Source: an uncultured Kiloniellaceae bacterium (GTDB lineage Bacteria > Pseudomonadota > Alphaproteobacteria > Kiloniellales > Kiloniellaceae). Taken from it: a stretch of DNA of 64,000 nucleotides. The notes beneath the pieces were generated by a model. It was not told the origin of the DNA. It made no database searches and worked only from the letters and a program-made list of their open reading frames with translations. How positions within the stretch are numbered: the stretch's first letter is position 1; every line of letters starts with the position of its first letter. The stretch is taken from positions 372,001 to 436,000 of the forward strand of contig CANLSF010000004.1 of NCBI GenBank assembly GCA_947493695.1, written 5' to 3'. Positions 1 through 64,000 of this stretch are shown here, piece after piece. Made by a program: the position numbers and the translations under genes.

Positions 1-1139
1 AGGGTATGTACAAAGGACGTGCCCTTTTCCCCCGCTGTTTTGAAGCGAGCTTTCATCCGCCGCGCCTGGAATTCCCCGCAGGTCGAGCAGCTCGAAATTT
101 CCCGGTAAGCTTTCTGGCCGGGCAACCAGACTTCGATATCGTGGGTGCGCTGTGCGCCAAACCCGGTGTCACCGCTAGCCAGAACCATCACGCGATAAGA
201 CAGGCCAAGCCGTTTCAGCACTTCTTCCGCGCAACCGGTCATGCGCTCCAGTTCAGCGTCTGATTCATCCGGATGGACGATCGACACCAGTTCGGTCTTT
301 TCAAACTGATGCTGGCGCAGCATCCCGCGGGTATCCTTGCCAGCCGAACCAGCTTCCGAGCGAAAACAAGGCGTTAATGCCGTTACCCGGATCGGAAGTT
401 CCGCCGCATCGAGAATGGAATCCGCAACCATATTGGTCAGCGGCACCTCAGCGGTGGGGATCAGCCAAAGCCCATCTTCTGTCCGGAAGGAGTCTTCACC
501 GAACTTTGGCAACTGCCCGGTTCCGTAAAGCACCTGATCGCGCACCAGCAAGGGAGGAATGACTTCGGTGTAACCGTGCTCGCGGGTATGCAGATCCATC
601 ATGAACTGCCCGAGCGCCCGGTGCAGACGCGCAATACCGCTGCGCATCACGACAAAGCGCGCGCCCGAGAGCTTGGCGGCAGCCTCAAAATCCATGAAAC
701 CCAGAGCTTCACCGATTTCGAAGTGCTGCTTTGGCTCAAAGTCGAAATTACGCAACTCACCAACAGTGCGCAGGCATACATTGTCTGACTCGTCGGCGCC
801 ATCGGGAATATCGGACCGCAACAGGTTCGGGAGACCGGAGAGAATGCCTTCAAGCTGCTCTCCAGTCGTCTTTTCGGCTTCTTCAAGGGTGGTCATGCGG
901 GACTTGATATCCGCTACCTCTGCGATCAGAGCGTCGGCGGACTCGCCATTCTTTTTCGCCATTCCGATGGACTTGGACGCTTCATTCCGCCGGGTTTGCA
1001 GTTCCTGCAATTGCGTCTGCGTTTCGCGACGGGTGACATCCATCTCTATGATGCTTTTCGCCATCGGAGCGATGCCCCGTCTGGCCATACCGGCATCAAA
1101 AGTCTCCGGATTCTCGCGGATCCATCTCAGGTCGAACAT
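1..1139 (-). CDS. serS: Seryl-tRNA synthetase (C-terminal end beyond the window)
   Basis: Charges tRNA-Ser with serine in the cytoplasm. The protein starts [15 protein letters not shown], the normal SerRS N-terminus, followed by the long helical tRNA-binding arm (about residues 30-100) and the class II core, with TAEVPLTN and the motif 2 stretch [11 protein letters not shown] visible. About 379 codons are present and the usual length is 420-430, so some 45 residues lie outside the window. It is the last visible gene of the tatA-tatB-tatC-serS run, 145 bases after tatC. The ATG at 1137-1139 matches the family start. No defect is seen. Confidence 0.95.
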
Positions 1140-1284
1140 TGGCTCTCTGATCGTTAGTTAAGGGTTATAAACCATACCGATACCTGACTTATACGGCCTA
1201 GGAGGACTCGCGTCCATGGCCTTGCAGCAGGTTTGCCGAGGCATCTTGAAAGGGAGATTCCAATCGCTGTGCGGGAGGCTTTTC

Positions 1285-2100
1285 TTAAGCCGTCCCGGAC
1301 CCGTCGCTATCTTCGGAGGCTTCGTCCGCAGCGCGTTTTTTCTCGACCATGCGGGCCAGCAGAATGGAAAGCTCGTAAAGCAGGATAATCGGAATTGCCA
1401 GAAGCAGCTGGCTGATCGGATCCGGCGGCGTGAAAATGGCAGCAACGATGAATACACCGACAATGGCGTATTTACGTTTCGCGGCCATGCCTGCCGAGGT
1501 GGCGATGCCGACCCGTGCCATGAGGGTCATCAAAACCGGGAGCTCGAAGCAGATACCAAACGCGAAAATGAGCTTCATAATCAGGGAAAGATACTGATCG
1601 ACCTTGGTTTCCAGCTCAATCGCGAGCGTGCCGCTGGTTCCTGTCTTCTCGAAGGAGATAAAGAACTCAGAGGCAACCGGGAAAATAACGTAATAAACCA
1701 GCGATCCGCCAATGAAGAAAAGGATCGGAGTGGCAATCAGAAATGGCGCTATTGCGGTCTTTTCGTTTTCATACAGACCTGGCGCAATAAACATCCAGAT
1801 CTGGATCAGAAAGACGGGTACGCAAAGAAAAGCTCCAGCAAAGAAAGCGACCTTCACATAGGTAAAGAACACCTCAGTCAGGTCCGTGAAGATCAGCCGT
1901 CTGACCTGTCCGGAGTTCTCATGGGCCTTGAGAACGTCCGCAAGCGGTTGCGTCAGAAACTCAAAAATACCCTCTGCAAAGGCAAAGCAGAGCAAAAACG
2001 CTGCGATCAAGAGCACCACACAGATCAGCAGCCGCTTGCGCAGCTCGATCAGGTGGTCGAGAAGTGGCATTTTGCTTGCGTCTATCGAGTTCTCAGCCAC
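1285..2100 (-). CDS. tatC: Sec-independent translocase subunit TatC
   Basis: Polytopic inner-membrane receptor of the twin-arginine translocase; with TatB it binds Tat signal peptides of folded cargo. 271 residues, about family length. The N-terminus contains MPLLDHLIELRKRLL, the conserved TatC entry motif with the key Glu, followed by six hydrophobic segments and the FELPVLM stretch typical of the family. The start is GTG at 2098-2100, two bases after the tatB stop, so translation is probably coupled; an internal ATG at codon 11 is the alternative. Two predicted Tat substrates are in this window (33528 and 51622). Confidence 0.96.
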   Translation of the reverse strand: MAENSIDASKMPLLDHLIELRKRLLICVVLLIAAFLLCFAFAEGIFEFLTQPLADVLKAHENSGQVRRLIFTDLTEVFFTYVKVAFFAGAFLCVPVFLIQIWMFIAPGLYENEKTAIAPFLIATPILFFIGGSLVYYVIFPVASEFFISFEKTGTSGTLAIELETKVDQYLSLIMKLIFAFGICFELPVLMTLMARVGIATSAGMAAKRKYAIVGVFIVAAIFTPPDPISQLLLAIPIILLYELSILLARMVEKKRAADEASEDSDGSGTA

Positions 2101-2102
2101 GT

Positions 2103-2606
2103 TCAGGCACTCTGCTTTGAGGTATCATTGCCCGCCTCACTGCTGGCGGCACCGGAATTTGGCGCATCGCTCGCAGGTTCAACCTGAACAGGTTCGGACG
2201 GTGGCGTGACTGAGTGAGCCGGTGCGACCTGGGCAGGTTGCTTCACGATTGACGCCTGTGGGGTGTCGCCCTGCCCTGCTCCGCCGATTTCGTCGTCAGC
2301 ATCTGATTTCGCCGTCTTTTCAAGATCTTTGATCTCTTCGTTCACGCTTCCCGTCGGGTCAATCGTGTCGGAAATGATCTTCTTCGGGCTGAAATCACGC
2401 GTGGCATTTAGTGCTTTCCGCGCGTCATCCAGATCGGCCTCACGGACGATATCGTCCAGCCCGGACTGGAACTCGCGCGCAAGGCCTTTCGCTTTGCCGA
2501 ACCAGTGCGCGACCTGGCGCATGGTCCTTGGAAGTTCCTTGGGGCCGATTACGAGAAGGGCAATAACTGCCACAACCCCCATTTCAGCCCAGCCGATATC
2601 AAGCAT
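2103..2606 (-). CDS. tatB: Sec-independent translocase subunit TatB
   Basis: Single-span membrane protein that forms the signal-peptide receptor with TatC. 167 residues. The N-terminal helix reads MLDIGWAEMGVVAVIALLV and is followed by the hallmark GPKELP hinge and an amphipathic helix (VAHWFGKAKGLAREF). The C-terminal half (about residues 80-167) is acidic, Pro/Ala-rich and of low complexity, as usual for TatB. It lies between tatA (59 bases upstream) and tatC (2 bases downstream). No strong Shine-Dalgarno precedes the ATG. Confidence 0.95.
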   Translation of the reverse strand: MLDIGWAEMGVVAVIALLVIGPKELPRTMRQVAHWFGKAKGLAREFQSGLDDIVREADLDDARKALNATRDFSPKKIISDTIDPTGSVNEEIKDLEKTAKSDADDEIGGAGQGDTPQASIVKQPAQVAPAHSVTPPSEPVQVEPASDAPNSGAASSEAGNDTSKQSA

Positions 2607-2665
2607 AGCGATCTGCCGCGGAGTACTGTCGAAGTTTCATTTGGGTCAAACCGGCATCCGCCGTG

Positions 2666-2908
2666 TTAACCGTTCGCCGCTTTGTCTTTTTCAGCGACGG
2701 TAGAAGCGGCTTCAGTCGACTCGCCCTCAATCGCTTTTTCAGCGGTTGTGTCGTCGTCTTTCTTGCCTTCTTCCTTAAGGCCTTTCTTGAAGGCCTTAAT
2801 GCCGGAGCCCGCGTCACCCATCAACTTACTCAGCTTTCCGCCGCCGCCGAAGAGGACGAGAACAACGACAAGCACGATAAGCCAGTGCCAGATACTAAAC
2901 GCACCCAT
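2666..2908 (-). CDS. tatA: Sec-independent translocase subunit TatA
   Basis: Pore-forming or membrane-thinning subunit of the Tat translocase. 80 residues: a short N-terminal transmembrane helix ([17 protein letters not shown]), the [13 protein letters not shown] hinge region and an amphipathic helix with GIKAFKKGL, then a charged tail. The hinge has a run of four glycines, the usual TatA form being FG-x-KLP. A good ribosome site (GAGGAGAG) stands 9 bases before the ATG. First gene of tatA-tatB-tatC-serS. Confidence 0.96.
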
Positions 2909-3004
2909 TTCGGAGCTCTCCTCAGAGGTATAAAACCAATATTGTTTCGTTGGCGGACTATCGCAAAAACATTAGCCTGCCGCAACGCTTCTTGCGCATC
3001 CCCA

Positions 3005-4123
3005 CTAATTGGTGATGTTCCTCGGAAAAACAAATGCTTGGCTGCGATCAAGGTAAACGTCGAGCGCTTCTCCCTCCGCAGGGAGGTAGCGACCGGGTAT
3101 GCGCGCATGCCAATGAAGGGGGTGTCCGTGGTACTGAACCTCCTGCGGTTCGGCGTCTTCTGGCAGGGATGAACTCTCTCCGTCATCAAGCCTGAGATGA
3201 ACCAGACTACTGCGTCCAAGCATACGGGCTGCCAAGACTGTGGCTGTATTATCGGCGGGCTCGGAACTACTGCCGGGTGTCTTTAGGCGCAAGGCTTCAG
3301 GGCGAACCAGAACGTTGACGGGAGTGCCGTCGGCCAGGTCGACAGTCGGAATCGATCCAAAGGGCGTCGAGACCTGTCCCCCGACACAAATTCCCTCTAA
3401 CTCATTGGTTTCGCCGAAAAAGGTCGCAACGAAGGCACTGCGCGGCGCAAAGTAGAGGTCGCTGGGCCTGCCCTGCTGTTCGACCCGTCCTGCGCGCATC
3501 AAGGCGATCCTATCTGCCATAAACATGGCTTCTTCCGGATCATGGGTGACCATCAGGGTGGCCGTTCCGGTTTCCTTGAGCACATGAAGGGTCTCGTCAC
3601 GGACCTGATGGCGCAGTCGGGCATCCAATCCGGAGAAAGGCTCATCCAGCAGCATGATTTTGGGCTGAGGCGCCAGAGCCCTGGCAAGAGCTACACGTTG
3701 TTGCTGACCGCCGGAGAGCATATGTGGGAAAACATCCCGGTAGCCTTCCATGCCGACCTGAGTCAACGACCTGGAAACCCGCTCTTCCCGGAGGGCTGAG
3801 GATAAGCCTGAGATGCCGAAAGCAACGTTGTCGGCGATGGAGAGATGCGGAAAAAGCGCGAAATCCTGAAACACCAGCCCGATACCGCGCTGTTCTGGCG
3901 CCAGGTTGCGGTTTGGCTCGCCCACGGTCTTTCCGGACATCAGGATCCGGCCTTCCTGAAGGGGCTCAAGGCCTGCTGCAATTCGCAATGCCGTGGTTTT
4001 GCCACAGCCGGACGGACCCAACAGGCACAAAAGCTCGCCGGAATTCACGGACAGCTCGATATCGTCGACTGCTCGAACCTGGCCAAAATAATGGCTGACA
4101 TGCTCGAACTTGAGCGCGTCCAT
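3005..4123 (-). CDS. ABC transporter ATPase of the Fe3+/polyamine (FbpC/PotA) type
   Basis: ATP-hydrolysing subunit of an importer, probably for ferric iron, thiamine or polyamine; the substrate cannot be read from the ATPase. 372 residues from the ATG at 4121-4123, preceded by a GAAAGAGAG ribosome site; a longer upstream reading exists but looks non-coding. Walker A (GPSGCGKTT), Q-loop FQDFALFPH, signature LSGGQQQRVALARAL, Walker B LLLDEPFSGLD and the switch His (VTHDPEEA) are all intact. The C-terminal 130 residues form a TOBE-like domain. No permease or binding protein is next to it: it sits alone between scpB and tatA on the same strand. Confidence 0.9.
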   Translation of the reverse strand: MDALKFEHVSHYFGQVRAVDDIELSVNSGELLCLLGPSGCGKTTALRIAAGLEPLQEGRILMSGKTVGEPNRNLAPEQRGIGLVFQDFALFPHLSIADNVAFGISGLSSALREERVSRSLTQVGMEGYRDVFPHMLSGGQQQRVALARALAPQPKIMLLDEPFSGLDARLRHQVRDETLHVLKETGTATLMVTHDPEEAMFMADRIALMRAGRVEQQGRPSDLYFAPRSAFVATFFGETNELEGICVGGQVSTPFGSIPTVDLADGTPVNVLVRPEALRLKTPGSSSEPADNTATVLAARMLGRSSLVHLRLDDGESSSLPEDAEPQEVQYHGHPLHWHARIPGRYLPAEGEALDVYLDRSQAFVFPRNITN

Positions 4124-4289
4124 AAACTCTCTTTCATCGAAATGTGCTAGCGAACCCGAGCTTCGAAGTACCCAGGGCACCTTTTTCAGCAGGCTGCTTA
4201 CAGGGAGTATTCATTGAAGTCGAGCAGAGGTAATGCTGCTGCGACTAAAAATCAATCTCCCAGATGCAGTTGAACAGGATTGGAAGCCG

Positions 4290-5090
4290 TCAGGCGCGCT
4301 CCGGATCGGGTAAACCTTCGGCGTCCAGCACGGCTTCATGGATCTCTTCCATCATGCCTTCCACCTCACTGGTCTCAGAAGGCGCTTCGTCAGCCGGATC
4401 TTCGATGTCTTCCACGGCAGATAAAGGCTCACCGAAATCCTCCGGCAGCAATTCCGCCGTTTCCTCGTCTTCGTCCTCATCTTCCTCGTGGTCCGCGGTA
4501 TCAACCCCTTCGTCACCGGTTCCCAGGAGCACGCCACGTCCTCCAAGAGCGGTAATGGCGGGCCGGCTATCCAGCAATCCTGCGGCTTTCAGTTCTTCGA
4601 TGCCAGGCAGCGAATCCACTGAATCCAGGCCAAAATGATCCAAAAAGGCATCTGTCGTGCCCCAGGTGACCGGTCGCCCGGGGGTCTTTCGACGCCCTTT
4701 CAGCTTGATCCAGCCTGCTTCAAGCAGGGTATCCAGTGTCCCTTTTGACAATGCCACACCCCGGATTTCCTCTATTTCACCGCGTGTTACAGGCTGATGA
4801 TAGGCCACGATGGAAAGAGTTTCGACGGCTGCACGGGTCAGCTTTTTGACCGCAGTGGTCTCGATCTTCATGTAAGGCGCGAGATCCTGCGCGGTCCGAA
4901 AGGCCCAGGTGTCCGCGATCTGCATCAGGTTAACACCACGGTTCTCGTAAAGTGTCTGAAGCTCGCTGATTAAGCCGTTGATATCAGCGCCTTCCGGCAG
5001 ATGCCGTTTCACATCCTTGGCAGATAGCGGTTTGGCTGATCCGAAGAATATAGCCTCAAGCAGGCGGAGTTGATCGAAACGTTCGTTCAT
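4290..5090 (-). CDS. scpB: Segregation and condensation protein ScpB
   Basis: Winged-helix (kite) subunit of the SMC-ScpAB chromosome condensin. 266 residues. The paired winged-helix region covers about residues 1-175, with the conserved LSIVAYHQPVTRGEIEEIRG and TTDAFLDHFGLDSVDSLPG blocks. After residue 180 comes a long Asp/Glu-rich tail (EEDEDEDEETAELLPEDFGE) that is not part of the core and makes the protein longer than many homologues. The ATG overlaps the scpA stop by four bases, so the two are translationally coupled. Confidence 0.95.
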   Translation of the reverse strand: MNERFDQLRLLEAIFFGSAKPLSAKDVKRHLPEGADINGLISELQTLYENRGVNLMQIADTWAFRTAQDLAPYMKIETTAVKKLTRAAVETLSIVAYHQPVTRGEIEEIRGVALSKGTLDTLLEAGWIKLKGRRKTPGRPVTWGTTDAFLDHFGLDSVDSLPGIEELKAAGLLDSRPAITALGGRGVLLGTGDEGVDTADHEEDEDEDEETAELLPEDFGEPLSAVEDIEDPADEAPSETSEVEGMMEEIHEAVLDAEGLPDPERA

Positions 5091-5905
5091 GAGCGGTCTC
5101 TTGTATCTTCGTCGACACCACGGAAATAGATTTCTCCGAACATTCCGTCTTGTCGGATCTGCAACTTGCCCTCACGACAGAGTTCCAGTGAGGCAACAAA
5201 TGTGGTCGCGACCGCCGAGCGCCTAACCAGCGGGTCGCGCAGATCCGCAGGCAGGAAAGAACTGAGGGTTTTCCAGTTCGGTGTGGCCCCCAGCAAGGTG
5301 GTCAAACGCTGTAGCGCGTCGTCGACCGTGTAAAGCTCCGTGGCCTGGATATGCAGGCTCGAGACTTCGTTGCGCACCCGGTTTTTGGCGTAGGCCCGCA
5401 GGAGTTCAAGCAGCGAGGCGTCGAAGGTGGTCGTCGTCTCGGTTCGTAGTCGCTCCGGCTCGCCCCGCACATAGATGCCCTGGCCCAGCCTGGGGCGCTC
5501 CGTGAGAAGCTTTCCGGCTTTTTGCATCGCTTCAAGGCGTTGCAGCTGAAACTTCAGAGCAGCAGCCATCTCAGCGCCGCTCGGCTCGTCATCTCCCGCC
5601 GGTTCCGGAAGCATCAGGCGGGACTTCAGGTACGCCAGCCAGGCAGCCATCACCAGATAATCCGCGGCAAGCTCCAGGCGAACCTTGCGGGCTTCACGGA
5701 CAAATTCGAGGTACTGATCGGCGAGCGCCAGGATCGAAATGCCGGTCAGGTCGACCTTCTGATCCCGCGCCAGCTGCAGAAGCACATCAATCGGACCTTC
5801 ATAGCCGTCGAGATCCAGAATCAGCCCGTCGCCAATCTTGGCCGGCAGACCGGAATCCTCTTCAAAGGCATCTTGGCCGTCTGTTATGTCCTTGGTCTCG
5901 GACAC
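5087..5905 (-). CDS. scpA: Segregation and condensation protein ScpA (kleisin)
   Basis: Kleisin that bridges the SMC heads and binds ScpB. 272 residues, normal length. The N-terminal SMC-binding helix region has the diagnostic LDGYEGPIDVLLQLARDQKVDL block at about residues 30-52, followed by IDLLALADQYLEF-like sequence (here ISILALADQYLEFV) and a C-terminal winged helix that contacts the SMC cap. The start is a GTG at 5903-5905 preceded by AGAGGGGCAGGG. Four-base overlap with scpB downstream; the M50 protease gene ends 48 bases upstream. Confidence 0.95.
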   Translation of the reverse strand: MSETKDITDGQDAFEEDSGLPAKIGDGLILDLDGYEGPIDVLLQLARDQKVDLTGISILALADQYLEFVREARKVRLELAADYLVMAAWLAYLKSRLMLPEPAGDDEPSGAEMAAALKFQLQRLEAMQKAGKLLTERPRLGQGIYVRGEPERLRTETTTTFDASLLELLRAYAKNRVRNEVSSLHIQATELYTVDDALQRLTTLLGATPNWKTLSSFLPADLRDPLVRRSAVATTFVASLELCREGKLQIRQDGMFGEIYFRGVDEDTRDRS

Positions 5906-5953
5906 CCCTGCCCCTCTAAATGTCGTGCACGTACGCTGTCAAACACACAATAT

Positions 5954-6637
5954 CTACCAATAACCCGCTAACGAGTAAAAAAATATGCCTAGCGCTTCAA
6001 TAGGCGGCCGCATAACCCAGCCGATAACGTCGACATAAGCCGCGTATTCTCCAGCAAAGCGTGGTAGCAGAAACAAACCGATCAAAATGAAGAAACCATA
6101 ACGCTCAACAGCTGCCAGACGAACAGCCAAAGGATAAGGCAATAACCCGACGGCTACCCGCCCGCCGTCGAGTGGCGGCAGGGGAAGCATATTAAAAACA
6201 GCCAATATAACATTGATATATATTGCGTTTTTCAAATTTTCTTTAAACCACAGAGCTGATGCGTCGGGCAATAACGGCAAAACGTGAAACAATAGGGCTG
6301 CGACTGTCGCCAAGGCGATATTGGCCGCAGGACCAGCTGCGGCAACCAGGATCATGTCACGCCTAGGTTTGCTCAACCTGTCAAACCGGACGGGTACAGG
6401 TTTTGCCCAGCCAAAAACAAAGCCGGTTCCGCTGATCACGAGCATTGCAGGCAGGATGACAGTTCCAAAGGGATCGATATGCCGGAGCGGATTGAGATTG
6501 ACCCGCCCTAGGCGGTAGGCAGTGTCATCACCCAGTTTCCAGGCTGCGTAGCCGTGCGCGACCTCGTGAAAGGTAATTGCGAGGAGGACGGGCAACGCCC
6601 AGATCGAGATGCCCTGCAGAATTGACGAAAAGTCCAA
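5954..6637 (-). CDS. Site-2-type zinc metalloprotease (M50 family)
   Basis: Integral membrane protease of the short site-2 family that lies next to scpA in many bacteria; its substrate is not known to me. 227 residues with four to six hydrophobic segments. The zinc motif HEVAHG is at about residues 24-29 and the second metal-ligand region is NMLPLPPLDGGRV (about residue 155), which carries the conserved Asp. No PDZ domain is present. It starts at TTG (6635-6637), eight bases after an AAGGA ribosome site, and belongs to the nagZ-scpAB run. Confidence 0.9.
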   Translation of the reverse strand: MDFSSILQGISIWALPVLLAITFHEVAHGYAAWKLGDDTAYRLGRVNLNPLRHIDPFGTVILPAMLVISGTGFVFGWAKPVPVRFDRLSKPRRDMILVAAAGPAANIALATVAALLFHVLPLLPDASALWFKENLKNAIYINVILAVFNMLPLPPLDGGRVAVGLLPYPLAVRLAAVERYGFFILIGLFLLPRFAGEYAAYVDVIGWVMRPPIEALGIFFYSLAGYW

Positions 6638-6709
6638 GCTCTATTCCTTAATGGGCCCCAAAGCCGGTGCTTCGTCCGGCTCGCGCCAATTCAAAACTGT
6701 AGTGTGGCC

Positions 6710-7738
6710 CTATGCGCCGCTGAGTATCTCATCCAGGCGTGCGACAGCCTCTTTGTATTGAAAATCTTCGAGGTTTCCCAGACGCTTACTGGCTGCTGTC
6801 GCGCGGTCTCGTGCTTCTTCAGTCATGATGCGTGAATTGGCAGCGACCGCCTGCATTTCGTCTGCCTTACCGTTGCAGTGCAGCGCGATATCGCACCCAG
6901 CCGCCATAGCCGCAGCAGTACGTTGCCCCAAATCGCCGTCCAGTGCCTCCATGGAAAGGTCGTCCGTCAGCAGGAGACCCTCAAAACCGATATAGTCACG
7001 GATAATTTCCTTCACCACCTTTGACGACGCGGTCGCCGGGTGGTCGGGATCTACAGCTGTATAGACAACATGGCCCGTCATCGCCCAGGGGGCATCGGAA
7101 CGGAGCCGAAAGGACTCAAAATCACTTGCCTTGAGCTCCTCAAGCGTGGCGTTAACGACCGGCAAAGACAAATGGCTGTCGACCATGGCGCGCCCGTGGC
7201 CCGGCATATGCTTGATCACGGGTATCACACCGGCAGAGAGGCAGGCATCGATGCAGACTTTGCCCAGCTTCGCCGCCGCCTCGGGTTCCGCAGCAAAGGC
7301 GCGGTCGCCAATCACATCGTGCGCTCCGGGGAAGGCCAGATCGAGAGACGGAACGCAATTGACGTTGAGGCCCACATTCAAAACTTCGGCTGACAAGAGC
7401 TGCGAATTCAGTCGGACGGCCTCCTCAGCCAGCGCCGGATCCTCCTTCATCAGGCTGCCGAGGCGTCCAGGGGCCGGAGCCGCCCGCCAGTGCGGCGGCT
7501 TCAGCCTGGTGACCCGGCCGCCTTCCTGATCGACCAGGATAGGGGCGTCCTCACGGCCAATCGCCTCGCGCAGATCATAGGTCAGGTGGCGTAGTTGCTC
7601 CGGGGTTTCGCAATTGCGTTTGAAGAGGATAAAGCCGAAGGGATTGGAATCTGCAAAAAAATCGCGTTCCCAATCACTTAGAACGGTTCCCTCGCACCCG
7701 AAGATGACGGCGGAAGTATCGGTTGGCAGTGTTTTCAT
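6710..7738 (-). CDS. nagZ: Beta-N-acetylhexosaminidase (glycoside hydrolase family 3)
   Basis: Cytoplasmic enzyme that removes N-acetylglucosamine from anhydro-muropeptides in peptidoglycan recycling. 342 residues from the ATG at 7736-7738, near family length. The family motif KHMPGHGRAMVDSH is clear (catalytic His in the mobile loop), and the nucleophile Asp lies in LLTDDLSMEAL. The sugar-binding DQEGGRVTRL segment is also present. A longer reading would need a TTG inside the preceding gene. It follows the SPOR-domain gene by five bases, so both are probably one transcript concerned with cell-wall turnover. Confidence 0.95.
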   Translation of the reverse strand: MKTLPTDTSAVIFGCEGTVLSDWERDFFADSNPFGFILFKRNCETPEQLRHLTYDLREAIGREDAPILVDQEGGRVTRLKPPHWRAAPAPGRLGSLMKEDPALAEEAVRLNSQLLSAEVLNVGLNVNCVPSLDLAFPGAHDVIGDRAFAAEPEAAAKLGKVCIDACLSAGVIPVIKHMPGHGRAMVDSHLSLPVVNATLEELKASDFESFRLRSDAPWAMTGHVVYTAVDPDHPATASSKVVKEIIRDYIGFEGLLLTDDLSMEALDGDLGQRTAAAMAAGCDIALHCNGKADEMQAVAANSRIMTEEARDRATAASKRLGNLEDFQYKEAVARLDEILSGA

Positions 7739-7743
7739 CGGAT

Positions 7744-8823
7744 TTAACGACGTTTGACCAAGCAATCCTGCTTGGCGGCCTTGAGCTGGGCACAGAGGTC
7801 CTGCGCCGTAGCCTTGGTCGGGAAAGGTCCGGTCTGCAGGCGGTAACGTGTGCCGATACCCTCGATCTCAGCTTTTTCGACGATTGCTTTCATCTGCGCG
7901 AGCAAGCCTTTGTTTACATTCTGAATTCGCTTCCACTCCTGAAGGGCGATCTGCTCGGACTTCAGGGAGGCCAGCTGCAGAACATAACCACTGTCGGTCG
8001 GAACCTTGGCAAGCTGTGTTGTCGCTGCTGTTGCTGTGGGGGCCTTTGGTGCTGCTGGCTTCGAAGCTTCAGCGACCTTGGCGACGGGTTTGGGCTTGAC
8101 CGCTGGCGCATCGGGAATCTTCGGGGCTTCCACAGGTGCGGCGACGGTTTCCTCAGTCTCTGTTTTCGAGGGCTCGACGATGACCGTATTGGCTGCAGTT
8201 TCAACTTCTTTCGCGGCTTTCTCAGCCTCTTGCGCGAGCAAAGATGCAGAGCCGGTTTCAGCCTGTGGCTCGGTGACAATCACAGGTGTCTCTTCATTGC
8301 CATCCAGGTTGTTATCGCTATCCAACGTCGTGGTGCCGGTTGGCACGGGGAGCGGCGCTTCGGGTGGTGGCAGAAGGCGTTCAACCTGCGGCTTTTCCGG
8401 GTCAGGGTTCAGGATCAGCTTGTCCTGATGCTCAACCTTCAGTCCGCCCGGATTTTCAGGCCTGGTTTTCACCGGTTCCGGATCGGCCTGAATCAATTCC
8501 ACCGTCTGGATACCGTCCTGTGAAGTTCCCGGATCGGAATAGGCAAACCAGACGACTCCCCCAAAAGCTGCCAGGACAAGTAATGCAATTCCAACCGGCA
8601 TCAGGGGCGAACGGCGGCGAAGTTCCCGTTCCGTGTCGCCTGTATCGTGAACAAAATCGTCCATTTTTATTCCTTGGTCATAGCCGTATTGCGGATCCGT
8701 ATCCGGATTAGGTCCTTCGAGCGACGCCTCCGCGCCTGCTTTCCGAGTACCTGGGCCAGCCTTCAAACTGTCTAACGCGCGCTCAAACCGCCGAAAGGCG
8801 TCCGAACTGCGGTCGACGGGCAT
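7744..8823 (-). CDS. SPOR-domain membrane protein
   Basis: Probable septal or cell-wall-associated protein. 359 residues: a cytoplasmic N-terminus of about 70 residues, one transmembrane helix (PVGIALLVLAAFGGVVWFAY, about residues 76-95), a long Pro/Glu/Ala-rich periplasmic linker, and a C-terminal SPOR domain (about 280-359: YVLQLASLKSEQIALQEW ... YRLQTGPFPTKATAQDLC). SPOR domains bind peptidoglycan strands stripped of stem peptides. Its ATG shares one base with the argS stop (TAATG). The order argS-SPOR-nagZ is common in alphaproteobacteria. A second ATG at codon 54 is possible. Confidence 0.9.
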   Translation of the reverse strand: MPVDRSSDAFRRFERALDSLKAGPGTRKAGAEASLEGPNPDTDPQYGYDQGIKMDDFVHDTGDTERELRRRSPLMPVGIALLVLAAFGGVVWFAYSDPGTSQDGIQTVELIQADPEPVKTRPENPGGLKVEHQDKLILNPDPEKPQVERLLPPPEAPLPVPTGTTTLDSDNNLDGNEETPVIVTEPQAETGSASLLAQEAEKAAKEVETAANTVIVEPSKTETEETVAAPVEAPKIPDAPAVKPKPVAKVAEASKPAAPKAPTATAATTQLAKVPTDSGYVLQLASLKSEQIALQEWKRIQNVNKGLLAQMKAIVEKAEIEGIGTRYRLQTGPFPTKATAQDLCAQLKAAKQDCLVKRR

Positions 8824-10577
8824 TAGTGCATCTCCTCAGCCGGCTCGACACCGAAGACCTCCAGGCCGGATGCGATCACCACAGCAACCGAGCGCACCAG
8901 CGCCAGCCGCGCCTGCGTCAGTTCCGGCTCGCCAGGGCGAATAAACCGCAACTGCGCATTGTCGTTTCCGCCATGCCAGAGCGCATGAAAGGAAGCCGCC
9001 AGATCATAGAGGTAAAAAGCCACCCGATGTGGCTCGTGAGCCTCTGCTGCGCTTTCAACCAATCTGGGCCACTCGGCAAGCTGCTTCATAACACCAAGCT
9101 CTCCCGAGTCGGTCAACAGATTGAGATCGCTGTCTGCCAAAGACACATCATCTAGTGCCAGAGCCGGAAAGGCTTCAGCGCAGGCCCGCGCCACCGAAAA
9201 GGAGCGCGCATGGGCGTAATTGACGTAGAAAACCGGATTGTCCCGGCTCTGCTCGAGAACTTTTTCCAGATCAAAATCAAGGGTCGCATCGTTTTTGCGG
9301 GTCAGCATGATGAAACGCACCACGTCCTTCCCGACTTCATCGATAACCTCTTGAAGAGTCACGAAGTTACCGGAACGCTTGGACATTTTGACCATGTCGC
9401 CACCGCGCATCAGCTTCACAAGCTGACAGATCTTCACGTCAAGCACGCCCTCACCGCCCGTCAACGCGGAAACAGCCGCCTGCATCCGTTTCACATACCC
9501 ACCGTGATCGGCGCCCCAGATATTGATCATGGTCTTGCCGCCACGTTGGAATTTATCCAGATGGTAAGCGATATCGTTGGCGAAGTAGGTCAGGCTGCCG
9601 TCGGACTTGAGTAATGGCCGGTCGACATCATCGCCGAACTCGGTGGCCTTGAAGAGCGTCAGCGGCACCGGCTCCCAGTCATCAGGTTTCTTGCCCTTCG
9701 GCGGCTCCAGCACACCGACGTAGACAAGACCGCGATCCTCCAGGGTTTTAATTGCCGCCTTTACGCCGCCATTGTCGACCAGCGCGCGCTCGGATGAGAA
9801 TACATCGTGTTTTACGCCCAGAGACGCAAGATTTTCGCGCACCAGATCCATCAAGGCGTCGATTGCAAAGCGCCGAACCTCGGGCAACCATTCGCTTTCC
9901 GCGCTCTCTAACCACTTCGAACCGTCCCGTGCTGCGAGCGCCTTGCCGACATCCTTGAGGTATTCGCCCGGATAGAGGCCTTCCGGGATTTCACCGATAT
10001 CCTCGCCCAGGGCTTCGCGATAGCGCAGAAACGTGGATCTGGCCAAGACGTCGACCTGCGCACCTGCGTCGTTGATGTAATATTCGCGGATAACGTTGTA
10101 TCCGGCCTTGGCGATCAGAGAAGCCAGTGCATCCCCGACGACCGAACCGCGCGCATGACCAACCGTCAGCGGGCCCGTCGGATTGGCGGAAACAAATTCC
10201 ACATTGACGGTTTGACCGGCACCCATAGTGGAATCGCCGTAGTTTGTGCCGGATTTCAGGATATCCCGCACGCAGTTCCGCCAGGTGTCGCTCTCAAGCG
10301 TTACATTGATAAAGCCGGGACCGGCAATCTCCACGGAGCTGACGACAGGTAACTCGCGTAGGCGCGCAGCCAGGAGTTCCGCCAGATCTCGTGGCTTTTG
10401 ACCCGCCTGCTTGGCCAGAACCATCGCGGCATTGGTGGCGATGTCACCATGGCTGCGCTCGCGCGGCGGCTCGGCAGAAACCCGGGTAAAATCAAGGCCG
10501 TCCGGAAGTTGACCCGCTTGTGTCATATCCCCAAGCGCAACGAGAATAGAATCTCTGAAAGATTTGAAAACGTTCAT
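8823..10577 (-). CDS. argS: Arginyl-tRNA synthetase
   Basis: Class I synthetase charging tRNA-Arg. 584 residues, as expected. The HIGH-type motif is [18 protein letters not shown] (HARG form) at about residue 130, with the ArgRS N-terminal Add-1 domain before it ([19 protein letters not shown]). The KMSKS-like motif is [14 protein letters not shown], and the C-terminal DALR anticodon-binding domain begins near residue 455 ([13 protein letters not shown]). The ATG is at 10575-10577, 37 bases after the dgt stop. No anomalies. Confidence 0.97.
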
Positions 10578-10614
10578 TTTATTGATTTTCTTGCCAATCG
10601 ATTTTTAAAGCCGC

Positions 10615-11808
10615 TCAGTCTTGCTGACCAATCAGTCGGGCATGTTCCTGCATGGCAAAGCGGTCTGTCATTCCTGCGATGTAATCGGCGATCAGGCGCG
10701 CACGACCCTTTTCATCAAGGCTTCCGGTTCCGTCACGCCATTCCTCGGGCAGTGCCGTCGGTGTCGCCTGGAAGTGCTGAAACAGCTCCTTGGCAACTCC
10801 TTTGACCTCCGTGGTCATTCGCATCACACGATCGTGGCGGTACATTCGCGAAAAGAGAAATGAGCGCAGAACACGCTCGTTCTCCCTCATCTCCTTCGAA
10901 AAGGCAACGACCGGGTGAGTTAAAGCCCTGATATCCGCGGCTGTACGAGGCCGAGCCGCCTCCAGCCGCCGATTGGTCTCTTCCAGAAGGTCAGTCACCA
11001 TGCGGTCGATGAGACGCCGGACCGATTCGTGAATCAGACTTGTCTGGTCAATGCCCGGATATGTCTTGGCCACATCCGCGAAAGTGGGACCAACCAGCGG
11101 GATCTCATGTAGATCCTCGATCGTGAAGAGCCCTGCCCTCAAGCCATCGTCGATATCATGATTGTTGTAGGCGATGTCGTCCGCAAGGGCGGCCACCTGG
11201 GCTTCAGGCCCTGCGAAGGTTCCGACCTCGAGATCGAAATCCTGACAGAAAGCGGCGATAAACCGCCCTACGCCACCTCGGCTAATCTCTTTCTCACTCG
11301 CATTGGGGCCCTCCAGGGGGCCGTTATGCTTAACAACGCCCTCCAACGCCTCCCAGGTAAGGTTGAGGCCTCTGAAGCGCGCGTAGCGATGTTCAAGATC
11401 TGTAACGATACGAAAGGTCTGTTCGTTATGGTCGAATCCGCCATAGGGCGCCATCATCTCGCCCAGAATATCCTCGCCCGCGTGGCCAAAAGGCGTATGC
11501 CCCAGGTCGTGTGCCAGGGCGATGGCCTCGGCCAGATCTTCATTCAGACGCAACGCCCGGCTGATACTCCGGGCGATCTGGGCGACTTCAATTGAATGCG
11601 TCAGCCGTGTCCTGAAATGATCGCCTTCATGATAGACGAAAACCTGGGTTTTATACTGCAAGCGCCGGAATGCACCTGAATGGATCACCCGGTCGCGGTC
11701 CCGCTGATAACAGGACCGGGTCGGGCTTTCAGGTTCGGCGACACGGCGGCCGCGCGTCTGGCTCGGATGACAGGCGTAGGGCGCCAGATTTTCTGCGGAA
11801 TCGACCAT
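10615..11808 (-). CDS. dgt: Deoxyguanosinetriphosphate triphosphohydrolase-like protein
   Basis: HD-superfamily phosphohydrolase that splits dNTPs into nucleoside and triphosphate, helping dNTP balance. 397 residues, matching the shorter alphaproteobacterial dGTPase-like class. Metal-binding residues are visible: His in RTRLTHSIEVAQIAR, the HD pair in ALAHDLGHTPFGHAGE, and Asp in DDIAYNNHDIDDG. The ATG at 11806-11808 is the first gene of the long minus-strand run; erpA is divergent 213 bases away. Substrate choice cannot be read from sequence alone. Confidence 0.93.
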   Translation of the reverse strand: MVDSAENLAPYACHPSQTRGRRVAEPESPTRSCYQRDRDRVIHSGAFRRLQYKTQVFVYHEGDHFRTRLTHSIEVAQIARSISRALRLNEDLAEAIALAHDLGHTPFGHAGEDILGEMMAPYGGFDHNEQTFRIVTDLEHRYARFRGLNLTWEALEGVVKHNGPLEGPNASEKEISRGGVGRFIAAFCQDFDLEVGTFAGPEAQVAALADDIAYNNHDIDDGLRAGLFTIEDLHEIPLVGPTFADVAKTYPGIDQTSLIHESVRRLIDRMVTDLLEETNRRLEAARPRTAADIRALTHPVVAFSKEMRENERVLRSFLFSRMYRHDRVMRMTTEVKGVAKELFQHFQATPTALPEEWRDGTGSLDEKGRARLIADYIAGMTDRFAMQEHARLIGQQD

Positions 11809-12021
11809 GCGCGGACACTACCGTTTCATACGGCAAAAACGCAACGGCTGAACCTCAAGAAGCTTTGATTTTCACAACTTTGTTCGACTTTATAGATAAA
11901 TCCGGTCAATCGCCCTGATGAATTGACAGTGGCTAACTTTTTCCTAAATAAGGGAAGAGTAGATTTTGCTGTTACAGAGATCGGCGCTATAGTGGCCAAA
12001 GATTAATCTGGAGGAACTGGA
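11809..12021. promoter_or_regulatory. Divergent intergenic region between dgt and erpA
   Basis: 213 bases that must hold the promoters for the minus-strand dgt run and for erpA. It is relatively AT-rich around 11866-11960. A strong erpA ribosome site (CTGGAGGAACTGGA) ends just before the ATG at 12022. I see no clear operator palindrome and no IscR-type site I could name with confidence. Confidence 0.45.
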
Positions 12022-12378
12022 ATGAGCGACGTCCTCGATGTCGTCAAAAAGCCTGAAGTGACCCTTTCCGCGTCTGCGGCAAAGCGAATCGCATGGCTGA
12101 TCGAACAGGAGGATCAGGCCGAGCTGATGATGCGGGTCTCGGTGTCCGGTGGTGGTTGCTCCGGCTTTCAGTATGGTTTCTCTTTCGACGACACCGTGAA
12201 TGCCGATGATCAGCGCTTCGAGCGTGATGGCGTTTCCGTGGTCATTGATGATACTTCGCTTGAACTCCTGGGGGGCGCGGAGATCGATTTCGTGGAAGAT
12301 CTGATCGGTGCATCCTTCCAGATCGTTAATCCGAACGCGACTTCCTCCTGCGGCTGCGGATCCTCCTTTTCGATCTAA
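12022..12378 (+). CDS. erpA: A-type iron-sulfur cluster insertion protein ErpA
   Basis: Carries Fe-S clusters to apo-proteins in the cytoplasm. 118 residues. The three conserved cysteines of A-type carriers are present: Cys46 in GGGCSGFQYGF and Cys110/Cys112 in SSCGCGSSF. The start has a near-ideal Shine-Dalgarno. Adjacent dgt and xthA are functionally unrelated, but this neighbourhood is common in alphaproteobacteria. Likely clients here are IlvD and the molybdenum hydroxylase small subunit; this is inference from family knowledge. Confidence 0.95.
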   Translation: MSDVLDVVKKPEVTLSASAAKRIAWLIEQEDQAELMMRVSVSGGGCSGFQYGFSFDDTVNADDQRFERDGVSVVIDDTSLELLGGAEIDFVEDLIGASFQIVNPNATSSCGCGSSFSI

Positions 12379-12483
12379 CCTCGAAAAAGCGATGCTGACC
12401 CGGCAGCGGTCATACATGCGCGGAACCGCCTTATTCTATCGTTTCGGGCGCTCAGTCGGACTGAGCATCTTGAGTATCTAACG

Positions 12484-12508
12484 GGCCGCTGACAGGCGGC
12501 CTTTGATT
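12484..12508 (+). terminator. Possible terminator after erpA
   Basis: Six-base GC stem (GGCCGC at 12484-12489, GCGGCC at 12496-12501) with a six-base loop, followed by TTTGATTT. Short but well placed between erpA and xthA. Confidence 0.5.
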
Positions 12509-12524
12509 TATCCAGCGGGGGCAC

Positions 12525-13298
12525 ATGGTCAAAATAGCGACCTGGAACGTCAATTCAGTCAATAAACGGCTGCCAAATCTTCTCGAATGGCTGGAATCCT
12601 CCAAACCGGATGTGGCGCTTCTTCAGGAACTGAAATGCGTTGAAGAGAAGTTTCCGCGCCTTGAGATCGAAGCCGCCGGTTATCACGTCGCTCTGACCTC
12701 GCAGAAAAGCTACAACGGCGTGGCAATGCTCTCTCGCCAACCCATCGAGAAGGTTCTGATCGGGTTGCCGGGCGACGAGAGTGACGAACAGGCACGCTAT
12801 GTCGAAGGAACAACTTTCGGCCTTCGGATCGCAGCCTTGTACCTGCCCAATGGCAATCCCGTTTCGAGCGAGAAGTTTCCATATAAACTCCGCTGGATGG
12901 AGCGGCTCCGTAAGCATGCGCAGGAGCTCCTGCGTAGTGAGGAACCTATCATCCTGGGGGGTGACTACAATATCATTCCAAGCGATGACGACGCCTACGA
13001 CGCCATCAAGTTTCAGGACGACGCGCTCAGCCGGCCAGAATCACGCCGTGAATTCAGGGCGCTGCTAAACCTCGGTTATACGGAAGCCTGGGCCAGCCTG
13101 CACAGCGAACGCCACGTCTACAGTTACTGGGATTACTATGGTCAGGCTTTTGATCATGACAATGGCCTGAGGATCGATCACCTGTTGCTCTCGCCCCAGG
13201 CGGCCGATCGCCTTCTGCGGTGCGAAGTCGAGCGGGAACCGCGCGGCAAGGAAAATCCCTCTGATCATACCCCGGTCTGGTGCGAGCTTTCCGAATGA
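12525..13298 (+). CDS. xthA: Exodeoxyribonuclease III (AP endonuclease)
   Basis: Base-excision repair enzyme cleaving 5' of abasic sites and degrading 3' ends. 257 residues, typical for the ExoIII branch. Visible active-site blocks of the exonuclease/endonuclease/phosphatase fold are ATWNVNSVNKRL at the N-terminus, LLQELKCVEEKFP (metal Glu), GGDYNIIPSDDDAYD (Asp/Asn) and ENPSDHTPVW (catalytic Asp-His) at the C-terminus. The rhomboid gene starts 55 bases downstream on the same strand. Confidence 0.95.
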   Translation: MVKIATWNVNSVNKRLPNLLEWLESSKPDVALLQELKCVEEKFPRLEIEAAGYHVALTSQKSYNGVAMLSRQPIEKVLIGLPGDESDEQARYVEGTTFGLRIAALYLPNGNPVSSEKFPYKLRWMERLRKHAQELLRSEEPIILGGDYNIIPSDDDAYDAIKFQDDALSRPESRREFRALLNLGYTEAWASLHSERHVYSYWDYYGQAFDHDNGLRIDHLLLSPQAADRLLRCEVEREPRGKENPSDHTPVWCELSE

Positions 13299-13353
13299 AG
13301 CGTCAGGGCCCAAGCGGATCCGCGAAGACTTTCAAGCAGGTTTTGGCTTCCTG

Positions 13354-14127
13354 ATGCCGTTCATTCTGCCTCTCGATGATGACAATCCGCGCATCAGGCT
13401 TCCGCACCCCTGGGTCAACTGGACCCTGATCGGTCTGTGTATTGCCGTTTTTGCACTTCAGTTCATCAGTCCGGCGGGCGTCGAGAACAATCTGATCAGA
13501 ACCTTCGGGGCGACGCCTCATCTCCTGATCAACGGAGCTCTCGAGAGCCATACCTCCATGGGGGTGCCGGCGATTGCGACATTGATCTCATACGCGTTTC
13601 TGCACGGCAACTTCGTTCACCTGCTATTGAATATGCTGGTCCTATGGGTCTACGGCGATAACGTCGAAGATTCGATGGGGCACACGAACTACTTGGTTTT
13701 CTACCTGATCTGCGGGATTTTGGCTGTTTTCAGCCAGATTTTGATCAATCCTGCATCTCTTAGCCCGATCATTGGCGCCAGCGGAGCGCTTGCCGGTATC
13801 ATGGGCGCTTACTTTGTTCTCTACCCAAAGGCACGCCTCCTCGTTCCAATCTTTATCTTCCCCGTCTACCTGCCTGCCTACCTCGTCCTCTCCTTCTGGA
13901 TGCTGTTCCAGATCATTGCGGCATTCCAGGCGGAATCAGCAGTTTCGGGCGTCGCCTGGTGGGCGCATATCGGTGGATTTGTCGCCGGCGCACTGCTTGT
14001 GAAGTTCTTTCGCCACAAGACTCACTTCAACATGGCCCCTCATGAACTGCCGAAGGGGATCGAAATCGAGAGTTTCGGCAAGGACCGGAACTCCAAGCGG
14101 GCCCGCAGCCGAGAAGACGAGAGATGA
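13354..14127 (+). CDS. Rhomboid-family intramembrane serine protease
   Basis: Membrane protease cleaving transmembrane substrates; the substrate is unknown. 257 residues with six hydrophobic helices. Catalytic Ser143 lies in IIGASGALAGIMGAY and the general-base His205 in AWWAHIGGFVAG; the HLLLN motif (residues 89-93) precedes them. All three key sites look intact, so it is predicted active. The N-terminus begins with a short cytoplasmic stretch before helix 1 (WTLIGLCIAVFALQF). The C-terminal tail after residue 220 is basic and polar. No strong ribosome site is seen upstream; possible coupling to xthA. Confidence 0.9.
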   Translation: MPFILPLDDDNPRIRLPHPWVNWTLIGLCIAVFALQFISPAGVENNLIRTFGATPHLLINGALESHTSMGVPAIATLISYAFLHGNFVHLLLNMLVLWVYGDNVEDSMGHTNYLVFYLICGILAVFSQILINPASLSPIIGASGALAGIMGAYFVLYPKARLLVPIFIFPVYLPAYLVLSFWMLFQIIAAFQAESAVSGVAWWAHIGGFVAGALLVKFFRHKTHFNMAPHELPKGIEIESFGKDRNSKRARSREDER

Positions 14128-14177
14128 AGGGTTCGTGTGTTTAGGGGACGACCAGATAAAGCACTGTCGAGAGCGGA

Positions 14178-14543
14178 TCACTGGCTCAGCGAGTCACGAT
14201 ACTCATTAATCTCGCGGATGAACTGGTCGAGTTTCTGCGCAAAATGACCTTTCGTCATGTCCAACTCCGCAACCATATTTTTGGTGTCTAAACGATCTTC
14301 AGGTTGGGTTTTCCCAATACGAACTGTCCAAATAGCCGCGCTTTTGTTCGGACCTTCATACATCGGATCGACGAGAAAACTAACGATAAGGCTATGTCCA
14401 TACGCCTGAGCGATTGAGCTTATTGCCCAGTGTTCGTCCACCCACGACTCTGTATCCTCATCAATCTGCACAACCTCCCAGCCAGATTGGGAGAGTGCAG
14501 CGCGAATTTGGTCTCTATAATTCGTCTTTGACGGTCCACGCAT
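14178..14543 (-). CDS. Hypothetical protein, 121 residues
   Basis: Not recognised. The protein is soluble, mildly acidic and begins MRGPSKTNYRDQIRAALSQ; the body contains VVQIDEDTESWVDEHWAISSIAQ and a final predicted helix rich in Gln/Lys/Arg. No signal peptide, membrane segment or cysteine cluster is seen. The pattern of conserved-looking Trp/Gly and a hydrophobic core strand (GHSLIVSFLVDP) suggests a real alpha/beta domain. It converges with the rhomboid gene (50-base gap) and its base composition is lower in GC than the neighbours, which fits recent acquisition. No function is proposed. Confidence 0.6.
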   Translation of the reverse strand: MRGPSKTNYRDQIRAALSQSGWEVVQIDEDTESWVDEHWAISSIAQAYGHSLIVSFLVDPMYEGPNKSAAIWTVRIGKTQPEDRLDTKNMVAELDMTKGHFAQKLDQFIREINEYRDSLSQ

Positions 14544-15003
14544 CTGACCAATTTAGAGGAATCTCGCATCAGAACACAAATTGATCGGACCTCTTTAGAA
14601 ACCTGTTGTCGCTGTTTCAGAATAGGTGAGTCAGGTGCAAGCCCAATGGCTTCAAGCCACTTCACTCCACCACGAAACACCAGCCGCGCAAGCGTTTTGA
14701 AACATGGTTAACAAATTACCGGGACACTCCCCTGCCTGACCTAATAAGCCACAAGTGATGACTTGCAGTGTAATTGATTACACAGCTCGTTTTGAGAATT
14801 AGATGACTCAATTCGAAAATTTTTATTACAGCGTTAACAAACAGAAGTTGAATCGCTTCGCGCTGTCACTTCCAATCAGCAGTTAATCTCCGGTCAAATC
14901 AAGATCTATAAGCTCACATAATCATAAATCTTTAAGGACTGCGGGCTTATACATCGACGGGCGCAGATGCGCAGTTTGGATCATTGAGTAGGTGGTGGGG
15001 GTC
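14544..15003. promoter_or_regulatory. AT-rich intergenic region upstream of cheZ
   Basis: About 460 bases without a convincing gene. From 14700 it becomes clearly AT-rich and probably holds the cheZ promoter. A perfect 7-base inverted repeat with a 2-base centre (GTGTAAT at 14768-14774, ATTACAC at 14777-14783) lies 221 bases before the cheZ start and could be an operator. A G-rich ribosome site (GGTGGTGGGGG) immediately precedes the ATG. Confidence 0.45.
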
Positions 15004-15786
15004 ATGTCGCAAAGCGTACCTGTTAAAGAGTTCTCCGCAGAACGCGAACTTCGTATGCGTCAGCACAGTCGGTTGCTGAACGGCAAAGATGGGGCAGACA
15101 GTCAAACTCTGGCCAGCGTCATGTCGGCCACAGACAGTTCTGGTGTTACCAATGCAGAGATTCTGGAAGCCATTCAGGATCTGGGCGCAAAGCTCACTGA
15201 GGGCGGTGGCGGAACTGCCGACCCCATGATGCCTGATGACGAAAAGTCCGCCCTTGAGGAAGCAAAAGACGTTCGTATCGAAATTGCCCAGATGGTGCGA
15301 TCGATCGGTCGCGCCAAGGCAGAAATCGCGTCGATCAAGCACCCGCTCGCAAGCGAAGGCGATGACAAGGTTCACCGGGCTTCGAGCGAACTCGATGCCA
15401 TCGTGTTGGATACAGAAACGGCGACCAACAAGATTCTTGCCGGCAACGAGAATATTGAATCGGCGATTAACAAGCTCAATACGACACACCATGATGACCC
15501 TGACGTTCAGGCCATGGCTGAAGATGTCGCCTTTAACGTGATTGAAATCCTTGAAGCCTGTAACTTTCAGGACATCACCGGACAACGCATTACCAAGGTC
15601 GTCAACACCCTGCGTTACATCGAAGATCGCATTCTTGCAATGATCTCGATCTGGGGTGTTGAAGCCTTTAGCGACCTACCGGTTGAAGTTGAGGACGAGC
15701 GCGAAGGTGACGACGCGCTTATGAATGGCCCAGCCATCGCCAATGAAGGCATTTCCCAGGACGATATCGACGCCCTGTTTGACTGA
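15004..15786 (+). CDS. cheZ: CheZ-family CheY-P phosphatase
   Basis: Predicted to dephosphorylate CheY in chemotaxis signalling. 260 residues from the ATG at 15004, which has a G-rich ribosome site; an in-frame GTG lies 12 bases upstream. The body is helical. The diagnostic ACNFQDITGQRITKVV block is at about residues 185-200, holding the catalytic Asp190 and Gln194 equivalents. The last 11 residues (ISQDDIDALFD) resemble the CheY-binding tail of CheZ and also the CheY-binding N-terminal peptide of FliM. No other chemotaxis gene is in the window. Confidence 0.85.
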   Translation: MSQSVPVKEFSAERELRMRQHSRLLNGKDGADSQTLASVMSATDSSGVTNAEILEAIQDLGAKLTEGGGGTADPMMPDDEKSALEEAKDVRIEIAQMVRSIGRAKAEIASIKHPLASEGDDKVHRASSELDAIVLDTETATNKILAGNENIESAINKLNTTHHDDPDVQAMAEDVAFNVIEILEACNFQDITGQRITKVVNTLRYIEDRILAMISIWGVEAFSDLPVEVEDEREGDDALMNGPAIANEGISQDDIDALFD

Positions 15787-15835
15787 CGCTTCTGTCTGCG
15801 AGCCGAGCTACGCTCTAAAGACACTGTGAGAACGA

Positions 15836-15864
15836 AAAAGCGGAGGCCTGAAGCCTCCGCTTTT
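15836..15864. terminator. Bidirectional terminator between cheZ and ilvD
   Basis: Perfect 12-base stem (AAAAGCGGAGGC at 15836-15847, complement at 15853-15864) with a five-base loop. The stem ends in A/T runs on both sides, so it can act for cheZ on the plus strand and for ilvD on the minus strand. Confidence 0.85.
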
Positions 15865-15918
15865 CTGTTTGGACCTAGACTTCTCAGCTCACGATGGGCC
15901 CAAGAAGTCGATTGCAGA

Positions 15919-17652
15919 TTAAATGTCCGCAAAGACGTGTGTCTCGGCTTTGGCCCCTGGATGCGTAACCGCGCCCTGATAGGCCGGACCGACCGTCTGA
16001 GCATAGCGCCAGATCGCGCCGGCCTGGAAGTCGTGTTTCCGCGGTTTCCATTCCTTGCGCCGGCTTTCCAGCTCTTCGTCCGAGAGATCAACGGTGATGC
16101 TGCCCTGATCCGCATCGATCGTGATCATATCGCCGTCCTTCAGCAACCCGATTGGACCTGCCACAGCAGCTTCCGGACCGACGTGTCCGATGCAAAAGCC
16201 GCGGGTCGCGCCTGAGAAGCGTCCATCGGTGATCAGGGCGACCTTGTCGCCCATACCCTGACCATAGAGGGCCGCGGTGGTTGCCAGCATCTCACGCATG
16301 CCCGGGCCGCCCTTGGGGCCTTCGTTGCGGATGACCAGAACCTCGCCTTCTTTGTAACTCCGCTCTTCGACTGCGGCGAAAGCATCTTCCTCACATTCGA
16401 AGACACGGGCGGGACCGGTGAACTTCAGCTGTGTCATTCCGGCGATCTTCACGATCGCGCCTTCCGGCGCCAGATTGCCCTTGAGACCAACCACGCCGCC
16501 GGTCGAAGACAGGGGTTTGGAGGTCGGCATAATAATGTCCTGATCGGTCGGGAAGGTCACTTTTTCCATCTGTTCGGCAATGGTCTCGCCGGTAACGGTG
16601 ATGCAATCGCCGTGCAGATAACCGCCGTCGTACAGGGCTTTCATCAGAACCTGAACGCCGCCGATCTCATACATGTCCTTCGCGACGTAACGTCCGCCGG
16701 GCTTCAGGTCCGCTATGTAAGGGGTTTCGCGGAAGATCTTCGTAACGTCTTCCAGATCGAAGTCGATACCGATCTCGTTGGCAATTGCAGGCAGGTGTAA
16801 ACCGGCATTCGTCGAGCCACCGGAAGCGGCGACAATCCGGGCAGCGTTCTCCAGGGATTTACGGGTCACGACATCACGCGGGCGGATACCAAGTGCGATA
16901 CACTTCATCACAGCTTCGCCCGAGGCTTCCGCGTAAGCATCACGGGATTCGTAGGGGGCTGGTGCGCCAGCGGAATAGGGAATTGCAAGTCCCATGGCTT
17001 CCGAGACACAGGCCATTGTGTTTGCCGTGAACTGACCGCCGCAGGATCCTGCCGAAGGACAGGCAACGCACTCAATGCCACGCAGCTCTTCATCCGAAAT
17101 CTTGCCTGCAGAGTGCGCGCCGACGGCTTCAAAAACATCCTGAACCGTGATGTCCTTGCCTTTATGACGACCCGGCAGGATCGACCCGCCGTACATGAAG
17201 ATCGAGGGAACGTTCAAGCGCACCATGGCCATCATCATGCCCGGTAGCGACTTATCGCAGCCGGCGAGGCCAACAAGCGCGTCGTAACAGTGTCCACGCA
17301 TGGTCAACTCAACCGAGTCAGCAATGAGGTCGCGGCTGACCAGGGAGGACTTCATCCCGGAGTGCCCCATGGCAATGCCGTCGGTCACGGTGATGGTGGT
17401 AAACTCGCGAGGCGTACCCGAAGCGGCTTTGACGCCTTTCTTGACGGCCTGAGCCTGCCGAGAGAGAGAAATATTGCAGGGGGCAGCTTCGTTCCAGCAG
17501 GTCGCCACACCGACGAAAGGCTGCGCGATCTCCTCATCGGTCATTCCCATTGCGTAGTAATAGGAACGATGCGGTGCGGAAGCCGGTCCGACCGAAACGT
17601 GACGGCTGGGAAGTTTCGACTTATCGAAATCGGGGTTGCTTTTGAGTGGCAT
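15919..17652 (-). CDS. ilvD: Dihydroxy-acid dehydratase
   Basis: Fe-S dehydratase making the 2-keto acids of valine and isoleucine (and pantothenate precursors). 577 residues, the family norm. Cluster cysteines appear in VATCWNEAAPCNISL, LAGCDKSLPGM and CVACPSAGSCGGQFTANTM; the C-terminal GRFSGATRGFCIGHVGPEA block carries the catalytic Ser region. A strong ribosome site (GAGGGAG) precedes the ATG at 17650-17652. Transcribed alone, ending at the shared terminator 15836-15864. No other branched-chain genes are near. Confidence 0.97.
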   Translation of the reverse strand: MPLKSNPDFDKSKLPSRHVSVGPASAPHRSYYYAMGMTDEEIAQPFVGVATCWNEAAPCNISLSRQAQAVKKGVKAASGTPREFTTITVTDGIAMGHSGMKSSLVSRDLIADSVELTMRGHCYDALVGLAGCDKSLPGMMMAMVRLNVPSIFMYGGSILPGRHKGKDITVQDVFEAVGAHSAGKISDEELRGIECVACPSAGSCGGQFTANTMACVSEAMGLAIPYSAGAPAPYESRDAYAEASGEAVMKCIALGIRPRDVVTRKSLENAARIVAASGGSTNAGLHLPAIANEIGIDFDLEDVTKIFRETPYIADLKPGGRYVAKDMYEIGGVQVLMKALYDGGYLHGDCITVTGETIAEQMEKVTFPTDQDIIMPTSKPLSSTGGVVGLKGNLAPEGAIVKIAGMTQLKFTGPARVFECEEDAFAAVEERSYKEGEVLVIRNEGPKGGPGMREMLATTAALYGQGMGDKVALITDGRFSGATRGFCIGHVGPEAAVAGPIGLLKDGDMITIDADQGSITVDLSDEELESRRKEWKPRKHDFQAGAIWRYAQTVGPAYQGAVTHPGAKAETHVFADI

Positions 17653-17942
17653 GACACTCCCTCTGCTGCATTTTGTTATTGTCCACCTCGGAGTGGCCTT
17701 TTTCGCGGCCGAACTCCTGAATACCGCGCGCAGAATAGCGATGCGGTCAGGACTGCACCAACATTATTAATGCACAACACCCGGGCACAAACTGCATGGA
17801 GGTATGAGGGATGGCGTTCCCGACAGATAGGAAGCAAAGAGAGCCTTCGGCGGAGTCACGAAACGTCACGTTGTTCCCAGTGCAGACACTGACACGACCG
17901 CCTTTTAACCGCAATTTCGCGCGGTATTTCGTGTCAAAGGTC
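17653..17942. other. Intergenic region upstream of ilvD
   Basis: 290 bases between the dimethylargininase stop and the ilvD start. It should contain the ilvD promoter. I see no leader peptide with a run of branched-chain codons, no T-box and no clear terminator. Confidence 0.4.
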
Positions 17943-18734
17943 CTAGCTGTGCCAGCGAAGGGACATGCAGGAAAGCCCCGCATCAATCTTGGCGATTTCC
18001 GAGGTTTTCAGCTCTACAAGCTTGTAGCCGGCCTTTTTCAGCATCTCGATCGTGCCCGGAAAGCCGACACCGATGAAAACGCGGTCGTTGATGCGCAGGG
18101 CGTTGGCTGCCCCCTCCTCGCCCTCCGGGACGATCAGCGTTTCATAGCTGGAGAACACACCGGACTCCGCCAATCTACGGGTGGAAAGCACGGTAGCGTC
18201 ATCCATCAGGGAACAGTCCGATTTGAAATGCAGGACGTTTTCCGGTGTCTGCACGACTTCGCCTTTCCGTCCCAGCTCGGCAAGGCAGGCAATAAGTGAT
18301 TCGGCGCCCTCTCGATCGGTTCTGGCCGAGAGGCCGATCATTACCCGGTCGGACATCGTTAAGACATCGCCACCGTCAACATATCCGCCCTCCAGCTCCA
18401 GGACCCTGTCAAAACGTTCGCGCAACACCGGGGCAATGGCCGCCGTCTCCCCTTCCCGGCTGCCGATACCAGGGCGCAGAAGGATCGCACCTTCGTGGAA
18501 CACCAGAGCAGGATCTTCAACAAAAATCGAATCTGGGAAAGCTTCCAGCGGATCAAGAACCTGTACGCCGACGCCTGCATCCTTAAGCGCAGCGAGATAG
18601 GCATCATGCTCGGCGGTAACCTCCGCATAGCTTGGATCGTCCTGCCCGCCTGCCCGCAGGCCCTTTACGACCGAGACACCGGGTCTGCGGACAATCGCAG
18701 AGTCAAAATCGTAAGCGCGCAGGGTTTTCGCCAT
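17943..18734 (-). CDS. Dimethylarginine dimethylaminohydrolase-like protein
   Basis: Member of the guanidino-group-modifying pentein fold, most like DDAH, which converts methylated arginine to citrulline and methylamine; arginine deiminase-like activity is possible. 263 residues. Catalytic pair visible: His169 in ENVLHFKSDCS and Cys256 in AGLSCMSLRW, both in the expected places; EDPALVF and GGYVDGGDVL carry substrate-binding acids. It is encoded 41 bases after valS on the same strand, possibly in one transcript. No arginine catabolism genes are near. Confidence 0.85.
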   Translation of the reverse strand: MAKTLRAYDFDSAIVRRPGVSVVKGLRAGGQDDPSYAEVTAEHDAYLAALKDAGVGVQVLDPLEAFPDSIFVEDPALVFHEGAILLRPGIGSREGETAAIAPVLRERFDRVLELEGGYVDGGDVLTMSDRVMIGLSARTDREGAESLIACLAELGRKGEVVQTPENVLHFKSDCSLMDDATVLSTRRLAESGVFSSYETLIVPEGEEGAANALRINDRVFIGVGFPGTIEMLKKAGYKLVELKTSEIAKIDAGLSCMSLRWHS

Positions 18735-18775
18735 CAGACTCTTCCAGGGCTTGGGGTTGCAGATCGACGGAGCAG

Positions 18776-21424
18776 CTACGCGGTTCCGAGGCGCTCCAGG
18801 GCAGCCAAAAGCTTGTCACGAGACCCCTGGGATTCTTCCTTGCGCGCGCGCTGTTCGGCCACGACTTCAGCCGGCGCACGGGATACAAAGCTCTCGTTCG
18901 CCAGCTTCTTGTCCACTTTGGCGATTTCGCCATCGACCTTCTCGATCTCCCGGTTCAAACGCGCCCGCTCTTCATCAAGGTCGATCAGATCTGCCAAAGG
19001 CAAGGCCAGGGTGGCTTCATCCACCACGATCTGTACGGAGCCTTTGGGGGCCGCTTCATCATGCGCGTCAAACTGCTCTAGGCGCGCGAGGCGTTTGATA
19101 ATGCCCGCCTGCTCTGCAATCCGCTTGCGGGTCGCATCGCTGGCATCGCAGACAAGTACGTTGGCCTTTGACGAAGGCGGCACGTTCATTTCGGCGCGAA
19201 TGGCGCGAATTTCGGAAATAACCTTGATCACCCAATCAATATCAGCCGTGACTTCAGCATCGATGAGGTCTTCGCCCAGATCAGGCCAGGCTGCGGAGAT
19301 GAGGGAGGTTCCGGCGTCACCGCTTACGGTTTCCCAGAGCTCTTCACTGATGAAGGGCATAATTGGGTGTAGCAGGTGCAGCAGCTGCGACAGGGTCCAG
19401 GCTACGGCAGCGCGCGTTTCCGCGGCGGCAGCCTCGTCCTCACCGCCGATAACCGGCTTGGTGAACTCCAGATACCAGTCACAGAATTCATGCCACGCAA
19501 AGTGATAGAGGACGTTGGCGGCATCGTTGAAGCGATAAGCTTCGAAGGCCTTGTCCAGGTCGAGGCGTGCCTGTGCCACCTTGCCGACAATCCAGCGATT
19601 GATCTGCAGTTTGCAGGCTGTCGGATCAAAGGACGGATCCAGCTCGGCACCATTCATCAGGCTGAAACGGGCGGCATTCCAGAGTTTGGTCGCGAAGTTC
19701 CGGTAACCTTCCACCCTGCTTTCCGACATTTTGATGTCGCGTCCAGGCGCAGCCATCGCCGCCAGAGTGAAGCGCAGAGAGTCGCAACTGTACTTTTCGA
19801 TCAAATCCAGCGGGTCGATCACATTGCCCTTGGATTTGGACATCTTCTGGCCATTCTCGTCGCGAACGAGGGCATGGATGTAGACCGTGTGGAAAGGCAC
19901 ATCATCCATAAAGTGCAGGCCCATCATCATCATCCGGGCAACCCAGAAGAAGATGATATCAAAGCCTGTGACCAGAACATCCCCAGGGTAGTAGCGTGCG
20001 AGTTCCGGTGTTTCCTCCGGCCAGCCCAGTGTCGAAAAAGGCCAAAGTGCCGAGGAGAACCAGGTGTCCAGAACATCTTCGTCGCGCTCGAGTTCGACAT
20101 CTTTGCCGTAGTGAGCTTTGGCTGCGGCCTGTGCCGCCTCCTCACTCTCCTCGACGAAGGTCGTGCCGTCGGGGCCATACCAGGCCGGAATCTGATGCCC
20201 CCACCAGATCTGGCGCGAGATACACCAGGGCTGAATGTTGCGCATCCATTCAAAGTAGGTGTTTTCCCACTGCTGCGGCACGAACTTGGTCCGGCCCTCC
20301 TCCACCGCCTTAATTGCGGGTTTGGCGAGGGTTGCGGCGTCGACATACCACTGATCAGTCAACCAGGGTTCGATCGGAACGCCACCGCGATCACCGTGCG
20401 GAACGGTATGTGGGTGGTCGTCAATCTTCTCAAGCAGGCCTGCTGCGTCCATATCGGCGACGACCTGCTTACGCGCCTCAAACCGGTCCATGCCACGGTA
20501 CTTTTCGGGAACGTCGTCGGTTAACTTGGCGTCGCGGTCGAAAATATTGATCATCTCGAGGTTATGACGACGGCCGACTTCAAAGTCATTGAAGTCGTGC
20601 GCAGGTGTCATTTTGACTGCGCCACTTCCTGTTTCAGGATCGGCATAGTCATCGGCAACGATTGGAATCCGCCGTCCGACCAGCGGCAGGACAACGTGCT
20701 TGCCGACGAGATCCTGATACCGCTCGTCCTCGGGATGAACCGCGACCCCGCTGTCGCCCAGCATGGTCTCAGGCCGTGTCGTCGCAACAACGACGTACTG
20801 ATCACTGCCCTCGATGGGGTAGCGAAAGTGCCAGAGGTGACCATTTGTCTCGGTCTGGATGACTTCCAGATCTGAAATCGCGGTGTGCAGCTTAGGATCC
20901 CAATTCACCAGACGCTTGTCTTTGTAGATCAGGCCCTGTTTATGAAGCGCGACAAAAACCTTGCGTACGGCCTTGGAGAGACCTTCGTCCATGGTGAAGC
21001 GCTCACGCTTCCAATCGGCGGATGCGCCCAGACGGCGGAGTTGGCGCACAATGGTGCCGCCGGACTCGGCTTTCCAGTCCCAGACCCGGTTCAGGAACTT
21101 TTCCCGGCCAAGGTCATGACGGGACATGCCTTTCTCCGCGAGCTGGCGCTCAACGACCATCTGCGTGGCAATGCCCGCATGGTCGGAGCCAGGCTGCCAG
21201 AGCGCGTCCTGCCCGGTCATGCGCTGATAACGAATAAGAATGTCCTGCAGCGTAAAGGTCAGGGCGTGCCCCATGTGCAGGCTGCCCGTAACGTTGGGCG
21301 GCGGCATCATGATGGTGTAGGGCGTCGCGTTGGACTCTACGTTGGACTTAAAGGCGTCGGAATCCGTCCATTTGGCGTAATGCTTCGCCTCGACCTCTTT
21401 CGGCCGATAAGTTTTCTCCAGCAT
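18776..21424 (-). CDS. valS: Valyl-tRNA synthetase
   Basis: Class I synthetase charging tRNA-Val with an editing domain. 882 residues from the ATG at 21422-21424 (MLEKTYRPKEVEAKHY, the usual start; AGAGGA upstream). HIGH motif PPPNVTGSLHMGHALT at about residue 43, WCISRQIWWGHQIPAW in the catalytic core, KMSKSKGNVIDP near residue 525, and a C-terminal coiled coil (LDEERARLNREIEKVDGEIAKVDKKL) of the ValRS tRNA-binding arm. It is preceded by popZ on the same strand. Confidence 0.97.
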   Translation of the reverse strand: MLEKTYRPKEVEAKHYAKWTDSDAFKSNVESNATPYTIMMPPPNVTGSLHMGHALTFTLQDILIRYQRMTGQDALWQPGSDHAGIATQMVVERQLAEKGMSRHDLGREKFLNRVWDWKAESGGTIVRQLRRLGASADWKRERFTMDEGLSKAVRKVFVALHKQGLIYKDKRLVNWDPKLHTAISDLEVIQTETNGHLWHFRYPIEGSDQYVVVATTRPETMLGDSGVAVHPEDERYQDLVGKHVVLPLVGRRIPIVADDYADPETGSGAVKMTPAHDFNDFEVGRRHNLEMINIFDRDAKLTDDVPEKYRGMDRFEARKQVVADMDAAGLLEKIDDHPHTVPHGDRGGVPIEPWLTDQWYVDAATLAKPAIKAVEEGRTKFVPQQWENTYFEWMRNIQPWCISRQIWWGHQIPAWYGPDGTTFVEESEEAAQAAAKAHYGKDVELERDEDVLDTWFSSALWPFSTLGWPEETPELARYYPGDVLVTGFDIIFFWVARMMMMGLHFMDDVPFHTVYIHALVRDENGQKMSKSKGNVIDPLDLIEKYSCDSLRFTLAAMAAPGRDIKMSESRVEGYRNFATKLWNAARFSLMNGAELDPSFDPTACKLQINRWIVGKVAQARLDLDKAFEAYRFNDAANVLYHFAWHEFCDWYLEFTKPVIGGEDEAAAAETRAAVAWTLSQLLHLLHPIMPFISEELWETVSGDAGTSLISAAWPDLGEDLIDAEVTADIDWVIKVISEIRAIRAEMNVPPSSKANVLVCDASDATRKRIAEQAGIIKRLARLEQFDAHDEAAPKGSVQIVVDEATLALPLADLIDLDEERARLNREIEKVDGEIAKVDKKLANESFVSRAPAEVVAEQRARKEESQGSRDKLLAALERLGTA

Positions 21425-21550
21425 TGCTGGGACATCCTCTTCATACCCGGGCGGCCAAGCTTCATCGGAAGCCGCGCTCACCGGATCGGGCTGTTTTTGT
21501 GAATTCTGCCGGAAAGAACCGGTTATCGAATGAAGTGTTTACCGGCGGAG

Positions 21551-22240
21551 TTACTGATTCTCAACCCGGCGGACCATTTTTTTGATCTCTTCACGTACGA
21601 TCCGCTCCACCATAGTCGCGAGATTCGCATCCAGCCAGAGCTTGAGCTCCGGACGCAGCGCCTCTCGGACGAGGTCTTCAATCGTCCGGCCATCACCCAC
21701 CATCAGCGCCTTTTGGGTCAACGCGGCCTTCGCTATCTCGGAGAGCGCGGTACTTGCAGCGACTTGGGTCGGTTCGGATATCAGGCTTTCATCATCGCCG
21801 AGAGCCGGGAGATCTTCATCGGGCTCAAGCGATACGTCCAGCGGCTCTTCCTCTGGCTCCGGGTCTGGCTCAGAAGCAATTTCTTCTACCTCAGGCTCCG
21901 GCTCTGGTTCCGCCTCTGGCTCAGGTTCGGGCTCCGGCTCAGCTTCTGGCGTGGAAAAATCGTCATCCAAAATCGGCAGAGGCTCCGGCAACTCTTCCTC
22001 AGCTTCCGCCGTTTCTTCACCAAGCTCAGAGCCGTCCGGATTGACCTTCTGGGTCAGTTCCAGCTCGTCTTCATCATCGTCAGCGCTCTCTTCTTCAGCA
22101 GCTTCCTCAGGGGCCGCGGCTTCCGCGGCCTCCTCAGACTCATCCTGACCTTCTTCCGGATCGTCTTCAGAAATGATCCGCCTGATGGAGGCGAGAATTT
22201 CCTCCATTGACGGTTCGTCTTGGCTCTGTTGATCACTCAT
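21551..22240 (-). CDS. popZ: PopZ-family polar organising protein (DUF2497)
   Basis: Probable pole-organising scaffold that clusters chromosome-anchoring proteins. 229 residues in three parts: an N-terminal helix with SMEEILASIRRIISEDD (about 11-27), a very acidic Pro/Glu-rich disordered middle (about 30-155, with many Glu-Pro repeats), and a C-terminal helical block with RTIEDLVREALRPELKLWLD and LATMVERIVREEI (about 175-225). This architecture is that of PopZ of Caulobacter. It is upstream of valS on the same strand and downstream of tolC, a common alphaproteobacterial order. Confidence 0.88.
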   Translation of the reverse strand: MSDQQSQDEPSMEEILASIRRIISEDDPEEGQDESEEAAEAAAPEEAAEEESADDDEDELELTQKVNPDGSELGEETAEAEEELPEPLPILDDDFSTPEAEPEPEPEPEAEPEPEPEVEEIASEPDPEPEEEPLDVSLEPDEDLPALGDDESLISEPTQVAASTALSEIAKAALTQKALMVGDGRTIEDLVREALRPELKLWLDANLATMVERIVREEIKKMVRRVENQ

Positions 22241-22346
22241 CGATCAGGTATCCTGGTGAAAAAACAACGTTAACATAAGCTCAATAACAAGCTGCTTGCC
22301 CCCACGGAATAACACAAGGTGGTTAACAACGGTTAAAGTGGTGAAT

Positions 22347-23753
22347 TTATTCTGCTCCTGGAGCGCCCAAACCGAACCATTTGTCGCGAACAGAGCGATA
22401 ATCTTCCTCTACATCGTAAATTTCGACCGGTAATGCGATGCCGCTGGCGCTGAGTTGTCCGATGGCGGAGAGCACCTGATAACCGGCAACAACCTCGTCA
22501 CGCTGCGCGCCGACCAGGCTGACCTGTGAGTTCAAGAGTTCCTGTTCGGCGTCCAGAATATCCAGAATGGTCCGCGCGCCGACTTCATTCTCCTGCCGCA
22601 CGCCCTCAAGTGCGATCTCAGCCGATGCAACCGCAGATTCAAACGAGCGGATCTGAGCACGTGCTGTCAGCAGAGCTTCCCATGAGGATACGGCAATCTG
22701 CTCGGCGCGGCGGCGTTGTTCTTCAATCTCCACCCGTCGCTGACTGGAAATCTGCTTGGCAGCGCGTACCCGGCTCGACACACTGCCTTGCTGATAAAGC
22801 GGAATTGAAACCTCAGCGATAATTGAAGCTGAATCGGTTTCGGTATCTGAACTGCTCACCTCGTCCTGATGCGAGAGCGAACCGACCAGATTGACCTCTG
22901 GGTAGAGCTCGCCCGTCACCTGACGGACGTTTTTCTGCGCGGCCAGTTCCGTGTAAACGGCTGAGGTCACGTCGGGGTTGTTCTTGATAGCCTGACCGAC
23001 AACATCATCCTGTGCGCCGGGGAGGTTTAACGGGGCAGCGGGTGGCAGCAGGGTGCCAGGGAAAGATCCGATGACCTCCTGGTACACCGCGCGGCTTGTT
23101 GCCAGATTGCCTTCGGATGCAATCCGGTCGGAAACAGCCGTCGCCAGGCGGGTTTCCGCCTGCGCCACGTCGGTCCGCGTAACCTCGCCGACTTCAAAGC
23201 GATCGCGTGTGGCCTCCAGCTGTTGGCCGATAACGTCTTCGTTGCTGATGTTCAGTTCAAGCACCGCCTGATCGCGCCAAACATCCGTGTAACTGGTAGC
23301 CGCATTCAACAACACGCTCTGTTCGGTTGAACGAAGGCTTTCGCGCTGTGCCCTAACCTCGTTTTCTGCCCGCTCCGTACCTGCAACGGTTCGGCCGCCC
23401 CGATAGATCGGTTGGGTCACGTCGATGTTCGCCGTAAAGGGAGTCAGCGAATCGTCGCTGTCGCCATCGTTGGTATCAGTCTCGGTACGGCGTTTTCCGA
23501 CAGAGGAGCCTGCGGTGACATTTGGTCGCCAGTTAGAAAGTTCCTGAGGCACGTTCTCGTTGACCGAGCGCAGCTGCGCGCGTGCGGCCCGAAGGGTCGG
23601 GTTTGTGTCATATGCCTGAGAGAGCGCTTCTGGCAGCGTTTGCGCTTCCGCTGTGCCCATGGCCGGTGCCAAAAGCGCAATAGATGCGACGGCGGCCAAA
23701 AGGCCAAAGCGACGCGCTACCCCGGTTTTTGATCGGACCGAATTCAATTTCAC
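22347..23753 (-). CDS. tolC: TolC-family outer-membrane channel protein
   Basis: Outer-membrane efflux duct for type I secretion or multidrug pumps. 468 residues beginning at a GTG with a signal peptide (about 1-37, ending APAMGTAEAQ). Two OEP repeats follow: the first has NPTLRAARAQLRSVNENVPQ, RPNVTAGSSVGKRRT and TQPIYRGGRTVAGTERAEN; the second has NNPDVTSAVYTELAAQKNV and VSIPLYQQGSVSSRVRAAKQ. No pump or adaptor gene is adjacent, so it probably serves several systems. The pcm-like gene lies 79 bases upstream on the same strand, a conserved alphaproteobacterial pair. Confidence 0.93.
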   Translation of the reverse strand: MKLNSVRSKTGVARRFGLLAAVASIALLAPAMGTAEAQTLPEALSQAYDTNPTLRAARAQLRSVNENVPQELSNWRPNVTAGSSVGKRRTETDTNDGDSDDSLTPFTANIDVTQPIYRGGRTVAGTERAENEVRAQRESLRSTEQSVLLNAATSYTDVWRDQAVLELNISNEDVIGQQLEATRDRFEVGEVTRTDVAQAETRLATAVSDRIASEGNLATSRAVYQEVIGSFPGTLLPPAAPLNLPGAQDDVVGQAIKNNPDVTSAVYTELAAQKNVRQVTGELYPEVNLVGSLSHQDEVSSSDTETDSASIIAEVSIPLYQQGSVSSRVRAAKQISSQRRVEIEEQRRRAEQIAVSSWEALLTARAQIRSFESAVASAEIALEGVRQENEVGARTILDILDAEQELLNSQVSLVGAQRDEVVAGYQVLSAIGQLSASGIALPVEIYDVEEDYRSVRDKWFGLGAPGAE

Positions 23754-23832
23754 TTAGCCGCTCCCGAATGCCGTTTGAAAAATTTTGTTGGGATAGATCC
23801 CAACCAAGGAGATGTGGTCATTTTTAACGAGA

Positions 23833-24489
23833 TTAAAACACAAACTCGCTGGTGCGTTCGAAACCGACGAGGCAGGGTGTCGAGGCATCGAACAGAGGCC
23901 TGCCCGTCACATTCCCGCCATTGCGTTGAAACAGTGTTGCACGCCCGACGCCGTCCTCATCTAAAACCACTGCGACCATGCGTCCACCATCCGCGAGCTG
24001 CGCGGTGACAGCATCGGGGGCCTTGGCAATGGATCCACTGAAGAGGATTACGTCGTAAGGGGCCTGTTTCGCATAACCCTCGGCCATATTGCCCGAAACG
24101 GCGACCGCGTTATCAATGCCCATAGCGTTCAGGGTTTCGTTGGCCGTGCCAACCAGTTCCTCATCGCTATCAAGGCCGACAACCGTTGCTGCGATCTGCG
24201 CAAGGATGGCTGTGCCGTATCCTCTTGCCGCCCCGATCTCCAGAACGATGTCTTCATTGGTCGGCGCCGCAGCCTGGATCAGCCGCGCAAGTACCATCGG
24301 CTCCATCACATAACGTCCGTCCCCAATCGAGATATCTTCATCGACGTAAGCGACGCTGCGGAGGGCCTCCGGCAGGAAAGCTTCGCGTGCAATAGCCTCG
24401 AAGCTTGCGATCACCCGATGATCGGTCACTTTGTTGGTGCGCAGCTGGCTATCCACCATATTTGCGCGGGCCGCGTTGAAATCGGTCAT
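23833..24489 (-). CDS. pcm: Protein-L-isoaspartate O-methyltransferase-like protein
   Basis: SAM-dependent methyltransferase related to PCMT, which repairs isoaspartyl residues. 218 residues from the ATG at 24487-24489 (MTDFNAARANMVDSQLRTN, typical of the alphaproteobacterial subgroup). The SAM motif I reads EIGAARGYGTA rather than the usual GTGSGYQ, and FLPE and DEDISIGDG are kept. The subgroup is regularly encoded before tolC; whether it still repairs isoaspartate is uncertain. Confidence 0.82.
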   Translation of the reverse strand: MTDFNAARANMVDSQLRTNKVTDHRVIASFEAIAREAFLPEALRSVAYVDEDISIGDGRYVMEPMVLARLIQAAAPTNEDIVLEIGAARGYGTAILAQIAATVVGLDSDEELVGTANETLNAMGIDNAVAVSGNMAEGYAKQAPYDVILFSGSIAKAPDAVTAQLADGGRMVAVVLDEDGVGRATLFQRNGGNVTGRPLFDASTPCLVGFERTSEFVF

Positions 24490-24735
24490 TTCTGTCTCGT
24501 CAGTTGCTTGCCGTACAGGCATGAAGCCGCGAATCCCGGATGCACGGGACCTCTTCGACGTTATATGCCGCGTATCGGTCGATGACAATCGCTCAGACGG
24601 CTTACGCTGGACCTCAAACGCCAGATTTCACTGTCCTGCGGGGAGTGTCAGGAAACGCACTTGACCGCTTGACCCCGATTAATGCTCTCTTTATACCTCG
24701 CGTCTCAGTCAGCAAATGCGTGTGCGGACTGCCAA

Positions 24736-24809
24736 GGCCCGGTAGCAGAGTGGTTATGCAGAGGATTGCAAATCCTTTTACGTCGGTTCGATTCCGGCCC
24801 GGGCCTCCA
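24736..24809 (+). tRNA. tRNA-Cys (anticodon GCA)
   Basis: 74 bases with encoded CCA. The acceptor stem GGCCCGG pairs with CCGGGCC before T-CCA at 24806-24809. The anticodon arm GAGGATTGCAAATCCTT gives GCA, and the TTCGATT T-loop is normal. The short D-arm and small variable loop fit tRNA-Cys. Confidence 0.95.
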
Positions 24810-25413
24810 AAATTCCTCCCAAATAGCTCCCCGCTCTGTTGTGGCCTGATTTCAGGGCGAATATCTGCTCGAGTCGCCCATCACTTCAGGTAGACACCGC
24901 AAGAGACTGCAGGCTTCGCCACGCGATCGTGAAGCTTCTGTTACAGCCCTCAGCTATGCTGCCCGGGTGTTTTCCGTTAACATCCACGGCAAGAACCGGT
25001 CAGCGGGTCGGCGGACCGAAGACGGCTTTTTATAAACAGCACCGGATTTTCAGGATGTTGAGAGAAAGCATTGTTGTCTGTTTGCCCGAGCGCCTGCACC
25101 CGGTCAGCAGGGTTTACCTGGAGAACTGGTTGTCCGGCGAGCTTTCGACAGCCGAGTTCCTGCGATGGTTTCACATGCCGAACTCCGATTACATATCGGT
25201 GGCCAACTGCATCTTGAGCGTCGCTGCAGGGGCCTGAAAATTCTTTTTCAGGGCAGTCGGCTTGCGTCGAAAAACCCCAATAAATCCGGGCCGTCATAAA
25301 AAATGAAAAAAAGCATCCAAACCATTTGCAGCCCTGCGTGGGGTTTGATATAAACCCGCCGCTCCCACATGGGAGCAACACCGGTCGACCGGCCCCTTGC
25401 CGGAGTCCTTTGT
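24810..25413. other. Spacer between the two tRNA genes
   Basis: 604 bases separating tRNA-Cys from tRNA-Asn. The only plausible gene is the 60-codon frame at 25055-25237. Just before tRNA-Asn is a repetitive stretch (25321-25413) with GC-rich short inverted segments such as CCGGTCGACCGG at 25380-25391, possibly promoter or discriminator sequence. I see no integrase or attachment-site duplication. Confidence 0.4.
25055..25237 (+). CDS. Small hypothetical protein, 60 residues
   Basis: Not recognised. It starts MLRESIVVCLPERLHP and ends SVANCILSVAAGA. The composition (balanced charges, aromatic residues in FLRWFHMPNSDYI, no low-complexity runs) looks more protein-like than the upstream part of the same open frame, which extends back to 24839. 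The ribosome site is weak (CAGG three bases before the ATG). Whether it is expressed is open. Confidence 0.35.
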   Translation: MLRESIVVCLPERLHPVSRVYLENWLSGELSTAEFLRWFHMPNSDYISVANCILSVAAGA

Positions 25414-25489
25414 TCCGCGGTAGCTCAGTTGGTAGAGCAGGTGGCTGTTAACCACCTTGTCGCAGGTTCGAGTCCTGCCCGCGGAGCCA
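25414..25489 (+). tRNA. tRNA-Asn (anticodon GTT)
   Basis: 76 bases including CCA. The acceptor stem TCCGCGG pairs with CCGCGGA, the D-arm AGCTCAGTTGGTAGAGC is standard, the anticodon arm GGTGGCTGTTAACCACC gives GTT, and the T-arm GCAGGTTCGAGTCCTGC is perfect. It ends 73 bases from the convergent ATPase gene. Confidence 0.97.
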
Positions 25490-25562
25490 ATTCTCTCCAA
25501 AATCAAACAAAATCTGGCGACTGCAGTACAGCTGCTAAAACGCCGTGTTTCACGCCTTGAGC

Positions 25563-27572
25563 CTAGGCGCCGGTATCGAGAACCAGGATGCAATCCTGGC
25601 CGCCTTCTTTAATCCTGGCGCAGATTTCCAACATTTCCTCCCGGTCGCCAGCAACGCCAGTCATCACGCGAAAGTACTGGGTGCCCGCTATCTGCCCTTT
25701 CTCAATGCTCAAATCATAGCTGGAGAGCAGATCCGCGAATCGTTCTTTGAATTCCGTCTGCAAACGCCCGGCGTCATCGGCGGAGCGAAGCGCGACAAGC
25801 TGAATGAGGAACCGGTCTTCGTTGGTTACTGCCAGTTTTTGCTGCAATTCTGCCGTTTCCGGCTTCAAGAGACTTTCCGGTTCGGCAGGAGGCAGTGAAG
25901 TCAGCCTGCCCTGCCCGTCTTCCTTCATCGAGTTTGACGGCACCACAAGGATCTGGCGGCTATCTGAGCTAAGTTCCTCCAGCTTGAGAGTATCGCCTGT
26001 TGACAAGGCGGGTTCCGAGCCGGTGGACGCAGGCAACAAATAGGATCCCTCGAGGGTCTGTTTTTCTTCCTGGGTTGATAACGCGGCGGAAATAAGCGCG
26101 GGCGCGGAAGGTCCTTCCACTGTTTCCGGGGTTGCTTCGACTACCATGGATGACTGGAGATCTTCACTTGAGGTATCCGGGGCCTGCAGCAGCAAACTCG
26201 TTTCAGGAAGTATCAGAAGTGCCAACACCACGGCGGCGGCAATGGCGCCGCGGGCCATAACCGGTGCACGGTGGCGAAGCGTGATGATTTCCGCCTGAAC
26301 CGGGCTTTCTCTGAATTCGTCAGTCAGTTGCGTTTCGACCTGAGACTCCTGTTTCGACGCCTCAGCTTCAGCCGTCTCCTGTATCAGGTCCTCTTCTGTG
26401 CTTGGCCTATCCGTCGCTGTAACAGCATTGCTTTCGCCAGGTTGCTCGGTGTCTGGTTCAGACTCGGTTTCAAGCTCAGGGCTATGCTCAGACCCGTCCT
26501 GCGCTTCCTGCTCCCTCGCGTGAACCACTGCCTCCGCAACAAGAGTTACTCGCTGAGATTTTTCCAGCAGAAGCGTGTCATCGTCCTGAGAATTGACCGC
26601 CGTCGTCTCGGCAAGGACCTCATGTTCGTCGTTCCGGATTTCCACAGTCGGGAACCGGTCGTCGTTAGCCGGTTCTTCTTCCTGCGCCACACTGACAGTT
26701 TCCTGAGCGCCGGAAGATGAGGGAGTGTCTGTGGGTTGTTTGATATCGGGGACCTTGAGCAGGCCTTCTTGCATCATGTCCCGCGCCACGATACCCACGA
26801 CCGCGGAATCGATGCGGTGTAGCTCTTCAAGAAATCCATGCAGAAGCAGGCGGTCGCAGATCACATTGATGCGCCGTGGTACGCCGCCACTCAAGTGATG
26901 GATCAATTCGAACGAGCGATCAGAAAATGCCGGGTCGCCCTGCCAACTCGCAAGATTCAAACGGTGAAGAATGTAGCTGCGTGTGTCCTCTAACCCCAGA
27001 GTGCCCAGATGACTGGAGGTGACTACGCGCTGTCGCAACTGCTCCAGGCGTTCATCAGCCAGCGTTTCTCTGAATTCAGGCTGACCAACCAGGAAAATCT
27101 GCAGCAAAGATTCGCCTGGAAGGCAGAAGTTGGACAGCATTCTGAGTTCTTCGAGTGACGACTCTGGTAAGTTCTGAACTTCATCGACGAAAAGAATCGG
27201 GCGCCGGCCAAGCACCCGTTCCTCTTCAAGAAAATTGCGGATACTCAAAAGCAGCGACGCCTTGTTTTTCCCTTCAGTCTCAATCCCGAAGGTCGCAGCC
27301 ACAAGTGACACCAGTTCTTCGTGTTCGATGAAGGACGTCACGATGTTGCCGGTGATGTAACGGGACTCTTCCAAATCTGAGAGCATGCGGTTGACCAGCG
27401 TGGTCTTACCCGCGCCGACCTCACCCGTAATCACCACAAACCCCTCGTTGCGAGACAGCGCATACTTCAAATGCGCAATCGCCTTCTCATGCGGTTCTGC
27501 CACAAAGAAGAACCGATGATCGGGGTTCAGGCGGAACGGACTCCCCCTGAGATTATAAAAATCGCTGTACAT
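25563..27572 (-). CDS. ExeA/GspA-like AAA ATPase with C-terminal SPOR domain
   Basis: 669 residues. The AAA module (about 1-270) begins MYSDFYNLRGSPFRLNPD as in ExeA/GspA, with Walker A GEVGAGKTT at 50-58 and Walker B ILFVDE at 126-131, followed by the sensor/arginine region GGVPRRINVICDRLLL. A long acidic linker (about 275-430) leads to one transmembrane helix (about 437-461) and a periplasmic part ending in a SPOR domain (about 588-667, FLIQLVALRSADDAGRLQ ... YFRVMTG). ExeA itself carries a different peptidoglycan-binding domain after its helix, so SPOR replaces it here. The likely job is ATP-driven work tied to peptidoglycan; the partner is unknown. Last gene of the 31549-25563 unit; 58 bases after the TAXI gene. 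Confidence 0.88.
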   Translation of the reverse strand: MYSDFYNLRGSPFRLNPDHRFFFVAEPHEKAIAHLKYALSRNEGFVVITGEVGAGKTTLVNRMLSDLEESRYITGNIVTSFIEHEELVSLVAATFGIETEGKNKASLLLSIRNFLEEERVLGRRPILFVDEVQNLPESSLEELRMLSNFCLPGESLLQIFLVGQPEFRETLADERLEQLRQRVVTSSHLGTLGLEDTRSYILHRLNLASWQGDPAFSDRSFELIHHLSGGVPRRINVICDRLLLHGFLEELHRIDSAVVGIVARDMMQEGLLKVPDIKQPTDTPSSSGAQETVSVAQEEEPANDDRFPTVEIRNDEHEVLAETTAVNSQDDDTLLLEKSQRVTLVAEAVVHAREQEAQDGSEHSPELETESEPDTEQPGESNAVTATDRPSTEEDLIQETAEAEASKQESQVETQLTDEFRESPVQAEIITLRHRAPVMARGAIAAAVVLALLILPETSLLLQAPDTSSEDLQSSMVVEATPETVEGPSAPALISAALSTQEEKQTLEGSYLLPASTGSEPALSTGDTLKLEELSSDSRQILVVPSNSMKEDGQGRLTSLPPAEPESLLKPETAELQQKLAVTNEDRFLIQLVALRSADDAGRLQTEFKERFADLLSSYDLSIEKGQIAGTQYFRVMTGVAGDREEMLEICARIKEGGQDCILVLDTGA

Positions 27573-27630
27573 ACCAACTCGCCGATGAAAATTTTCTTTG
27601 TCTCAAAGAGACGAAAAATAGCCCCAGGTA

Positions 27631-28737
27631 TTATTGGCTCTGCTTGGCCTGCCAAAGCAGGAAGAGTTTGAAAAGTTCGTCCTTGCTGGCCTCGTCGGAG
27701 AGCTTATCCGACAGCGAGGAATCCTGGCTGGCCAGGAAAGCTTCGAAAGCCGTTTTGGTCTTATCCAGATCGTTACTGACCATGACGTTTTTCTTGAGCC
27801 AGTCCTCTGCAGGCTTGTAGCGGTTCCAACCAGGCACCACAGCCGTCAGGCTGACCTCCTGCCATTTCTGATGCCGTGGCGGTGTCTGGAAGGCTTCGAA
27901 CTGGGAAAAGAACGCATCGATAAAATTGATCGTCTTTTGCCGCCGGGGATGATCAGCGGGCCAGTTGTAAACAGCCATCACAGCCCCGACCGCCAGTGTC
28001 TTGACCTGTTCGTTCTCCGCGACCAGTCGCGGATAGTCATCATGGGAAAATCGTGAGGGAAGATAGGTTTCCAGGATCGCGTCGGTCAGCGGGATCGGCA
28101 GGAGGTGGATGCCTTCCGTCGCTTCAATGCTGTTGAAGAGTTGAGCCGGTTTACCGGCCACGTATACCAGTCCGGCAATTTCACCTGATTTGACCTTCTC
28201 CAGGGCAAGACCCTGATCGAAACTGACCGGAACCGGTTCGACCTGTAGCCGGTCAAACACGATGGAGGCCGTCATGTAGGTCCCGCTGCCCTGTACGCCG
28301 AAGTTGACCTGCTTCCCAGCCAGGTCTTCGACACTTTTGATATCCTTGGAGACCAGCAGGTGGAATTCTTCGTTGTAGAGCTTGGTGATGTAGTGCACCC
28401 GGCTGTCGATGGTCGGATGCCGCTTAGACTGCTTCACGAAGGCGAAAACGTCCGACTGCACGATACCGATATCAATGCCGCGCAGATACAGGATGTCGTC
28501 GATATTCTGAACCGAGCCCTTTCCCATGATCGGCAGGACCCGCAAGTCCTCGTTGTTATCCAGAACAGAGGCAAGATCAGTCGCGATACGTATATAGGTG
28601 CCATTTATCCCGCCGGAGATAATGCTGACCGTCCCCTTGTTGATCTGTTCGCGAAGCTCCTGCGCGCCGCCAACCGAAATTGCGGTCATCAAACACAGCG
28701 CGCCGATTGCTGTTCGGATTAGCCATCTCAACATCAT
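27631..28737 (-). CDS. TAXI-type TRAP transporter solute-binding protein
   Basis: Periplasmic binding protein, 368 residues from the first of two adjacent ATGs (28735-28737, behind GGGAGA). Signal peptide about 1-26, ending VGGAQE. The body has the TAXI features ISGGINGTYIRIATDLA, IGIVQSDVFAF, LVSKDIKSVEDLAGKQVNFG and GSGTYMTASIVFDRL, then a C-terminal extension of about 80 residues (VPGWNRYKPAEDWLKKN onward) beyond the usual domain. TAXI proteins normally feed a fused DctQM permease; none is present, and it sits between a coiled-coil and an ATPase gene. It may be a ligand sensor rather than an importer part. Confidence 0.88.
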   Translation of the reverse strand: MMLRWLIRTAIGALCLMTAISVGGAQELREQINKGTVSIISGGINGTYIRIATDLASVLDNNEDLRVLPIMGKGSVQNIDDILYLRGIDIGIVQSDVFAFVKQSKRHPTIDSRVHYITKLYNEEFHLLVSKDIKSVEDLAGKQVNFGVQGSGTYMTASIVFDRLQVEPVPVSFDQGLALEKVKSGEIAGLVYVAGKPAQLFNSIEATEGIHLLPIPLTDAILETYLPSRFSHDDYPRLVAENEQVKTLAVGAVMAVYNWPADHPRRQKTINFIDAFFSQFEAFQTPPRHQKWQEVSLTAVVPGWNRYKPAEDWLKKNVMVSNDLDKTKTAFEAFLASQDSSLSDKLSDEASKDELFKLFLLWQAKQSQ

Positions 28738-28834
28738 CAGTCTCCCTGACACTTTTCTTCTTGGTGTTATTGCCCCATTGCTGCGCTCGTCTCGCGCACC
28801 CGCCCGTAGACGGGTTCATGTTTCTTCGCCGTTT

Positions 28835-31549
28835 TTATCTCTGTTCCCAGGCCCGCAAAGCCTTGAGCCGTGCGACCGCATCGTCGTCACCCGCCCCCGC
28901 GCCTATTTCGTACCATTCTCTCGCTTTTGCCGGCCGTCCCGGTGCGCCGACGACGTCCAGGCTCTGCAGATAGAGAGGATCGAATGTCTTGCCGATCGAA
29001 GTCGCCGCCCGCTTGTTACCGCTGTCCATAGAAAGCTCGTAAAACAAACGCGCCGATGCGATGTCGCCAAGCTCCAGGAACGCGTCGCCTCGCTTTATAT
29101 TCGCATCGCTGATTTTCGCGGGAGCAAATGTCGCAGTTCTAGCCGGCTCGATCTTTTGAACCGCGGCAACCGGGGTCACAGCAAGGGCCTCAGGCGAAGC
29201 CTCTGTTACAACGGTGGCGGCAGCCTCTGCCTGGCCCTCGGTTTGGAGCGCATTTTCTGCGGTCGTTAGTGCCGCGCTCAGTTCAGCGACCTTCTGTTCG
29301 GCCAGGTCCGCGCGGTCTGACTGCGCCTCAACTTCCTGCACTGACGCAGTCTGTGTCGCTTCAAGTTCCTGAATCCTCTCACGCGCGAGGGTCAGTTTGC
29401 CGGTCAGTTCGGTTTTAAGTGAAGCAAGCAGACGATCCTTTGCACTCAAGAGGCCTTCGGTCGCCGCGAGTTGATCACCCACTTCCAGCATTTCGGCACG
29501 CAGTTTGGCGATCTCATCGGTTTTCGCTACCGCGTCCTGCTCCCAGAGTTTCGCTGCAGCGTCAACGCGTGCCGCCTGCTCCAAGGCTTCCGCGGCATCC
29601 GATTCCAACTGGTCGATCACTAATTTGGCTGAACCTTCGGCGGTCTTGAGACTTTCTTCCAGACCGGCTTTCAGCGCGATCAACTGGGCAACCTCCTGCC
29701 GGGTTTTGATCAACTCGTAGTTCAGGTTTTCCACATCCGTCTGGCTACGTTCCTCCGCAGCGATCAGCTTGTCCTCAACGTTCGTCAGCTCTTCTTCAAG
29801 ATCGGTGTATCTGTTTTGGGCGGTGGCCAGTGCCTCGGCCTGTGTCACCATCGCGGCTTCATTGGACCGCAGGCTCTCACGCAGCTTCTCAGCTTCCGCC
29901 TGCGCTTCGGCAAGCGTCGCATCCTTGCCCACCAGGTTCGCATTGGCACTGGCTTGCAGGTCCGCGATTTTCTGTTCACCGGCAGCAATCGCCTCATCCC
30001 TATTCGCAACCTCAATCGCACTTGCCGCGATCAGTGCCTTGAGTGAAGCGATCTCAGTTTCAGCTGACGCAAGGGCTTCATTTCCATCCGTCAGCTTTTT
30101 CTTATCAGCGCTTGCATTGGCTGTAAGCAGAGAGGCCTGCTGCTCGAGCACCGCCATGGCATCAGACTGGTTTTTGATTTTCGCCGAGAGATCCGCGGCC
30201 TCTGCCTTCAAAGTCTCGATTTCTTTCTGCGCGACGCTATGGGCTTCGGCGCGAGCTTCAATTTCCGACTGGCGTGACGACAAAGCGCTCGTCAGTTCTG
30301 TCGCTTCGGTCTCTGCCTTGGTCAGGGCTGTCTGTGTGTTTTCGACATCCGCCCTTGCAGCCGTTAGTTCGCTTTGAAGCTTCGCGATTTCGGCCTGAGC
30401 TGCAGCGAAGCTCTCAGACTGACGTGCCGTTTCCGCGCTGCCGGCTGCTATTTGTGTTTTCAGAATTGCGATTTCGGCCAGTGCAGATTCCCGTAACTTT
30501 GCATCTGCCGCGGCTTCGGTTTCGAAGCCCTCTTCAAGCGATTTCATCGCCGCACGAAGATCCGTGATTTCGCGCTGAGCTTCAGCAAGCTCAGTGGACT
30601 TTAACACCGTCTGTTCTCTTGCGGCTGCTGTTTCGGTATCGAGTGTCTTTACCTCCTGCTGCATTGCTGCCAATTGCGCTTCCAGCGCCGACGCGGCGGC
30701 CAGAGCATCAGTGTTCTGCGTAGCGAGTTCGTCTCTCACCTGATCGAGCGATTGCTGAAGACTATTCCTCTCTCGCCCGGCTGCTTCCAGGTCTTCGGTA
30801 AGAACGGATATCTTTGCTTCAGCGTCTGCGAGTTCGGTCTTTGCGCCAGACGTTTCTTCCGTGTCGTTCACAGATTGTGGAGCTGGGAGAGGCGCTGGTG
30901 AGACGCCGGTTGCGAGCAGAGCCCTCACCTGTGCCGTGGCTTCCGGATGACCGTTATCCGATGAGCGCAGAAACCATGCCAGCGCGCGGCCTTGGTCCTG
31001 TGAGAGGAGTAAACCTTCGTTCCTGAGCTGCCCGAGAACAAATTCTGCCGGGGCATAGCCTCCGTCGGCCGCGCTGCGCAGCCACTTCTCAGCAAGTTTG
31101 GAATCCTCGCTTGTGCCCTCGCCTCGAAAATATGCCAGGCCCAGATTATATTGCCCCTGAACGTTGCCTTGTGCGGCTGCGGCTTGCCAAAGCCGGAAAG
31201 CACTCGCGGCATCTTTTGAAACGCCGCGGCCTTCCGCGGTGAGTTCACCGAGACGATTCTGCGCGGAAGCTAAGCTTTGTTCTGCGGCCTTTTGATACCA
31301 TTCGACTGCGCGCTGAAGATCTTTTTCGTTGGACGCACTGTTCAGGTCGTAAAGGCGCGCCAGGCGAAACTGTGCCCGGGCATCTCCCCGGGCTGCGAGA
31401 ATCTTCCATATGGAAAGCGCTTTGTCCTTGTCGCCCGCGTAGACTGCGTCCAGGCCGGTCTCAAAGGTCGCGCTCCACGCGGGATAAGGAATCGCAGCGC
31501 CAATTCCTATCGGCAACAACAGAATCCAACCGAATTTGGAGAGTCTCAC
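28835..31549 (-). CDS. Secreted Sel1-repeat and long coiled-coil protein
   Basis: 904 residues starting at GTG with an N-terminal signal peptide (about 1-26, ending YPAWSA). Residues about 30-210 are Sel1/TPR-type repeats (e.g. AVEWYQKAAEQSLASAQNRLGEL; LAEKWLRSAADGGYAPAEFVLG). Residues about 235-760 form one very long Ala/Glu/Lys-rich coiled coil with heptad spacing. The C-terminal about 100 residues return to a Sel1/TPR-like helical fold (RGDAFLELGDIASARLFYELS, KAREWYEIGAGAGDDDAVARL). Predicted periplasmic scaffold. First gene of the three-gene unit with the TAXI protein and SPOR-ATPase. Exact homologues are not recalled. Confidence 0.85.
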   Translation of the reverse strand: MRLSKFGWILLLPIGIGAAIPYPAWSATFETGLDAVYAGDKDKALSIWKILAARGDARAQFRLARLYDLNSASNEKDLQRAVEWYQKAAEQSLASAQNRLGELTAEGRGVSKDAASAFRLWQAAAAQGNVQGQYNLGLAYFRGEGTSEDSKLAEKWLRSAADGGYAPAEFVLGQLRNEGLLLSQDQGRALAWFLRSSDNGHPEATAQVRALLATGVSPAPLPAPQSVNDTEETSGAKTELADAEAKISVLTEDLEAAGRERNSLQQSLDQVRDELATQNTDALAAASALEAQLAAMQQEVKTLDTETAAAREQTVLKSTELAEAQREITDLRAAMKSLEEGFETEAAADAKLRESALAEIAILKTQIAAGSAETARQSESFAAAQAEIAKLQSELTAARADVENTQTALTKAETEATELTSALSSRQSEIEARAEAHSVAQKEIETLKAEAADLSAKIKNQSDAMAVLEQQASLLTANASADKKKLTDGNEALASAETEIASLKALIAASAIEVANRDEAIAAGEQKIADLQASANANLVGKDATLAEAQAEAEKLRESLRSNEAAMVTQAEALATAQNRYTDLEEELTNVEDKLIAAEERSQTDVENLNYELIKTRQEVAQLIALKAGLEESLKTAEGSAKLVIDQLESDAAEALEQAARVDAAAKLWEQDAVAKTDEIAKLRAEMLEVGDQLAATEGLLSAKDRLLASLKTELTGKLTLARERIQELEATQTASVQEVEAQSDRADLAEQKVAELSAALTTAENALQTEGQAEAAATVVTEASPEALAVTPVAAVQKIEPARTATFAPAKISDANIKRGDAFLELGDIASARLFYELSMDSGNKRAATSIGKTFDPLYLQSLDVVGAPGRPAKAREWYEIGAGAGDDDAVARLKALRAWEQR

Positions 31550-31804
31550 AGATCAAGTTCCCCCAGAACACTTCACCGCTCAGCGTCGCAATATAACACC
31601 TGCCGACATCAAATATCCAACAAAGTATTCGTCTACGTACAGATTTTGGATATCAACCACTGATCGACGACGCCTCGACAGGTTTCTGAAAATCAGAAAT
31701 ATGCTGAGATCACTGTGAGCCCTCGAACTAGGCATGAGATGTGGTTCAGGCCTGCCACAAATCGCAAATCCCGCGCTCGACATCGGATTTCAGTTCAAGA
31801 TGCC
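31550..31804. other. Intergenic region between the Sel1 gene and LysR gene
   Basis: 255 bases holding the promoter of the Sel1-TAXI-ATPase unit and the 3' side of the LysR gene. AT-rich between 31590 and 31720. No clear operator or terminator is seen. Confidence 0.35.
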
Positions 31805-32710
31805 TCAAACGATCGGTGTTGTTTTTTTTCTCTTTAAAACATCGATGAAGGCCCGGAGCGGCACCGGAACGTGGCGATGTCCGGGATAGTAGAGGCAGAG
31901 ACCAGGAAGGACCGGACACCAATCCGGCATCAATACCTCCAACTCACCTCGCGCGATGTAGGCCGCGACAACTTGTTCCGGGACGTAGGCGATGCCCATT
32001 CCTCTCAAGGCGGCGTCCGCCATCAGGTCCACCTGATTGAGCGTCAAGGCGCCACGAACATCGATGCTGAGCTCCTGCCCATCCCGCTCAAACTCCCAGC
32101 GATACGCCTTGCCGCTTGGATAACGGGATCGGATGCAGTTGTGATCGATCAGATCGTCGGGCGTTTTCGGCGGCTGTCGTCCTTTGAGGTAAGCGGGCGA
32201 CGCAACAGCGACATAGCGTGATGCCTGCCCTATAGGCACAGCAATCATATCCTGAGGCACACTCGAAGAAAAACGGGTGCCGGCGTCGAAGTTCTCCGCG
32301 ACGATATCGATCAAACGTCCCTCCACGACGAGATCGAGTTCGACATCCGGATACGTGCTGATGAATTCAGGTACCGTGTCCCGCAGCAAGAGCTGTGCGG
32401 CAATACTCCCCGCACTGATCCGCAGAGTTCCTGCCGTTCGACCGCCCCATGTACCGATATCCTCGAAGGTACGATCGAATTCCAGCAACAGCGGTGTCAG
32501 CTTGGACGCCAGCCAGTCCCCTGCTTGCGTGGGTGCAACGCTGCGCGTGGTCCTGTTCAAGAGGCGCAGACCCATGCGTTGTTCCAGATTGCGCAGCGTG
32601 TGACTGAGTGCGGAGGGCGATACGCCCAGTTCGACCGCCGCTGCGCGGAAATTCCGATGCCGTGCGACAGCTGAGAAGGCAGTCAGTTCCGAGAGGCTGG
32701 GTTTGTACAT
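31805..32710 (-). CDS. LysR-type transcriptional regulator
   Basis: 301 residues. N-terminal winged helix-turn-helix (about 5-64: ELTAFSAVARHRNFRAAAVELGVSPSALSHTLRNLE) and a type-2 periplasmic-binding-like effector domain (about 90-295). Residue pattern TTRSVAPTQAG after the HTH is the normal LysR linker. It is divergent from the molybdenum hydroxylase genes, 361 bases away, so it most likely regulates them and itself; effector unknown. Confidence 0.92.
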   Translation of the reverse strand: MYKPSLSELTAFSAVARHRNFRAAAVELGVSPSALSHTLRNLEQRMGLRLLNRTTRSVAPTQAGDWLASKLTPLLLEFDRTFEDIGTWGGRTAGTLRISAGSIAAQLLLRDTVPEFISTYPDVELDLVVEGRLIDIVAENFDAGTRFSSSVPQDMIAVPIGQASRYVAVASPAYLKGRQPPKTPDDLIDHNCIRSRYPSGKAYRWEFERDGQELSIDVRGALTLNQVDLMADAALRGMGIAYVPEQVVAAYIARGELEVLMPDWCPVLPGLCLYYPGHRHVPVPLRAFIDVLKRKKTTPIV

Positions 32711-33071
32711 TGCTGAATTTCACTCACCATAGAATATTAATTTAGTGGCATTGTTTCAGCAATCATCCAACCCCAAACTTATAGGCGCTATGCGAGCGTC
32801 ACGAAGTGATCGCGTAGCTTTGCCGTAGAAGCGCCGCCCGCGGTTATACGACTATCGATTTCTTGCACAATCTTGTGCCCAACCTAAACTGAGGCGACCA
32901 AAATCCATTGCATCTGCAATCCAAGAGCGTGCAATTCCAGACCTGTGCCAAAACAGGCTCTTCCGCGCAGGCAGCGCCTTTCACTGTCGCGGCACCAACT
33001 TTCAAACTGACACGCGACGATCAGAACATAACCACTTTCATGATTCGACCTGTTCGAACGAGGAGGACTGA
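32711..33071. promoter_or_regulatory. Divergent LysR/hydroxylase control region
   Basis: 361 bases between two divergent starts. A perfect dyad GCACAA-TC-TTGTGC lies at 32865-32878, about midway, and is a good candidate LysR-type binding site; an AT-rich stretch at 32724-32760 is near the lysR start. The hydroxylase operon has a strong ribosome site (GAGGAGG) at 33060-33066. Confidence 0.6.
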
Positions 33072-33524
33072 ATGGCTACCCTGAAAATTAATGGTGAGAG
33101 CCGGACTATCGATGGACCGGACGACACGAACCTGCTTTGGGCAATCCGCGATATGGCGGGATTGACCGGCACGAAATACGGTTGCGGGGTTGGGCTCTGT
33201 GGCGCCTGCACTGTGCATGTCGACGGTGTTGCGATCCAGAGTTGCCAAGCCACCATAGGCGACGTCGCGGAGAAGGAAGTCACGACAATCGAAGGCCTCT
33301 CGGCGGATGGCGAGCATCCGGTCCAAGTGGCTTGGCGCGATCAGCATGTTCCACAGTGCGGTTTCTGTCAGGCCGGACAGATTATGCAGGCGGCCAGCCT
33401 CCTATCTGAAAAACCGAATCCGACCGACCAGGAAATTCTGGAAGGCATGTCCGGAAACATCTGCCGATGCGGCTGCTACGAGCGAATCGTTGCAGCGGTA
33501 CGCGTCGCTTCGACAGGAGCCTGA
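33072..33524 (+). CDS. (2Fe-2S) small subunit of a xanthine dehydrogenase-family oxidoreductase
   Basis: Electron-transfer subunit similar to isoquinoline 1-oxidoreductase alpha chain (IorA). 150 residues. The plant-type ferredoxin cluster has CGVGLCGACTVHVDG plus a later Cys (SCQAT), and the second cluster has CGFCQAGQIMQA and CRCGCYERI. No signal peptide, so it probably travels with the large subunit through the Tat pathway. The large-subunit gene starts 3 bases after its stop. Confidence 0.93.
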   Translation: MATLKINGESRTIDGPDDTNLLWAIRDMAGLTGTKYGCGVGLCGACTVHVDGVAIQSCQATIGDVAEKEVTTIEGLSADGEHPVQVAWRDQHVPQCGFCQAGQIMQAASLLSEKPNPTDQEILEGMSGNICRCGCYERIVAAVRVASTGA

Positions 33525-33527
33525 ACC

Positions 33528-35843
33528 ATGCTGCAGTACATAAAAGATTTCATCGAACCGGCTCCACAGCCAGACTCTTCCCGCCTCGTCTTCTCAAACG
33601 TTTCACGGCGCGGGTTTCTGAAGGTATCTGCAGCAGGTTTCGCGGTCGCGGCCTTCTCAGCCGACGCGAATGCCTTTGCACGCTATAAGACCGGCGGCGA
33701 CAGCATGCCGAACGGTCTGCGATATGACCCGCATATTTTCGTTTCAATCGATCCGGATGGAACCGTGACTATTGTCGCGCATCGCTCTGAAATGGGCACC
33801 GGCTCACGTACTTCGCTGCCGATGGTGGTCGCTGACGAGATGGGGGCTGACTGGGCGAAGGTGAAGATCGTTCAAGCTGAGGGCGATGAACCCAAGTACG
33901 GTAATCAGGATACCGATGGTTCCCGCTCCATGCGTCATCATGTTCAGTCGATGCGTCAGATGGGGGCTTCTGTCCGCCAGATGCTGGTCAATGCCGCCGC
34001 TGAACGCTGGGGCGTAAAGCCTTCGGACATAAAGGCCGGCGTACATGAAGTCGTCAACGGTGCGAACCGGGCAGGATTTGGTGAACTGGCGGAAGCAGCC
34101 ATGAAACAACCCGTTCCGGCTTTCGAGGAGCTGACATTCAAGGAGGCTTCCGAGTTTCGCTACATCGGTAAAGGAAAAGTCGGCATATACGACCTGCACG
34201 ACATCACCACAGGCAAGGCTGTTTACGGTGCTGATGTGGTCCTGCCGGGAATGAAAATTGCCGTGATCGCACGTCCTCCAGTCGTTGGTGCCACTCCTGT
34301 AAGTAAGGATGCGACACAAACCATGACAGTTCCGGGCGTCGAAGAGGTCGTGGATTTACCGGGATCAATCATGCCGGCAAAGTTTGCGCCGCTCGGCGGC
34401 GTTGCTGTTATCGCAACAAATACAGACGCAGCAATCCGTGGACGTGACGCTCTGGAGATCGAGTGGAGCGACAGTCCTCACAGCAATTACAATTCAGAGA
34501 ACTTTACGCAGGAGATGCGTAAAACTGCCAAGAAGCCCGGCAAGATCCTGCGTAAAGAAGGTGATCCTGACGGTGCATTCAAAAGCGCTGCCAAGGTTTT
34601 TGGACAGGAATACAGTCAGGCACATATGGTTCACGCGATGATGGAGCCGCCTGTCGCCGTCGCAGATGTCAAGGATGGCAAAGCCGAAATCTGGGCCCCC
34701 GTACAATCCCCTTATGGCGCACGTGGTGATATTGCGGCGGCCCTGAACATGGATATCGAGAATGTCCGGGTAAACGTGACCCTTCTGGGCGGAGGTTTCG
34801 GTCGAAAATCCAAGTGTGATTATGCAATTGAAGCGGCCCTTTTGAGTCAAAAGACCGGTATCCCTATCCGTGTCCAGTGGACCCGGGAAGACGATATTCA
34901 TCATAGCTTCAACGCCACGACCTCCGTCGAACGCATTGAGGTCGCGCTCGATAACGACAACAAAGTCACCGGTTGGCGCCACAACTCCGTGGCCCCATCG
35001 ATTCTCTCGACCTTCGCTCCGGATAGTGGTCACCAGTTCGCCATCGAGAGTGGCATGGGGCATGTTGACATGCCGTTTGAGATCCCGAATGTCTCGGTCG
35101 AGAACGGGGCAGCGCTGGCACATACACGGATCGGCTGGTTCCGGGCCGTTTCCAATATACCACGTGCCTGGGCAATTCAGTCCTTCGCGTCCGAGCTTGC
35201 GGTTGAGTTGGGCCGGGACGAACTGGAAATGATGTTGGAGCTGATTGGGTCCGACCGGACACTGGATCCGCCCAAACAGGGCTTTCCAGATGATTTCTGG
35301 GATTATGGTGAGATCTACGATGAGTATCCAATCGATACGGCAAGGCTGAAAAACGTTTTGAAACTTGCTGCGGAGAAAGCCGGTTGGGGCAAGGAGCTGC
35401 CTGAAGGCGAAGGCATTGGTCTCGCGGTTCACCGCTCCTTTGTGACTTACGTGGCCTCTGCAGTCCGTGTGAAAATCGTCGACGGTCAGATCACCGTGCC
35501 TGAGATCCACATGGGGGTCGATTGCGGCTTTGCCGTGAACCCGGAACGGATACGCAGTCAGATGGAAGGCGCATGCGTAATGGGAATGACGGTTGCACTC
35601 CACAGTGGGGTGACCTACGAAAACGGCGCTGTCGCCGAATCAAACTTCCATGATTATCCCATGGTCAGGTCCACCAACTTCCCTCAGAAAGTCCATACCC
35701 ACATTGTTGAGCATCCCTTCTCGGTGCATGCATCGGGTATTGGTGAGCCTGGAATTCCCCCGGTTCCTCCGGCCATTGCAAATGCGGTTTTCCATGCCAC
35801 GGGCAAACGCGTTAGAGATCTGCCAATGGGCGAAAGCATCTAG
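33528..35843 (+). CDS. Molybdopterin-binding large subunit of a xanthine dehydrogenase-family oxidoreductase
   Basis: Catalytic molybdenum hydroxylase chain similar to isoquinoline 1-oxidoreductase beta (IorB) or aldehyde dehydrogenases. 771 residues. A twin-arginine signal (SRRGFLKVSAAGFAVAAFSA, Arg27-Arg28) at the N-terminus predicts folded export to the periplasm. Later blocks include LLGGGFGRKSKCDYAIEAALL (cofactor loop) and GIGEPGIPPVPPAIANAV with the catalytic Glu. No FAD subunit gene adjoins, so electrons probably go to a cytochrome or quinone. Substrate not predictable. Confidence 0.92.
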   Translation: MLQYIKDFIEPAPQPDSSRLVFSNVSRRGFLKVSAAGFAVAAFSADANAFARYKTGGDSMPNGLRYDPHIFVSIDPDGTVTIVAHRSEMGTGSRTSLPMVVADEMGADWAKVKIVQAEGDEPKYGNQDTDGSRSMRHHVQSMRQMGASVRQMLVNAAAERWGVKPSDIKAGVHEVVNGANRAGFGELAEAAMKQPVPAFEELTFKEASEFRYIGKGKVGIYDLHDITTGKAVYGADVVLPGMKIAVIARPPVVGATPVSKDATQTMTVPGVEEVVDLPGSIMPAKFAPLGGVAVIATNTDAAIRGRDALEIEWSDSPHSNYNSENFTQEMRKTAKKPGKILRKEGDPDGAFKSAAKVFGQEYSQAHMVHAMMEPPVAVADVKDGKAEIWAPVQSPYGARGDIAAALNMDIENVRVNVTLLGGGFGRKSKCDYAIEAALLSQKTGIPIRVQWTREDDIHHSFNATTSVERIEVALDNDNKVTGWRHNSVAPSILSTFAPDSGHQFAIESGMGHVDMPFEIPNVSVENGAALAHTRIGWFRAVSNIPRAWAIQSFASELAVELGRDELEMMLELIGSDRTLDPPKQGFPDDFWDYGEIYDEYPIDTARLKNVLKLAAEKAGWGKELPEGEGIGLAVHRSFVTYVASAVRVKIVDGQITVPEIHMGVDCGFAVNPERIRSQMEGACVMGMTVALHSGVTYENGAVAESNFHDYPMVRSTNFPQKVHTHIVEHPFSVHASGIGEPGIPPVPPAIANAVFHATGKRVRDLPMGESI

Positions 35844-35856
35844 GTAAAGAGGTTCT

Positions 35857-35887
35857 GCGAGGGCCGACTGATAAAGTTGGCCCTCGC
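35857..35887. terminator. Bidirectional terminator between hydroxylase and enolase-superfamily genes
   Basis: 13-base stem with one G-U pair (GCGAGGGCCGACT at 35857-35869, AGTTGGCCCTCGC at 35875-35887) and a five-base loop, placed between two convergent stops. The trailing U-run is poor, so efficiency is uncertain. Confidence 0.65.
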
Positions 35888-35888
35888 C

Positions 35889-37055
35889 CTACTCTACTGA
35901 AAACCGTGTAATGAACTCGCGGTTCGGTTCGACGCCCAAGCCAGGTCCCTCGGGAATCACAGCGAAACCTCCTGTCCTGGCCACCTGCCCTTGAATATCC
36001 AGTGGCTCCTCAAGCAGGTCGTCACGAAAACTGTTGTCGGTTGTGTCGAACTCCAACATGGGTGCGCGCGGAAAAAGCCCGCCCGGCAAAGGCGGCATAG
36101 CGGCAAGCAGATGAAGATTGGTGGCGACGGCGACCGCGGAACCCCAGACGTGATTAATCACAGGCGTGAAGTGGGTGTGCGCGAGTGCAAGCACCTTGAG
36201 ATACTCGGAAACTCCGCCGAGTGCGCAAACCTCCGGCTGGGCGATGTCCAGGCACCGGCCCTCTAGCAGATGCCGCCAGCCCCAGCGGGTGAACTCGGCT
36301 TCACCGCCCGATATATTGACTTTCAACTTGGCACGGAGTTCCCGGTATCCGTCCAGGTCCTCCGGTGCGACCGGTTCCTCGAACCAATAAGCATTCAATT
36401 CGGAGAGCGCCTCGCCAACATAGAGCGCGTCGCTGGTGTTGTAGCAGTGATTGGCATCGGCCATGAAGGGAAAGTCGTCGCCGACCCCGCGCCGGACGGC
36501 TTCAGCAAGACGGACGTCATCAGAGGCGCCAAGGCCAACTTTCATTTTGGTTGCTGCAAAGCCCGCGCCCTTGATTGCGGCCGCTTCCTCTTCAAATCGG
36601 GCAAGGTGCGAAGCCAAGTCCTCGCGCTTCAGCATCATGCCGTAACCGTAGACCGGCACTCGGTCCCGGTGTTTACCGCCAACCAGTTTGCAGAGTGGCA
36701 GACCGGCGATCTTGCCTGTCAGATCCCAGAGCGCGATGTCGACACCGGACAAGGCCTGGATGGGCATGCCTTTTTGGCCATGGTCACGCAGAAGATTATA
36801 AACTTTGTGCCAGAGCACTTCCCGATCGACCGGATCTTCACCGATAAGCATCGGCTGGATGACTTTTTCGACGATCGTTTTATTGGCCAGGGCAACGTTG
36901 CCTGGTCCGAAACATTCGCCCCAACCGGTCAGACCTTCGTCGGTTTTGACTTCCACCAGATGGGTAGAGCGTTTGGCGTAATACTGCTGGGAGTACCCGA
37001 GTTCTTCAGGCAGGTCATATTGAAGAACGTGACTGACGATTTCGGTGATTTTCAT
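35889..37055 (-). CDS. Mandelate racemase/muconate lactonizing enzyme family protein (sugar-acid dehydratase-like)
   Basis: Enolase-superfamily enzyme, 388 residues. N-terminal capping domain (about 1-125) and barrel with the KxK pair in ATKMKVG (about 170), metal ligands Asp in FMADANH, Glu in WFEEP and Glu in SGGEAEF, and a catalytic His in VINHVWGS near residue 300. These make the MR subgroup, which dehydrates acid sugars or racemises hydroxyacids. Its partners here are a DctP binding protein 73 bases upstream and a FadR-type regulator, fitting sugar-acid use. Exact substrate is unknown. Confidence 0.9.
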   Translation of the reverse strand: MKITEIVSHVLQYDLPEELGYSQQYYAKRSTHLVEVKTDEGLTGWGECFGPGNVALANKTIVEKVIQPMLIGEDPVDREVLWHKVYNLLRDHGQKGMPIQALSGVDIALWDLTGKIAGLPLCKLVGGKHRDRVPVYGYGMMLKREDLASHLARFEEEAAAIKGAGFAATKMKVGLGASDDVRLAEAVRRGVGDDFPFMADANHCYNTSDALYVGEALSELNAYWFEEPVAPEDLDGYRELRAKLKVNISGGEAEFTRWGWRHLLEGRCLDIAQPEVCALGGVSEYLKVLALAHTHFTPVINHVWGSAVAVATNLHLLAAMPPLPGGLFPRAPMLEFDTTDNSFRDDLLEEPLDIQGQVARTGGFAVIPEGPGLGVEPNREFITRFSVE

Positions 37056-37081
37056 AAGTGCCTACATTGGCGAAAAGCAAT

Positions 37082-37110
37082 GCGGGCGGCTGGATAGACC
37101 AACCGCCCGC
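37082..37110 (-). terminator. Stem-loop between dctP and the enolase-superfamily gene
   Basis: Eight-base GC-rich arms (GCGGGCGG at 37082-37089, CCGCCCGC at 37103-37110) with a loop able to pair further. It lies just after the dctP stop and before the next gene, as often seen in transport operons where it protects or limits the upstream message. Confidence 0.55.
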
Positions 37111-37128
37111 ACTTCAGTCGTAAAAAAA

Positions 37129-38157
37129 CTACTTTACCAGGCCGAGCTGACGCAGGTACGCCATGTGGCTTTCGACCAGAGCTTTCGCTTCTGGCGTGGT
37201 GGCGAAGTCACCCCATGCAGCTTGAGCTGCGTCACGGAACGCCTGACGGTCTTCAGGGGACCAGGCGTAGAGGTTCACGCCGTCAGCCTTCAGCTTGGCA
37301 GCGGCTTCTGCATTCTTCTTTTCGAATGTCAGTGCCGTTTTCAGTGCCAACGCTTGCATTGCAGTGGACATAATCCGCTGATGGTTCTCCGGCATACCGT
37401 CCCAAACGCTCTTGTTGCAGGCGAGATGGTCAGACGGCATGGAGTGGAAGCCAGGATAGTTGGTGTGCTTCACAAGGTCGTAGAGACCCAGACCAACGTT
37501 GTTTGCGATACCGGACGCATCGGCACCATCGATGATGCCGGTTTCAAGTGCCGTAAAGATTTCGGTGAAATCCATCACGATCGGGCTGGCGCCGAGGTTT
37601 TCGAAGATCTTGGTTTCCATGCCGGGAGGCGAACGGAATTTCCAATCCTTGAAGTCGGCCGCATTACGAATCGGCTTTGAGGATGCAAGAGATTCCTGCC
37701 CGGGTACCCACCAGCCGATCAACTGCATGTCATAGGTATTGTAGAGCTTCTGTGCTGCTTCAAGCCCACCGCCATAATAGAGCCATGAGAGCTGCTGATA
37801 AGGCGTGTCGTAACCGCCCATGATGTCGCCGACAAACTGGAACGCAGGGTTTTTACCGGTCTGGTAAGCACCACCAGTCATGTCGCAGTCCAAAATGCCC
37901 GAGGCTGCAGCGTCGAAGGTTTCCACCGACTTGACGACCGAGGAAGAGTAGAACATTTCGACTTTGATTTCGCCGCCGGACATGACCTGAATGTCTTCGA
38001 TGTATTCTGCGGCCAGCTTGCCCGAAACCGTTTCCGGACCAAAGTGAGTCTGGATACGGAGACTGGTTTCCGCCGCCATTGCCGATGTGCCGGACAGGCC
38101 TGCAAGGGCCACCGCCGCAATGCAGCCTGTTAAGGCTTTAGTTTTCTTTACGTGCAT
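37129..38157 (-). CDS. TRAP transporter solute-binding protein (DctP type)
   Basis: Periplasmic receptor for an acid substrate. 342 residues from the ATG at 38155-38157, preceded by an ideal GGAGGAATTT. Signal peptide about 1-27 (AALAGLSGTSAMAAE). DctP features: FGPETVSGKLAAEYIEDIQVMSGGEIKVEMF, the carboxylate-binding Arg in KDWKFRSPPGMETKIFENLGASPI and the MDFTEIFTALETGIIDGAD block. No DctQ or DctM permease gene lies nearby, so it must pair with one elsewhere or be orphan. It is first in order before the enolase-superfamily gene. Confidence 0.93.
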   Translation of the reverse strand: MHVKKTKALTGCIAAVALAGLSGTSAMAAETSLRIQTHFGPETVSGKLAAEYIEDIQVMSGGEIKVEMFYSSSVVKSVETFDAAASGILDCDMTGGAYQTGKNPAFQFVGDIMGGYDTPYQQLSWLYYGGGLEAAQKLYNTYDMQLIGWWVPGQESLASSKPIRNAADFKDWKFRSPPGMETKIFENLGASPIVMDFTEIFTALETGIIDGADASGIANNVGLGLYDLVKHTNYPGFHSMPSDHLACNKSVWDGMPENHQRIMSTAMQALALKTALTFEKKNAEAAAKLKADGVNLYAWSPEDRQAFRDAAQAAWGDFATTPEAKALVESHMAYLRQLGLVK

Positions 38158-38427
38158 AAATTCCTCCCAATTCAACTATATTTTGGACACCTGCGCTCGT
38201 GTTTTTCGCACAAGCATCCCTGCGGTCTAACAGCACAAAGCTGTCTTTTGAACGGCGTTTTATAACCGCCCTATCATATTGATTCTGAAGCCACTCCCTT
38301 GTTTGCCTGCCGCGTTGCGCAGCTTGTTCTTCATTCCTTCACGGCACGAAGGTATTTGAAAACCCGGGTGCCAGTCCAGCCTTACAGGCAGCTCAGACCG
38401 AAAATCCTCTAGAGACTGCCGCTCGAA
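38158..38427. promoter_or_regulatory. Region upstream of dctP
   Basis: 270 bases between the FadR-type gene and dctP on the same strand. Likely holds a separate dctP promoter. A short dyad ATCA-TAT-TGAT is at 38273-38283. No repeat of the FadR-type palindrome at 39177-39191 is seen. Confidence 0.4.
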
Positions 38428-39165
38428 TCACGCTTCGTCCAGTCTTCCTTCGAGACGACCGCCCGCGTCCCCAAGAAGTTGCTCCATAACCTGTTCCGCC
38501 CCCAGTGCATCACCTGTTGCAATCGCTTCATAGACTGCACGGTGAAACGGAATTGAAGCCGCGTTTTCCCGCGGGTCTTGATTGGTCAGGCGAATGCTGC
38601 TGAGAAGCGCCGAAAAGATCACCCCTTCCATTGCTGCCAGGAACTCATTCTGTGCAGCCTTCAGGATGGCGCCATGAAACGATGCGTCCGCAAGAATGAA
38701 GTCTTCAACGGATCCCTTTTCATTTTCCATGCGCTCCAGCGCTTTGCGGATCGCAACGACGTCATCACCGCTCGCCCGCTCCGCAGCCCAGCGCGCAGCT
38801 TTGGGCTCGAAAACCCGTCGCGCATCCATCAACTGCCGAAGAAAATCACGATTGGGCGATGCAGCTTGGCACCACGCCAATACATCGTCATCGAGGAGGC
38901 CCCAATTGCCGCGCGGACGAACACGGGTGCCGATGCCTCTGCGAACCTCCAACAAGCCTTTACCCACAAGAATCTTCACCGCGTCTCTTACGACGGAGCG
39001 GCTGACATGAAACCTCGAGGCCAGCGCCCCCTCGTCCTCGACGAGAGCGCCCTGCCTGTAACCGCCCGATACGATCAAACGCCCTAGATCTCGCGCCATA
39101 TCAGTTGCCAGGCTTGGGGTCGGTCCGGAAGCCTGTTTCAAATCGTAGTATGTGATCCCGCCCAT
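38428..39165 (-). CDS. GntR-family regulator, FadR subfamily (FCD domain)
   Basis: 245 residues. Winged helix about 18-85 (DMARDLGRLIVSGGYRQGALVEDEGALASRFHVSRSVVRDAVKILVGKGLLEV), followed by the all-helical FCD ligand domain with metal-site residues in ADASFHGAIL and FHRAVYEAI. The N-terminus resembles DgoR/LldR-like regulators. It probably represses the dctP-dehydratase genes downstream in response to a sugar acid; a perfect palindrome lies just before its own start (39177-39191), suggesting autoregulation. Confidence 0.92.
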   Translation of the reverse strand: MGGITYYDLKQASGPTPSLATDMARDLGRLIVSGGYRQGALVEDEGALASRFHVSRSVVRDAVKILVGKGLLEVRRGIGTRVRPRGNWGLLDDDVLAWCQAASPNRDFLRQLMDARRVFEPKAARWAAERASGDDVVAIRKALERMENEKGSVEDFILADASFHGAILKAAQNEFLAAMEGVIFSALLSSIRLTNQDPRENAASIPFHRAVYEAIATGDALGAEQVMEQLLGDAGGRLEGRLDEA

Positions 39166-39176
39166 GGGTCAGATTT

Positions 39177-39191
39177 AAACATATGATGTTT
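39177..39191. promoter_or_regulatory. Candidate FadR-type operator
   Basis: 15-base perfect palindrome AAACAT-ATG-ATGTTT, 11 bases upstream of the GntR-family start codon. Length and symmetry fit GntR operators. The site is in the 316-base divergent region before the histidine kinase gene. Confidence 0.55.
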
Positions 39192-39481
39192 GGCGATTCA
39201 ATGCCCATACCGAATGGCGACCTTATGGACCAGGCGCATCGGTCTTCATCTGGTTGGGTGTGTTTGTTTCAAATAAAAACTCAAAACATCAGAAATCGCG
39301 CAAATCGTTCATGTAAAAAACTCTGATACTATTTACCGGTGCATTTTTCTGTCAATAAAAGGTGATGTGACTTGTTTTTTTTGCTTTTGAGCGAATTCTA
39401 CAGATATGGTTAATGAATTATAAATCTTTTCCTAATTAAGAGTAACCGCCCAGCGATTGAAACTTAAGGTTTTTATGCTCG
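39192..39481. other. Intergenic region upstream of the histidine kinase
   Basis: About 290 AT-rich bases without a gene. A TTAAGG near 39464 may be the histidine kinase ribosome site. No obvious operator beyond the palindrome at 39177-39191. Confidence 0.35.
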
Positions 39482-40741
39482 ATGTTCCCACTACCCTTCA
39501 ACGATACGCAAAGGCTCGAGACGCTCGATTCCTATAACGTATTGGATACGCAGCCGGATGAAGCCTTTGACTGTCTGACTCGACTTGCATGCAGGCAATT
39601 CGACACGCCCATCGCGTTGGTTTCACTTGTCGACGAAAACAGGCAGTGGTTCAAATCCGGTTTTGGTCTTGATGCCATGGAAACCGATAGGGACTCTGCT
39701 TTTTGCGGCTATGCGATCATGTCTGCCGATCCCCTGATAGTCCTTGATGCCACCAATGATCCCCGATTTGCGGATAACACACTGGTTTGCGGATCGCCGG
39801 ATATTCGGTTTTACGCGGGAGCACCGCTTATCAGCCCCCTGGGCTTCCGGTTGGGTACCTTCTGTATCATCGACGTTAAAGCGCACGACAGTTTCTCTGA
39901 GGAGAATACTGCGGCTTTAAAGGATTTTGCGACGGCTACAATGCAAATCCTTGAGCTTCAAAGGCGAACTGCATCCTTCGACGCAGAGGAGAGCGAAGGT
40001 CGCAGCGCCGAGGACGCGCGTGTGAGTCTCTTTTCGACAGTGGCACATGAGATCCGCTCACCTGTGGCGGCTCTCTGCAGTTCGGCAAAAATTTTGGAAA
40101 GTCAGATCTTCGGGCCACCAGGCGACGAACGCTATTCCGAATTTTTCTCGATTATGTCCGAGACTGCGGAGCATGTCGTGGATCTGACCGACCGGATGTT
40201 GAATTTTGCCCGGCTCCGCACAGGCGACGTTGAAATGAAAGAAGAACTCCACAGCGTGCGAGACCTTCTGGAAAAAGCAAAACGTCTGGCGCTACAGGAA
40301 AGCAGCGCCGGCGCGGCATCCTTGCAGATTGCGGATCTGGAAACCGACGTTGTCGTGAAAGCTGATGGCGTTTATCTGGGCCAAATGCTTCAAAACCTTA
40401 TCCAAAACGCTATGAAGTACAATGATGGGACTCCTGAAGTAACTCTGAACGCCGCGATCGCAGAAAGCGGTGTTCTGGAGATTTCGGTTTCGGATAGGGG
40501 TATCGGTATGAGCGAGGAAGGTATCCGCCTTGCCCTGCAACCCTACGCTCAGATCAAACAGAGCGGCCGAAAGTTTGTGGGCGGTGTCGGCATTGGATTG
40601 CCGTTGGTCGTGCGCCTGGTGGAAATGCACGGCGGTCGACTTTTGGTCGAGAGCATCGAGGGTTTGGGAACTACGGCAACATTACACTTGCCGGCATACC
40701 GGGTGGAGAGTGTAAGGGATACATCCACACTTCTGACGTAG
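39482..40741 (+). CDS. GAF-domain sensor histidine kinase
   Basis: Cytosolic two-component kinase with no membrane segment. 419 residues: GAF domain (about 10-160, starting with the ETLDSYNVLDTQPDEAFD block shared by many GAF kinases), dimerisation helix with phosphoacceptor His189 in STVAHEIRSPVAAL, and HATPase (about 285-410; N-box NLIQNAMKYN, G1 SDRGIGM, G2 GGVGIGLPLV). All key residues are present, so it should be active. No response regulator is adjacent: an orphan kinase, perhaps feeding a single-domain regulator. Confidence 0.92.
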   Translation: MFPLPFNDTQRLETLDSYNVLDTQPDEAFDCLTRLACRQFDTPIALVSLVDENRQWFKSGFGLDAMETDRDSAFCGYAIMSADPLIVLDATNDPRFADNTLVCGSPDIRFYAGAPLISPLGFRLGTFCIIDVKAHDSFSEENTAALKDFATATMQILELQRRTASFDAEESEGRSAEDARVSLFSTVAHEIRSPVAALCSSAKILESQIFGPPGDERYSEFFSIMSETAEHVVDLTDRMLNFARLRTGDVEMKEELHSVRDLLEKAKRLALQESSAGAASLQIADLETDVVVKADGVYLGQMLQNLIQNAMKYNDGTPEVTLNAAIAESGVLEISVSDRGIGMSEEGIRLALQPYAQIKQSGRKFVGGVGIGLPLVVRLVEMHGGRLLVESIEGLGTTATLHLPAYRVESVRDTSTLLT

Positions 40742-40764
40742 ATCAGGATTGACGTTCGTCGCTG

Positions 40765-43701
40765 TTATTTTAAACGGGAATGCGAAATAATTTCCGGCTC
40801 GCCATCGTTCCAGAGGATTCCAAAACGAAACGGCCGAAAGACCTCAAACCGTTTGTCCTTGATTGCAAAGGTCACATCCGCATAACGGCCATCACCGGCA
40901 GAAGGTGGCAGCGCCGCCCCGACCGCAAGTGAGAAAATCTTGGTCGCGCGCGGATCCGCAGCGGCTCCGCGGACATGGATTTTGTTCTCACGGTTATAAT
41001 CGGTGATGATTTCGCGCAAAACATACTCTTTGTCTTCAAAGAAAGCCTGCATATCCTCTTTGGAGATGGAAGGTTCAGGAAATGCTGCCAAGGCCTGTGT
41101 ATTGGCAGCAGCGACCTGTTCTTTCGCCGCAAGTTCCCTCTCGGCCTGCTCTCTGGCTTCCCTGAGTTTTTGCGCTTCGGCTGCAGCTCTTTCACGCTCA
41201 GCTTCCTCGGCTTCTTCCACTAAAAGCTGATCCAGCGAAACTTGAGCAGTCTGCGTATACTCTCCTTGCGGATAGGCCACCAGAAACTCACGGAAGGCTG
41301 CAGGGTCTTTACTGTCCTTGAGCTCGGCCCAGGCGCGACCTTCCTTCTCGACTTCGAGGGCTCTCTGAGTGTCCAGTTCAGCCTGTTCTTGCCGGAAAAG
41401 ATCACGTTCCAGTTCCGCTTCGGCGACCCGGTGGCTGTCCGGATAGCGCTCCAGAAAGGCTGAAATCGCTGTGACTTTGTCTTCCGGAGAAACAGGTTCG
41501 CCGAAGGTCTCATCCAGGACGATGCGAAGTTCATTCCAGGCGAGGATCTCGTCGTTGTCGATTCTCTTCAAAAGGCTCCCGTAGACAAACGCCTCCGACC
41601 CGGCGCGCTCTATTTTCAACCAGGTCTCGCCTGCCGCCTCCGCGCGCGCAGTAACACGAACCTCATTTCCGGTCTTGAGGCTCCCCAGCACGATGCCGTC
41701 CCGTGAGGGCTTACTGCGCATATTTGCGTTTCTCGTTGCGACGTAACGCCCGTCCATATCGGTGATGACAGGTTTCAGCAATTCGTCGAGCCGTTCCTGA
41801 GCATCTGCAGCGTAGGTACCGGCAGGAAAGTCCTGGATGTAGCCGCGGTATGCTGCTGGCGTATCGGCAGTATTGGCGGATTCCCAGGCCTGGGAGTCTT
41901 TCAGGCGTGAGGCGGCCTGTTGCTCCTGTGCCAGTTGCTCCTCAAGCGCCGCGATCCGCTGTTTGGCGTTGGCCTGGTTCGCACCTTCGCCAAAGGCTGA
42001 GAGATAACTCTGATAGGCCTCGATAGAGTCCTCATTCTGAGCGGCATCCCAGGCCTCTAGTTCCTTAGCCTGTGCAGCAGCCGTTTGCGCTTCGCGTTCT
42101 GCCTGGGCCTTTGCCTCAGCCTCGGCTTTGAGTCGGGCTGCTTCCTGCTCTTGCTTAAGTTTCGTGGCCTCAGCGTCGGCTTCGGCCTTGGCCTGTGCAG
42201 CCACACGTTCCTGTTGTTCTAATTCGTCGAGCCGGCTGCGCGCATCTGCAAGGAAGCTACCTTCGCGCTGCGCTGCAATATAGCTTCGGTACGCGGCAAC
42301 AGTGTCCACCGACTGCGCCTCAGACCAAGCGGCTTGGTCAGCTTCCTGTTTCGACTGCGAAGCCTGCTTTCTGCGGTCTTCCTGTTCCGCCGACCTGCGA
42401 AGCAACTCCGCGACCTCGGATTCCTCGCGGATTTTTGCGAGCAACGCCTCCGCTTCAGCCCGAAAGCTGCCTTCCGGATACTTTTCTATGTAGTCGGACA
42501 GCACCTGAACATCTCGGGCCTCCATGGCTTGATGCCATTCCTCCATCTCTGAGTCGCCGAATAGCTTATTCAAATCAACCAGAGACGCGCCAACCGCACC
42601 GGCCAGCACGACCGCAATTGACGCCCCGATCATCGCAAGCTTCCGATTGGAAGATCCTTCGCTTCCTCCGCTTTCGCTAATTCTATCGCGCTCCGCCAGA
42701 AGCGGCGACGATGCAGGCTCGGGTGGATCCGCCTCATCCTGATTTGCCCCCGGATCAAAAGCACGTAGCACGGTGGTATCACCGCCACTATCCAGAGCAT
42801 CGGCCTGTGACTCGTCCGGGCTGCCGAATAACGCGAGCCACTCGTCGACGGACTGGGGGCGGTCTTTCGCCCGAATAGCAAGAGCCTTATCCACTGCCGA
42901 GAGGAAGGTCGGCGTGTAGCCGGGCAGATCCATGTCGGACAGGAGTGTCAACTTGTCTTCATCAAGCCTTTCAGCAGAATCAGGCGGCAGTTTTCCAGTA
43001 ATACAGCGATAGAGAGTCACTCCGAGGGCGTAAATGTCGGTCCAGGGACCATCGTTTCCACGGGCTGCGTACTGTTCAAAAGCAGCGTAGGGAGGCGTGA
43101 TCGCTGCGACGATTGAGCGGGTTTGGGCATCGAGTGTCTGACGTGCCGCACCAAAATCCAACAGAACCGGGCTACCGTCGTCGCGTATCAGGATATTTGC
43201 CGGCTTGATGTCACGGTGCCACACGCCCGCCTGATGAACGCGCCGCAAACCACTCAGCAAGCTCACTAACGCCGTTTCCAACCGCTTTTGAGGCAGAGTC
43301 GCCTGCCCCTTTATAAGCTCTGAAAGCGGGCGGGCTTCCTCGAAGTCCATAACCATGTACGTGGTGCCGTTGGCTTCGAAAAAGCGGCGGACGGCAACGA
43401 TGTTCGGATGACGCTCCGGTTGGGCCAGATTCCAGAGAATTCGCGCTTCCTCCTGGAACTTCTTAAGTCCCCAGGCGTAAGCCTCTTCCGAATCCGAGGA
43501 TGTAGGCGCGACCGTGGTGCCAGCCGTGCGCGTCGCAAGATGGCGCGGAAGATATTCCTTGATAGCGACCTGATCGCCCAGGTATCGGCCTTCCCCACGG
43601 TAGACAATGCCAAATCCACCCTCACCCAGCACCTCGATCAGGCGGTACTCGTCAACCGTCGCACCTGGTGACAGTGCGTTATGATGGTAGGCGTCGCTCA
43701 T
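40765..43701 (-). CDS. Serine/threonine protein kinase with repeat-rich outer region and SH3b domain
   Basis: 978 residues from the ATG at 43699-43701. Kinase domain about 17-290 with VLGEGGFGIVYRG, the lysine in VAIKEYLPR, HRDIKPANIL and DFGAAR; all catalytic residues are intact. Transmembrane helix about 353-375. The periplasmic part has at least five degenerate repeats of about 40 residues (e.g. AYRSYIAAQREGSFLADA, AYQSYLSAFGEGANQANA, AYRGYIQDFPAGTYAADA, AFREFLVAYPQGEYTQTA), an SH3b domain (about 650-715) and Lys/Glu-rich coiled stretches. The PP2C gene starts upstream and ends 25 bases before it. Likely senses the wall or an outer ligand. Confidence 0.9.
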   Translation of the reverse strand: MSDAYHHNALSPGATVDEYRLIEVLGEGGFGIVYRGEGRYLGDQVAIKEYLPRHLATRTAGTTVAPTSSDSEEAYAWGLKKFQEEARILWNLAQPERHPNIVAVRRFFEANGTTYMVMDFEEARPLSELIKGQATLPQKRLETALVSLLSGLRRVHQAGVWHRDIKPANILIRDDGSPVLLDFGAARQTLDAQTRSIVAAITPPYAAFEQYAARGNDGPWTDIYALGVTLYRCITGKLPPDSAERLDEDKLTLLSDMDLPGYTPTFLSAVDKALAIRAKDRPQSVDEWLALFGSPDESQADALDSGGDTTVLRAFDPGANQDEADPPEPASSPLLAERDRISESGGSEGSSNRKLAMIGASIAVVLAGAVGASLVDLNKLFGDSEMEEWHQAMEARDVQVLSDYIEKYPEGSFRAEAEALLAKIREESEVAELLRRSAEQEDRRKQASQSKQEADQAAWSEAQSVDTVAAYRSYIAAQREGSFLADARSRLDELEQQERVAAQAKAEADAEATKLKQEQEAARLKAEAEAKAQAEREAQTAAAQAKELEAWDAAQNEDSIEAYQSYLSAFGEGANQANAKQRIAALEEQLAQEQQAASRLKDSQAWESANTADTPAAYRGYIQDFPAGTYAADAQERLDELLKPVITDMDGRYVATRNANMRSKPSRDGIVLGSLKTGNEVRVTARAEAAGETWLKIERAGSEAFVYGSLLKRIDNDEILAWNELRIVLDETFGEPVSPEDKVTAISAFLERYPDSHRVAEAELERDLFRQEQAELDTQRALEVEKEGRAWAELKDSKDPAAFREFLVAYPQGEYTQTAQVSLDQLLVEEAEEAERERAAAEAQKLREAREQAERELAAKEQVAAANTQALAAFPEPSISKEDMQAFFEDKEYVLREIITDYNRENKIHVRGAAADPRATKIFSLAVGAALPPSAGDGRYADVTFAIKDKRFEVFRPFRFGILWNDGEPEIISHSRLK

Positions 43702-43726
43702 TTTGATCGCCGTCGCATGCCAGAAC

Positions 43727-44506
43727 TCACCGTAAATGCCCCTCACGCGTGTTTAGTGCCGGTCTGGCAGCACAGACTGTGACGTTATCGCTGCTGCCGT
43801 TTGAGCGAGACACTGCCAAATCAACCAGAACCTCAAACGCGCTTTTCAGATCGTTTGCCTGCATGGCCCCAGACATTTCCGCTTCCGACAGATTTACCCA
43901 GAAGCCATCCGTGCAAAGAAGAAAACCGTCATCAGGCGCAATCGCCTCTGAGTAAACCTGATATTCCTGGTCTCGTTCCGGGCCAAGGCTCTTGTATAGC
44001 CGTCCTTGTTCTGGGCCTGTCCGGGCCTCTTCTTCGCTCAATTCACCCATTTCAACCATCAACCGGGCCACCGAGTGGTCCTTCGACCTGTAAATGGTAT
44101 CCCCTTGGCGAAACACATACAATCGGCTATCGCCCAGATGTGTCCAACAAGCGTGGTTTCTTCCCAATAGCGCCGCAACACAAGTCGTCCGGGCTTCATC
44201 TCCAAATTCGGCCGACACCTGCGCGACCCGGATCATGGCTTCATCAAAACACTGCCGCAAGGTTTGCTCGTCAATTCCCGGATGATTTTCCCATTCCTGC
44301 ATTAGCGCGCTCACCGCTGCTGAGGCCGCCTCTTCACCCCCCAGGTGCCCACCCAGACCATCGGCGACGGTCAAAATGCAGTGCTGATTGTCGGCGGTCA
44401 CGCGGTAGCCGACCCGGTCCTGTTGCGCCTGCCTGTCGCCCTGGCGCTGTTGGGTAGTGATATCCCACCCCTGGTGTGCCTGAGTTCTCAATTCCCGATG
44501 AACCAT
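43727..44506 (-). CDS. PP2C-family serine/threonine phosphatase
   Basis: 259 residues from an ATG at 44504-44506 (a GTG 18 bases upstream is an alternative). PP2C metal Asp residues are seen in ILTVADGLGGHLGGEEAA, LGDSRLYVFRQGD, LLCTDGFW and SDNVTVCAA. It lies immediately before the kinase gene on the same strand and should reverse its phosphorylation. Such kinase-phosphatase pairs also occur next to type VI secretion genes, but no other T6SS component is seen here. Confidence 0.92.
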   Translation of the reverse strand: MVHRELRTQAHQGWDITTQQRQGDRQAQQDRVGYRVTADNQHCILTVADGLGGHLGGEEAASAAVSALMQEWENHPGIDEQTLRQCFDEAMIRVAQVSAEFGDEARTTCVAALLGRNHACWTHLGDSRLYVFRQGDTIYRSKDHSVARLMVEMGELSEEEARTGPEQGRLYKSLGPERDQEYQVYSEAIAPDDGFLLCTDGFWVNLSEAEMSGAMQANDLKSAFEVLVDLAVSRSNGSSDNVTVCAARPALNTREGHLR

Positions 44507-44649
44507 TTTTCTGCTGACAAGCACTCGTGAGCCGGAGTTGGTGGTCGGACCTGGCCACAGGTTTTATCTGTTAACCCTTTAAACACCTGATCAACCTACT
44601 CTTTCAAGTCAGACGTTGATATTTTCCATGCTGAAACAAGGAAAATAAA

Positions 44650-44988
44650 ATGGCCCAGGCGCAAACGAGACCAGAGCGATCCGCGTCGAAAGACGCCGTC
44701 CTGCCCGCAGAAGCGAGCCGAAACGAAGGTGGGTCTGCACTTGCCGGGAGAAATGCAGCCACAGTTTCGATAGCTGATGTTTCAAATGGTGAAACGTTAC
44801 CCGGAAGCGGAACAGATAAAGAACCCACTGTGCGTCACTGGCAAGATCTCATTGCTTCGTCACTGGCTCTGGAGGAGCAAGCCAGGGAGAATGATCGCTG
44901 GAACGCAAGGCAATCCATGCCTTTTTTACTTGGCCTGTCAGCCGCTCTCTGGGCCCTGCTGATTAGCGGTCTGCTCCAAGCCTGGTAA
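44650..44988 (+). CDS. Small tail-anchored membrane protein, unknown
   Basis: 112 residues, no family recognised. The first about 85 residues are polar and disordered, with many Ala/Glu/Ser residues; a single hydrophobic helix at the end (SMPFLLGLSAALWALLISGLLQAW) suggests a C-terminal membrane anchor with the body in the cytoplasm. A good ribosome site (AAGGAAA) precedes the ATG. It is divergent from the PP2C-kinase pair (143 bases), so it might be a substrate or localisation partner; this is inference. Confidence 0.6.
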   Translation: MAQAQTRPERSASKDAVLPAEASRNEGGSALAGRNAATVSIADVSNGETLPGSGTDKEPTVRHWQDLIASSLALEEQARENDRWNARQSMPFLLGLSAALWALLISGLLQAW

Positions 44989-45187
44989 GGACAAAGAGCA
45001 GATTCTCATTTGATCGGACGGACAAAAATCCACAACCAGCTTTCTCTCTCCAGGACCGCTAACCACTCCTTAAGGTGGTTACTGTACGAAGTTAATTCGC
45101 ACAAAAGTATCGAGAAGTGATCGTACTGGCGGCTTGTGCGGGCTCGCCCGAGTTAGTTGTTACACAGTGGGTTTTTGAAACACGTCT
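44989..45187. other. Intergenic region before the GGDEF-EAL gene
   Basis: 199 bases. CTCCTTAAGGTGG at 45066-45078 centres on a CCTTAAGG palindrome. No gene is seen; promoter for the diguanylate cyclase/phosphodiesterase expected. Confidence 0.35.
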
Positions 45188-47035
45188 ATGGCCGACTTTC
45201 CCCCGCCAATATCAGATGGATGGTTTTCGGTCACAAATGATCAAGGCCTTCGCCTCCTCAAAGTCCTTGCTGGACGTTGGCGCAGTTATCTCAGAATTGC
45301 GGTCTTTACGTCCTTTGCTGCCATCGCGCTCTCCGCCTTTTTCAGTTGGTTCAACACTGGCGCATTTGCGCCTGACCCTCTGATCCTCACGGCCATATGG
45401 ATATCCGGCTTCACCGGCTGCATCGCCGGCATGCGGTCGACGCGGCCCTCAAGCGGGCTTCACTTTACTTCTGCCGAAGCGCTTGATCGTCAGAGTGCAG
45501 ACACCGAAAACACCGCATCTGTAATGGTGCCGATAACGTCAGGCGGGCAAACTCACCTGCCGACGCAAGACAATGAAGCCACCCCTGACCAGGCGTTTCG
45601 TCATACACACCCACAGGCCTCAACAAAGCTTGAGGCAGAGCTTCTGCAGCGAACAGCTGAATTGGTTGAGGCCAACGAAGCGTTACAGCAGAAAATCGTC
45701 GAACAGGCCCTGGCTGAGACCCGACTCAGATACGACGTCTTTCATGACCGCTTGACGAATCTGCCCAACCGTTCGCTTTTTTCCGACCGCCTTACGCACT
45801 CCATCAATCGCGCACGACGGCGCGGAGAATCAGGCTTTGCAGTCCTGTTGTTCAATATCGACCGTTTCAGGGACGTTAACGATAGCCTCGGTTTGTCGGC
45901 CGGGGATCAGCTCCTGATCTCCGTCAGCCAACGTATTCGCGAAGCCCTCAGGCCGGGCGACACACTTGCCAGGCTTGGCGGAGACGACTTCGCTATACTG
46001 ATCGAGAATGTATCAAAGGAAGCCGATGCCGCTGCTTGCGCCCGTCGCATTTTAGCCCTGCTGGAAGATCCCATTAAAATTGTGGGGCGCGAAGTTTTTT
46101 GCAGCGGCAGTATCGGGATCGCCGTCAATCGCAGTGACTACACCGATGCTGATGCCATGCTTCAGGATGTGAATTATGCGCTTGAGACGGCCAAGACCAA
46201 GGTTAGGTCCAATTATGTGCTGTTCGAAGCAGATATGCGCGGCACCGAACGGCCACGCTTGGAAATCGAAACAGACCTTCGGCGTGCGGTAAAAAAGGGT
46301 GATGAATTTGTCCTTTTTTACCAACCCATCATAGACTTGAACACAAGACGTATTGTCGGGTTCGAGGCTCTTATCCGCTGGCAACATCCGACCAGAGGCC
46401 TGATTGGCCCCGGTGATTTTATCGCTGTTGCGGAGGATACGGGATTGATCGTCCAGATCGGTCGTTGGGTTTTGCACGAAGCCTGTGCTCAACTGAGTTC
46501 CTGGCAGACAGATGGTTCTTTTGATGCAAAAACAGTGATGAGTATTAATGTTTCCAGTCGCCAGCTTACGGATGATCGGCTCGTCGAGGACGTCGGCAAT
46601 TGCATCAACGCATACAGCCTTGATCCGGGATGCCTGAAACTTGAGGTCACCGAATCCCTGTTGATGGAAGACCCTGAAGCCGCTGAGAAGATACTCACTG
46701 AACTCAAAGCACTTAAGGTCGACCTATCGATCGATGATTTCGGAACTGGTTACTCAAGCCTCAGCTATCTTCACAGATTCCCTTTTGACTACTTGAAGAT
46801 TGATCAGAGTTTCGTAAGCCAGATGACCACCGACCAGGAAATCGCGCAAATTGTACGAACGATCATCAGCCTTGCCCGCGGATTGCAGATGGATGTCATC
46901 GCAGAAGGTGTCGAAGACGTAGAGACGGAAAAAGCCCTTTTGGGCTTAGGATGCACCATGGTTCAAGGTTATCATTACGCGCGACCGCTCGCCGCCAATG
47001 ATGCGCAGAAGTACACTCTCAGTTCTCAAAAATAA
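45188..47035 (+). CDS. Membrane-bound GGDEF-EAL cyclic-di-GMP protein
   Basis: 615 residues. Two predicted membrane helices near 33-55 and 62-82, a polar linker with a coiled coil (about 145-180, LEAELLQRTAELVEANEALQ), a GGDEF domain (about 185-340; signature LARLGGDDFAILI, an accepted variant) and an EAL domain (about 355-605; GFEALIRWQHP, EVTESLLMED, DDFGTGYSSLSYL, KIDQSFV). EAL catalytic residues all look intact, so phosphodiesterase activity is likely; cyclase activity is possible. It is followed by the Flp-type pilin gene. Confidence 0.93.
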   Translation: MADFPPPISDGWFSVTNDQGLRLLKVLAGRWRSYLRIAVFTSFAAIALSAFFSWFNTGAFAPDPLILTAIWISGFTGCIAGMRSTRPSSGLHFTSAEALDRQSADTENTASVMVPITSGGQTHLPTQDNEATPDQAFRHTHPQASTKLEAELLQRTAELVEANEALQQKIVEQALAETRLRYDVFHDRLTNLPNRSLFSDRLTHSINRARRRGESGFAVLLFNIDRFRDVNDSLGLSAGDQLLISVSQRIREALRPGDTLARLGGDDFAILIENVSKEADAAACARRILALLEDPIKIVGREVFCSGSIGIAVNRSDYTDADAMLQDVNYALETAKTKVRSNYVLFEADMRGTERPRLEIETDLRRAVKKGDEFVLFYQPIIDLNTRRIVGFEALIRWQHPTRGLIGPGDFIAVAEDTGLIVQIGRWVLHEACAQLSSWQTDGSFDAKTVMSINVSSRQLTDDRLVEDVGNCINAYSLDPGCLKLEVTESLLMEDPEAAEKILTELKALKVDLSIDDFGTGYSSLSYLHRFPFDYLKIDQSFVSQMTTDQEIAQIVRTIISLARGLQMDVIAEGVEDVETEKALLGLGCTMVQGYHYARPLAANDAQKYTLSSQK

Positions 47036-47137
47036 TTATCAAAATAATTTTTCATTTTATTCAATATTTAATCGAAAAAATTAATTTTTGTTTAGAATAT
47101 TAATTTTTGATTACTACTTTCTGGATATGCTGACCCC
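47036..47137. promoter_or_regulatory. Very AT-rich region before the pilin gene
   Basis: About 100 bases, nearly all A/T from 47036 to 47115, in a GC-rich neighbourhood. It resembles a strong promoter with an UP element for a highly expressed pilin, or a binding region for a nucleoid protein such as a silencer. Confidence 0.45.
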
Positions 47138-47305
47138 ATGATTCAGGAATTTATTAAAGACGAATCAGGTGTGACCGCTGTGGAATACGGCCTGATCGCA
47201 GCATTGCTGGGTGTCGTCGCAATACCGGGATTTCGCGCCTTGGGTGTCTCAATGGGCGACATGTATGACCATGTAGCCACTATTGTCACAGCCGCAACGC
47301 CATGA
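47138..47305 (+). CDS. Flp/Fap-type pilin (class IVb), 55 residues
   Basis: Small pilin. The frame ATG at 47138 to TGA at 47303-47305 encodes a short basic/acidic leader (MIQEFIKDESG), then VTAVEYGLIAALLGVVAI. The mature sequence after Gly11 carries the conserved Glu at +5 and Tyr at +6, as in Flp prepilins cleaved by TadV/CpaA. The hydrophobic helix continues to about residue 33, followed by a short polar tail. None of the tad/cpa assembly genes is in the window. Ribosome site is weak. Confidence 0.82.
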   Translation: MIQEFIKDESGVTAVEYGLIAALLGVVAIPGFRALGVSMGDMYDHVATIVTAATP

Positions 47306-47554
47306 TGACTTCCTTGTGACGTACCAGGGCTCAAGTGCTTCGGCTGCTTATAGAAGCAACGCTGTAAAACGGGCCGTTAACAGCTCGTTTACCACGTTGT
47401 TTCACGCAAAACTAAGCACAACGGGCTTACTGTCGCACAGCTAGGTAGGCGCTACTGAGCGCCCAGGTAGGGCGCGCCCTTTTAAGGGCGTGTTTCAAAG
47501 GAACCACCACCCACTCAAAAGACACTGAAGTTCGGAATGCCACGCGCCCGTGCG
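47306..47554. other. Intergenic region after the pilin gene with stem-loops
   Basis: 249 bases between two convergent genes. It includes an imperfect hairpin at 47364-47392 (one bulge and one G-U pair) and a shorter CGCCC/GGGCG hairpin near 47475-47490 followed by TGTTT, either of which may terminate pilin transcription. No further gene is seen. Confidence 0.4.
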
Positions 47555-49675
47555 CTATTCCGCCACGGTCTGCTCTTTCTCGACCTGGACAATAACCGGT
47601 TCAACAGCTTGAAGTTCTTCAAGCGATATGTGACAGGCGATGAAATGTCCCGGTGAAGCTTCAATATCGGGCGGCAAGTCCGATTCACAAACCGCGCCGA
47701 TTTTCCTTGGACAACGGGTATTGAAGGCGCAGCCGCTCGGTGGGTTCGTCACGCTTGGCAGACTGCCTTCGAGAATAATCCGTTTTTTATGGATCGAGGT
47801 ATCTGCGATAGGAACCGCAGACAACAATGCCTCGGTGTAGGGATGATACGGCGGCGCAAATACCTCGTCCGTAGTCCCCTTCTCTACAATATGTCCAAGG
47901 TACATCACCACAACACGATCAGCCAGATACCGCACAAGGCTGAGATCGTGACTGATGAAAATCAATGTCGTTCGGTATTCGCGTTGTATATCCATCAGCA
48001 GACCGGTCACTGCGGCCTGAACCGAGACGTCCAACGCGGAAACCGGCTCGTCGGCAACCACCAGTGAAGGATTACCTGCAAAGGCGCGCGCTATCCCGAC
48101 ACGCTGTTTCTGTCCGCCAGAGAGCTGCCTGGGGCGCCGCCAAACGAATTCCCGGGGCAGTTTGACCAGATCAAGCAGCTCCAGAACCCTGTTCTGAACC
48201 TTGTCTTCATTCGACTCAACGCCGAATTTACGAATCACGCGTGCCAACTGAGCGCCCACTGAATGACTCGGATTGAGCGTGTCGAAAGGGTTTTGAAAGA
48301 CCATCTGCATGGACCCCACCTGTTTCGGTGAGCGCCCCTGCACAGGTTCGTTGGCAATATCCTGACCGTTGAATTCGACAGCGCCGTCGGTCGCGGTCTC
48401 CAGGCCCATCAGGACCTTGGCAAAGGTCGACTTTCCACAGCCGGATTCGCCAACGACAGCCACCGTCTGTGAAGCATGGGCGTCGAGGCTGATATGCTCG
48501 TTTGCCTTGACGTAGCGCACGCGCTCGCCCGAGATCATGGCAGCAATCGAGCTGTCTTTGATCTCGTAGTATTTCTTCATGCCCTTGACGGCCAGCACCT
48601 TCTCGCCGGCTTCCAATGCGGTCCCGTCCAGACCCTCAGGTTTGTAGTTTGCCCAGTCGATCTCCTGCCAACGCGCGCAACGCACGAGATGTCCTTCTTC
48701 ATCCGCAACTTCGGTCATCGCAATGCTGGCGCCTTCCACAGCGACGTCGCAGCGCCCGGCTTCAAAGAAGTCACAGCGTGGCCCGAAGTAACAGCCTGGT
48801 GGACGATCGTGCGGCAACGGCAACTGTCCGCGGATCGGAACCAGAGGGTGCTCCTTCTTGTTTGTTCCCGGCAGCGGTATCGCGTTGAAAAGTCCCTTGG
48901 TGTAGGGATGCCGCATCTGATCGAAAACCTCATGCACTGTGCCCGATTCGACGACGACGCCGGAGTACATCACGTTGACACGTCGGCAGGTCGCCAGGAT
49001 CAGGCCCAGATTGTGCGAAATGTAGACCATCGACGTGTTGAACTTCTTCGCAATCTCGGCGATCAGCTCAACAATGCCCGCTTCAACTGTCACATCCAGT
49101 GCCGTTGTCGGCTCATCGAGCAGCAGCAGCGAAGGATTGGACAGCAACGCCATTGCAATGACGACGCGCTGTTGTTGACCACCAGAAATCTGATGGGGGT
49201 AACTGTTCATCACCCGCTCGGGATCAGGCAGCTTTACATCCGTGAGCACCTGTTTCGCGCGCTCATATGCCTGCTCCTCCGTCACATCTTCATGACAGAG
49301 TGGAACCTCCATCAGTTGTTTGCCCAGGGTCATACTGGGGTTCAGAGATGCCATCGGTTCCTGGTAGACCATGGCGATATCGCTGCCACGCAGTTGCCGC
49401 AGTTCTTCTTCACTGCAGGTCGCGAGATCACGCCCCTTATAGAAGACCTGCCCACCCACGATGGCACCGTTACCGCCGAGGTAACGCATAATCGCCATCG
49501 CCACAGTGGACTTTCCGCAACCGGACTCGCCAACCAGACCGACGGAATCGCCCTGGTGGAGTGTCAGATTGAAGTCAATGACCGCGGGGATCTCTCCCGC
49601 CCGGGTGAAGTAGGAGATCGAGAGATTTCGGCACTCCAGAATCGGACCGTCATAGTCCTGGTCAAAACCGGTCAT
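47555..49675 (-). CDS. Fused double ATPase of a dipeptide/oligopeptide/nickel ABC importer (DppD-DppF type)
   Basis: 706 residues from the ATG at 49673-49675, preceded by GAGGAGG. Two complete ABC cassettes: first Walker A GESGCGKSTVAM, signature ISGGQQQRVVIAMAL and LLLDEPTTALD; second Walker A GESGCGKSTFAK, signature LSGGQKQRVGIARAF and VVADEPVSALD. Each is followed by the oligopeptide-transporter C-terminal motif with cysteines (PGCYFGPRCDF and SGCAFNTRCPR). It energises the permeases encoded just upstream in the operon. Confidence 0.95.
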   Translation of the reverse strand: MTGFDQDYDGPILECRNLSISYFTRAGEIPAVIDFNLTLHQGDSVGLVGESGCGKSTVAMAIMRYLGGNGAIVGGQVFYKGRDLATCSEEELRQLRGSDIAMVYQEPMASLNPSMTLGKQLMEVPLCHEDVTEEQAYERAKQVLTDVKLPDPERVMNSYPHQISGGQQQRVVIAMALLSNPSLLLLDEPTTALDVTVEAGIVELIAEIAKKFNTSMVYISHNLGLILATCRRVNVMYSGVVVESGTVHEVFDQMRHPYTKGLFNAIPLPGTNKKEHPLVPIRGQLPLPHDRPPGCYFGPRCDFFEAGRCDVAVEGASIAMTEVADEEGHLVRCARWQEIDWANYKPEGLDGTALEAGEKVLAVKGMKKYYEIKDSSIAAMISGERVRYVKANEHISLDAHASQTVAVVGESGCGKSTFAKVLMGLETATDGAVEFNGQDIANEPVQGRSPKQVGSMQMVFQNPFDTLNPSHSVGAQLARVIRKFGVESNEDKVQNRVLELLDLVKLPREFVWRRPRQLSGGQKQRVGIARAFAGNPSLVVADEPVSALDVSVQAAVTGLLMDIQREYRTTLIFISHDLSLVRYLADRVVVMYLGHIVEKGTTDEVFAPPYHPYTEALLSAVPIADTSIHKKRIILEGSLPSVTNPPSGCAFNTRCPRKIGAVCESDLPPDIEASPGHFIACHISLEELQAVEPVIVQVEKEQTVAE

Positions 49676-49685
49676 CAGGTCCTCC

Positions 49686-50573
49686 TCAGTCGCGCAACGA
49701 AACTTCGCGCAGTCCGTCTGCCAGCAGGTTGAACCCAAGCACCAGCGATGAGATCGCAAGGCAGGGGAACACCGTCATATGGGGAAATGACATCGCCATC
49801 ACCCGGAACTCGTTGATCATGCCACCCCAGTCCGGATCGGGCGGCGGCAGGCCGAGTCCAAGAAACCCGAGCACCCCGATAGTGATGATCACATAACCGA
49901 CCCGCAGGCAGGCATCGACGATCAGAGGGCCTCGCGCGTTGGGCAGAATCTCGATCAGCATGATCCGCCAGGAAGGCTCGCCCCTGGTTTCCGCCGCGAA
50001 GACGTATTCCCGGTTCCTGAGATCGAGGACAAGTCCGCGAACGATCCGCATGATACCCGGCGCCGAGGCGAAGGTGACCGCCAGCAGAATGTTCAGAGCC
50101 GACGAACCGATTGTCGCAATGATGATCACGTAGAGGACCAGGATCGGAAAGGAGAGAATGACATTGGAGAGAAACGAAAGGACGTCATCCACCCAGCCGC
50201 GTTTGTAACCCGCCGCCAATCCCATCGGGATACCGACCGCGTAAGCACAGAAGGTCGCGAGAGGCGCAAGCATCAGCACTTTGCGCGAGCCATGGATAAT
50301 CCGTGAAAGGATGTCCCTGCCCTGCAGGTCGGTTCCCAGCCAGAACATACCCGTGCCATCAAGCGTCGGCGTGAAGGGCGTCGCCAGCGGAAGATAGTTC
50401 TGGTTAGGCGGAAAAGGCGCAATCACGTCCGCGAGAAGCGCAACCAGTACCCAGAATACTATGATCGCCAGTCCAATCACGCCGACTGCGCTTTCGCGGA
50501 TCAGGGCAATGCCCTTTAAGGCCCGCAGCAGCGCCGATTCACGGCGTGGAACGTCTTGTACATCGACAGCCAT
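49686..50573 (-). CDS. Peptide/nickel ABC importer permease (DppC type)
   Basis: Inner-membrane permease, 295 residues, with the N-terminal OppC-like helix (VIGLAIIVFWVLVALLADVIAP) and the transporter domain carrying the EAA-type contact loop (REYVFAAETRGEPSWRIMLIEILPN). A strong ribosome site (GGAGGCGGG) is upstream. It follows the DppB-like gene by 9 bases and precedes the fused ATPase by 10. Confidence 0.94.
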   Translation of the reverse strand: MAVDVQDVPRRESALLRALKGIALIRESAVGVIGLAIIVFWVLVALLADVIAPFPPNQNYLPLATPFTPTLDGTGMFWLGTDLQGRDILSRIIHGSRKVLMLAPLATFCAYAVGIPMGLAAGYKRGWVDDVLSFLSNVILSFPILVLYVIIIATIGSSALNILLAVTFASAPGIMRIVRGLVLDLRNREYVFAAETRGEPSWRIMLIEILPNARGPLIVDACLRVGYVIITIGVLGFLGLGLPPPDPDWGGMINEFRVMAMSFPHMTVFPCLAISSLVLGFNLLADGLREVSLRD

Positions 50574-50582
50574 TCCCGCCTC

Positions 50583-51515
50583 CTAACTGAATCGAATGCG
50601 CGGGTTGAGATAGGTGTATCCCAGATCCGCTAGAGTTTGCGTTGCCACCGCAACGAATACGGCCACCATTGCGCAGGCTTCGATCATGAAAATGTCCTGG
50701 TTCAGCGACGCCTCCAAAAGCAACGCGCCGAAGCCTTTGTATGCGAAGAAAAACTCGACAACGATCACGCCCGAGAGCAACCAGTTGATCTGAAGCATGA
50801 TCACTGTGAAGGGGGCGATCAGCGCATTGCGCAAGGCGTGCTTCATGATCACAACGCGATAAGGCAGACCTTTCAAAACAGCTGTGCGGATGTAGTGGGT
50901 CATCATAACCTCGGCCATGGACGCCCGAGTCATGCGCGTCACGTAGCCAAAGTCATAGAGTGCCAGAACCATCACAGGCAGGATCAACTGAGTCAGATCG
51001 AAGCCGTCGATCATGCCGCTGGTGCCGGGCAACCAGCCAAGCCAGAAAACAAAAATAGCGCCCAGAAGAGGCGCCGAAGCGAATTCGGGGATGGAGGTTG
51101 TGATAATAGATCCCACGGAGATCGTGCGGTCCAGCTTTGACCCTTCCCGCATTCCCGCGAGAACGCCGAGCAAAAGCGAGATCGGCACGACCACGGCAAG
51201 GGTTGCCACCGCTAGTATTCCGGTGTTTGCCAACCTTGGCCAAAGGATCTCACCGACAGGTACCTTAAAGCGTACCGAATCACCGAAATCGCCGGTTACA
51301 AAATTCAACAACCAATTCAAATAACGTTGATAGACGGGTTCAAAATAGCCATTGGCTTCAAGCCAGAGAGTGCGCTGTTCTTCACTCGAATAAGGCCCGA
51401 GAACTTTGATCGCAACATTGCCGGGCTGCAGTTCTAGAAGAAGAAAGAGAAGGATCGAAACGACAAGCATGGTCAGTGCCATCGTACCGATGCGTCGAAT
51501 TACAAAAATAAGCAT
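50583..51515 (-). CDS. Peptide/nickel ABC importer permease (DppB type)
   Basis: 310 residues. The N-terminus MLIFVIRRIGTMALTMLVVSILLFLL is the normal DppB opening, with six membrane helices and the EAA-like segment YIRTAVLKGLPYRVVIMKHALRNA. A long intergenic gap of 106 bases with a strong stem-loop separates it from the binding-protein gene. ATG at 51513-51515 behind GGGGGACC. Confidence 0.94.
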   Translation of the reverse strand: MLIFVIRRIGTMALTMLVVSILLFLLLELQPGNVAIKVLGPYSSEEQRTLWLEANGYFEPVYQRYLNWLLNFVTGDFGDSVRFKVPVGEILWPRLANTGILAVATLAVVVPISLLLGVLAGMREGSKLDRTISVGSIITTSIPEFASAPLLGAIFVFWLGWLPGTSGMIDGFDLTQLILPVMVLALYDFGYVTRMTRASMAEVMMTHYIRTAVLKGLPYRVVIMKHALRNALIAPFTVIMLQINWLLSGVIVVEFFFAYKGFGALLLEASLNQDIFMIEACAMVAVFVAVATQTLADLGYTYLNPRIRFS

Positions 51516-51567
51516 TTAAAGGTCCCCCGCGCCACCCACGACCTTCGAGAAAGCAAATGCCTGATCT

Positions 51568-51596
51568 ATGGGCGGAGAAGACTTCTCTCCGCCCAT
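51568..51596 (-). repeat. Strong intercistronic stem-loop in the peptide transporter operon
   Basis: Perfect 11-base arms (ATGGGCGGAGA at 51568-51578 and its complement at 51586-51596) with a seven-base loop, between the binding-protein and DppB-type genes. No U-run follows on the minus strand. Such hairpins stabilise the upstream message or reduce downstream expression, matching the higher demand for binding protein. Confidence 0.7.
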
Positions 51597-51621
51597 AAAA
51601 CGCAAATGCCGCATGACGTCG

Positions 51622-53337
51622 TTACGCGTCGATCCAGACTTTATTGAACTGGTGATAACGCGTCGGGTGGCCCGTGAAGCCCTTGACCTTATCGACAGAC
51701 GCCGTAAAGACCGAACGGAAGTACGGTTGGACCATAACCGCATCGTCCTGAAGGATTTGCTCCACCTTAACCATGGCCTTGCGCCGCTCGTTTACATCGA
51801 GAATTGCGCCTGCGGCATCGAGTGCAGCATCGAACTCCCGATTGGAGTAGCCGGACTCGTTCCAGGGCACACCGCTACGGTAAGCCAGATTCAGGACCAT
51901 CACACCGAGTGGACGATGGGTCCATGCGGTAATGCTGAAAGGAGCTTTGGTCCAGACTTCCCAGTACTGAGCTGCGGGCATTACGTTCACGTTGAGCGTG
52001 ATGCCTGCCGGCGCCAGCATTTCCTTCATCGCCTGAGCAATACCCTGCTCCCAAGGACCATCAGTGTTTCCGACATTGATGGTAATTTCGAGACCGTCCG
52101 CATATCCGGCGTCAGCCAACAGCTTCTTGGCACGATCATAGTCGACCGTTAGCGCCGGGAGTTCGGCATACTCCGGATGAATTTTGGCAACGTGATGGTT
52201 TTCACCCACTGCGCCGAGATTACGATAAGACAGCTCCAGGAGCTTGGCGTTATCGCAACAGGCGACAACGGCTTGACGAACCCGCACATCGTCGAAAGGT
52301 TTCTGAGTGACCTGCATACGGGCGACACCGGTTTGTGCAGTGTCAGACTGATGGATTGTCACACCCGGCAGGCGTTTGACTACATCCAATGCCGTCGCAT
52401 CAAGCTGATAAACAGCATCAACCTGTTTAGACGCTAATGCGCCCATCGTTGCGTTGGCATCCGTACCGGTATCGATGTAGCGGATTTCGTCGAGATAAAC
52501 TTCACCGCCCCAATAGGGTTCCGCCCGCTTGCGCAGAACAGCTACCTGGCCGATCGAAAACTCAGCCAGCTCGAACGCACCGGTGCCGACCGGGTTTTTC
52601 GAGAGATCCCCGCCTTCTTCAGTGAAACGACGGTGAACGATCGCTGTCGGATAGTTGTAGAGGTTTTCAGGGATCGAAAGTTCCGGCTGATTGAGGTTTA
52701 ACTGGACGGTGTGATCATCGACCTTCTGAACGGCGCCCGGCGTCATCTTTTGCTCGGTCACAGGCTTGCCGTCATCGTCTTTCTTCCCGGTGTCGACTGT
52801 CTCAGTCATGGACTTAAAGAGACCGATGTTCGAAGAACCGGTATTCGGATCAAGCCAGCGTGTGAAGTTGAAGACAACGTCATCTGCGTTGAAATCATCG
52901 CCGTTCGACCACTTGACGCCCTGGCGCAGTTTAAAAGTCCAGGTCTTCAAATCGTCCGATGCTTCCCAGCTTTCCGCCAGATAAGGTCGCGTGATGTTGT
53001 CGGCGCCGGTGATCGTCAGGTATTCAACGATATGTCGGGCAACGTTGGATTTCTCAGTCCAGTCAAAGGTGGAGGGATCGGTCATCTCCTGGACGACCAT
53101 CGCCATTTTAAGCGTTCCACCCTTCTTGGGTGTCCCTTCTGCCTTGGCGACGGGCACCATATCCTCACCGGTGATCTGTCCCAGCATACTGTAGGCGGCC
53201 GTTGCGGAAACACCCAGTAGCGTTGCCGTGCGGAGGAATTCCCGACGGCCAACCGCGCCCTCGCGCAGCTGTTCGCAGAGTTCGGGCACAAAGGGGTGAA
53301 CCCTTTTTCCACCGTCTTGAATTGCTTCTTCAGTCAT
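51622..53337 (-). CDS. Peptide/nickel ABC transporter substrate-binding protein with twin-arginine signal
   Basis: 571 residues from the ATG at 53335-53337 (ribosome site GGGAGA). The N-terminal 55 residues hold a twin-arginine signal: [24 protein letters not shown], Arg31-Arg32. The mature protein has the SBP_bac_5 features: [48 protein letters not shown] and [15 protein letters not shown]. Tat export implies it is folded or carries a cofactor before export. First gene of the operon with DppB, DppC and double ATPase. Confidence 0.93.
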
Positions 53338-53735
53338 TTTGCGTCTCCCAGGTCGTGTTGCATGCGTTGTTTGTGTTTTGGTCGCTCTCAACGCCGTGTC
53401 AAAAATTCTGTATCCTGATCAGTATTTTGGCACCTTCATGGTGATATCGCAAATTCGGCCAATTAGTGCCTTTTGATAGGATATGAATGCACTAAGTCTA
53501 TGGCCGGCGCGTCACTTCACGCGCAGACGATGACCACCCATGATCGTTTGACAGATGTCGAGCTTGATTGATTTTTTGAGGCACAATATTGATCAATGGT
53601 GCCGCTGTTCCCCTGTGTAACTTTATTTTTTAGCTTTTTTCAGTTTCAAAGGTTATCTCCTGAATGGCGAGGTAAGTTGCGGTATCCCGACAGAAACTTA
53701 GCCTAATACGACGAGAGGTCCGGCCACGCCCTCTC
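53338..53735. promoter_or_regulatory. Region upstream of the peptide transporter operon
   Basis: 398 bases between the binding-protein start and the hydrolase-OsmC stop, same strand. Features seen: the inverted repeat TTAGTGC (53463-53469)/GCACTAA (53489-53495), and the palindrome ATTGATCAAT (53588-53597) inside GGCAC/GTGCC flanks. Either may control the operon. No gene is seen. Confidence 0.45.
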
Positions 53736-54959
53736 TCATTCAAGGTGCGTTTTTACGATGATTTCGCTTTCAAGTGTTCGATGAACGGGACATTTGTCGG
53801 CTATTTCCAAAAGCTTTGCACGCTGTTCTTCGCTGAGTATCCCGCCAAGACGCACACTGCGTTCGATAAGATCCAAGCGACCGGATTGCGTCTCGCATTC
53901 CGCACAATCCTCAGCATGAATTTTTGCATGAGAGAGTGTGACCTCCACCTGATCCAGGGGCCAACCTTTACGTTCGGCGTAGAGTCTGATGGTCATGGAA
54001 GTACAGGCGCCGAGTCCACTTAACAGCAGATCGTATGGTGTCGCCCCGCTTTCATCACCACCGTAGCTTTTGGGCTCGTCCGCACGCAAAGGATAGAACT
54101 CGGTCGCAATAGCCTGCGTGAACTTTCCTTCCCCGGTTTCCCTTACCACCACTTTGCCGGCTTGCGCCTTCACTTCTTTGCCTGCTGCGTCGGCTTCTCC
54201 GAGATAGCGTGTCGCCCATGCGGAAAGAACCGTGGCGATGTAGGCGGCGTCGGATTGTTTCGATACGAGATGATCCGCCGTATCCAGACTTACGAAACTC
54301 TTGGGATGTTTTGCGGCAGAAAAGATCGCTGCGGCGTTTTCGATACCAACGGTCTGGTCGATCGGCGAATGGAAGACGATCAGAGCCTTCTTCAAACCAG
54401 CGACCGAATCCTTCAGGTTTCGCTCTGAGATATCGTCGAGAAACTGTTTCTTGATTCGAAACGGACGCCCGGCCAGTAAAACTTCGGCTTCGCCCTGCGC
54501 CTCGATATCCGGTTTGGCGTCCTGGAAAAGGTGAGCAACATGCGAAGGCTCCGAAGGCGCTCCGATCGTCGCAACAGCCAGGGCCTCCGGGATGGATCCT
54601 GCAGCTGCCAGCACCGCAGCGCCGCCAAGGCTATGACCTATTATAATCTTCGGTGCCTCGCGCGTCTCACGCAGGAAATCTGCTGCCCTGATCAGATCGG
54701 CGACGTTCGAAGAAAAGTTGGTATTCGCAAACTCGCCTTCGCTGGCGCCCAGACCTGTAAAGTCGAAACGCAAGACCGCAATACCTTCAGCAGCCAAACC
54801 TGCGGCGATACGCGAGGCTGCATAGATGTCTTTTGTGCAGGTAAAACAGTGCGCAAAAAGGGCATAGGCGCGCGGCTTCCCTATGGGTGAATCAAGTCGT
54901 GCCGCCAGAAGTTCTCCTCCGGCTCCGGGGAACGTGAGTTTTTCGTATCCGGCGGCCAT
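53736..54959 (-). CDS. Alpha/beta hydrolase-OsmC fusion protein
   Basis: 407 residues from the ATG at 54957-54959 (GGAGAGAG upstream). N-terminal alpha/beta hydrolase (about 1-250) with nucleophile Ser in IIGHSLGGAAVLAAAG and DTADHLVSKQSD carrying the catalytic His. C-terminal OsmC/Ohr-like domain (about 260-407) with Cys in LGACTSMTIRLYAERKGW and Cys in DKCPVHRTLES, the peroxidatic pair. Such fusions are known, likely linking ester or thioester hydrolysis to thiol peroxidase activity; substrate unknown. Confidence 0.9.
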   Translation of the reverse strand: MAAGYEKLTFPGAGGELLAARLDSPIGKPRAYALFAHCFTCTKDIYAASRIAAGLAAEGIAVLRFDFTGLGASEGEFANTNFSSNVADLIRAADFLRETREAPKIIIGHSLGGAAVLAAAGSIPEALAVATIGAPSEPSHVAHLFQDAKPDIEAQGEAEVLLAGRPFRIKKQFLDDISERNLKDSVAGLKKALIVFHSPIDQTVGIENAAAIFSAAKHPKSFVSLDTADHLVSKQSDAAYIATVLSAWATRYLGEADAAGKEVKAQAGKVVVRETGEGKFTQAIATEFYPLRADEPKSYGGDESGATPYDLLLSGLGACTSMTIRLYAERKGWPLDQVEVTLSHAKIHAEDCAECETQSGRLDLIERSVRLGGILSEEQRAKLLEIADKCPVHRTLESEIIVKTHLE

Positions 54960-55072
54960 AATCTCTCTCCACTGATTTGATGATTGGCAAAGTCTAAGCC
55001 AAGAGCGCGAAGCACTAAAAGCCAAACTGTTGACACCTCGCGCAATTCCATGTGAGGCACCCGAACCGCCCG

Positions 55073-55546
55073 CTACAGTGACAACTTCATTCCCTCGTGG
55101 CTCGCCTTAAAACCGAAACCTTCATAGAATCGCAAAGCGTCGGGGCGCGCCTTGTCCGTTGTCAGTTGAACAAGGCCGCAACCACGGTCTTTACACTGCT
55201 CAATCGCCCATCGGAACATCACACCGCCCAAGCCTTCGCCGCGATAGGAAGACGCAATCCGCACGCTCTCGATCTGCCCGCGCCACATCCCTGTGCGTGA
55301 CAATCCAGGTATGAAGGTGAGCTGCAAACAGCCGAGCAGCTCCCCGTCTCTCTCTACCACGGCCAACAGTTGGTTTGGATCCCGGTTGATGGCATCAAAC
55401 GCATCATTATAACGCGCGTCCAAGGGTAATCCCGGATGTTCCCGGGTCGCCCCAAGACTGTCGTCGGCGAGCAATGCGACGATGGACGCCAGGTCTTCGG
55501 GCTGAGCGCGCCGAAAATCCATTGCTGACGTATCCCTGTCGGTCAT
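55073..55546 (-). CDS. GNAT-family N-acetyltransferase
   Basis: 157 residues. Acetyl-CoA binding motif A reads SVRIASSYRGEGLGGVMFRWAIE (Q/RxxGxG/A type), followed by VQLTTDKARPDALRFYEGFGF. N-terminal DFRRAQPEDLASIVALL is the usual opening. Its ATG overlaps the PhyH stop by four bases (ATGA), so the two are coupled. Substrate is not predictable. Confidence 0.88.
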   Translation of the reverse strand: MTDRDTSAMDFRRAQPEDLASIVALLADDSLGATREHPGLPLDARYNDAFDAINRDPNQLLAVVERDGELLGCLQLTFIPGLSRTGMWRGQIESVRIASSYRGEGLGGVMFRWAIEQCKDRGCGLVQLTTDKARPDALRFYEGFGFKASHEGMKLSL

Positions 55547-56265
55547 CCGGACTCCAATCTTCTTTCATTGCTGGATAATGCACCCAACGGACTTTCCTGC
55601 TGCAGCGACCATTCCAGTGGTGTGGGCAAAGGCCGGGCGGAATAATCGATCCTAAGGGTCCGGCGGTTACTGCTTTTTTGCGATATGCTTGAACGATGCA
55701 GAGTAAGCGCCTTAACAAAGAGGACATCCCCTCGCCTCGCGGTGCAGTCTTCGATGCTAGCTCTGTCAGCGACCTTTTGCGCATCCGCTGCGGCGATGCG
55801 ACCAAGTCTGTGCGTCCCTAACCCCAGTTGCAGGCAACCGTTCGATGCGTCGCTGTCGTCCAGGTGAACACGGGCAAAGATCATCGATTCCAGCAGGTCC
55901 AAAGGCGGTTCGACGTGCCAGATGCCGCCTTTTTGCGTCCAGGCCTTATAGCCCTCGAGCTCATGACGTTCTTTTACCGCTATCACACGATCCTGATGCC
56001 AGGGCACGTTCCAATTGGTTTCGCTGGATTTGTTGAATACGACGATCCGTACGGGATGAGCATTTGAGACAAGTTCCTGCGCCATCAGACTCATGCGGCT
56101 TTCGATGCCTATGGCGTTAATCAGATCTCTACTCCAGTTCAAGCGCTGCCCGGGCATAACACCCATCTCGGATGCTCGGTCCAGGGTGCTCAGATCCTCA
56201 GGCCCCAACGCATTCCGCATCCAAACCCGGCCTTCTTGTTCCAGAATTCTCGTCTCAGGTGTCAT
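55543..56265 (-). CDS. PhyH-family Fe(II)/2-oxoglutarate dioxygenase
   Basis: 240 residues. The iron ligands are probably His and Asp in VPWHQDRVIAV and a C-terminal His in LTLHRSSISQKSSNRRTLRIDY, where Arg may hold 2-oxoglutarate. The loop CLQLGLGTHRLG is typical of the family. It is coupled to the GNAT gene, suggesting a small-molecule hydroxylation and acetylation pair; no biosynthetic cluster is around it. Substrate unknown. Confidence 0.85.
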   Translation of the reverse strand: MTPETRILEQEGRVWMRNALGPEDLSTLDRASEMGVMPGQRLNWSRDLINAIGIESRMSLMAQELVSNAHPVRIVVFNKSSETNWNVPWHQDRVIAVKERHELEGYKAWTQKGGIWHVEPPLDLLESMIFARVHLDDSDASNGCLQLGLGTHRLGRIAAADAQKVADRASIEDCTARRGDVLFVKALTLHRSSISQKSSNRRTLRIDYSARPLPTPLEWSLQQESPLGALSSNERRLESG

Positions 56266-56421
56266 CTTTAAACCACTTCGGCAGCGAGTAAGCAGTCAAC
56301 TTCGAGGCCGATGTATAGCCTTGAACGGCGGACCTCAGCAATCCGCAGCATCCTTTCCTTTCAAAGATTTCCGGGCGATGATTGCGCTTTGCAGCCCATC
56401 TTTTACGAGACCGAGTTTTCC

Positions 56422-57039
56422 ATGAATCAAGATGATCGACCCGATGACCGCCAAACCGAGCTGGTCAGCAAATCAACTCTGTTCAAGCGCTATTTTCGGC
56501 TGGATGAGTACATCGTGCGTCACAGTCTCTTCGCCGGAGGACTGTCAGAGCCGGTTAACCGGGAGATTTTCGAACGCGGACACGCCGCCGCAGTCATTCC
56601 CTACGACCCCAAGGCCGATGCCATTGTCTTCATCGAGCAGTTCCGGGTCGGGGCGTTCGCTGCCGATCTTCACCCCTGGCTGATCGAATTTGTCGCCGGC
56701 ATTATTGATGAGGGCGAAAGCCCGGCCGATGTCGTCCGTCGTGAGGCGGTCGAAGAGGCAGGCTGCGAAATCAGCGAACTGGTCCCGGTTGGCAAATTCC
56801 TGGTCAGCCCGGGCGGCTCCTCGGAGACCCTTTCGCTCTTCTGCGGTTTGGTTAACAGCACCACAATCGGCGGAATTCATGGCCTGCGTGAGGAAGGAGA
56901 AGATATCCGGCCTTTCGTACTGAGCTTCGACGACGCACACAGCCTTCTGCAGCAGAGCCGGATAACCAACCTCTTCACCTTTGCAGCCTTACAATGGTTG
57001 GTCTTGAATCGCGAGGAATTGCGCGCTAAATGGCAATGA
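56422..57039 (+). CDS. nudF: ADP-ribose pyrophosphatase-like NUDIX hydrolase
   Basis: 205 residues from the ATG at 56422; an earlier in-frame ATG at 56311 adds an unlikely leader. NUDIX box about residues 94-117, GIIDEGESPADVVRREAVEEAG, with all conserved Glu and Arg. Flanking blocks FKRYFRLDEYIVRHSLFAGG, INREIFERGHAAAVIPYD-like (here VNREIFERGHAAAVIPYD) and SPGGSSETLSLFCG match E. coli ADP-ribose pyrophosphatase NudF. Cytoplasmic housecleaning of ADP-ribose is the likely role. Confidence 0.9.
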   Translation: MNQDDRPDDRQTELVSKSTLFKRYFRLDEYIVRHSLFAGGLSEPVNREIFERGHAAAVIPYDPKADAIVFIEQFRVGAFAADLHPWLIEFVAGIIDEGESPADVVRREAVEEAGCEISELVPVGKFLVSPGGSSETLSLFCGLVNSTTIGGIHGLREEGEDIRPFVLSFDDAHSLLQQSRITNLFTFAALQWLVLNREELRAKWQ

Positions 57040-57151
57040 CTGGCTCACGTGACAGTTACCGGCTTCTCCTTGAAAGCGGCCATACCCTGCCGTTAGTCTC
57101 CACGCTCGTTTGATTTCAGTCCTTAAATTTCTCCGAAGTGAAGAAGAATTC

Positions 57152-58159
57152 ATGAACGTCCGAAACGGTTTTATCGATACCATTGGCAACACCCCGTTGA
57201 TCCGCCTCAAGAGAGCTTCCGAGGAGACCGGGTGCGAAATTCTGGGAAAGGCTGAGTTCCTTAATCCAGGTGGTTCCGTGAAGGACCGTGCCGCCTGGGC
57301 AATCATCAAGGACGCGGAAGAACGCGGGCAAATTCGGCCGGGCGGCGTAATCGTTGAAGGCACTGCCGGCAATACGGGCATAGGTCTCGCGCTGGTGGCG
57401 CGGGCCCGTGGCTACAGAACGGTTATTGTGATCCCTGAGACCCAATCCCAGGAAAAGAAGGATATGCTGAGGCTTTGCGGCGCTGATCTGCGCGAAGTCC
57501 CTGCCGTACCCTATAAGAACCCCGACAACTACGTTCACTTTTCGAGACGCCTTGCCGAGGAAATCGCTGAATCTGAGCCGAACGGCGCGATTTGGGCCAA
57601 TCAGTTCGACAACACCGCGAACCGCCAGGGCCATATCGAGACGACCGGACCGGAGATCTGGGACCAGACCGATGGCAAGGTCGACGGCTTTATCTGCGCT
57701 GTGGGTACCGGCGGAACGCTTGCCGGAACCGGCATGGCATTGAAGGAACGCAACAAGGACATTGTGATTGCGCTCTCGGACCCTATGGGTTCCGCAATCT
57801 ACAATCATATCAAACACGGTGAACTGAAATCAGAAGGCGGTTCCATCACTGAAGGGATCGGCCAAGGACGCGTCACCGCAAATCTGGAGGGAGCGCCGAT
57901 TGACGATGCTTTCCAGATCAGCGATCAGGAAGCCATGCCTATCGTATTCGACCTTTTTGAGAACGAAGGTTTCTGCCTCGGCGGATCAAGCGGCATCAAT
58001 GTTGCCGGTGCCATTCGTCTCGCGAAGCAGATGGGGCCGGGTCACACGATTGCGACTATCCTTTGTGATTACGGTACACGCTATCAAAGCAAGATGTTCA
58101 ATCCCGCTTTTTTGCGTGAAAAGGACCTGCCGGTTCCCGCATGGCTTGACGCGATGTAG
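57152..58159 (+). CDS. Cysteine synthase (O-acetylserine sulfhydrylase) family, PLP enzyme
   Basis: 335 residues from the ATG at 57152. The PLP lysine lies in NPGGSVKDRAAW (about residue 43), the phosphate-binding loop in EGTAGNTGIGLALVARA, and GTGGTLAGTG and the C-terminal CLGGSSGINVAGA are present. In the cysteine synthase/cystathionine beta-synthase family; the AlaX gene follows. CysK versus a related branch cannot be settled from one sequence. A weak ribosome site GAAGAAG precedes it. Confidence 0.9.
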   Translation: MNVRNGFIDTIGNTPLIRLKRASEETGCEILGKAEFLNPGGSVKDRAAWAIIKDAEERGQIRPGGVIVEGTAGNTGIGLALVARARGYRTVIVIPETQSQEKKDMLRLCGADLREVPAVPYKNPDNYVHFSRRLAEEIAESEPNGAIWANQFDNTANRQGHIETTGPEIWDQTDGKVDGFICAVGTGGTLAGTGMALKERNKDIVIALSDPMGSAIYNHIKHGELKSEGGSITEGIGQGRVTANLEGAPIDDAFQISDQEAMPIVFDLFENEGFCLGGSSGINVAGAIRLAKQMGPGHTIATILCDYGTRYQSKMFNPAFLREKDLPVPAWLDAM

Positions 58160-58235
58160 GGCCTTCCGGGCTTAAAAACGAGTAGAGCCCAACGGGACCA
58201 ACGCTTTTTTCTGAAAAACAAGAAACAGACTGGGG

Positions 58236-58949
58236 ATGACCATGGAACTTCTCTTTCGCGAGGATGCTTATCTGAGAAACTGCGAAGCCACGGTCGTGTC
58301 CGTCACTGAAGAAGGTCTGCGGCTCGATCGGACCGTGTTCTACCCCACGGGCGGTGGCCAACCGGGTGACAGCGGATATCTGAGCATCGACGGCGGTGAT
58401 AAAATCCGCGTCCTGGACGCCCGGAAAGGCGAAAGCCACGAAGACGTCGTTCACATTCTGGACGCCGATGCTGCAATACCGGCTGTCGGGACCAAAGTGA
58501 CGGCGGAGATCGACTGGGACCGCCGCTATCGCCTGATGCGGATGCATTCCTGTCTGCATCTTCTCTGTGCCGCCGTGACCGGTGACGTCACCGGCGGACA
58601 GATCGGTGAAGAGAAAAGCCGTCTCGACTTCAATTTACCCGACACACAGCTCGACAAAGAGGCCTTAACGGCAGAGTTGAACCGATTGATCACGGAAAAC
58701 CATCGGGTGGCAGAACGCTGGATCTCAGACGACGAGCTGTCGGCGAGTCCGGAACTTGTGCGCACCATGTCGGTCAAGCCGCCTAGCGGCTCAGGTAAGG
58801 TACGCCTTCTGGATATCGCCGGTGTCGATCTTCAGCCCTGTGGTGGAACACATGTGCGCGAAACCAGCGAGATCGGGCCTGTACGGATTGGAAAGATCGA
58901 AAATAAAGGGCGCCAGAACCGTCGGATCAATATTCACTTCGACGGCTAA
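58236..58949 (+). CDS. Alanyl-tRNA editing protein (AlaX type)
   Basis: 237 residues. Stand-alone trans-editing domain that hydrolyses mischarged Ser- or Gly-tRNA-Ala. Zinc ligands: His104 and His108 in MHSCLHLL, and Cys and His in LQPCGGTHVRE. An N-terminal FYPTGGGQPGDSG block is the AlaX signature. Two nearby ATGs (58236, 58242) are possible starts. It stands between cysteine synthase and sulfurtransferase genes. Confidence 0.93.
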   Translation: MTMELLFREDAYLRNCEATVVSVTEEGLRLDRTVFYPTGGGQPGDSGYLSIDGGDKIRVLDARKGESHEDVVHILDADAAIPAVGTKVTAEIDWDRRYRLMRMHSCLHLLCAAVTGDVTGGQIGEEKSRLDFNLPDTQLDKEALTAELNRLITENHRVAERWISDDELSASPELVRTMSVKPPSGSGKVRLLDIAGVDLQPCGGTHVRETSEIGPVRIGKIENKGRQNRRINIHFDG

Positions 58950-59024
58950 AGATGCGATGATTCGCCCCCGATGATATTTTCGAATTGAGCCCCGTAACTA
59001 CCATCCCGGCATAAAGGCCCTTCC

Positions 59025-59876
59025 ATGCCCGATTCAAACATCAGCTCTCTTGTCAGCACGAACTGGCTGGCAGAACACATAGATGCGCCTGACGTCAGAG
59101 TCGTCGACGCCAGCTACTATCTGCCGCACGAAGGGCTGAATCCCAGGACGGAGTACGAAGACCAACATATTCCGGGCGCAGTTTTTTTCGACATAGACGA
59201 GATCGCCGATACCTCGAACAGCCTGCCGCATATGCTGCCGCCACCCGAAAAGTTTGCAAGCCGTGTGCGCCGTCTGGGGCTTGGCGACGGCAACAGGATC
59301 GTGGTGTACGACCAACGCGGCATCATGTCGGCGCCCCGGGTCTGGTGGACTTTTAAGATCTTCGGACACGACGACGTCGCGGTGCTGGATGGCGGGTTGC
59401 CGAAGTGGCGTCACGAAGGCCGTCCGCTGTCCGATGCGCCGCCGACCCCCGCCGAGCGACATTTCACACCACGCTTTAACACCTTCATGGTCCGCGAGAA
59501 GGACCAGCTGATGAGCAACATTGAAAGCCAGCGTGAACAGGTTCTGGACGCGCGCTCAGCCGGCCGTTTTGCCGGAACTGCCCCCGAACCGCGGGACGGG
59601 CTGCGCTCGGGGCATATCCCCAATAGCCTCAGTCTGCCTTTTACCGATCTGATTGATGCCACGACGCAGACCTATAAGCCGGTCGACGAACTCAAGAACC
59701 TGCTGTCAAAAGCGGGGGTCAAACCCAAGCAACCTGTGGTCACCACCTGTGGTTCGGGTATCACTGCAGCCGTTCTGGCGCTCGCACTGGAGTTAACCGG
59801 ACACCGCGATTATTCGGTCTACGACGGTTCCTGGTCGGAATGGGGACTCGCGGGCGATACGCCTGTCGACACCTGA
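59025..59876 (+). CDS. sseA: 3-mercaptopyruvate sulfurtransferase
   Basis: 283 residues, two rhodanese domains. The second domain has the catalytic loop VVTTCGSGITAAV (Cys242), the CGSG(I/V)TA form typical of MST rather than thiosulfate sulfurtransferase. First domain holds YYLPHEGLNPRTEYEDQHIPGA and lacks a catalytic Cys, as expected. It transfers sulfur from mercaptopyruvate; the preceding cysteine synthase gene fits a sulfur theme. A GNAT-type gene follows 38 bases later. Confidence 0.92.
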   Translation: MPDSNISSLVSTNWLAEHIDAPDVRVVDASYYLPHEGLNPRTEYEDQHIPGAVFFDIDEIADTSNSLPHMLPPPEKFASRVRRLGLGDGNRIVVYDQRGIMSAPRVWWTFKIFGHDDVAVLDGGLPKWRHEGRPLSDAPPTPAERHFTPRFNTFMVREKDQLMSNIESQREQVLDARSAGRFAGTAPEPRDGLRSGHIPNSLSLPFTDLIDATTQTYKPVDELKNLLSKAGVKPKQPVVTTCGSGITAAVLALALELTGHRDYSVYDGSWSEWGLAGDTPVDT

Positions 59877-59914
59877 TCACCACCTTTCAGAATTCTGATC
59901 TTTGAGGCGAAGCC

Positions 59915-60919
59915 GTGACCGCTCCTTCCGACCTTACTCTTCGCAACTATGCGCCAGGCGACCGGGACCAGGTGATCGCTCTCTGGGACAGCTGCGGGCT
60001 GCTCGTGTGGTACAACGATCCCGACAAAGACATTGCGCGCTGGATCGAAAACCCTTCTTCCGAGATCCTGCTTGGCGTACTCGGCGAAAAGATCATTGCG
60101 AGCATTTGCGTCGGGAATGACGGCCACCGAGGCAGATTAAACTATCTGGCCTGTGCGGCGGAGCATCAGGGAAAGGGCTATGCCTCGACGATGGTCTCTG
60201 CAGCCGAAGACTGGCTGCGGATTCGCAACGTGCCAAAGGTGGAACTGCTGATCCGGGAGAATAATCTCGGTGTCAAAAACTTCTATCGGCGCATCGGCTA
60301 CCACCAGAATAACTGCCACATCATGCAGCGGTGGCTCATCGAGGGGATGCCGACACCGGCCAACGACGCTCCGCGCACAGACGGAAAACTTGAGAACACT
60401 ATTACCTACCTTGAGATGACCGAGCGGCCGGTGCAAGCCATCCCGAAGCTGACCGGTGATCGCAGCGTGGCCCTGCTGGGTTGCCACCACCCTCCTCTCT
60501 CCTTTTATCGCTATCTCTACAACAGCGTCGGAGAACCCTGGCTCTGGTGGGAGCGGCGTACGATGGACGACGAAAGCCTCAAAAGCGTCATCCACGACCC
60601 TCAGGTTGAGATCTACGTCCTATATGTCGACGGCGCACCCGCCGGCTATGCTGAACTCGATCGCAGGATCGAGAAGGAGATCGAGCTCGCCTATTTCGGC
60701 CTGATGCCGGATTTCATTGGTCAAGGCCTTGGCCCCTACCTGCTTGCCTCTGCAATCGATATTGCCTGGAGTTACAGCCCGGCGCGTCTGCACCTGCATA
60801 CGAACACGCTTGATCACCCAAAGGCACTGCCGGTCTATCAGCGTTGCGGCTTTAAACCTTACAAGCAGGAAAAGATCATTATCGAGGATCCACGCATGAC
60901 CGGTGCTTTTCCCGCTTAA
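59915..60919 (+). CDS. Double GNAT-domain acetyltransferase
   Basis: 334 residues starting at a GTG with ribosome site GAGGCG. The first GNAT domain (about 5-150) has LACAAEHQGKGYASTMVSAAEDWL and resembles YpeA-type enzymes. The second (about 170-325) has FGLMPDFIGQGLGPYLLASAID and TLDHPKALPVYQRCGFKPY. A fusion of two complete GNATs; both keep the acetyl-CoA pyrophosphate loop, so both may be active. Substrate unknown. Confidence 0.87.
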   Translation: MTAPSDLTLRNYAPGDRDQVIALWDSCGLLVWYNDPDKDIARWIENPSSEILLGVLGEKIIASICVGNDGHRGRLNYLACAAEHQGKGYASTMVSAAEDWLRIRNVPKVELLIRENNLGVKNFYRRIGYHQNNCHIMQRWLIEGMPTPANDAPRTDGKLENTITYLEMTERPVQAIPKLTGDRSVALLGCHHPPLSFYRYLYNSVGEPWLWWERRTMDDESLKSVIHDPQVEIYVLYVDGAPAGYAELDRRIEKEIELAYFGLMPDFIGQGLGPYLLASAIDIAWSYSPARLHLHTNTLDHPKALPVYQRCGFKPYKQEKIIIEDPRMTGAFPA

Positions 60920-60949
60920 TCTCGCCTCTTTTTATAGAATTCCGTGTTA

Positions 60950-60985
60950 AGAAACCTCCTGACAGAATGCTGTCAGGAGGTTTCT
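60950..60985. terminator. Perfect bidirectional stem-loop, also a candidate regulatory dyad
   Basis: Perfect 16-base arms (AGAAACCTCCTGACAG at 60950-60965, CTGTCAGGAGGTTTCT at 60970-60985) with a four-base loop, between two convergent genes. The arms end in AGAAA/TTTCT, so it can terminate both. Its inner 24 bases match 21 of 24 bases of the dyad at 62307-62330. Confidence 0.8.
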
Positions 60986-60990
60986 GTTAT

Positions 60991-61530
60991 TCAGGTAAAC
61001 CGAACGTCTGCGCTATCACAGACCAAAGCCGGCCCGGCGGGTGAAATGAAGTCGGCCCAGGTCGCGTTGTGATGCGCGATGATGTGTTTGGCGGGCAGAT
61101 GAGGTCTTTCGGCTGTGGTGTGGGCGTCCGCTGGAACATTCGTCTCATAGCCGCGTGCCAAGGCACTACGGATCGTGGTGTCGACGCAAAACTCGGTGGC
61201 GCAACCTGTAACAAAAAGACGTTTAATACTGTTGAACTGAAGGATCTGATCGAGATCCGTTGAGAGAAAGGAATCACAAGCTGTCTTCCGGACAGAAAGA
61301 TCGCCCTCCTGGACGTCAAGATCAGGAAGTAAGTGCCAGCCGGGCGCATCGGGGTGATGGGGATCGCCTTCGGGACCATCGTGCTGAACAAAGATCACTT
61401 TGCCGTTTGCTGCCCGGCATTTCGCGGCGAGATCATTGATCCGCCCGATCACCGCTTGGGAGGCGTAACGGGGCGTTTCGGGTGTGAAAGACCCACGCTG
61501 CATATCAATAATAATCAGGGCGTTTGACAT
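60991..61530 (-). CDS. Isochorismatase-family cysteine hydrolase
   Basis: 179 residues. The catalytic triad is Asp9 (LIIIDMQRGSF), Lys82 (SVRKTACDSF) and Cys115 (VTGCATEFCVDTTI). The family includes nicotinamidases and other amidases; the exact reaction is not shown. It is divergent from the WYL regulator gene, which probably controls it, and converges with the double-GNAT gene. Confidence 0.9.
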   Translation of the reverse strand: MSNALIIIDMQRGSFTPETPRYASQAVIGRINDLAAKCRAANGKVIFVQHDGPEGDPHHPDAPGWHLLPDLDVQEGDLSVRKTACDSFLSTDLDQILQFNSIKRLFVTGCATEFCVDTTIRSALARGYETNVPADAHTTAERPHLPAKHIIAHHNATWADFISPAGPALVCDSADVRFT

Positions 61531-61614
61531 GAAATTAGTCCAGACTGTGGTACTGACGCGCCTGCCCCGGCGAACAGCGGACTTATGCGTGGCCGTCGCA
61601 ATGGGAGCCGAAGC

Positions 61615-62313
61615 TTGAGACGCGCCGACAGGTTATTCGACATTATCCAGATTCTCCGCTCTGCCAGCGGTCCGGTGACTGCCGACCAGATTGCGGAACG
61701 CCTGGAGGTGACTGCGCGCACCATATATCGCGATATCGTGACCCTGCAAGCCAGCCGGGTGCCCATCGAGGGCGCCGCAGGTGTCGGGTACATCCTGCGC
61801 GCCGGTTTCGACTTGCCGCCACTGATGTTCACGTCAGATGAAACGGAAGCTCTCCTTGTTGGGATGAGCCTGCTGCGCAGAACAAGTGATCAGGGTCTCC
61901 ACGATGCCGCCCAGTCGGTCCTGTCAAAAGTTGAGGCGGTATTGCCGAGCGACCGCAAAGGACCACTCGCCACCCGACCCTTCTACGTATGTGAGTATGG
62001 GGCCGAACCCTCACCACTGACCGACCTCGCGGAAATTCGAAAGACCATCCGCGACAGCAAGAAACTCGATATCGATTACCAGGATGCCGATGGGAAGGTC
62101 ACAACGCGGATTATCTGGCCGATCGCCGTTGCATACTACGTCGAGGTGGAACTTGTGTGCGCCTGGTGCGAACTGCGCGAAGATTTTCGGCACTTCCGCA
62201 TCGATCGTATCCGCCGCCTGGACTTTCTGGAAGATAGCTTTGCCAATTCCGGTCGTCATCTGATTGACGAGTGGATGGCGGCGACCGGAGGCGGACAGCG
62301 CCCACTCTCCTGA
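61615..62313 (+). CDS. YafY-type HTH/WYL-domain transcriptional regulator
   Basis: 232 residues if started at TTG 61615, which gives the family N-terminus RRADRLFDIIQILR and has GGGAG seven bases upstream; an in-frame ATG at 61585 adds ten residues without a ribosome site. Winged helix about 1-60 (TADQIAERLEVTARTIYRDIVTL), then a WYL-like ligand domain about 125-210. Divergent from the isochorismatase-family gene. Its stop overlaps the dyad at 62307-62330. Confidence 0.88.
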   Translation: MRRADRLFDIIQILRSASGPVTADQIAERLEVTARTIYRDIVTLQASRVPIEGAAGVGYILRAGFDLPPLMFTSDETEALLVGMSLLRRTSDQGLHDAAQSVLSKVEAVLPSDRKGPLATRPFYVCEYGAEPSPLTDLAEIRKTIRDSKKLDIDYQDADGKVTTRIIWPIAVAYYVEVELVCAWCELREDFRHFRIDRIRRLDFLEDSFANSGRHLIDEWMAATGGGQRPLS

Positions 62314-62330
62314 CAGTCTGTTGTCAGGAG
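62307..62330. promoter_or_regulatory. Candidate regulatory dyad after the WYL regulator
   Basis: Nine-base arms CTCCTGACA (62307-62315) and TGTCAGGAG (62322-62330) with a six-base centre. It overlaps the end of the regulator gene and lies 59 bases before the next gene. It matches the centre of the perfect hairpin at 60950-60985 at 21 of 24 positions, suggesting one binding motif rather than chance. Confidence 0.6.
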
Positions 62331-62388
62331 GCATCTGCTTCAATGCCTATTGAATAAAGCGAGTTATCAATAGCATTGGAGCCAAAAC

Positions 62389-62838
62389 TTGGAACAGACA
62401 CAAATCTTGAAACAGGGTCTCGGAACCACATCGATGCTGATGGAGCCGCATTGGCTCGTTACTTTTCAGGCGCCGGTTGAAGACATAGATCGCATTTTCG
62501 AGGAGATCACGCGGCACACTCCGTTGCAGCACGGTAAGACCGACAAGAACGGCTTCCGCACGTCAAGCGGCCAGGAATACTACCGTCCGCGTGAGGGCAC
62601 ACCGACAGGTGCTGAAGAGGAAATTCGCAAACGCCCAGCCGTCGACGAGATGTCTTTCTTTATCCCTCAGAATGAAGCGCTTCTGGAAAAGGTCATTGAA
62701 GCTATCTACGCCGTCCACAGTTACTACGAGCCCGTCGTCTACCTCCGCGACGTCCTACGCAGCCGCTGCAAAGGACTGGACGATTCACAAAATCCGCACC
62801 GCTGGTGGAACAAAGCCGGAGACTGGAAAAAAGACTGA
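62389..62838 (+). CDS. NIF3 C-terminal (CutA/PII-like) domain protein
   Basis: 149 residues from TTG at 62389 with GGAG eight bases upstream; internal ATGs at codons 16 and 18 are alternatives. The central block MSFFIPQNEALLEKVIEAIYAVHSYYEP and VVYLRDVLRSRC resembles the inserted CutA-like domain of YqfO/NIF3 proteins, with no metal-binding NIF3 halves. Remote resemblance only; function unknown. It stands between the WYL regulator and an amino-acid binding-protein gene. Confidence 0.65.
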   Translation: MEQTQILKQGLGTTSMLMEPHWLVTFQAPVEDIDRIFEEITRHTPLQHGKTDKNGFRTSSGQEYYRPREGTPTGAEEEIRKRPAVDEMSFFIPQNEALLEKVIEAIYAVHSYYEPVVYLRDVLRSRCKGLDDSQNPHRWWNKAGDWKKD

Positions 62839-62849
62839 GGGGTTTCAGG

Positions 62850-63872
62850 TTATTGGAACGGCGGCGCGCGCATCAGGCCGCCGTCGATCCATAGCGCGTT
62901 CGGTCCGCGCTCCAGTTCGCTCGGAAGCCCTGCGCCGAAGTGACGGTCATAGGTTTCGCCGTAGTTGCCGACTGTTTCAATAATGCGATAAGCCCAGAGA
63001 GGTTCCAGGCCCAAATGCTTGCCGATGTCACCTTCGAAACCGAGCAGACGCAATATGGCTGGATCCTTGGTGGACGAAGACATCGATGCCAGGTTTTCCG
63101 AAGACACCTGCTTTTCTTCGGCAAGGATCATCGCGAAAACGCCCCAACGAACCAGGTTCAGCCAAGCCCGGTCACTGCTTAAAGTTACCGGTCCCATAAG
63201 GCGTTTGGAGAGTAGTTCGGGAAGGATCTCGAAAGTTTCGGCGCCTTGCTTTTCCAGGCTTCGCAGGTTCGCGAGAGTCAGGCGCCCCGCCGAAAGCGCG
63301 TCACAAGCCCCTTCCCGTAATTGGGTGACCGCCACTTCAAGGGAGACGGTTTTCTCGACGACCATAGTCATCCGGTTTTGCGTTGCGAAAGCCTCTAGAC
63401 GCCCCCTGACCTCGTCATTGCCACTAAAACAATGCTTCCTGCCGTCAAGTTCCAAAGCGTTCGAGATAGCGTCGCTGCGTCGAACCATCAGACCGAGGCT
63501 ATCAACGAAGGCAGCGCCCGCAAAGCTGAACTCGCGCTGCCCGAAGAACGTATCTTCATGCAAAGCCAGCACATCGATCCGGCCATTCTTCAGGTCGGCT
63601 ACCCCCTCGCCCTGGATGACCCGGACAAAGTCGACCTGATCGCCCTTGCCGAAAAGAGCCGCTGACCAGGCCCGGCAAAGATCAACCTCAAAGCCTTTCC
63701 AGTTCCCGTTGTCATCTTTGATCGCAAGACCTTGCTGACCCGCGTGGACCCCACACCTGATCAGCCCGTTGCCTTTGATCGCGTCGAGAGTTTCACCTGC
63801 AGTCGCAGCGAAAGAACCCGCGAGCTGAGCGAGGATTATGACAATTGCTGAATGAAGCGTTGTTCTGGTCAT
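62850..63872 (-). CDS. Amino-acid ABC transporter substrate-binding protein (AapJ-like)
   Basis: 340 residues. Signal peptide about 1-25 (LAGSFAATAGE). The core has GLIRCGVHAGQQGLAIKDDNGNWKGFEVDLCRAWSAALFG and MVVEKTVSLEVAVTQLREGACDALS, similar to AapJ-type receptors, with GPNALWIDGGLMRAPP near the C-terminus. Some usual ligand-binding residues look substituted, so specificity is uncertain. Gene order places it downstream of an ABC ATPase gene and behind its terminator. Confidence 0.85.
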   Translation of the reverse strand: MTRTTLHSAIVIILAQLAGSFAATAGETLDAIKGNGLIRCGVHAGQQGLAIKDDNGNWKGFEVDLCRAWSAALFGKGDQVDFVRVIQGEGVADLKNGRIDVLALHEDTFFGQREFSFAGAAFVDSLGLMVRRSDAISNALELDGRKHCFSGNDEVRGRLEAFATQNRMTMVVEKTVSLEVAVTQLREGACDALSAGRLTLANLRSLEKQGAETFEILPELLSKRLMGPVTLSSDRAWLNLVRWGVFAMILAEEKQVSSENLASMSSSTKDPAILRLLGFEGDIGKHLGLEPLWAYRIIETVGNYGETYDRHFGAGLPSELERGPNALWIDGGLMRAPPFQ

Positions 63873-63876
63873 AGAC

Positions 63877-63909
63877 GGAAAAAGGGCGCAACCGGATGAT
63901 TGCGCCCTT
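63877..63909 (-). terminator. Terminator after the amino-acid ABC ATPase gene
   Basis: Ten-base stem AAGGGCGCAA (63882-63891)/TTGCGCCCTT (63900-63909) with an eight-base loop, followed on the minus strand by TTTTTCCG. Lies between the ATPase stop (63920) and the binding-protein start (63872). It separates or attenuates the two transcripts. Confidence 0.85.
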
Positions 63910-63919
63910 ATCGTTCCTC

Positions 63920-64000
63920 TTAGTGAGCCAGGATCTGGCTGAGGAATTGTTGCGTCCTCTCCGACTGCGGATTGTTGAAGAACTCCTCAGGCTCGTTCTG
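63920..64000 (-). CDS. Amino-acid ABC transporter ATPase, C-terminal end only
   Basis: 26 codons plus stop, running out of the window. The tail reads PEEFFNNPQSERTQQFLSQIL, the standard C-terminus of GlnQ/AapP-type polar amino-acid transport ATPases (PEEFF-x-NP-xxxRT-xxFLSQIL). It is followed by the terminator at 63882-63909 and then the binding-protein gene. Confidence 0.85.
   Translation of the reverse strand, partial: QNEPEEFFNNPQSERTQQFLSQILAH

Follow-up and report, generated by a model that had tools for sequence, protein, structure and literature searches.

A TAXI solute-binding protein with a SELC protein as non-TRAP partner suggests an undescribed bacterial envelope module

Background

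The GspA/ExeA ATPases of type II secretion have been proposed to insert secretins through the cell wall. Among TRAP binding proteins that lack a permease, we know of few with an assigned partner. TAXI-TRAP proteins are always found with a fused DctQM permease, according to the part of a review available to us (PMC5812351), and orphan TRAP binding proteins and the pairing of a TAXI protein with GltS have already been published (excerpts of PMC12344293). A fusion of GspA with GspB has also been described (PMC9239104, in excerpt). Here we follow up a locus in which a permease-less TAXI gene stands between a gene for a Sel1/coiled-coil protein and a gene for an ATPase with a SPOR domain.

The three-gene locus

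The window, by which we mean the whole stretch of DNA analysed (64,000 nucleotides from an uncultured Kiloniellaceae bacterium), carries three minus-strand ORFs at 25563-31549, encoding proteins of 904 aa, 373 aa (from a GTG) and 669 aa. With the TAXI start placed at the ATG at 28737, the genes are separated by 97 and 58 bases, in agreement with the initial annotation, whose parts list (a Sel1/coiled-coil protein, a permease-less TAXI protein, and an AAA domain with one helix and SPOR) was likewise matched by Pfam, NCBIfam and hydropathy. SELC is a name coined in this analysis for the domain defined by the last 95 residues of the SEL protein. The features of the locus are as follows:

28835..31549, minus strand: SEL gene, encoding a predicted secreted Sel1/coiled-coil/SELC protein of 904 aa (ORF, Pfam, hydropathy; SELC by alignment)
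31472..31549, minus strand: signal-peptide-like N-terminus of the SEL protein (hydropathy)
30905..31465, boundaries approximate, minus strand: N-terminal Sel1 repeat region of the SEL protein (Pfam PF08238, 92.1 bits)
29240..30880, minus strand: long Ala/Glu/Leu-rich coiled-coil-like region of the SEL protein (1 proline in 547 residues)
28838..29122, minus strand: SELC domain, C-terminal and Sel1-like, common to TAXI neighbours elsewhere (alignments, searches, model pLDDT 93)
27631..28737 (ATG; a GTG at 28752 is also open), minus strand: TAXI gene, encoding a permease-less TAXI solute-binding protein (Pfam, NCBIfam, model)
27823..28632, minus strand: two-lobe TAXI core with Y53, S80, Q99, E128 and Y197 in GTG numbering (conserved glutamate-type pocket residues; reference, available part of PMC11574862)
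27634..27822, minus strand: helical C-terminal extension of the TAXI protein (structure model)
25563..27572, minus strand: ATPase gene, encoding an AAA domain, one membrane helix and SPOR in 669 aa (Pfam, NCBIfam, hydropathy)
26766..27572, minus strand: AAA domain, grouping with XrtA-type ATPases (Pfam, NCBIfam, tree)
26184..26243, minus strand: single predicted membrane helix of the ATPase (hydropathy)
25581..25817, minus strand: SPOR domain, on the opposite side of the helix from AAA (PF05036, 32.2 bits, cut-off 21)

The trio is intact, in the same order and on one strand, in all four genomes of its genus (G000-G003, the window's included), and its conservation therefore reflects more than chance. 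The genus lies near Denitrobaculum/Pelagibius (Denitrobaculum tricleocarpae, Pelagibius sp. Alg239-R121). Some genes that flank the trio in the window are also found beside it in two of these genomes, and Pelagibius sp. Alg239-R121 keeps the trio with none of the tested window neighbours beside it. Identity within the genus, over aligned parts, is 77-84% for the TAXI protein, about 35-42% for the SEL protein and 51-63% for the ATPase. Counts of promoters and terminators did not exceed those in shuffles, and none of the three stretches of viral contigs that matched a pattern encoded a TAXI relative.

The TAXI protein and its pocket

The TAXI protein belongs to the NCBIfam family TRAP_TAXI (102.2 bits, cut-off 84.35), matches Pfam NMT1_3 (69.9 bits) and begins with a signal-like hydrophobic stretch, as judged by hydropathy. 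In a structure model of mean pLDDT 91, helices between residues 313 and 372 bear out the C-terminal extension first noticed in the sequence; several TAXI proteins with a SELC partner (about 320-330 aa long) lack it. Foldseek placed the model in the TAXI fold, with 8u79, 9ibo, 1us4, 8s4j and 4ddd as the top five matches and VCA0144 at ranks 6-7 (TMq 0.59-0.62). The same top five were matched by a sequence profile, and the first four of them are TAXI structures with bound glutamate or specificity for it.

The pocket was examined in an alignment of 61 TAXI proteins, taken from 60 of the 80 loci described below (near-duplicates excluded) and from the window, to which the pocket residues of VcGluP, as given in the available part of PMC11574862, were matched by hand. 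Tyr45, Ser75, Gln93, Glu125 and Tyr200 of VcGluP correspond to Tyr53, Ser80, Gln99, Glu128 and Tyr197 of the window protein. S80, Q99 and E128 are present in 61/61 proteins, Y53 in 58/61 and Y197 in 55/61; the pocket residues rank among the most conserved TAXI positions. Two positions differ from VcGluP: Met201 is Val198 in the window protein (Val in 59/61) and His123 is Tyr126 (Tyr in 58/61). The near-invariant pocket residues, together with the glutamate-type structural matches, make a glutamate-type ligand likely as a prediction from sequence and model.

Apparent TAXI fusions in loci such as L061, L187 and L194 were set aside, as their long frames look like over-extended ORFs. In two others, at L157 449-2692 and L159 9941-11962, apparently true TAXI-TAXI tandems are encoded in one chain, with no SELC nearby.

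The SEL protein and the SELC domain

Pfam Sel1 matches the SEL protein in four stretches (92.1 bits), alongside weak matches to coiled-coil families, and its N-terminus carries a signal-like hydrophobic stretch by hydropathy. The SELC domain was modelled as six helices (pLDDT 93) from an alignment of 48 rows, made up of 47 of the 67 SELC domains reported below and the window's. Foldseek with this model returned TPR and Sel1 folds, with no match below 0.001, and a SELC sequence profile of 26 rows matched Sel1 proteins. Since TPR/Sel1 domains commonly bind proteins, we propose SELC as a dock.

In 66 of the 67 SELC proteins the domain ends at most 18 residues from the end of the ORF, the exception being L126; one of the 67, L144, runs off its contig. 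In 40/67 proteins a crude scan found a hydrophobic helix located after residue 60 and before SELC; it found none in L126. Because many proteins have such a helix before SELC and others have signal-like starts (both by hydropathy), SELC would most simply be periplasmic, like the TAXI protein. One SELC protein, at L139 6242-10321, has Big_9 (bacterial Ig-like) matches between its membrane helix and SELC.

TAXI and SELC genes are paired across genomes

Of 139 relatives, a genome scan kept 80 loci, 12 of the 80 being shorter than 10 kb. These loci were searched with a SELC profile built from 11 seed proteins, one from the window and ten TAXI neighbours; at least four of the SELC-positive loci (L127-L130) also gave seeds. 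A SELC protein was found beside the TAXI gene in 67/80 loci. SELC precedes TAXI in 35 of them and follows it in 17, the genes are convergent in 15, and no pair is divergent. Five loci without SELC lie at or near contig ends (L133, L189, L196, L201, L202), and eight lack it despite room on at least one side (L131, L157, L159, L164, L172, L173, L190, L199). No TAXI-SELC fusion was present among the ORFs of the 80 loci. By name, the hosts of these loci belong to Rhodospirillales, Kiloniellales, Azospirillum, Hyphomicrobiales, Acetobacteraceae-type genera and, in the Gammaproteobacteria, Competibacteraceae; many are metagenome bins, one bin is labelled Phycisphaerales, and the named strain Plasticicumulans lactativorans DSM 25287 is also among the hosts.

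The same association was seen within the order. At thresholds of E <= 1e-40 for TAXI and E <= 1e-12 for SELC, 17 of 61 genomes have TAXI and 18 have SELC: all 17 TAXI genomes have SELC, and 43 of the 44 TAXI-less genomes lack it (G034 has SELC alone). Fisher tests, which ignore shared ancestry, gave p = 3e-14 at the level of genomes and p = 1e-6 at that of genera (9 and 10 of 28 genera). The partner lies within 2.5 kb for 19/41 TAXI places and 19/31 SELC places. The non-adjacent places number 22/41 for TAXI and 12/31 for SELC, of which 20/22 and 6/12 fall in one multi-copy genus (G048-G050); outside that genus, 13/15 TAXI places are adjacent to SELC. The three genomes of the multi-copy genus hold 7, 10 and 9 copies of the TAXI subfamily (loci L058-L060, L062-L064, L066-L074 and L110-L118), and 20 of these 26 copies have no SELC within 2.5 kb.

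In a class sample of 115 genomes, TAXI (E <= 1e-50) was found in four genomes and SELC in seven, at eight places. SELC lies within 1 kb of TAXI in all four TAXI genomes, and at the other four SELC places no TAXI was found within the 3.3-kb loci. A plasmid collection gave 46 records that match the TAXI protein. Of six plasmid loci opened, three carry SELC (two from Azospirillum, one from Methylobacterium); SELC was not found in those of Bradyrhizobium, Shinella and Rhodobacter.

Outside the trio genus the conserved core is thus two genes, TAXI and the SELC protein. The co-occurrence that the initial annotation proposed to look for holds for all three genes in the four genomes of the trio genus; elsewhere in the genomes searched it reduces to TAXI and SELC, and fusions to AAA or wall-binding domains are confined to a minority.

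Several further arrangements were seen. Three loci without such a TAXI (L227, L228, L230) have SELC-like domains beside large genes, which we take to be SrfB-like, and at L229 8452-9855, again without such a TAXI, a SELC-like domain forms the end of an apparent Ser/Thr kinase that has a membrane helix. In Shinella (L038 5643-9038) and Rhodobacter (L039 6151-8966) a coiled-coil protein without SELC precedes TAXI, which makes this another type of permease-less-looking TAXI. In Shinella a gene for an IalB-like secreted protein (labelled by reading), presumably syntenic with RgsG, lies ahead of both, and a glutamine synthetase-like gene comes after TAXI. RgsG, an IalB-domain protein, is a polar growth protein in Sinorhizobium, and the paper reporting it was discarded as a TAXI lead: the word match was probably "taxis", and the available passages contain none on TAXI (PMC7327166).

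An ORF cluster resembling an RND pump lies less than 8 kb from TAXI in 9/80 loci from several lineages (L129, L151, L152, L156, L160, L161, L163, L167, L197). FtsK-, LolA- and Aat-like neighbours in Competibacteraceae (labels by reading) are taken as ordinary context. The RND-pump label is our assumption from the L197 sequence, and the clustering of neighbours across loci was swamped by shadow ORFs on the antisense strand of GC-rich DNA.

The ATPase and the recurring AAA and wall-binding domains

The ATPase matches AAA_22 (85.5 bits), with Walker A at residue 50 and Walker B at residue 126, and hydropathy indicates one strong hydrophobic helix at 444-462. Its SPOR domain lies beyond this predicted membrane helix, the layout of a SPOR wall protein. 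Against TIGR03015, the XrtA/PEP-CTERM ATPase model, it scores 320.4 bits, below the cut-off of 324.5, and it is 56% identical over 270 residues to the genome's own XrtA-type paralogue. That paralogue is on contig C1, about 4 kb away from the single exosortase match in the genome; the trio is on contig C4. Contig C3 encodes a protein of 993 aa that joins an XrtA-type AAA domain to ankyrin-like repeats at its C-terminus (L046 9864-12845).

The ATPase looks nearer by sequence to the XrtA/PEP-CTERM ATPases than to GspA/ExeA. Its description as ExeA-like in the initial annotation thus holds for the layout of AAA, membrane helix and wall-binding domain, and probably has to be revised for family, given the TIGR03015 score, the tree and a SPOR domain in the place that PG_binding_1 takes in GspA. 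In a tree of AAA domains, deep support in which is weak, the window ATPase groups with the XrtA type and the SELC-fused AAA domains fall elsewhere, which suggests that ATPases have joined the TAXI-SELC module more than once. Sequence searches of solved structures gave no match with the ATPase as query and weak unrelated matches only with its SPOR end.

A related ATPase (E <= 1e-40) is encoded in 26 of the 61 order genomes; among the genomes searched, its gene adjoins TAXI and SELC only in the trio genus. Eight TAXI genomes outside that genus have a related ATPase (G005, G021, G037, G042, G044, G045, G056 and G057), in these draft assemblies always on a different contig from TAXI. G004, a genome without such a TAXI, has one full-length relative of AAA-SPOR build (30% identical), encoded within a cluster of the polysaccharide type. 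The AAA-TM-SPOR protein of L121 (7433-9394) is encoded in an exopolysaccharide-type cluster with sugar dehydrogenase, epimerase and chain-length-like genes (labels by sequence reading).

Related domains recur within the SELC proteins themselves. Pfam matches among the 67 (E <= 0.001) comprise AAA_22 in 8, SPOR in 3, PG_binding_1 in 2 and Sel1 in 30. L126 encodes AAA_22, SELC and SPOR in one chain of 835 aa, 130 bases after TAXI and followed by another AAA protein that is cut by the contig end. L134 encodes TM-SPOR-PG_binding_1-SELC, convergent with TAXI, and in its close relative L136 a SPOR domain was found by a custom profile. No AAA or wall-binding family is matched by the majority of the SELC proteins, and the ATPase and wall link is therefore not general for the TAXI-SELC module; it is optional but recurring. 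The linked envelope unit of the initial annotation survives in that TAXI, AAA and wall-binding domains are recurrently linked. Its fixed set of three genes does not, as among the genomes searched the ATPase gene accompanies the other two only in the trio genus.

A proposed module and its alternatives

We give an even chance to the trio being a local variant of a more widespread module, a transport-free, glutamate-type TAXI receptor on a SELC-ended envelope scaffold, here coupled to a wall-anchored ATPase. The TAXI protein, freed from TRAP transport, would serve as the periplasmic ligand-binding partner of the scaffold. We infer that the liganded TAXI protein would dock on SELC and that the coiled-coil scaffold would relay the docking to the inner-membrane ATPase, which SPOR would keep at denuded peptidoglycan. 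An ATP-driven change of the ATPase would then alter a wall-associated process, ligand level and wall state being read together. The membrane tether and the ATPase are carried by the third gene in the trio genus; in L126, AAA, SELC and SPOR form one chain. More specific, and a tentative proposal that we would sooner doubt than accept, is a ligand-gated, peptidoglycan-anchored ATPase, for which a TRAP-type protein would sense periplasmic glutamate or a glutamate-containing wall-turnover product, SPOR would read the state of the wall and SELC would dock the liganded TAXI protein.

Transport genes near the locus bear on the alternatives. The genome has 43 DctM matches, none in the window and the nearest on the contig about 94 kb away, which agrees with the missing DctQM permease of the initial annotation; no fused DctQM permease adjoins the TAXI gene in the window, and a TRAP permease-like ORF was seen in 1/80 loci, about 8 kb from TAXI. 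No secretin is linked to the ATPase, and of two secretin matches in the genome the one on the trio contig is about 347 kb away. Neither of the nearby genes that had been named as evidence against the unit, a TRAP permease or a secretin, was therefore found. The genome also has a second TAXI gene without a nearby DctM match, on contig C2 (L048 6711-7772), and three other TAXI genes, each with an adjoining DctM match.

The TAXI protein could instead feed a distant secondary transporter such as GltS, with the SELC protein as a membrane-proximal tether. The pocket is of the glutamate type, a TAXI-GltS pairing is described for Bordetella pertussis (PMC12344293, in the passages available), and in this genome a single GltS is encoded on the contig of the TAXI gene, at a distance of about 317 kb. 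This reading is weakened because a GltS match is absent from 4 of the 10 TAXI-SELC genomes tested (the other six have one each) and because of the single TRAP permease-like ORF among the 80 loci. ORFs with at least six predicted helices lie within 2.5 kb in only 19/80 loci, in a crude scan that included shadow ORFs and did not sort by family, and AAA, SPOR and PG_binding_1 would be left unaccounted for; on balance we think it unlikely. We see similarly little probability in a structural role, in which the TAXI fold would scaffold an envelope conduit or assist in its assembly, the ATPase would insert it through the wall, and ligand binding would be vestigial. The helical scaffold and the TAXI C-terminal extension would suit such a role, as would the likeness of the AAA-TM-wall-binding layout to GspA (excerpts of PMC9239104). 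It would, however, have to explain the upkeep of pocket residues that are among the most conserved positions; no secretin lies near the trio, and the extension is missing from some of the paired TAXI proteins.

Least probable, and to our minds very much so, is chance or passive linkage, in which common descent keeps functionally unrelated neighbours side by side and the ATPase is a stray paralogue of the XrtA type. In its favour, only one genus of the order sample ties the ATPase gene to TAXI, and the tree places XrtA-type ATPases nearest to it. Against this, the trio survives a change of flanks, and fusions of SELC with AAA and SPOR occur elsewhere. For the TAXI-SELC pair passive linkage is already disfavoured, as the two genes stay together in three arrangements and across several bacterial orders, and tend to be present or absent together.

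Comparison with described systems

What is new here is a TAXI binding protein with a SELC protein as its non-TRAP partner, which suggests an undescribed envelope sensing or assembly module. A literature search, with subscription papers mostly outside its scope, returned no account of TAXI with Sel1/SELC, SPOR or such an ATPase. One permease-less TAXI group thereby gains a partner gene that is close to obligate, a probable class of ligand, and links to the wall and to an ATPase that can be tested, in a module that spans Alphaproteobacteria and some Gammaproteobacteria. If the proposed module is real, it would add a new receptor type to the few bacterial ways of sensing the periplasm and the state of the wall.

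The SEL protein may be compared with ExoR of Sinorhizobium, a periplasmic Sel1 protein that controls the membrane protein ExoS; the available passages of PMC4550343 describe neither a TAXI partner nor an ATPase for ExoR, and the SEL protein scores 30.9 bits against the ExoR model NF045484, far below its cut-off of 450. Like the window ATPase, GspA/ExeA combine a cytoplasmic AAA domain, one membrane helix and a periplasmic wall-binding domain, whereas the window protein has SPOR instead of PG_binding_1, no secretin near and a TAXI partner. Its AAA match covers the full length of TIGR03015; it differs from that family in falling below the cut-off, in its extra membrane helix and SPOR domain, and in lying on a different contig from the exosortase. 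The TAXI-TRAP binding proteins VcGluP and TtGluBP share fold and pocket residues with the window TAXI protein, whereas proteins of the window type have no adjoining fused TRAP permease, a SELC partner and often a helical C-terminal extension. The TAXI-GltS pair of Bordetella pertussis is likewise a TAXI protein with a non-TRAP partner, which as described in the available part of PMC12344293 is a Na+/glutamate symporter, whereas here it is a SELC scaffold.
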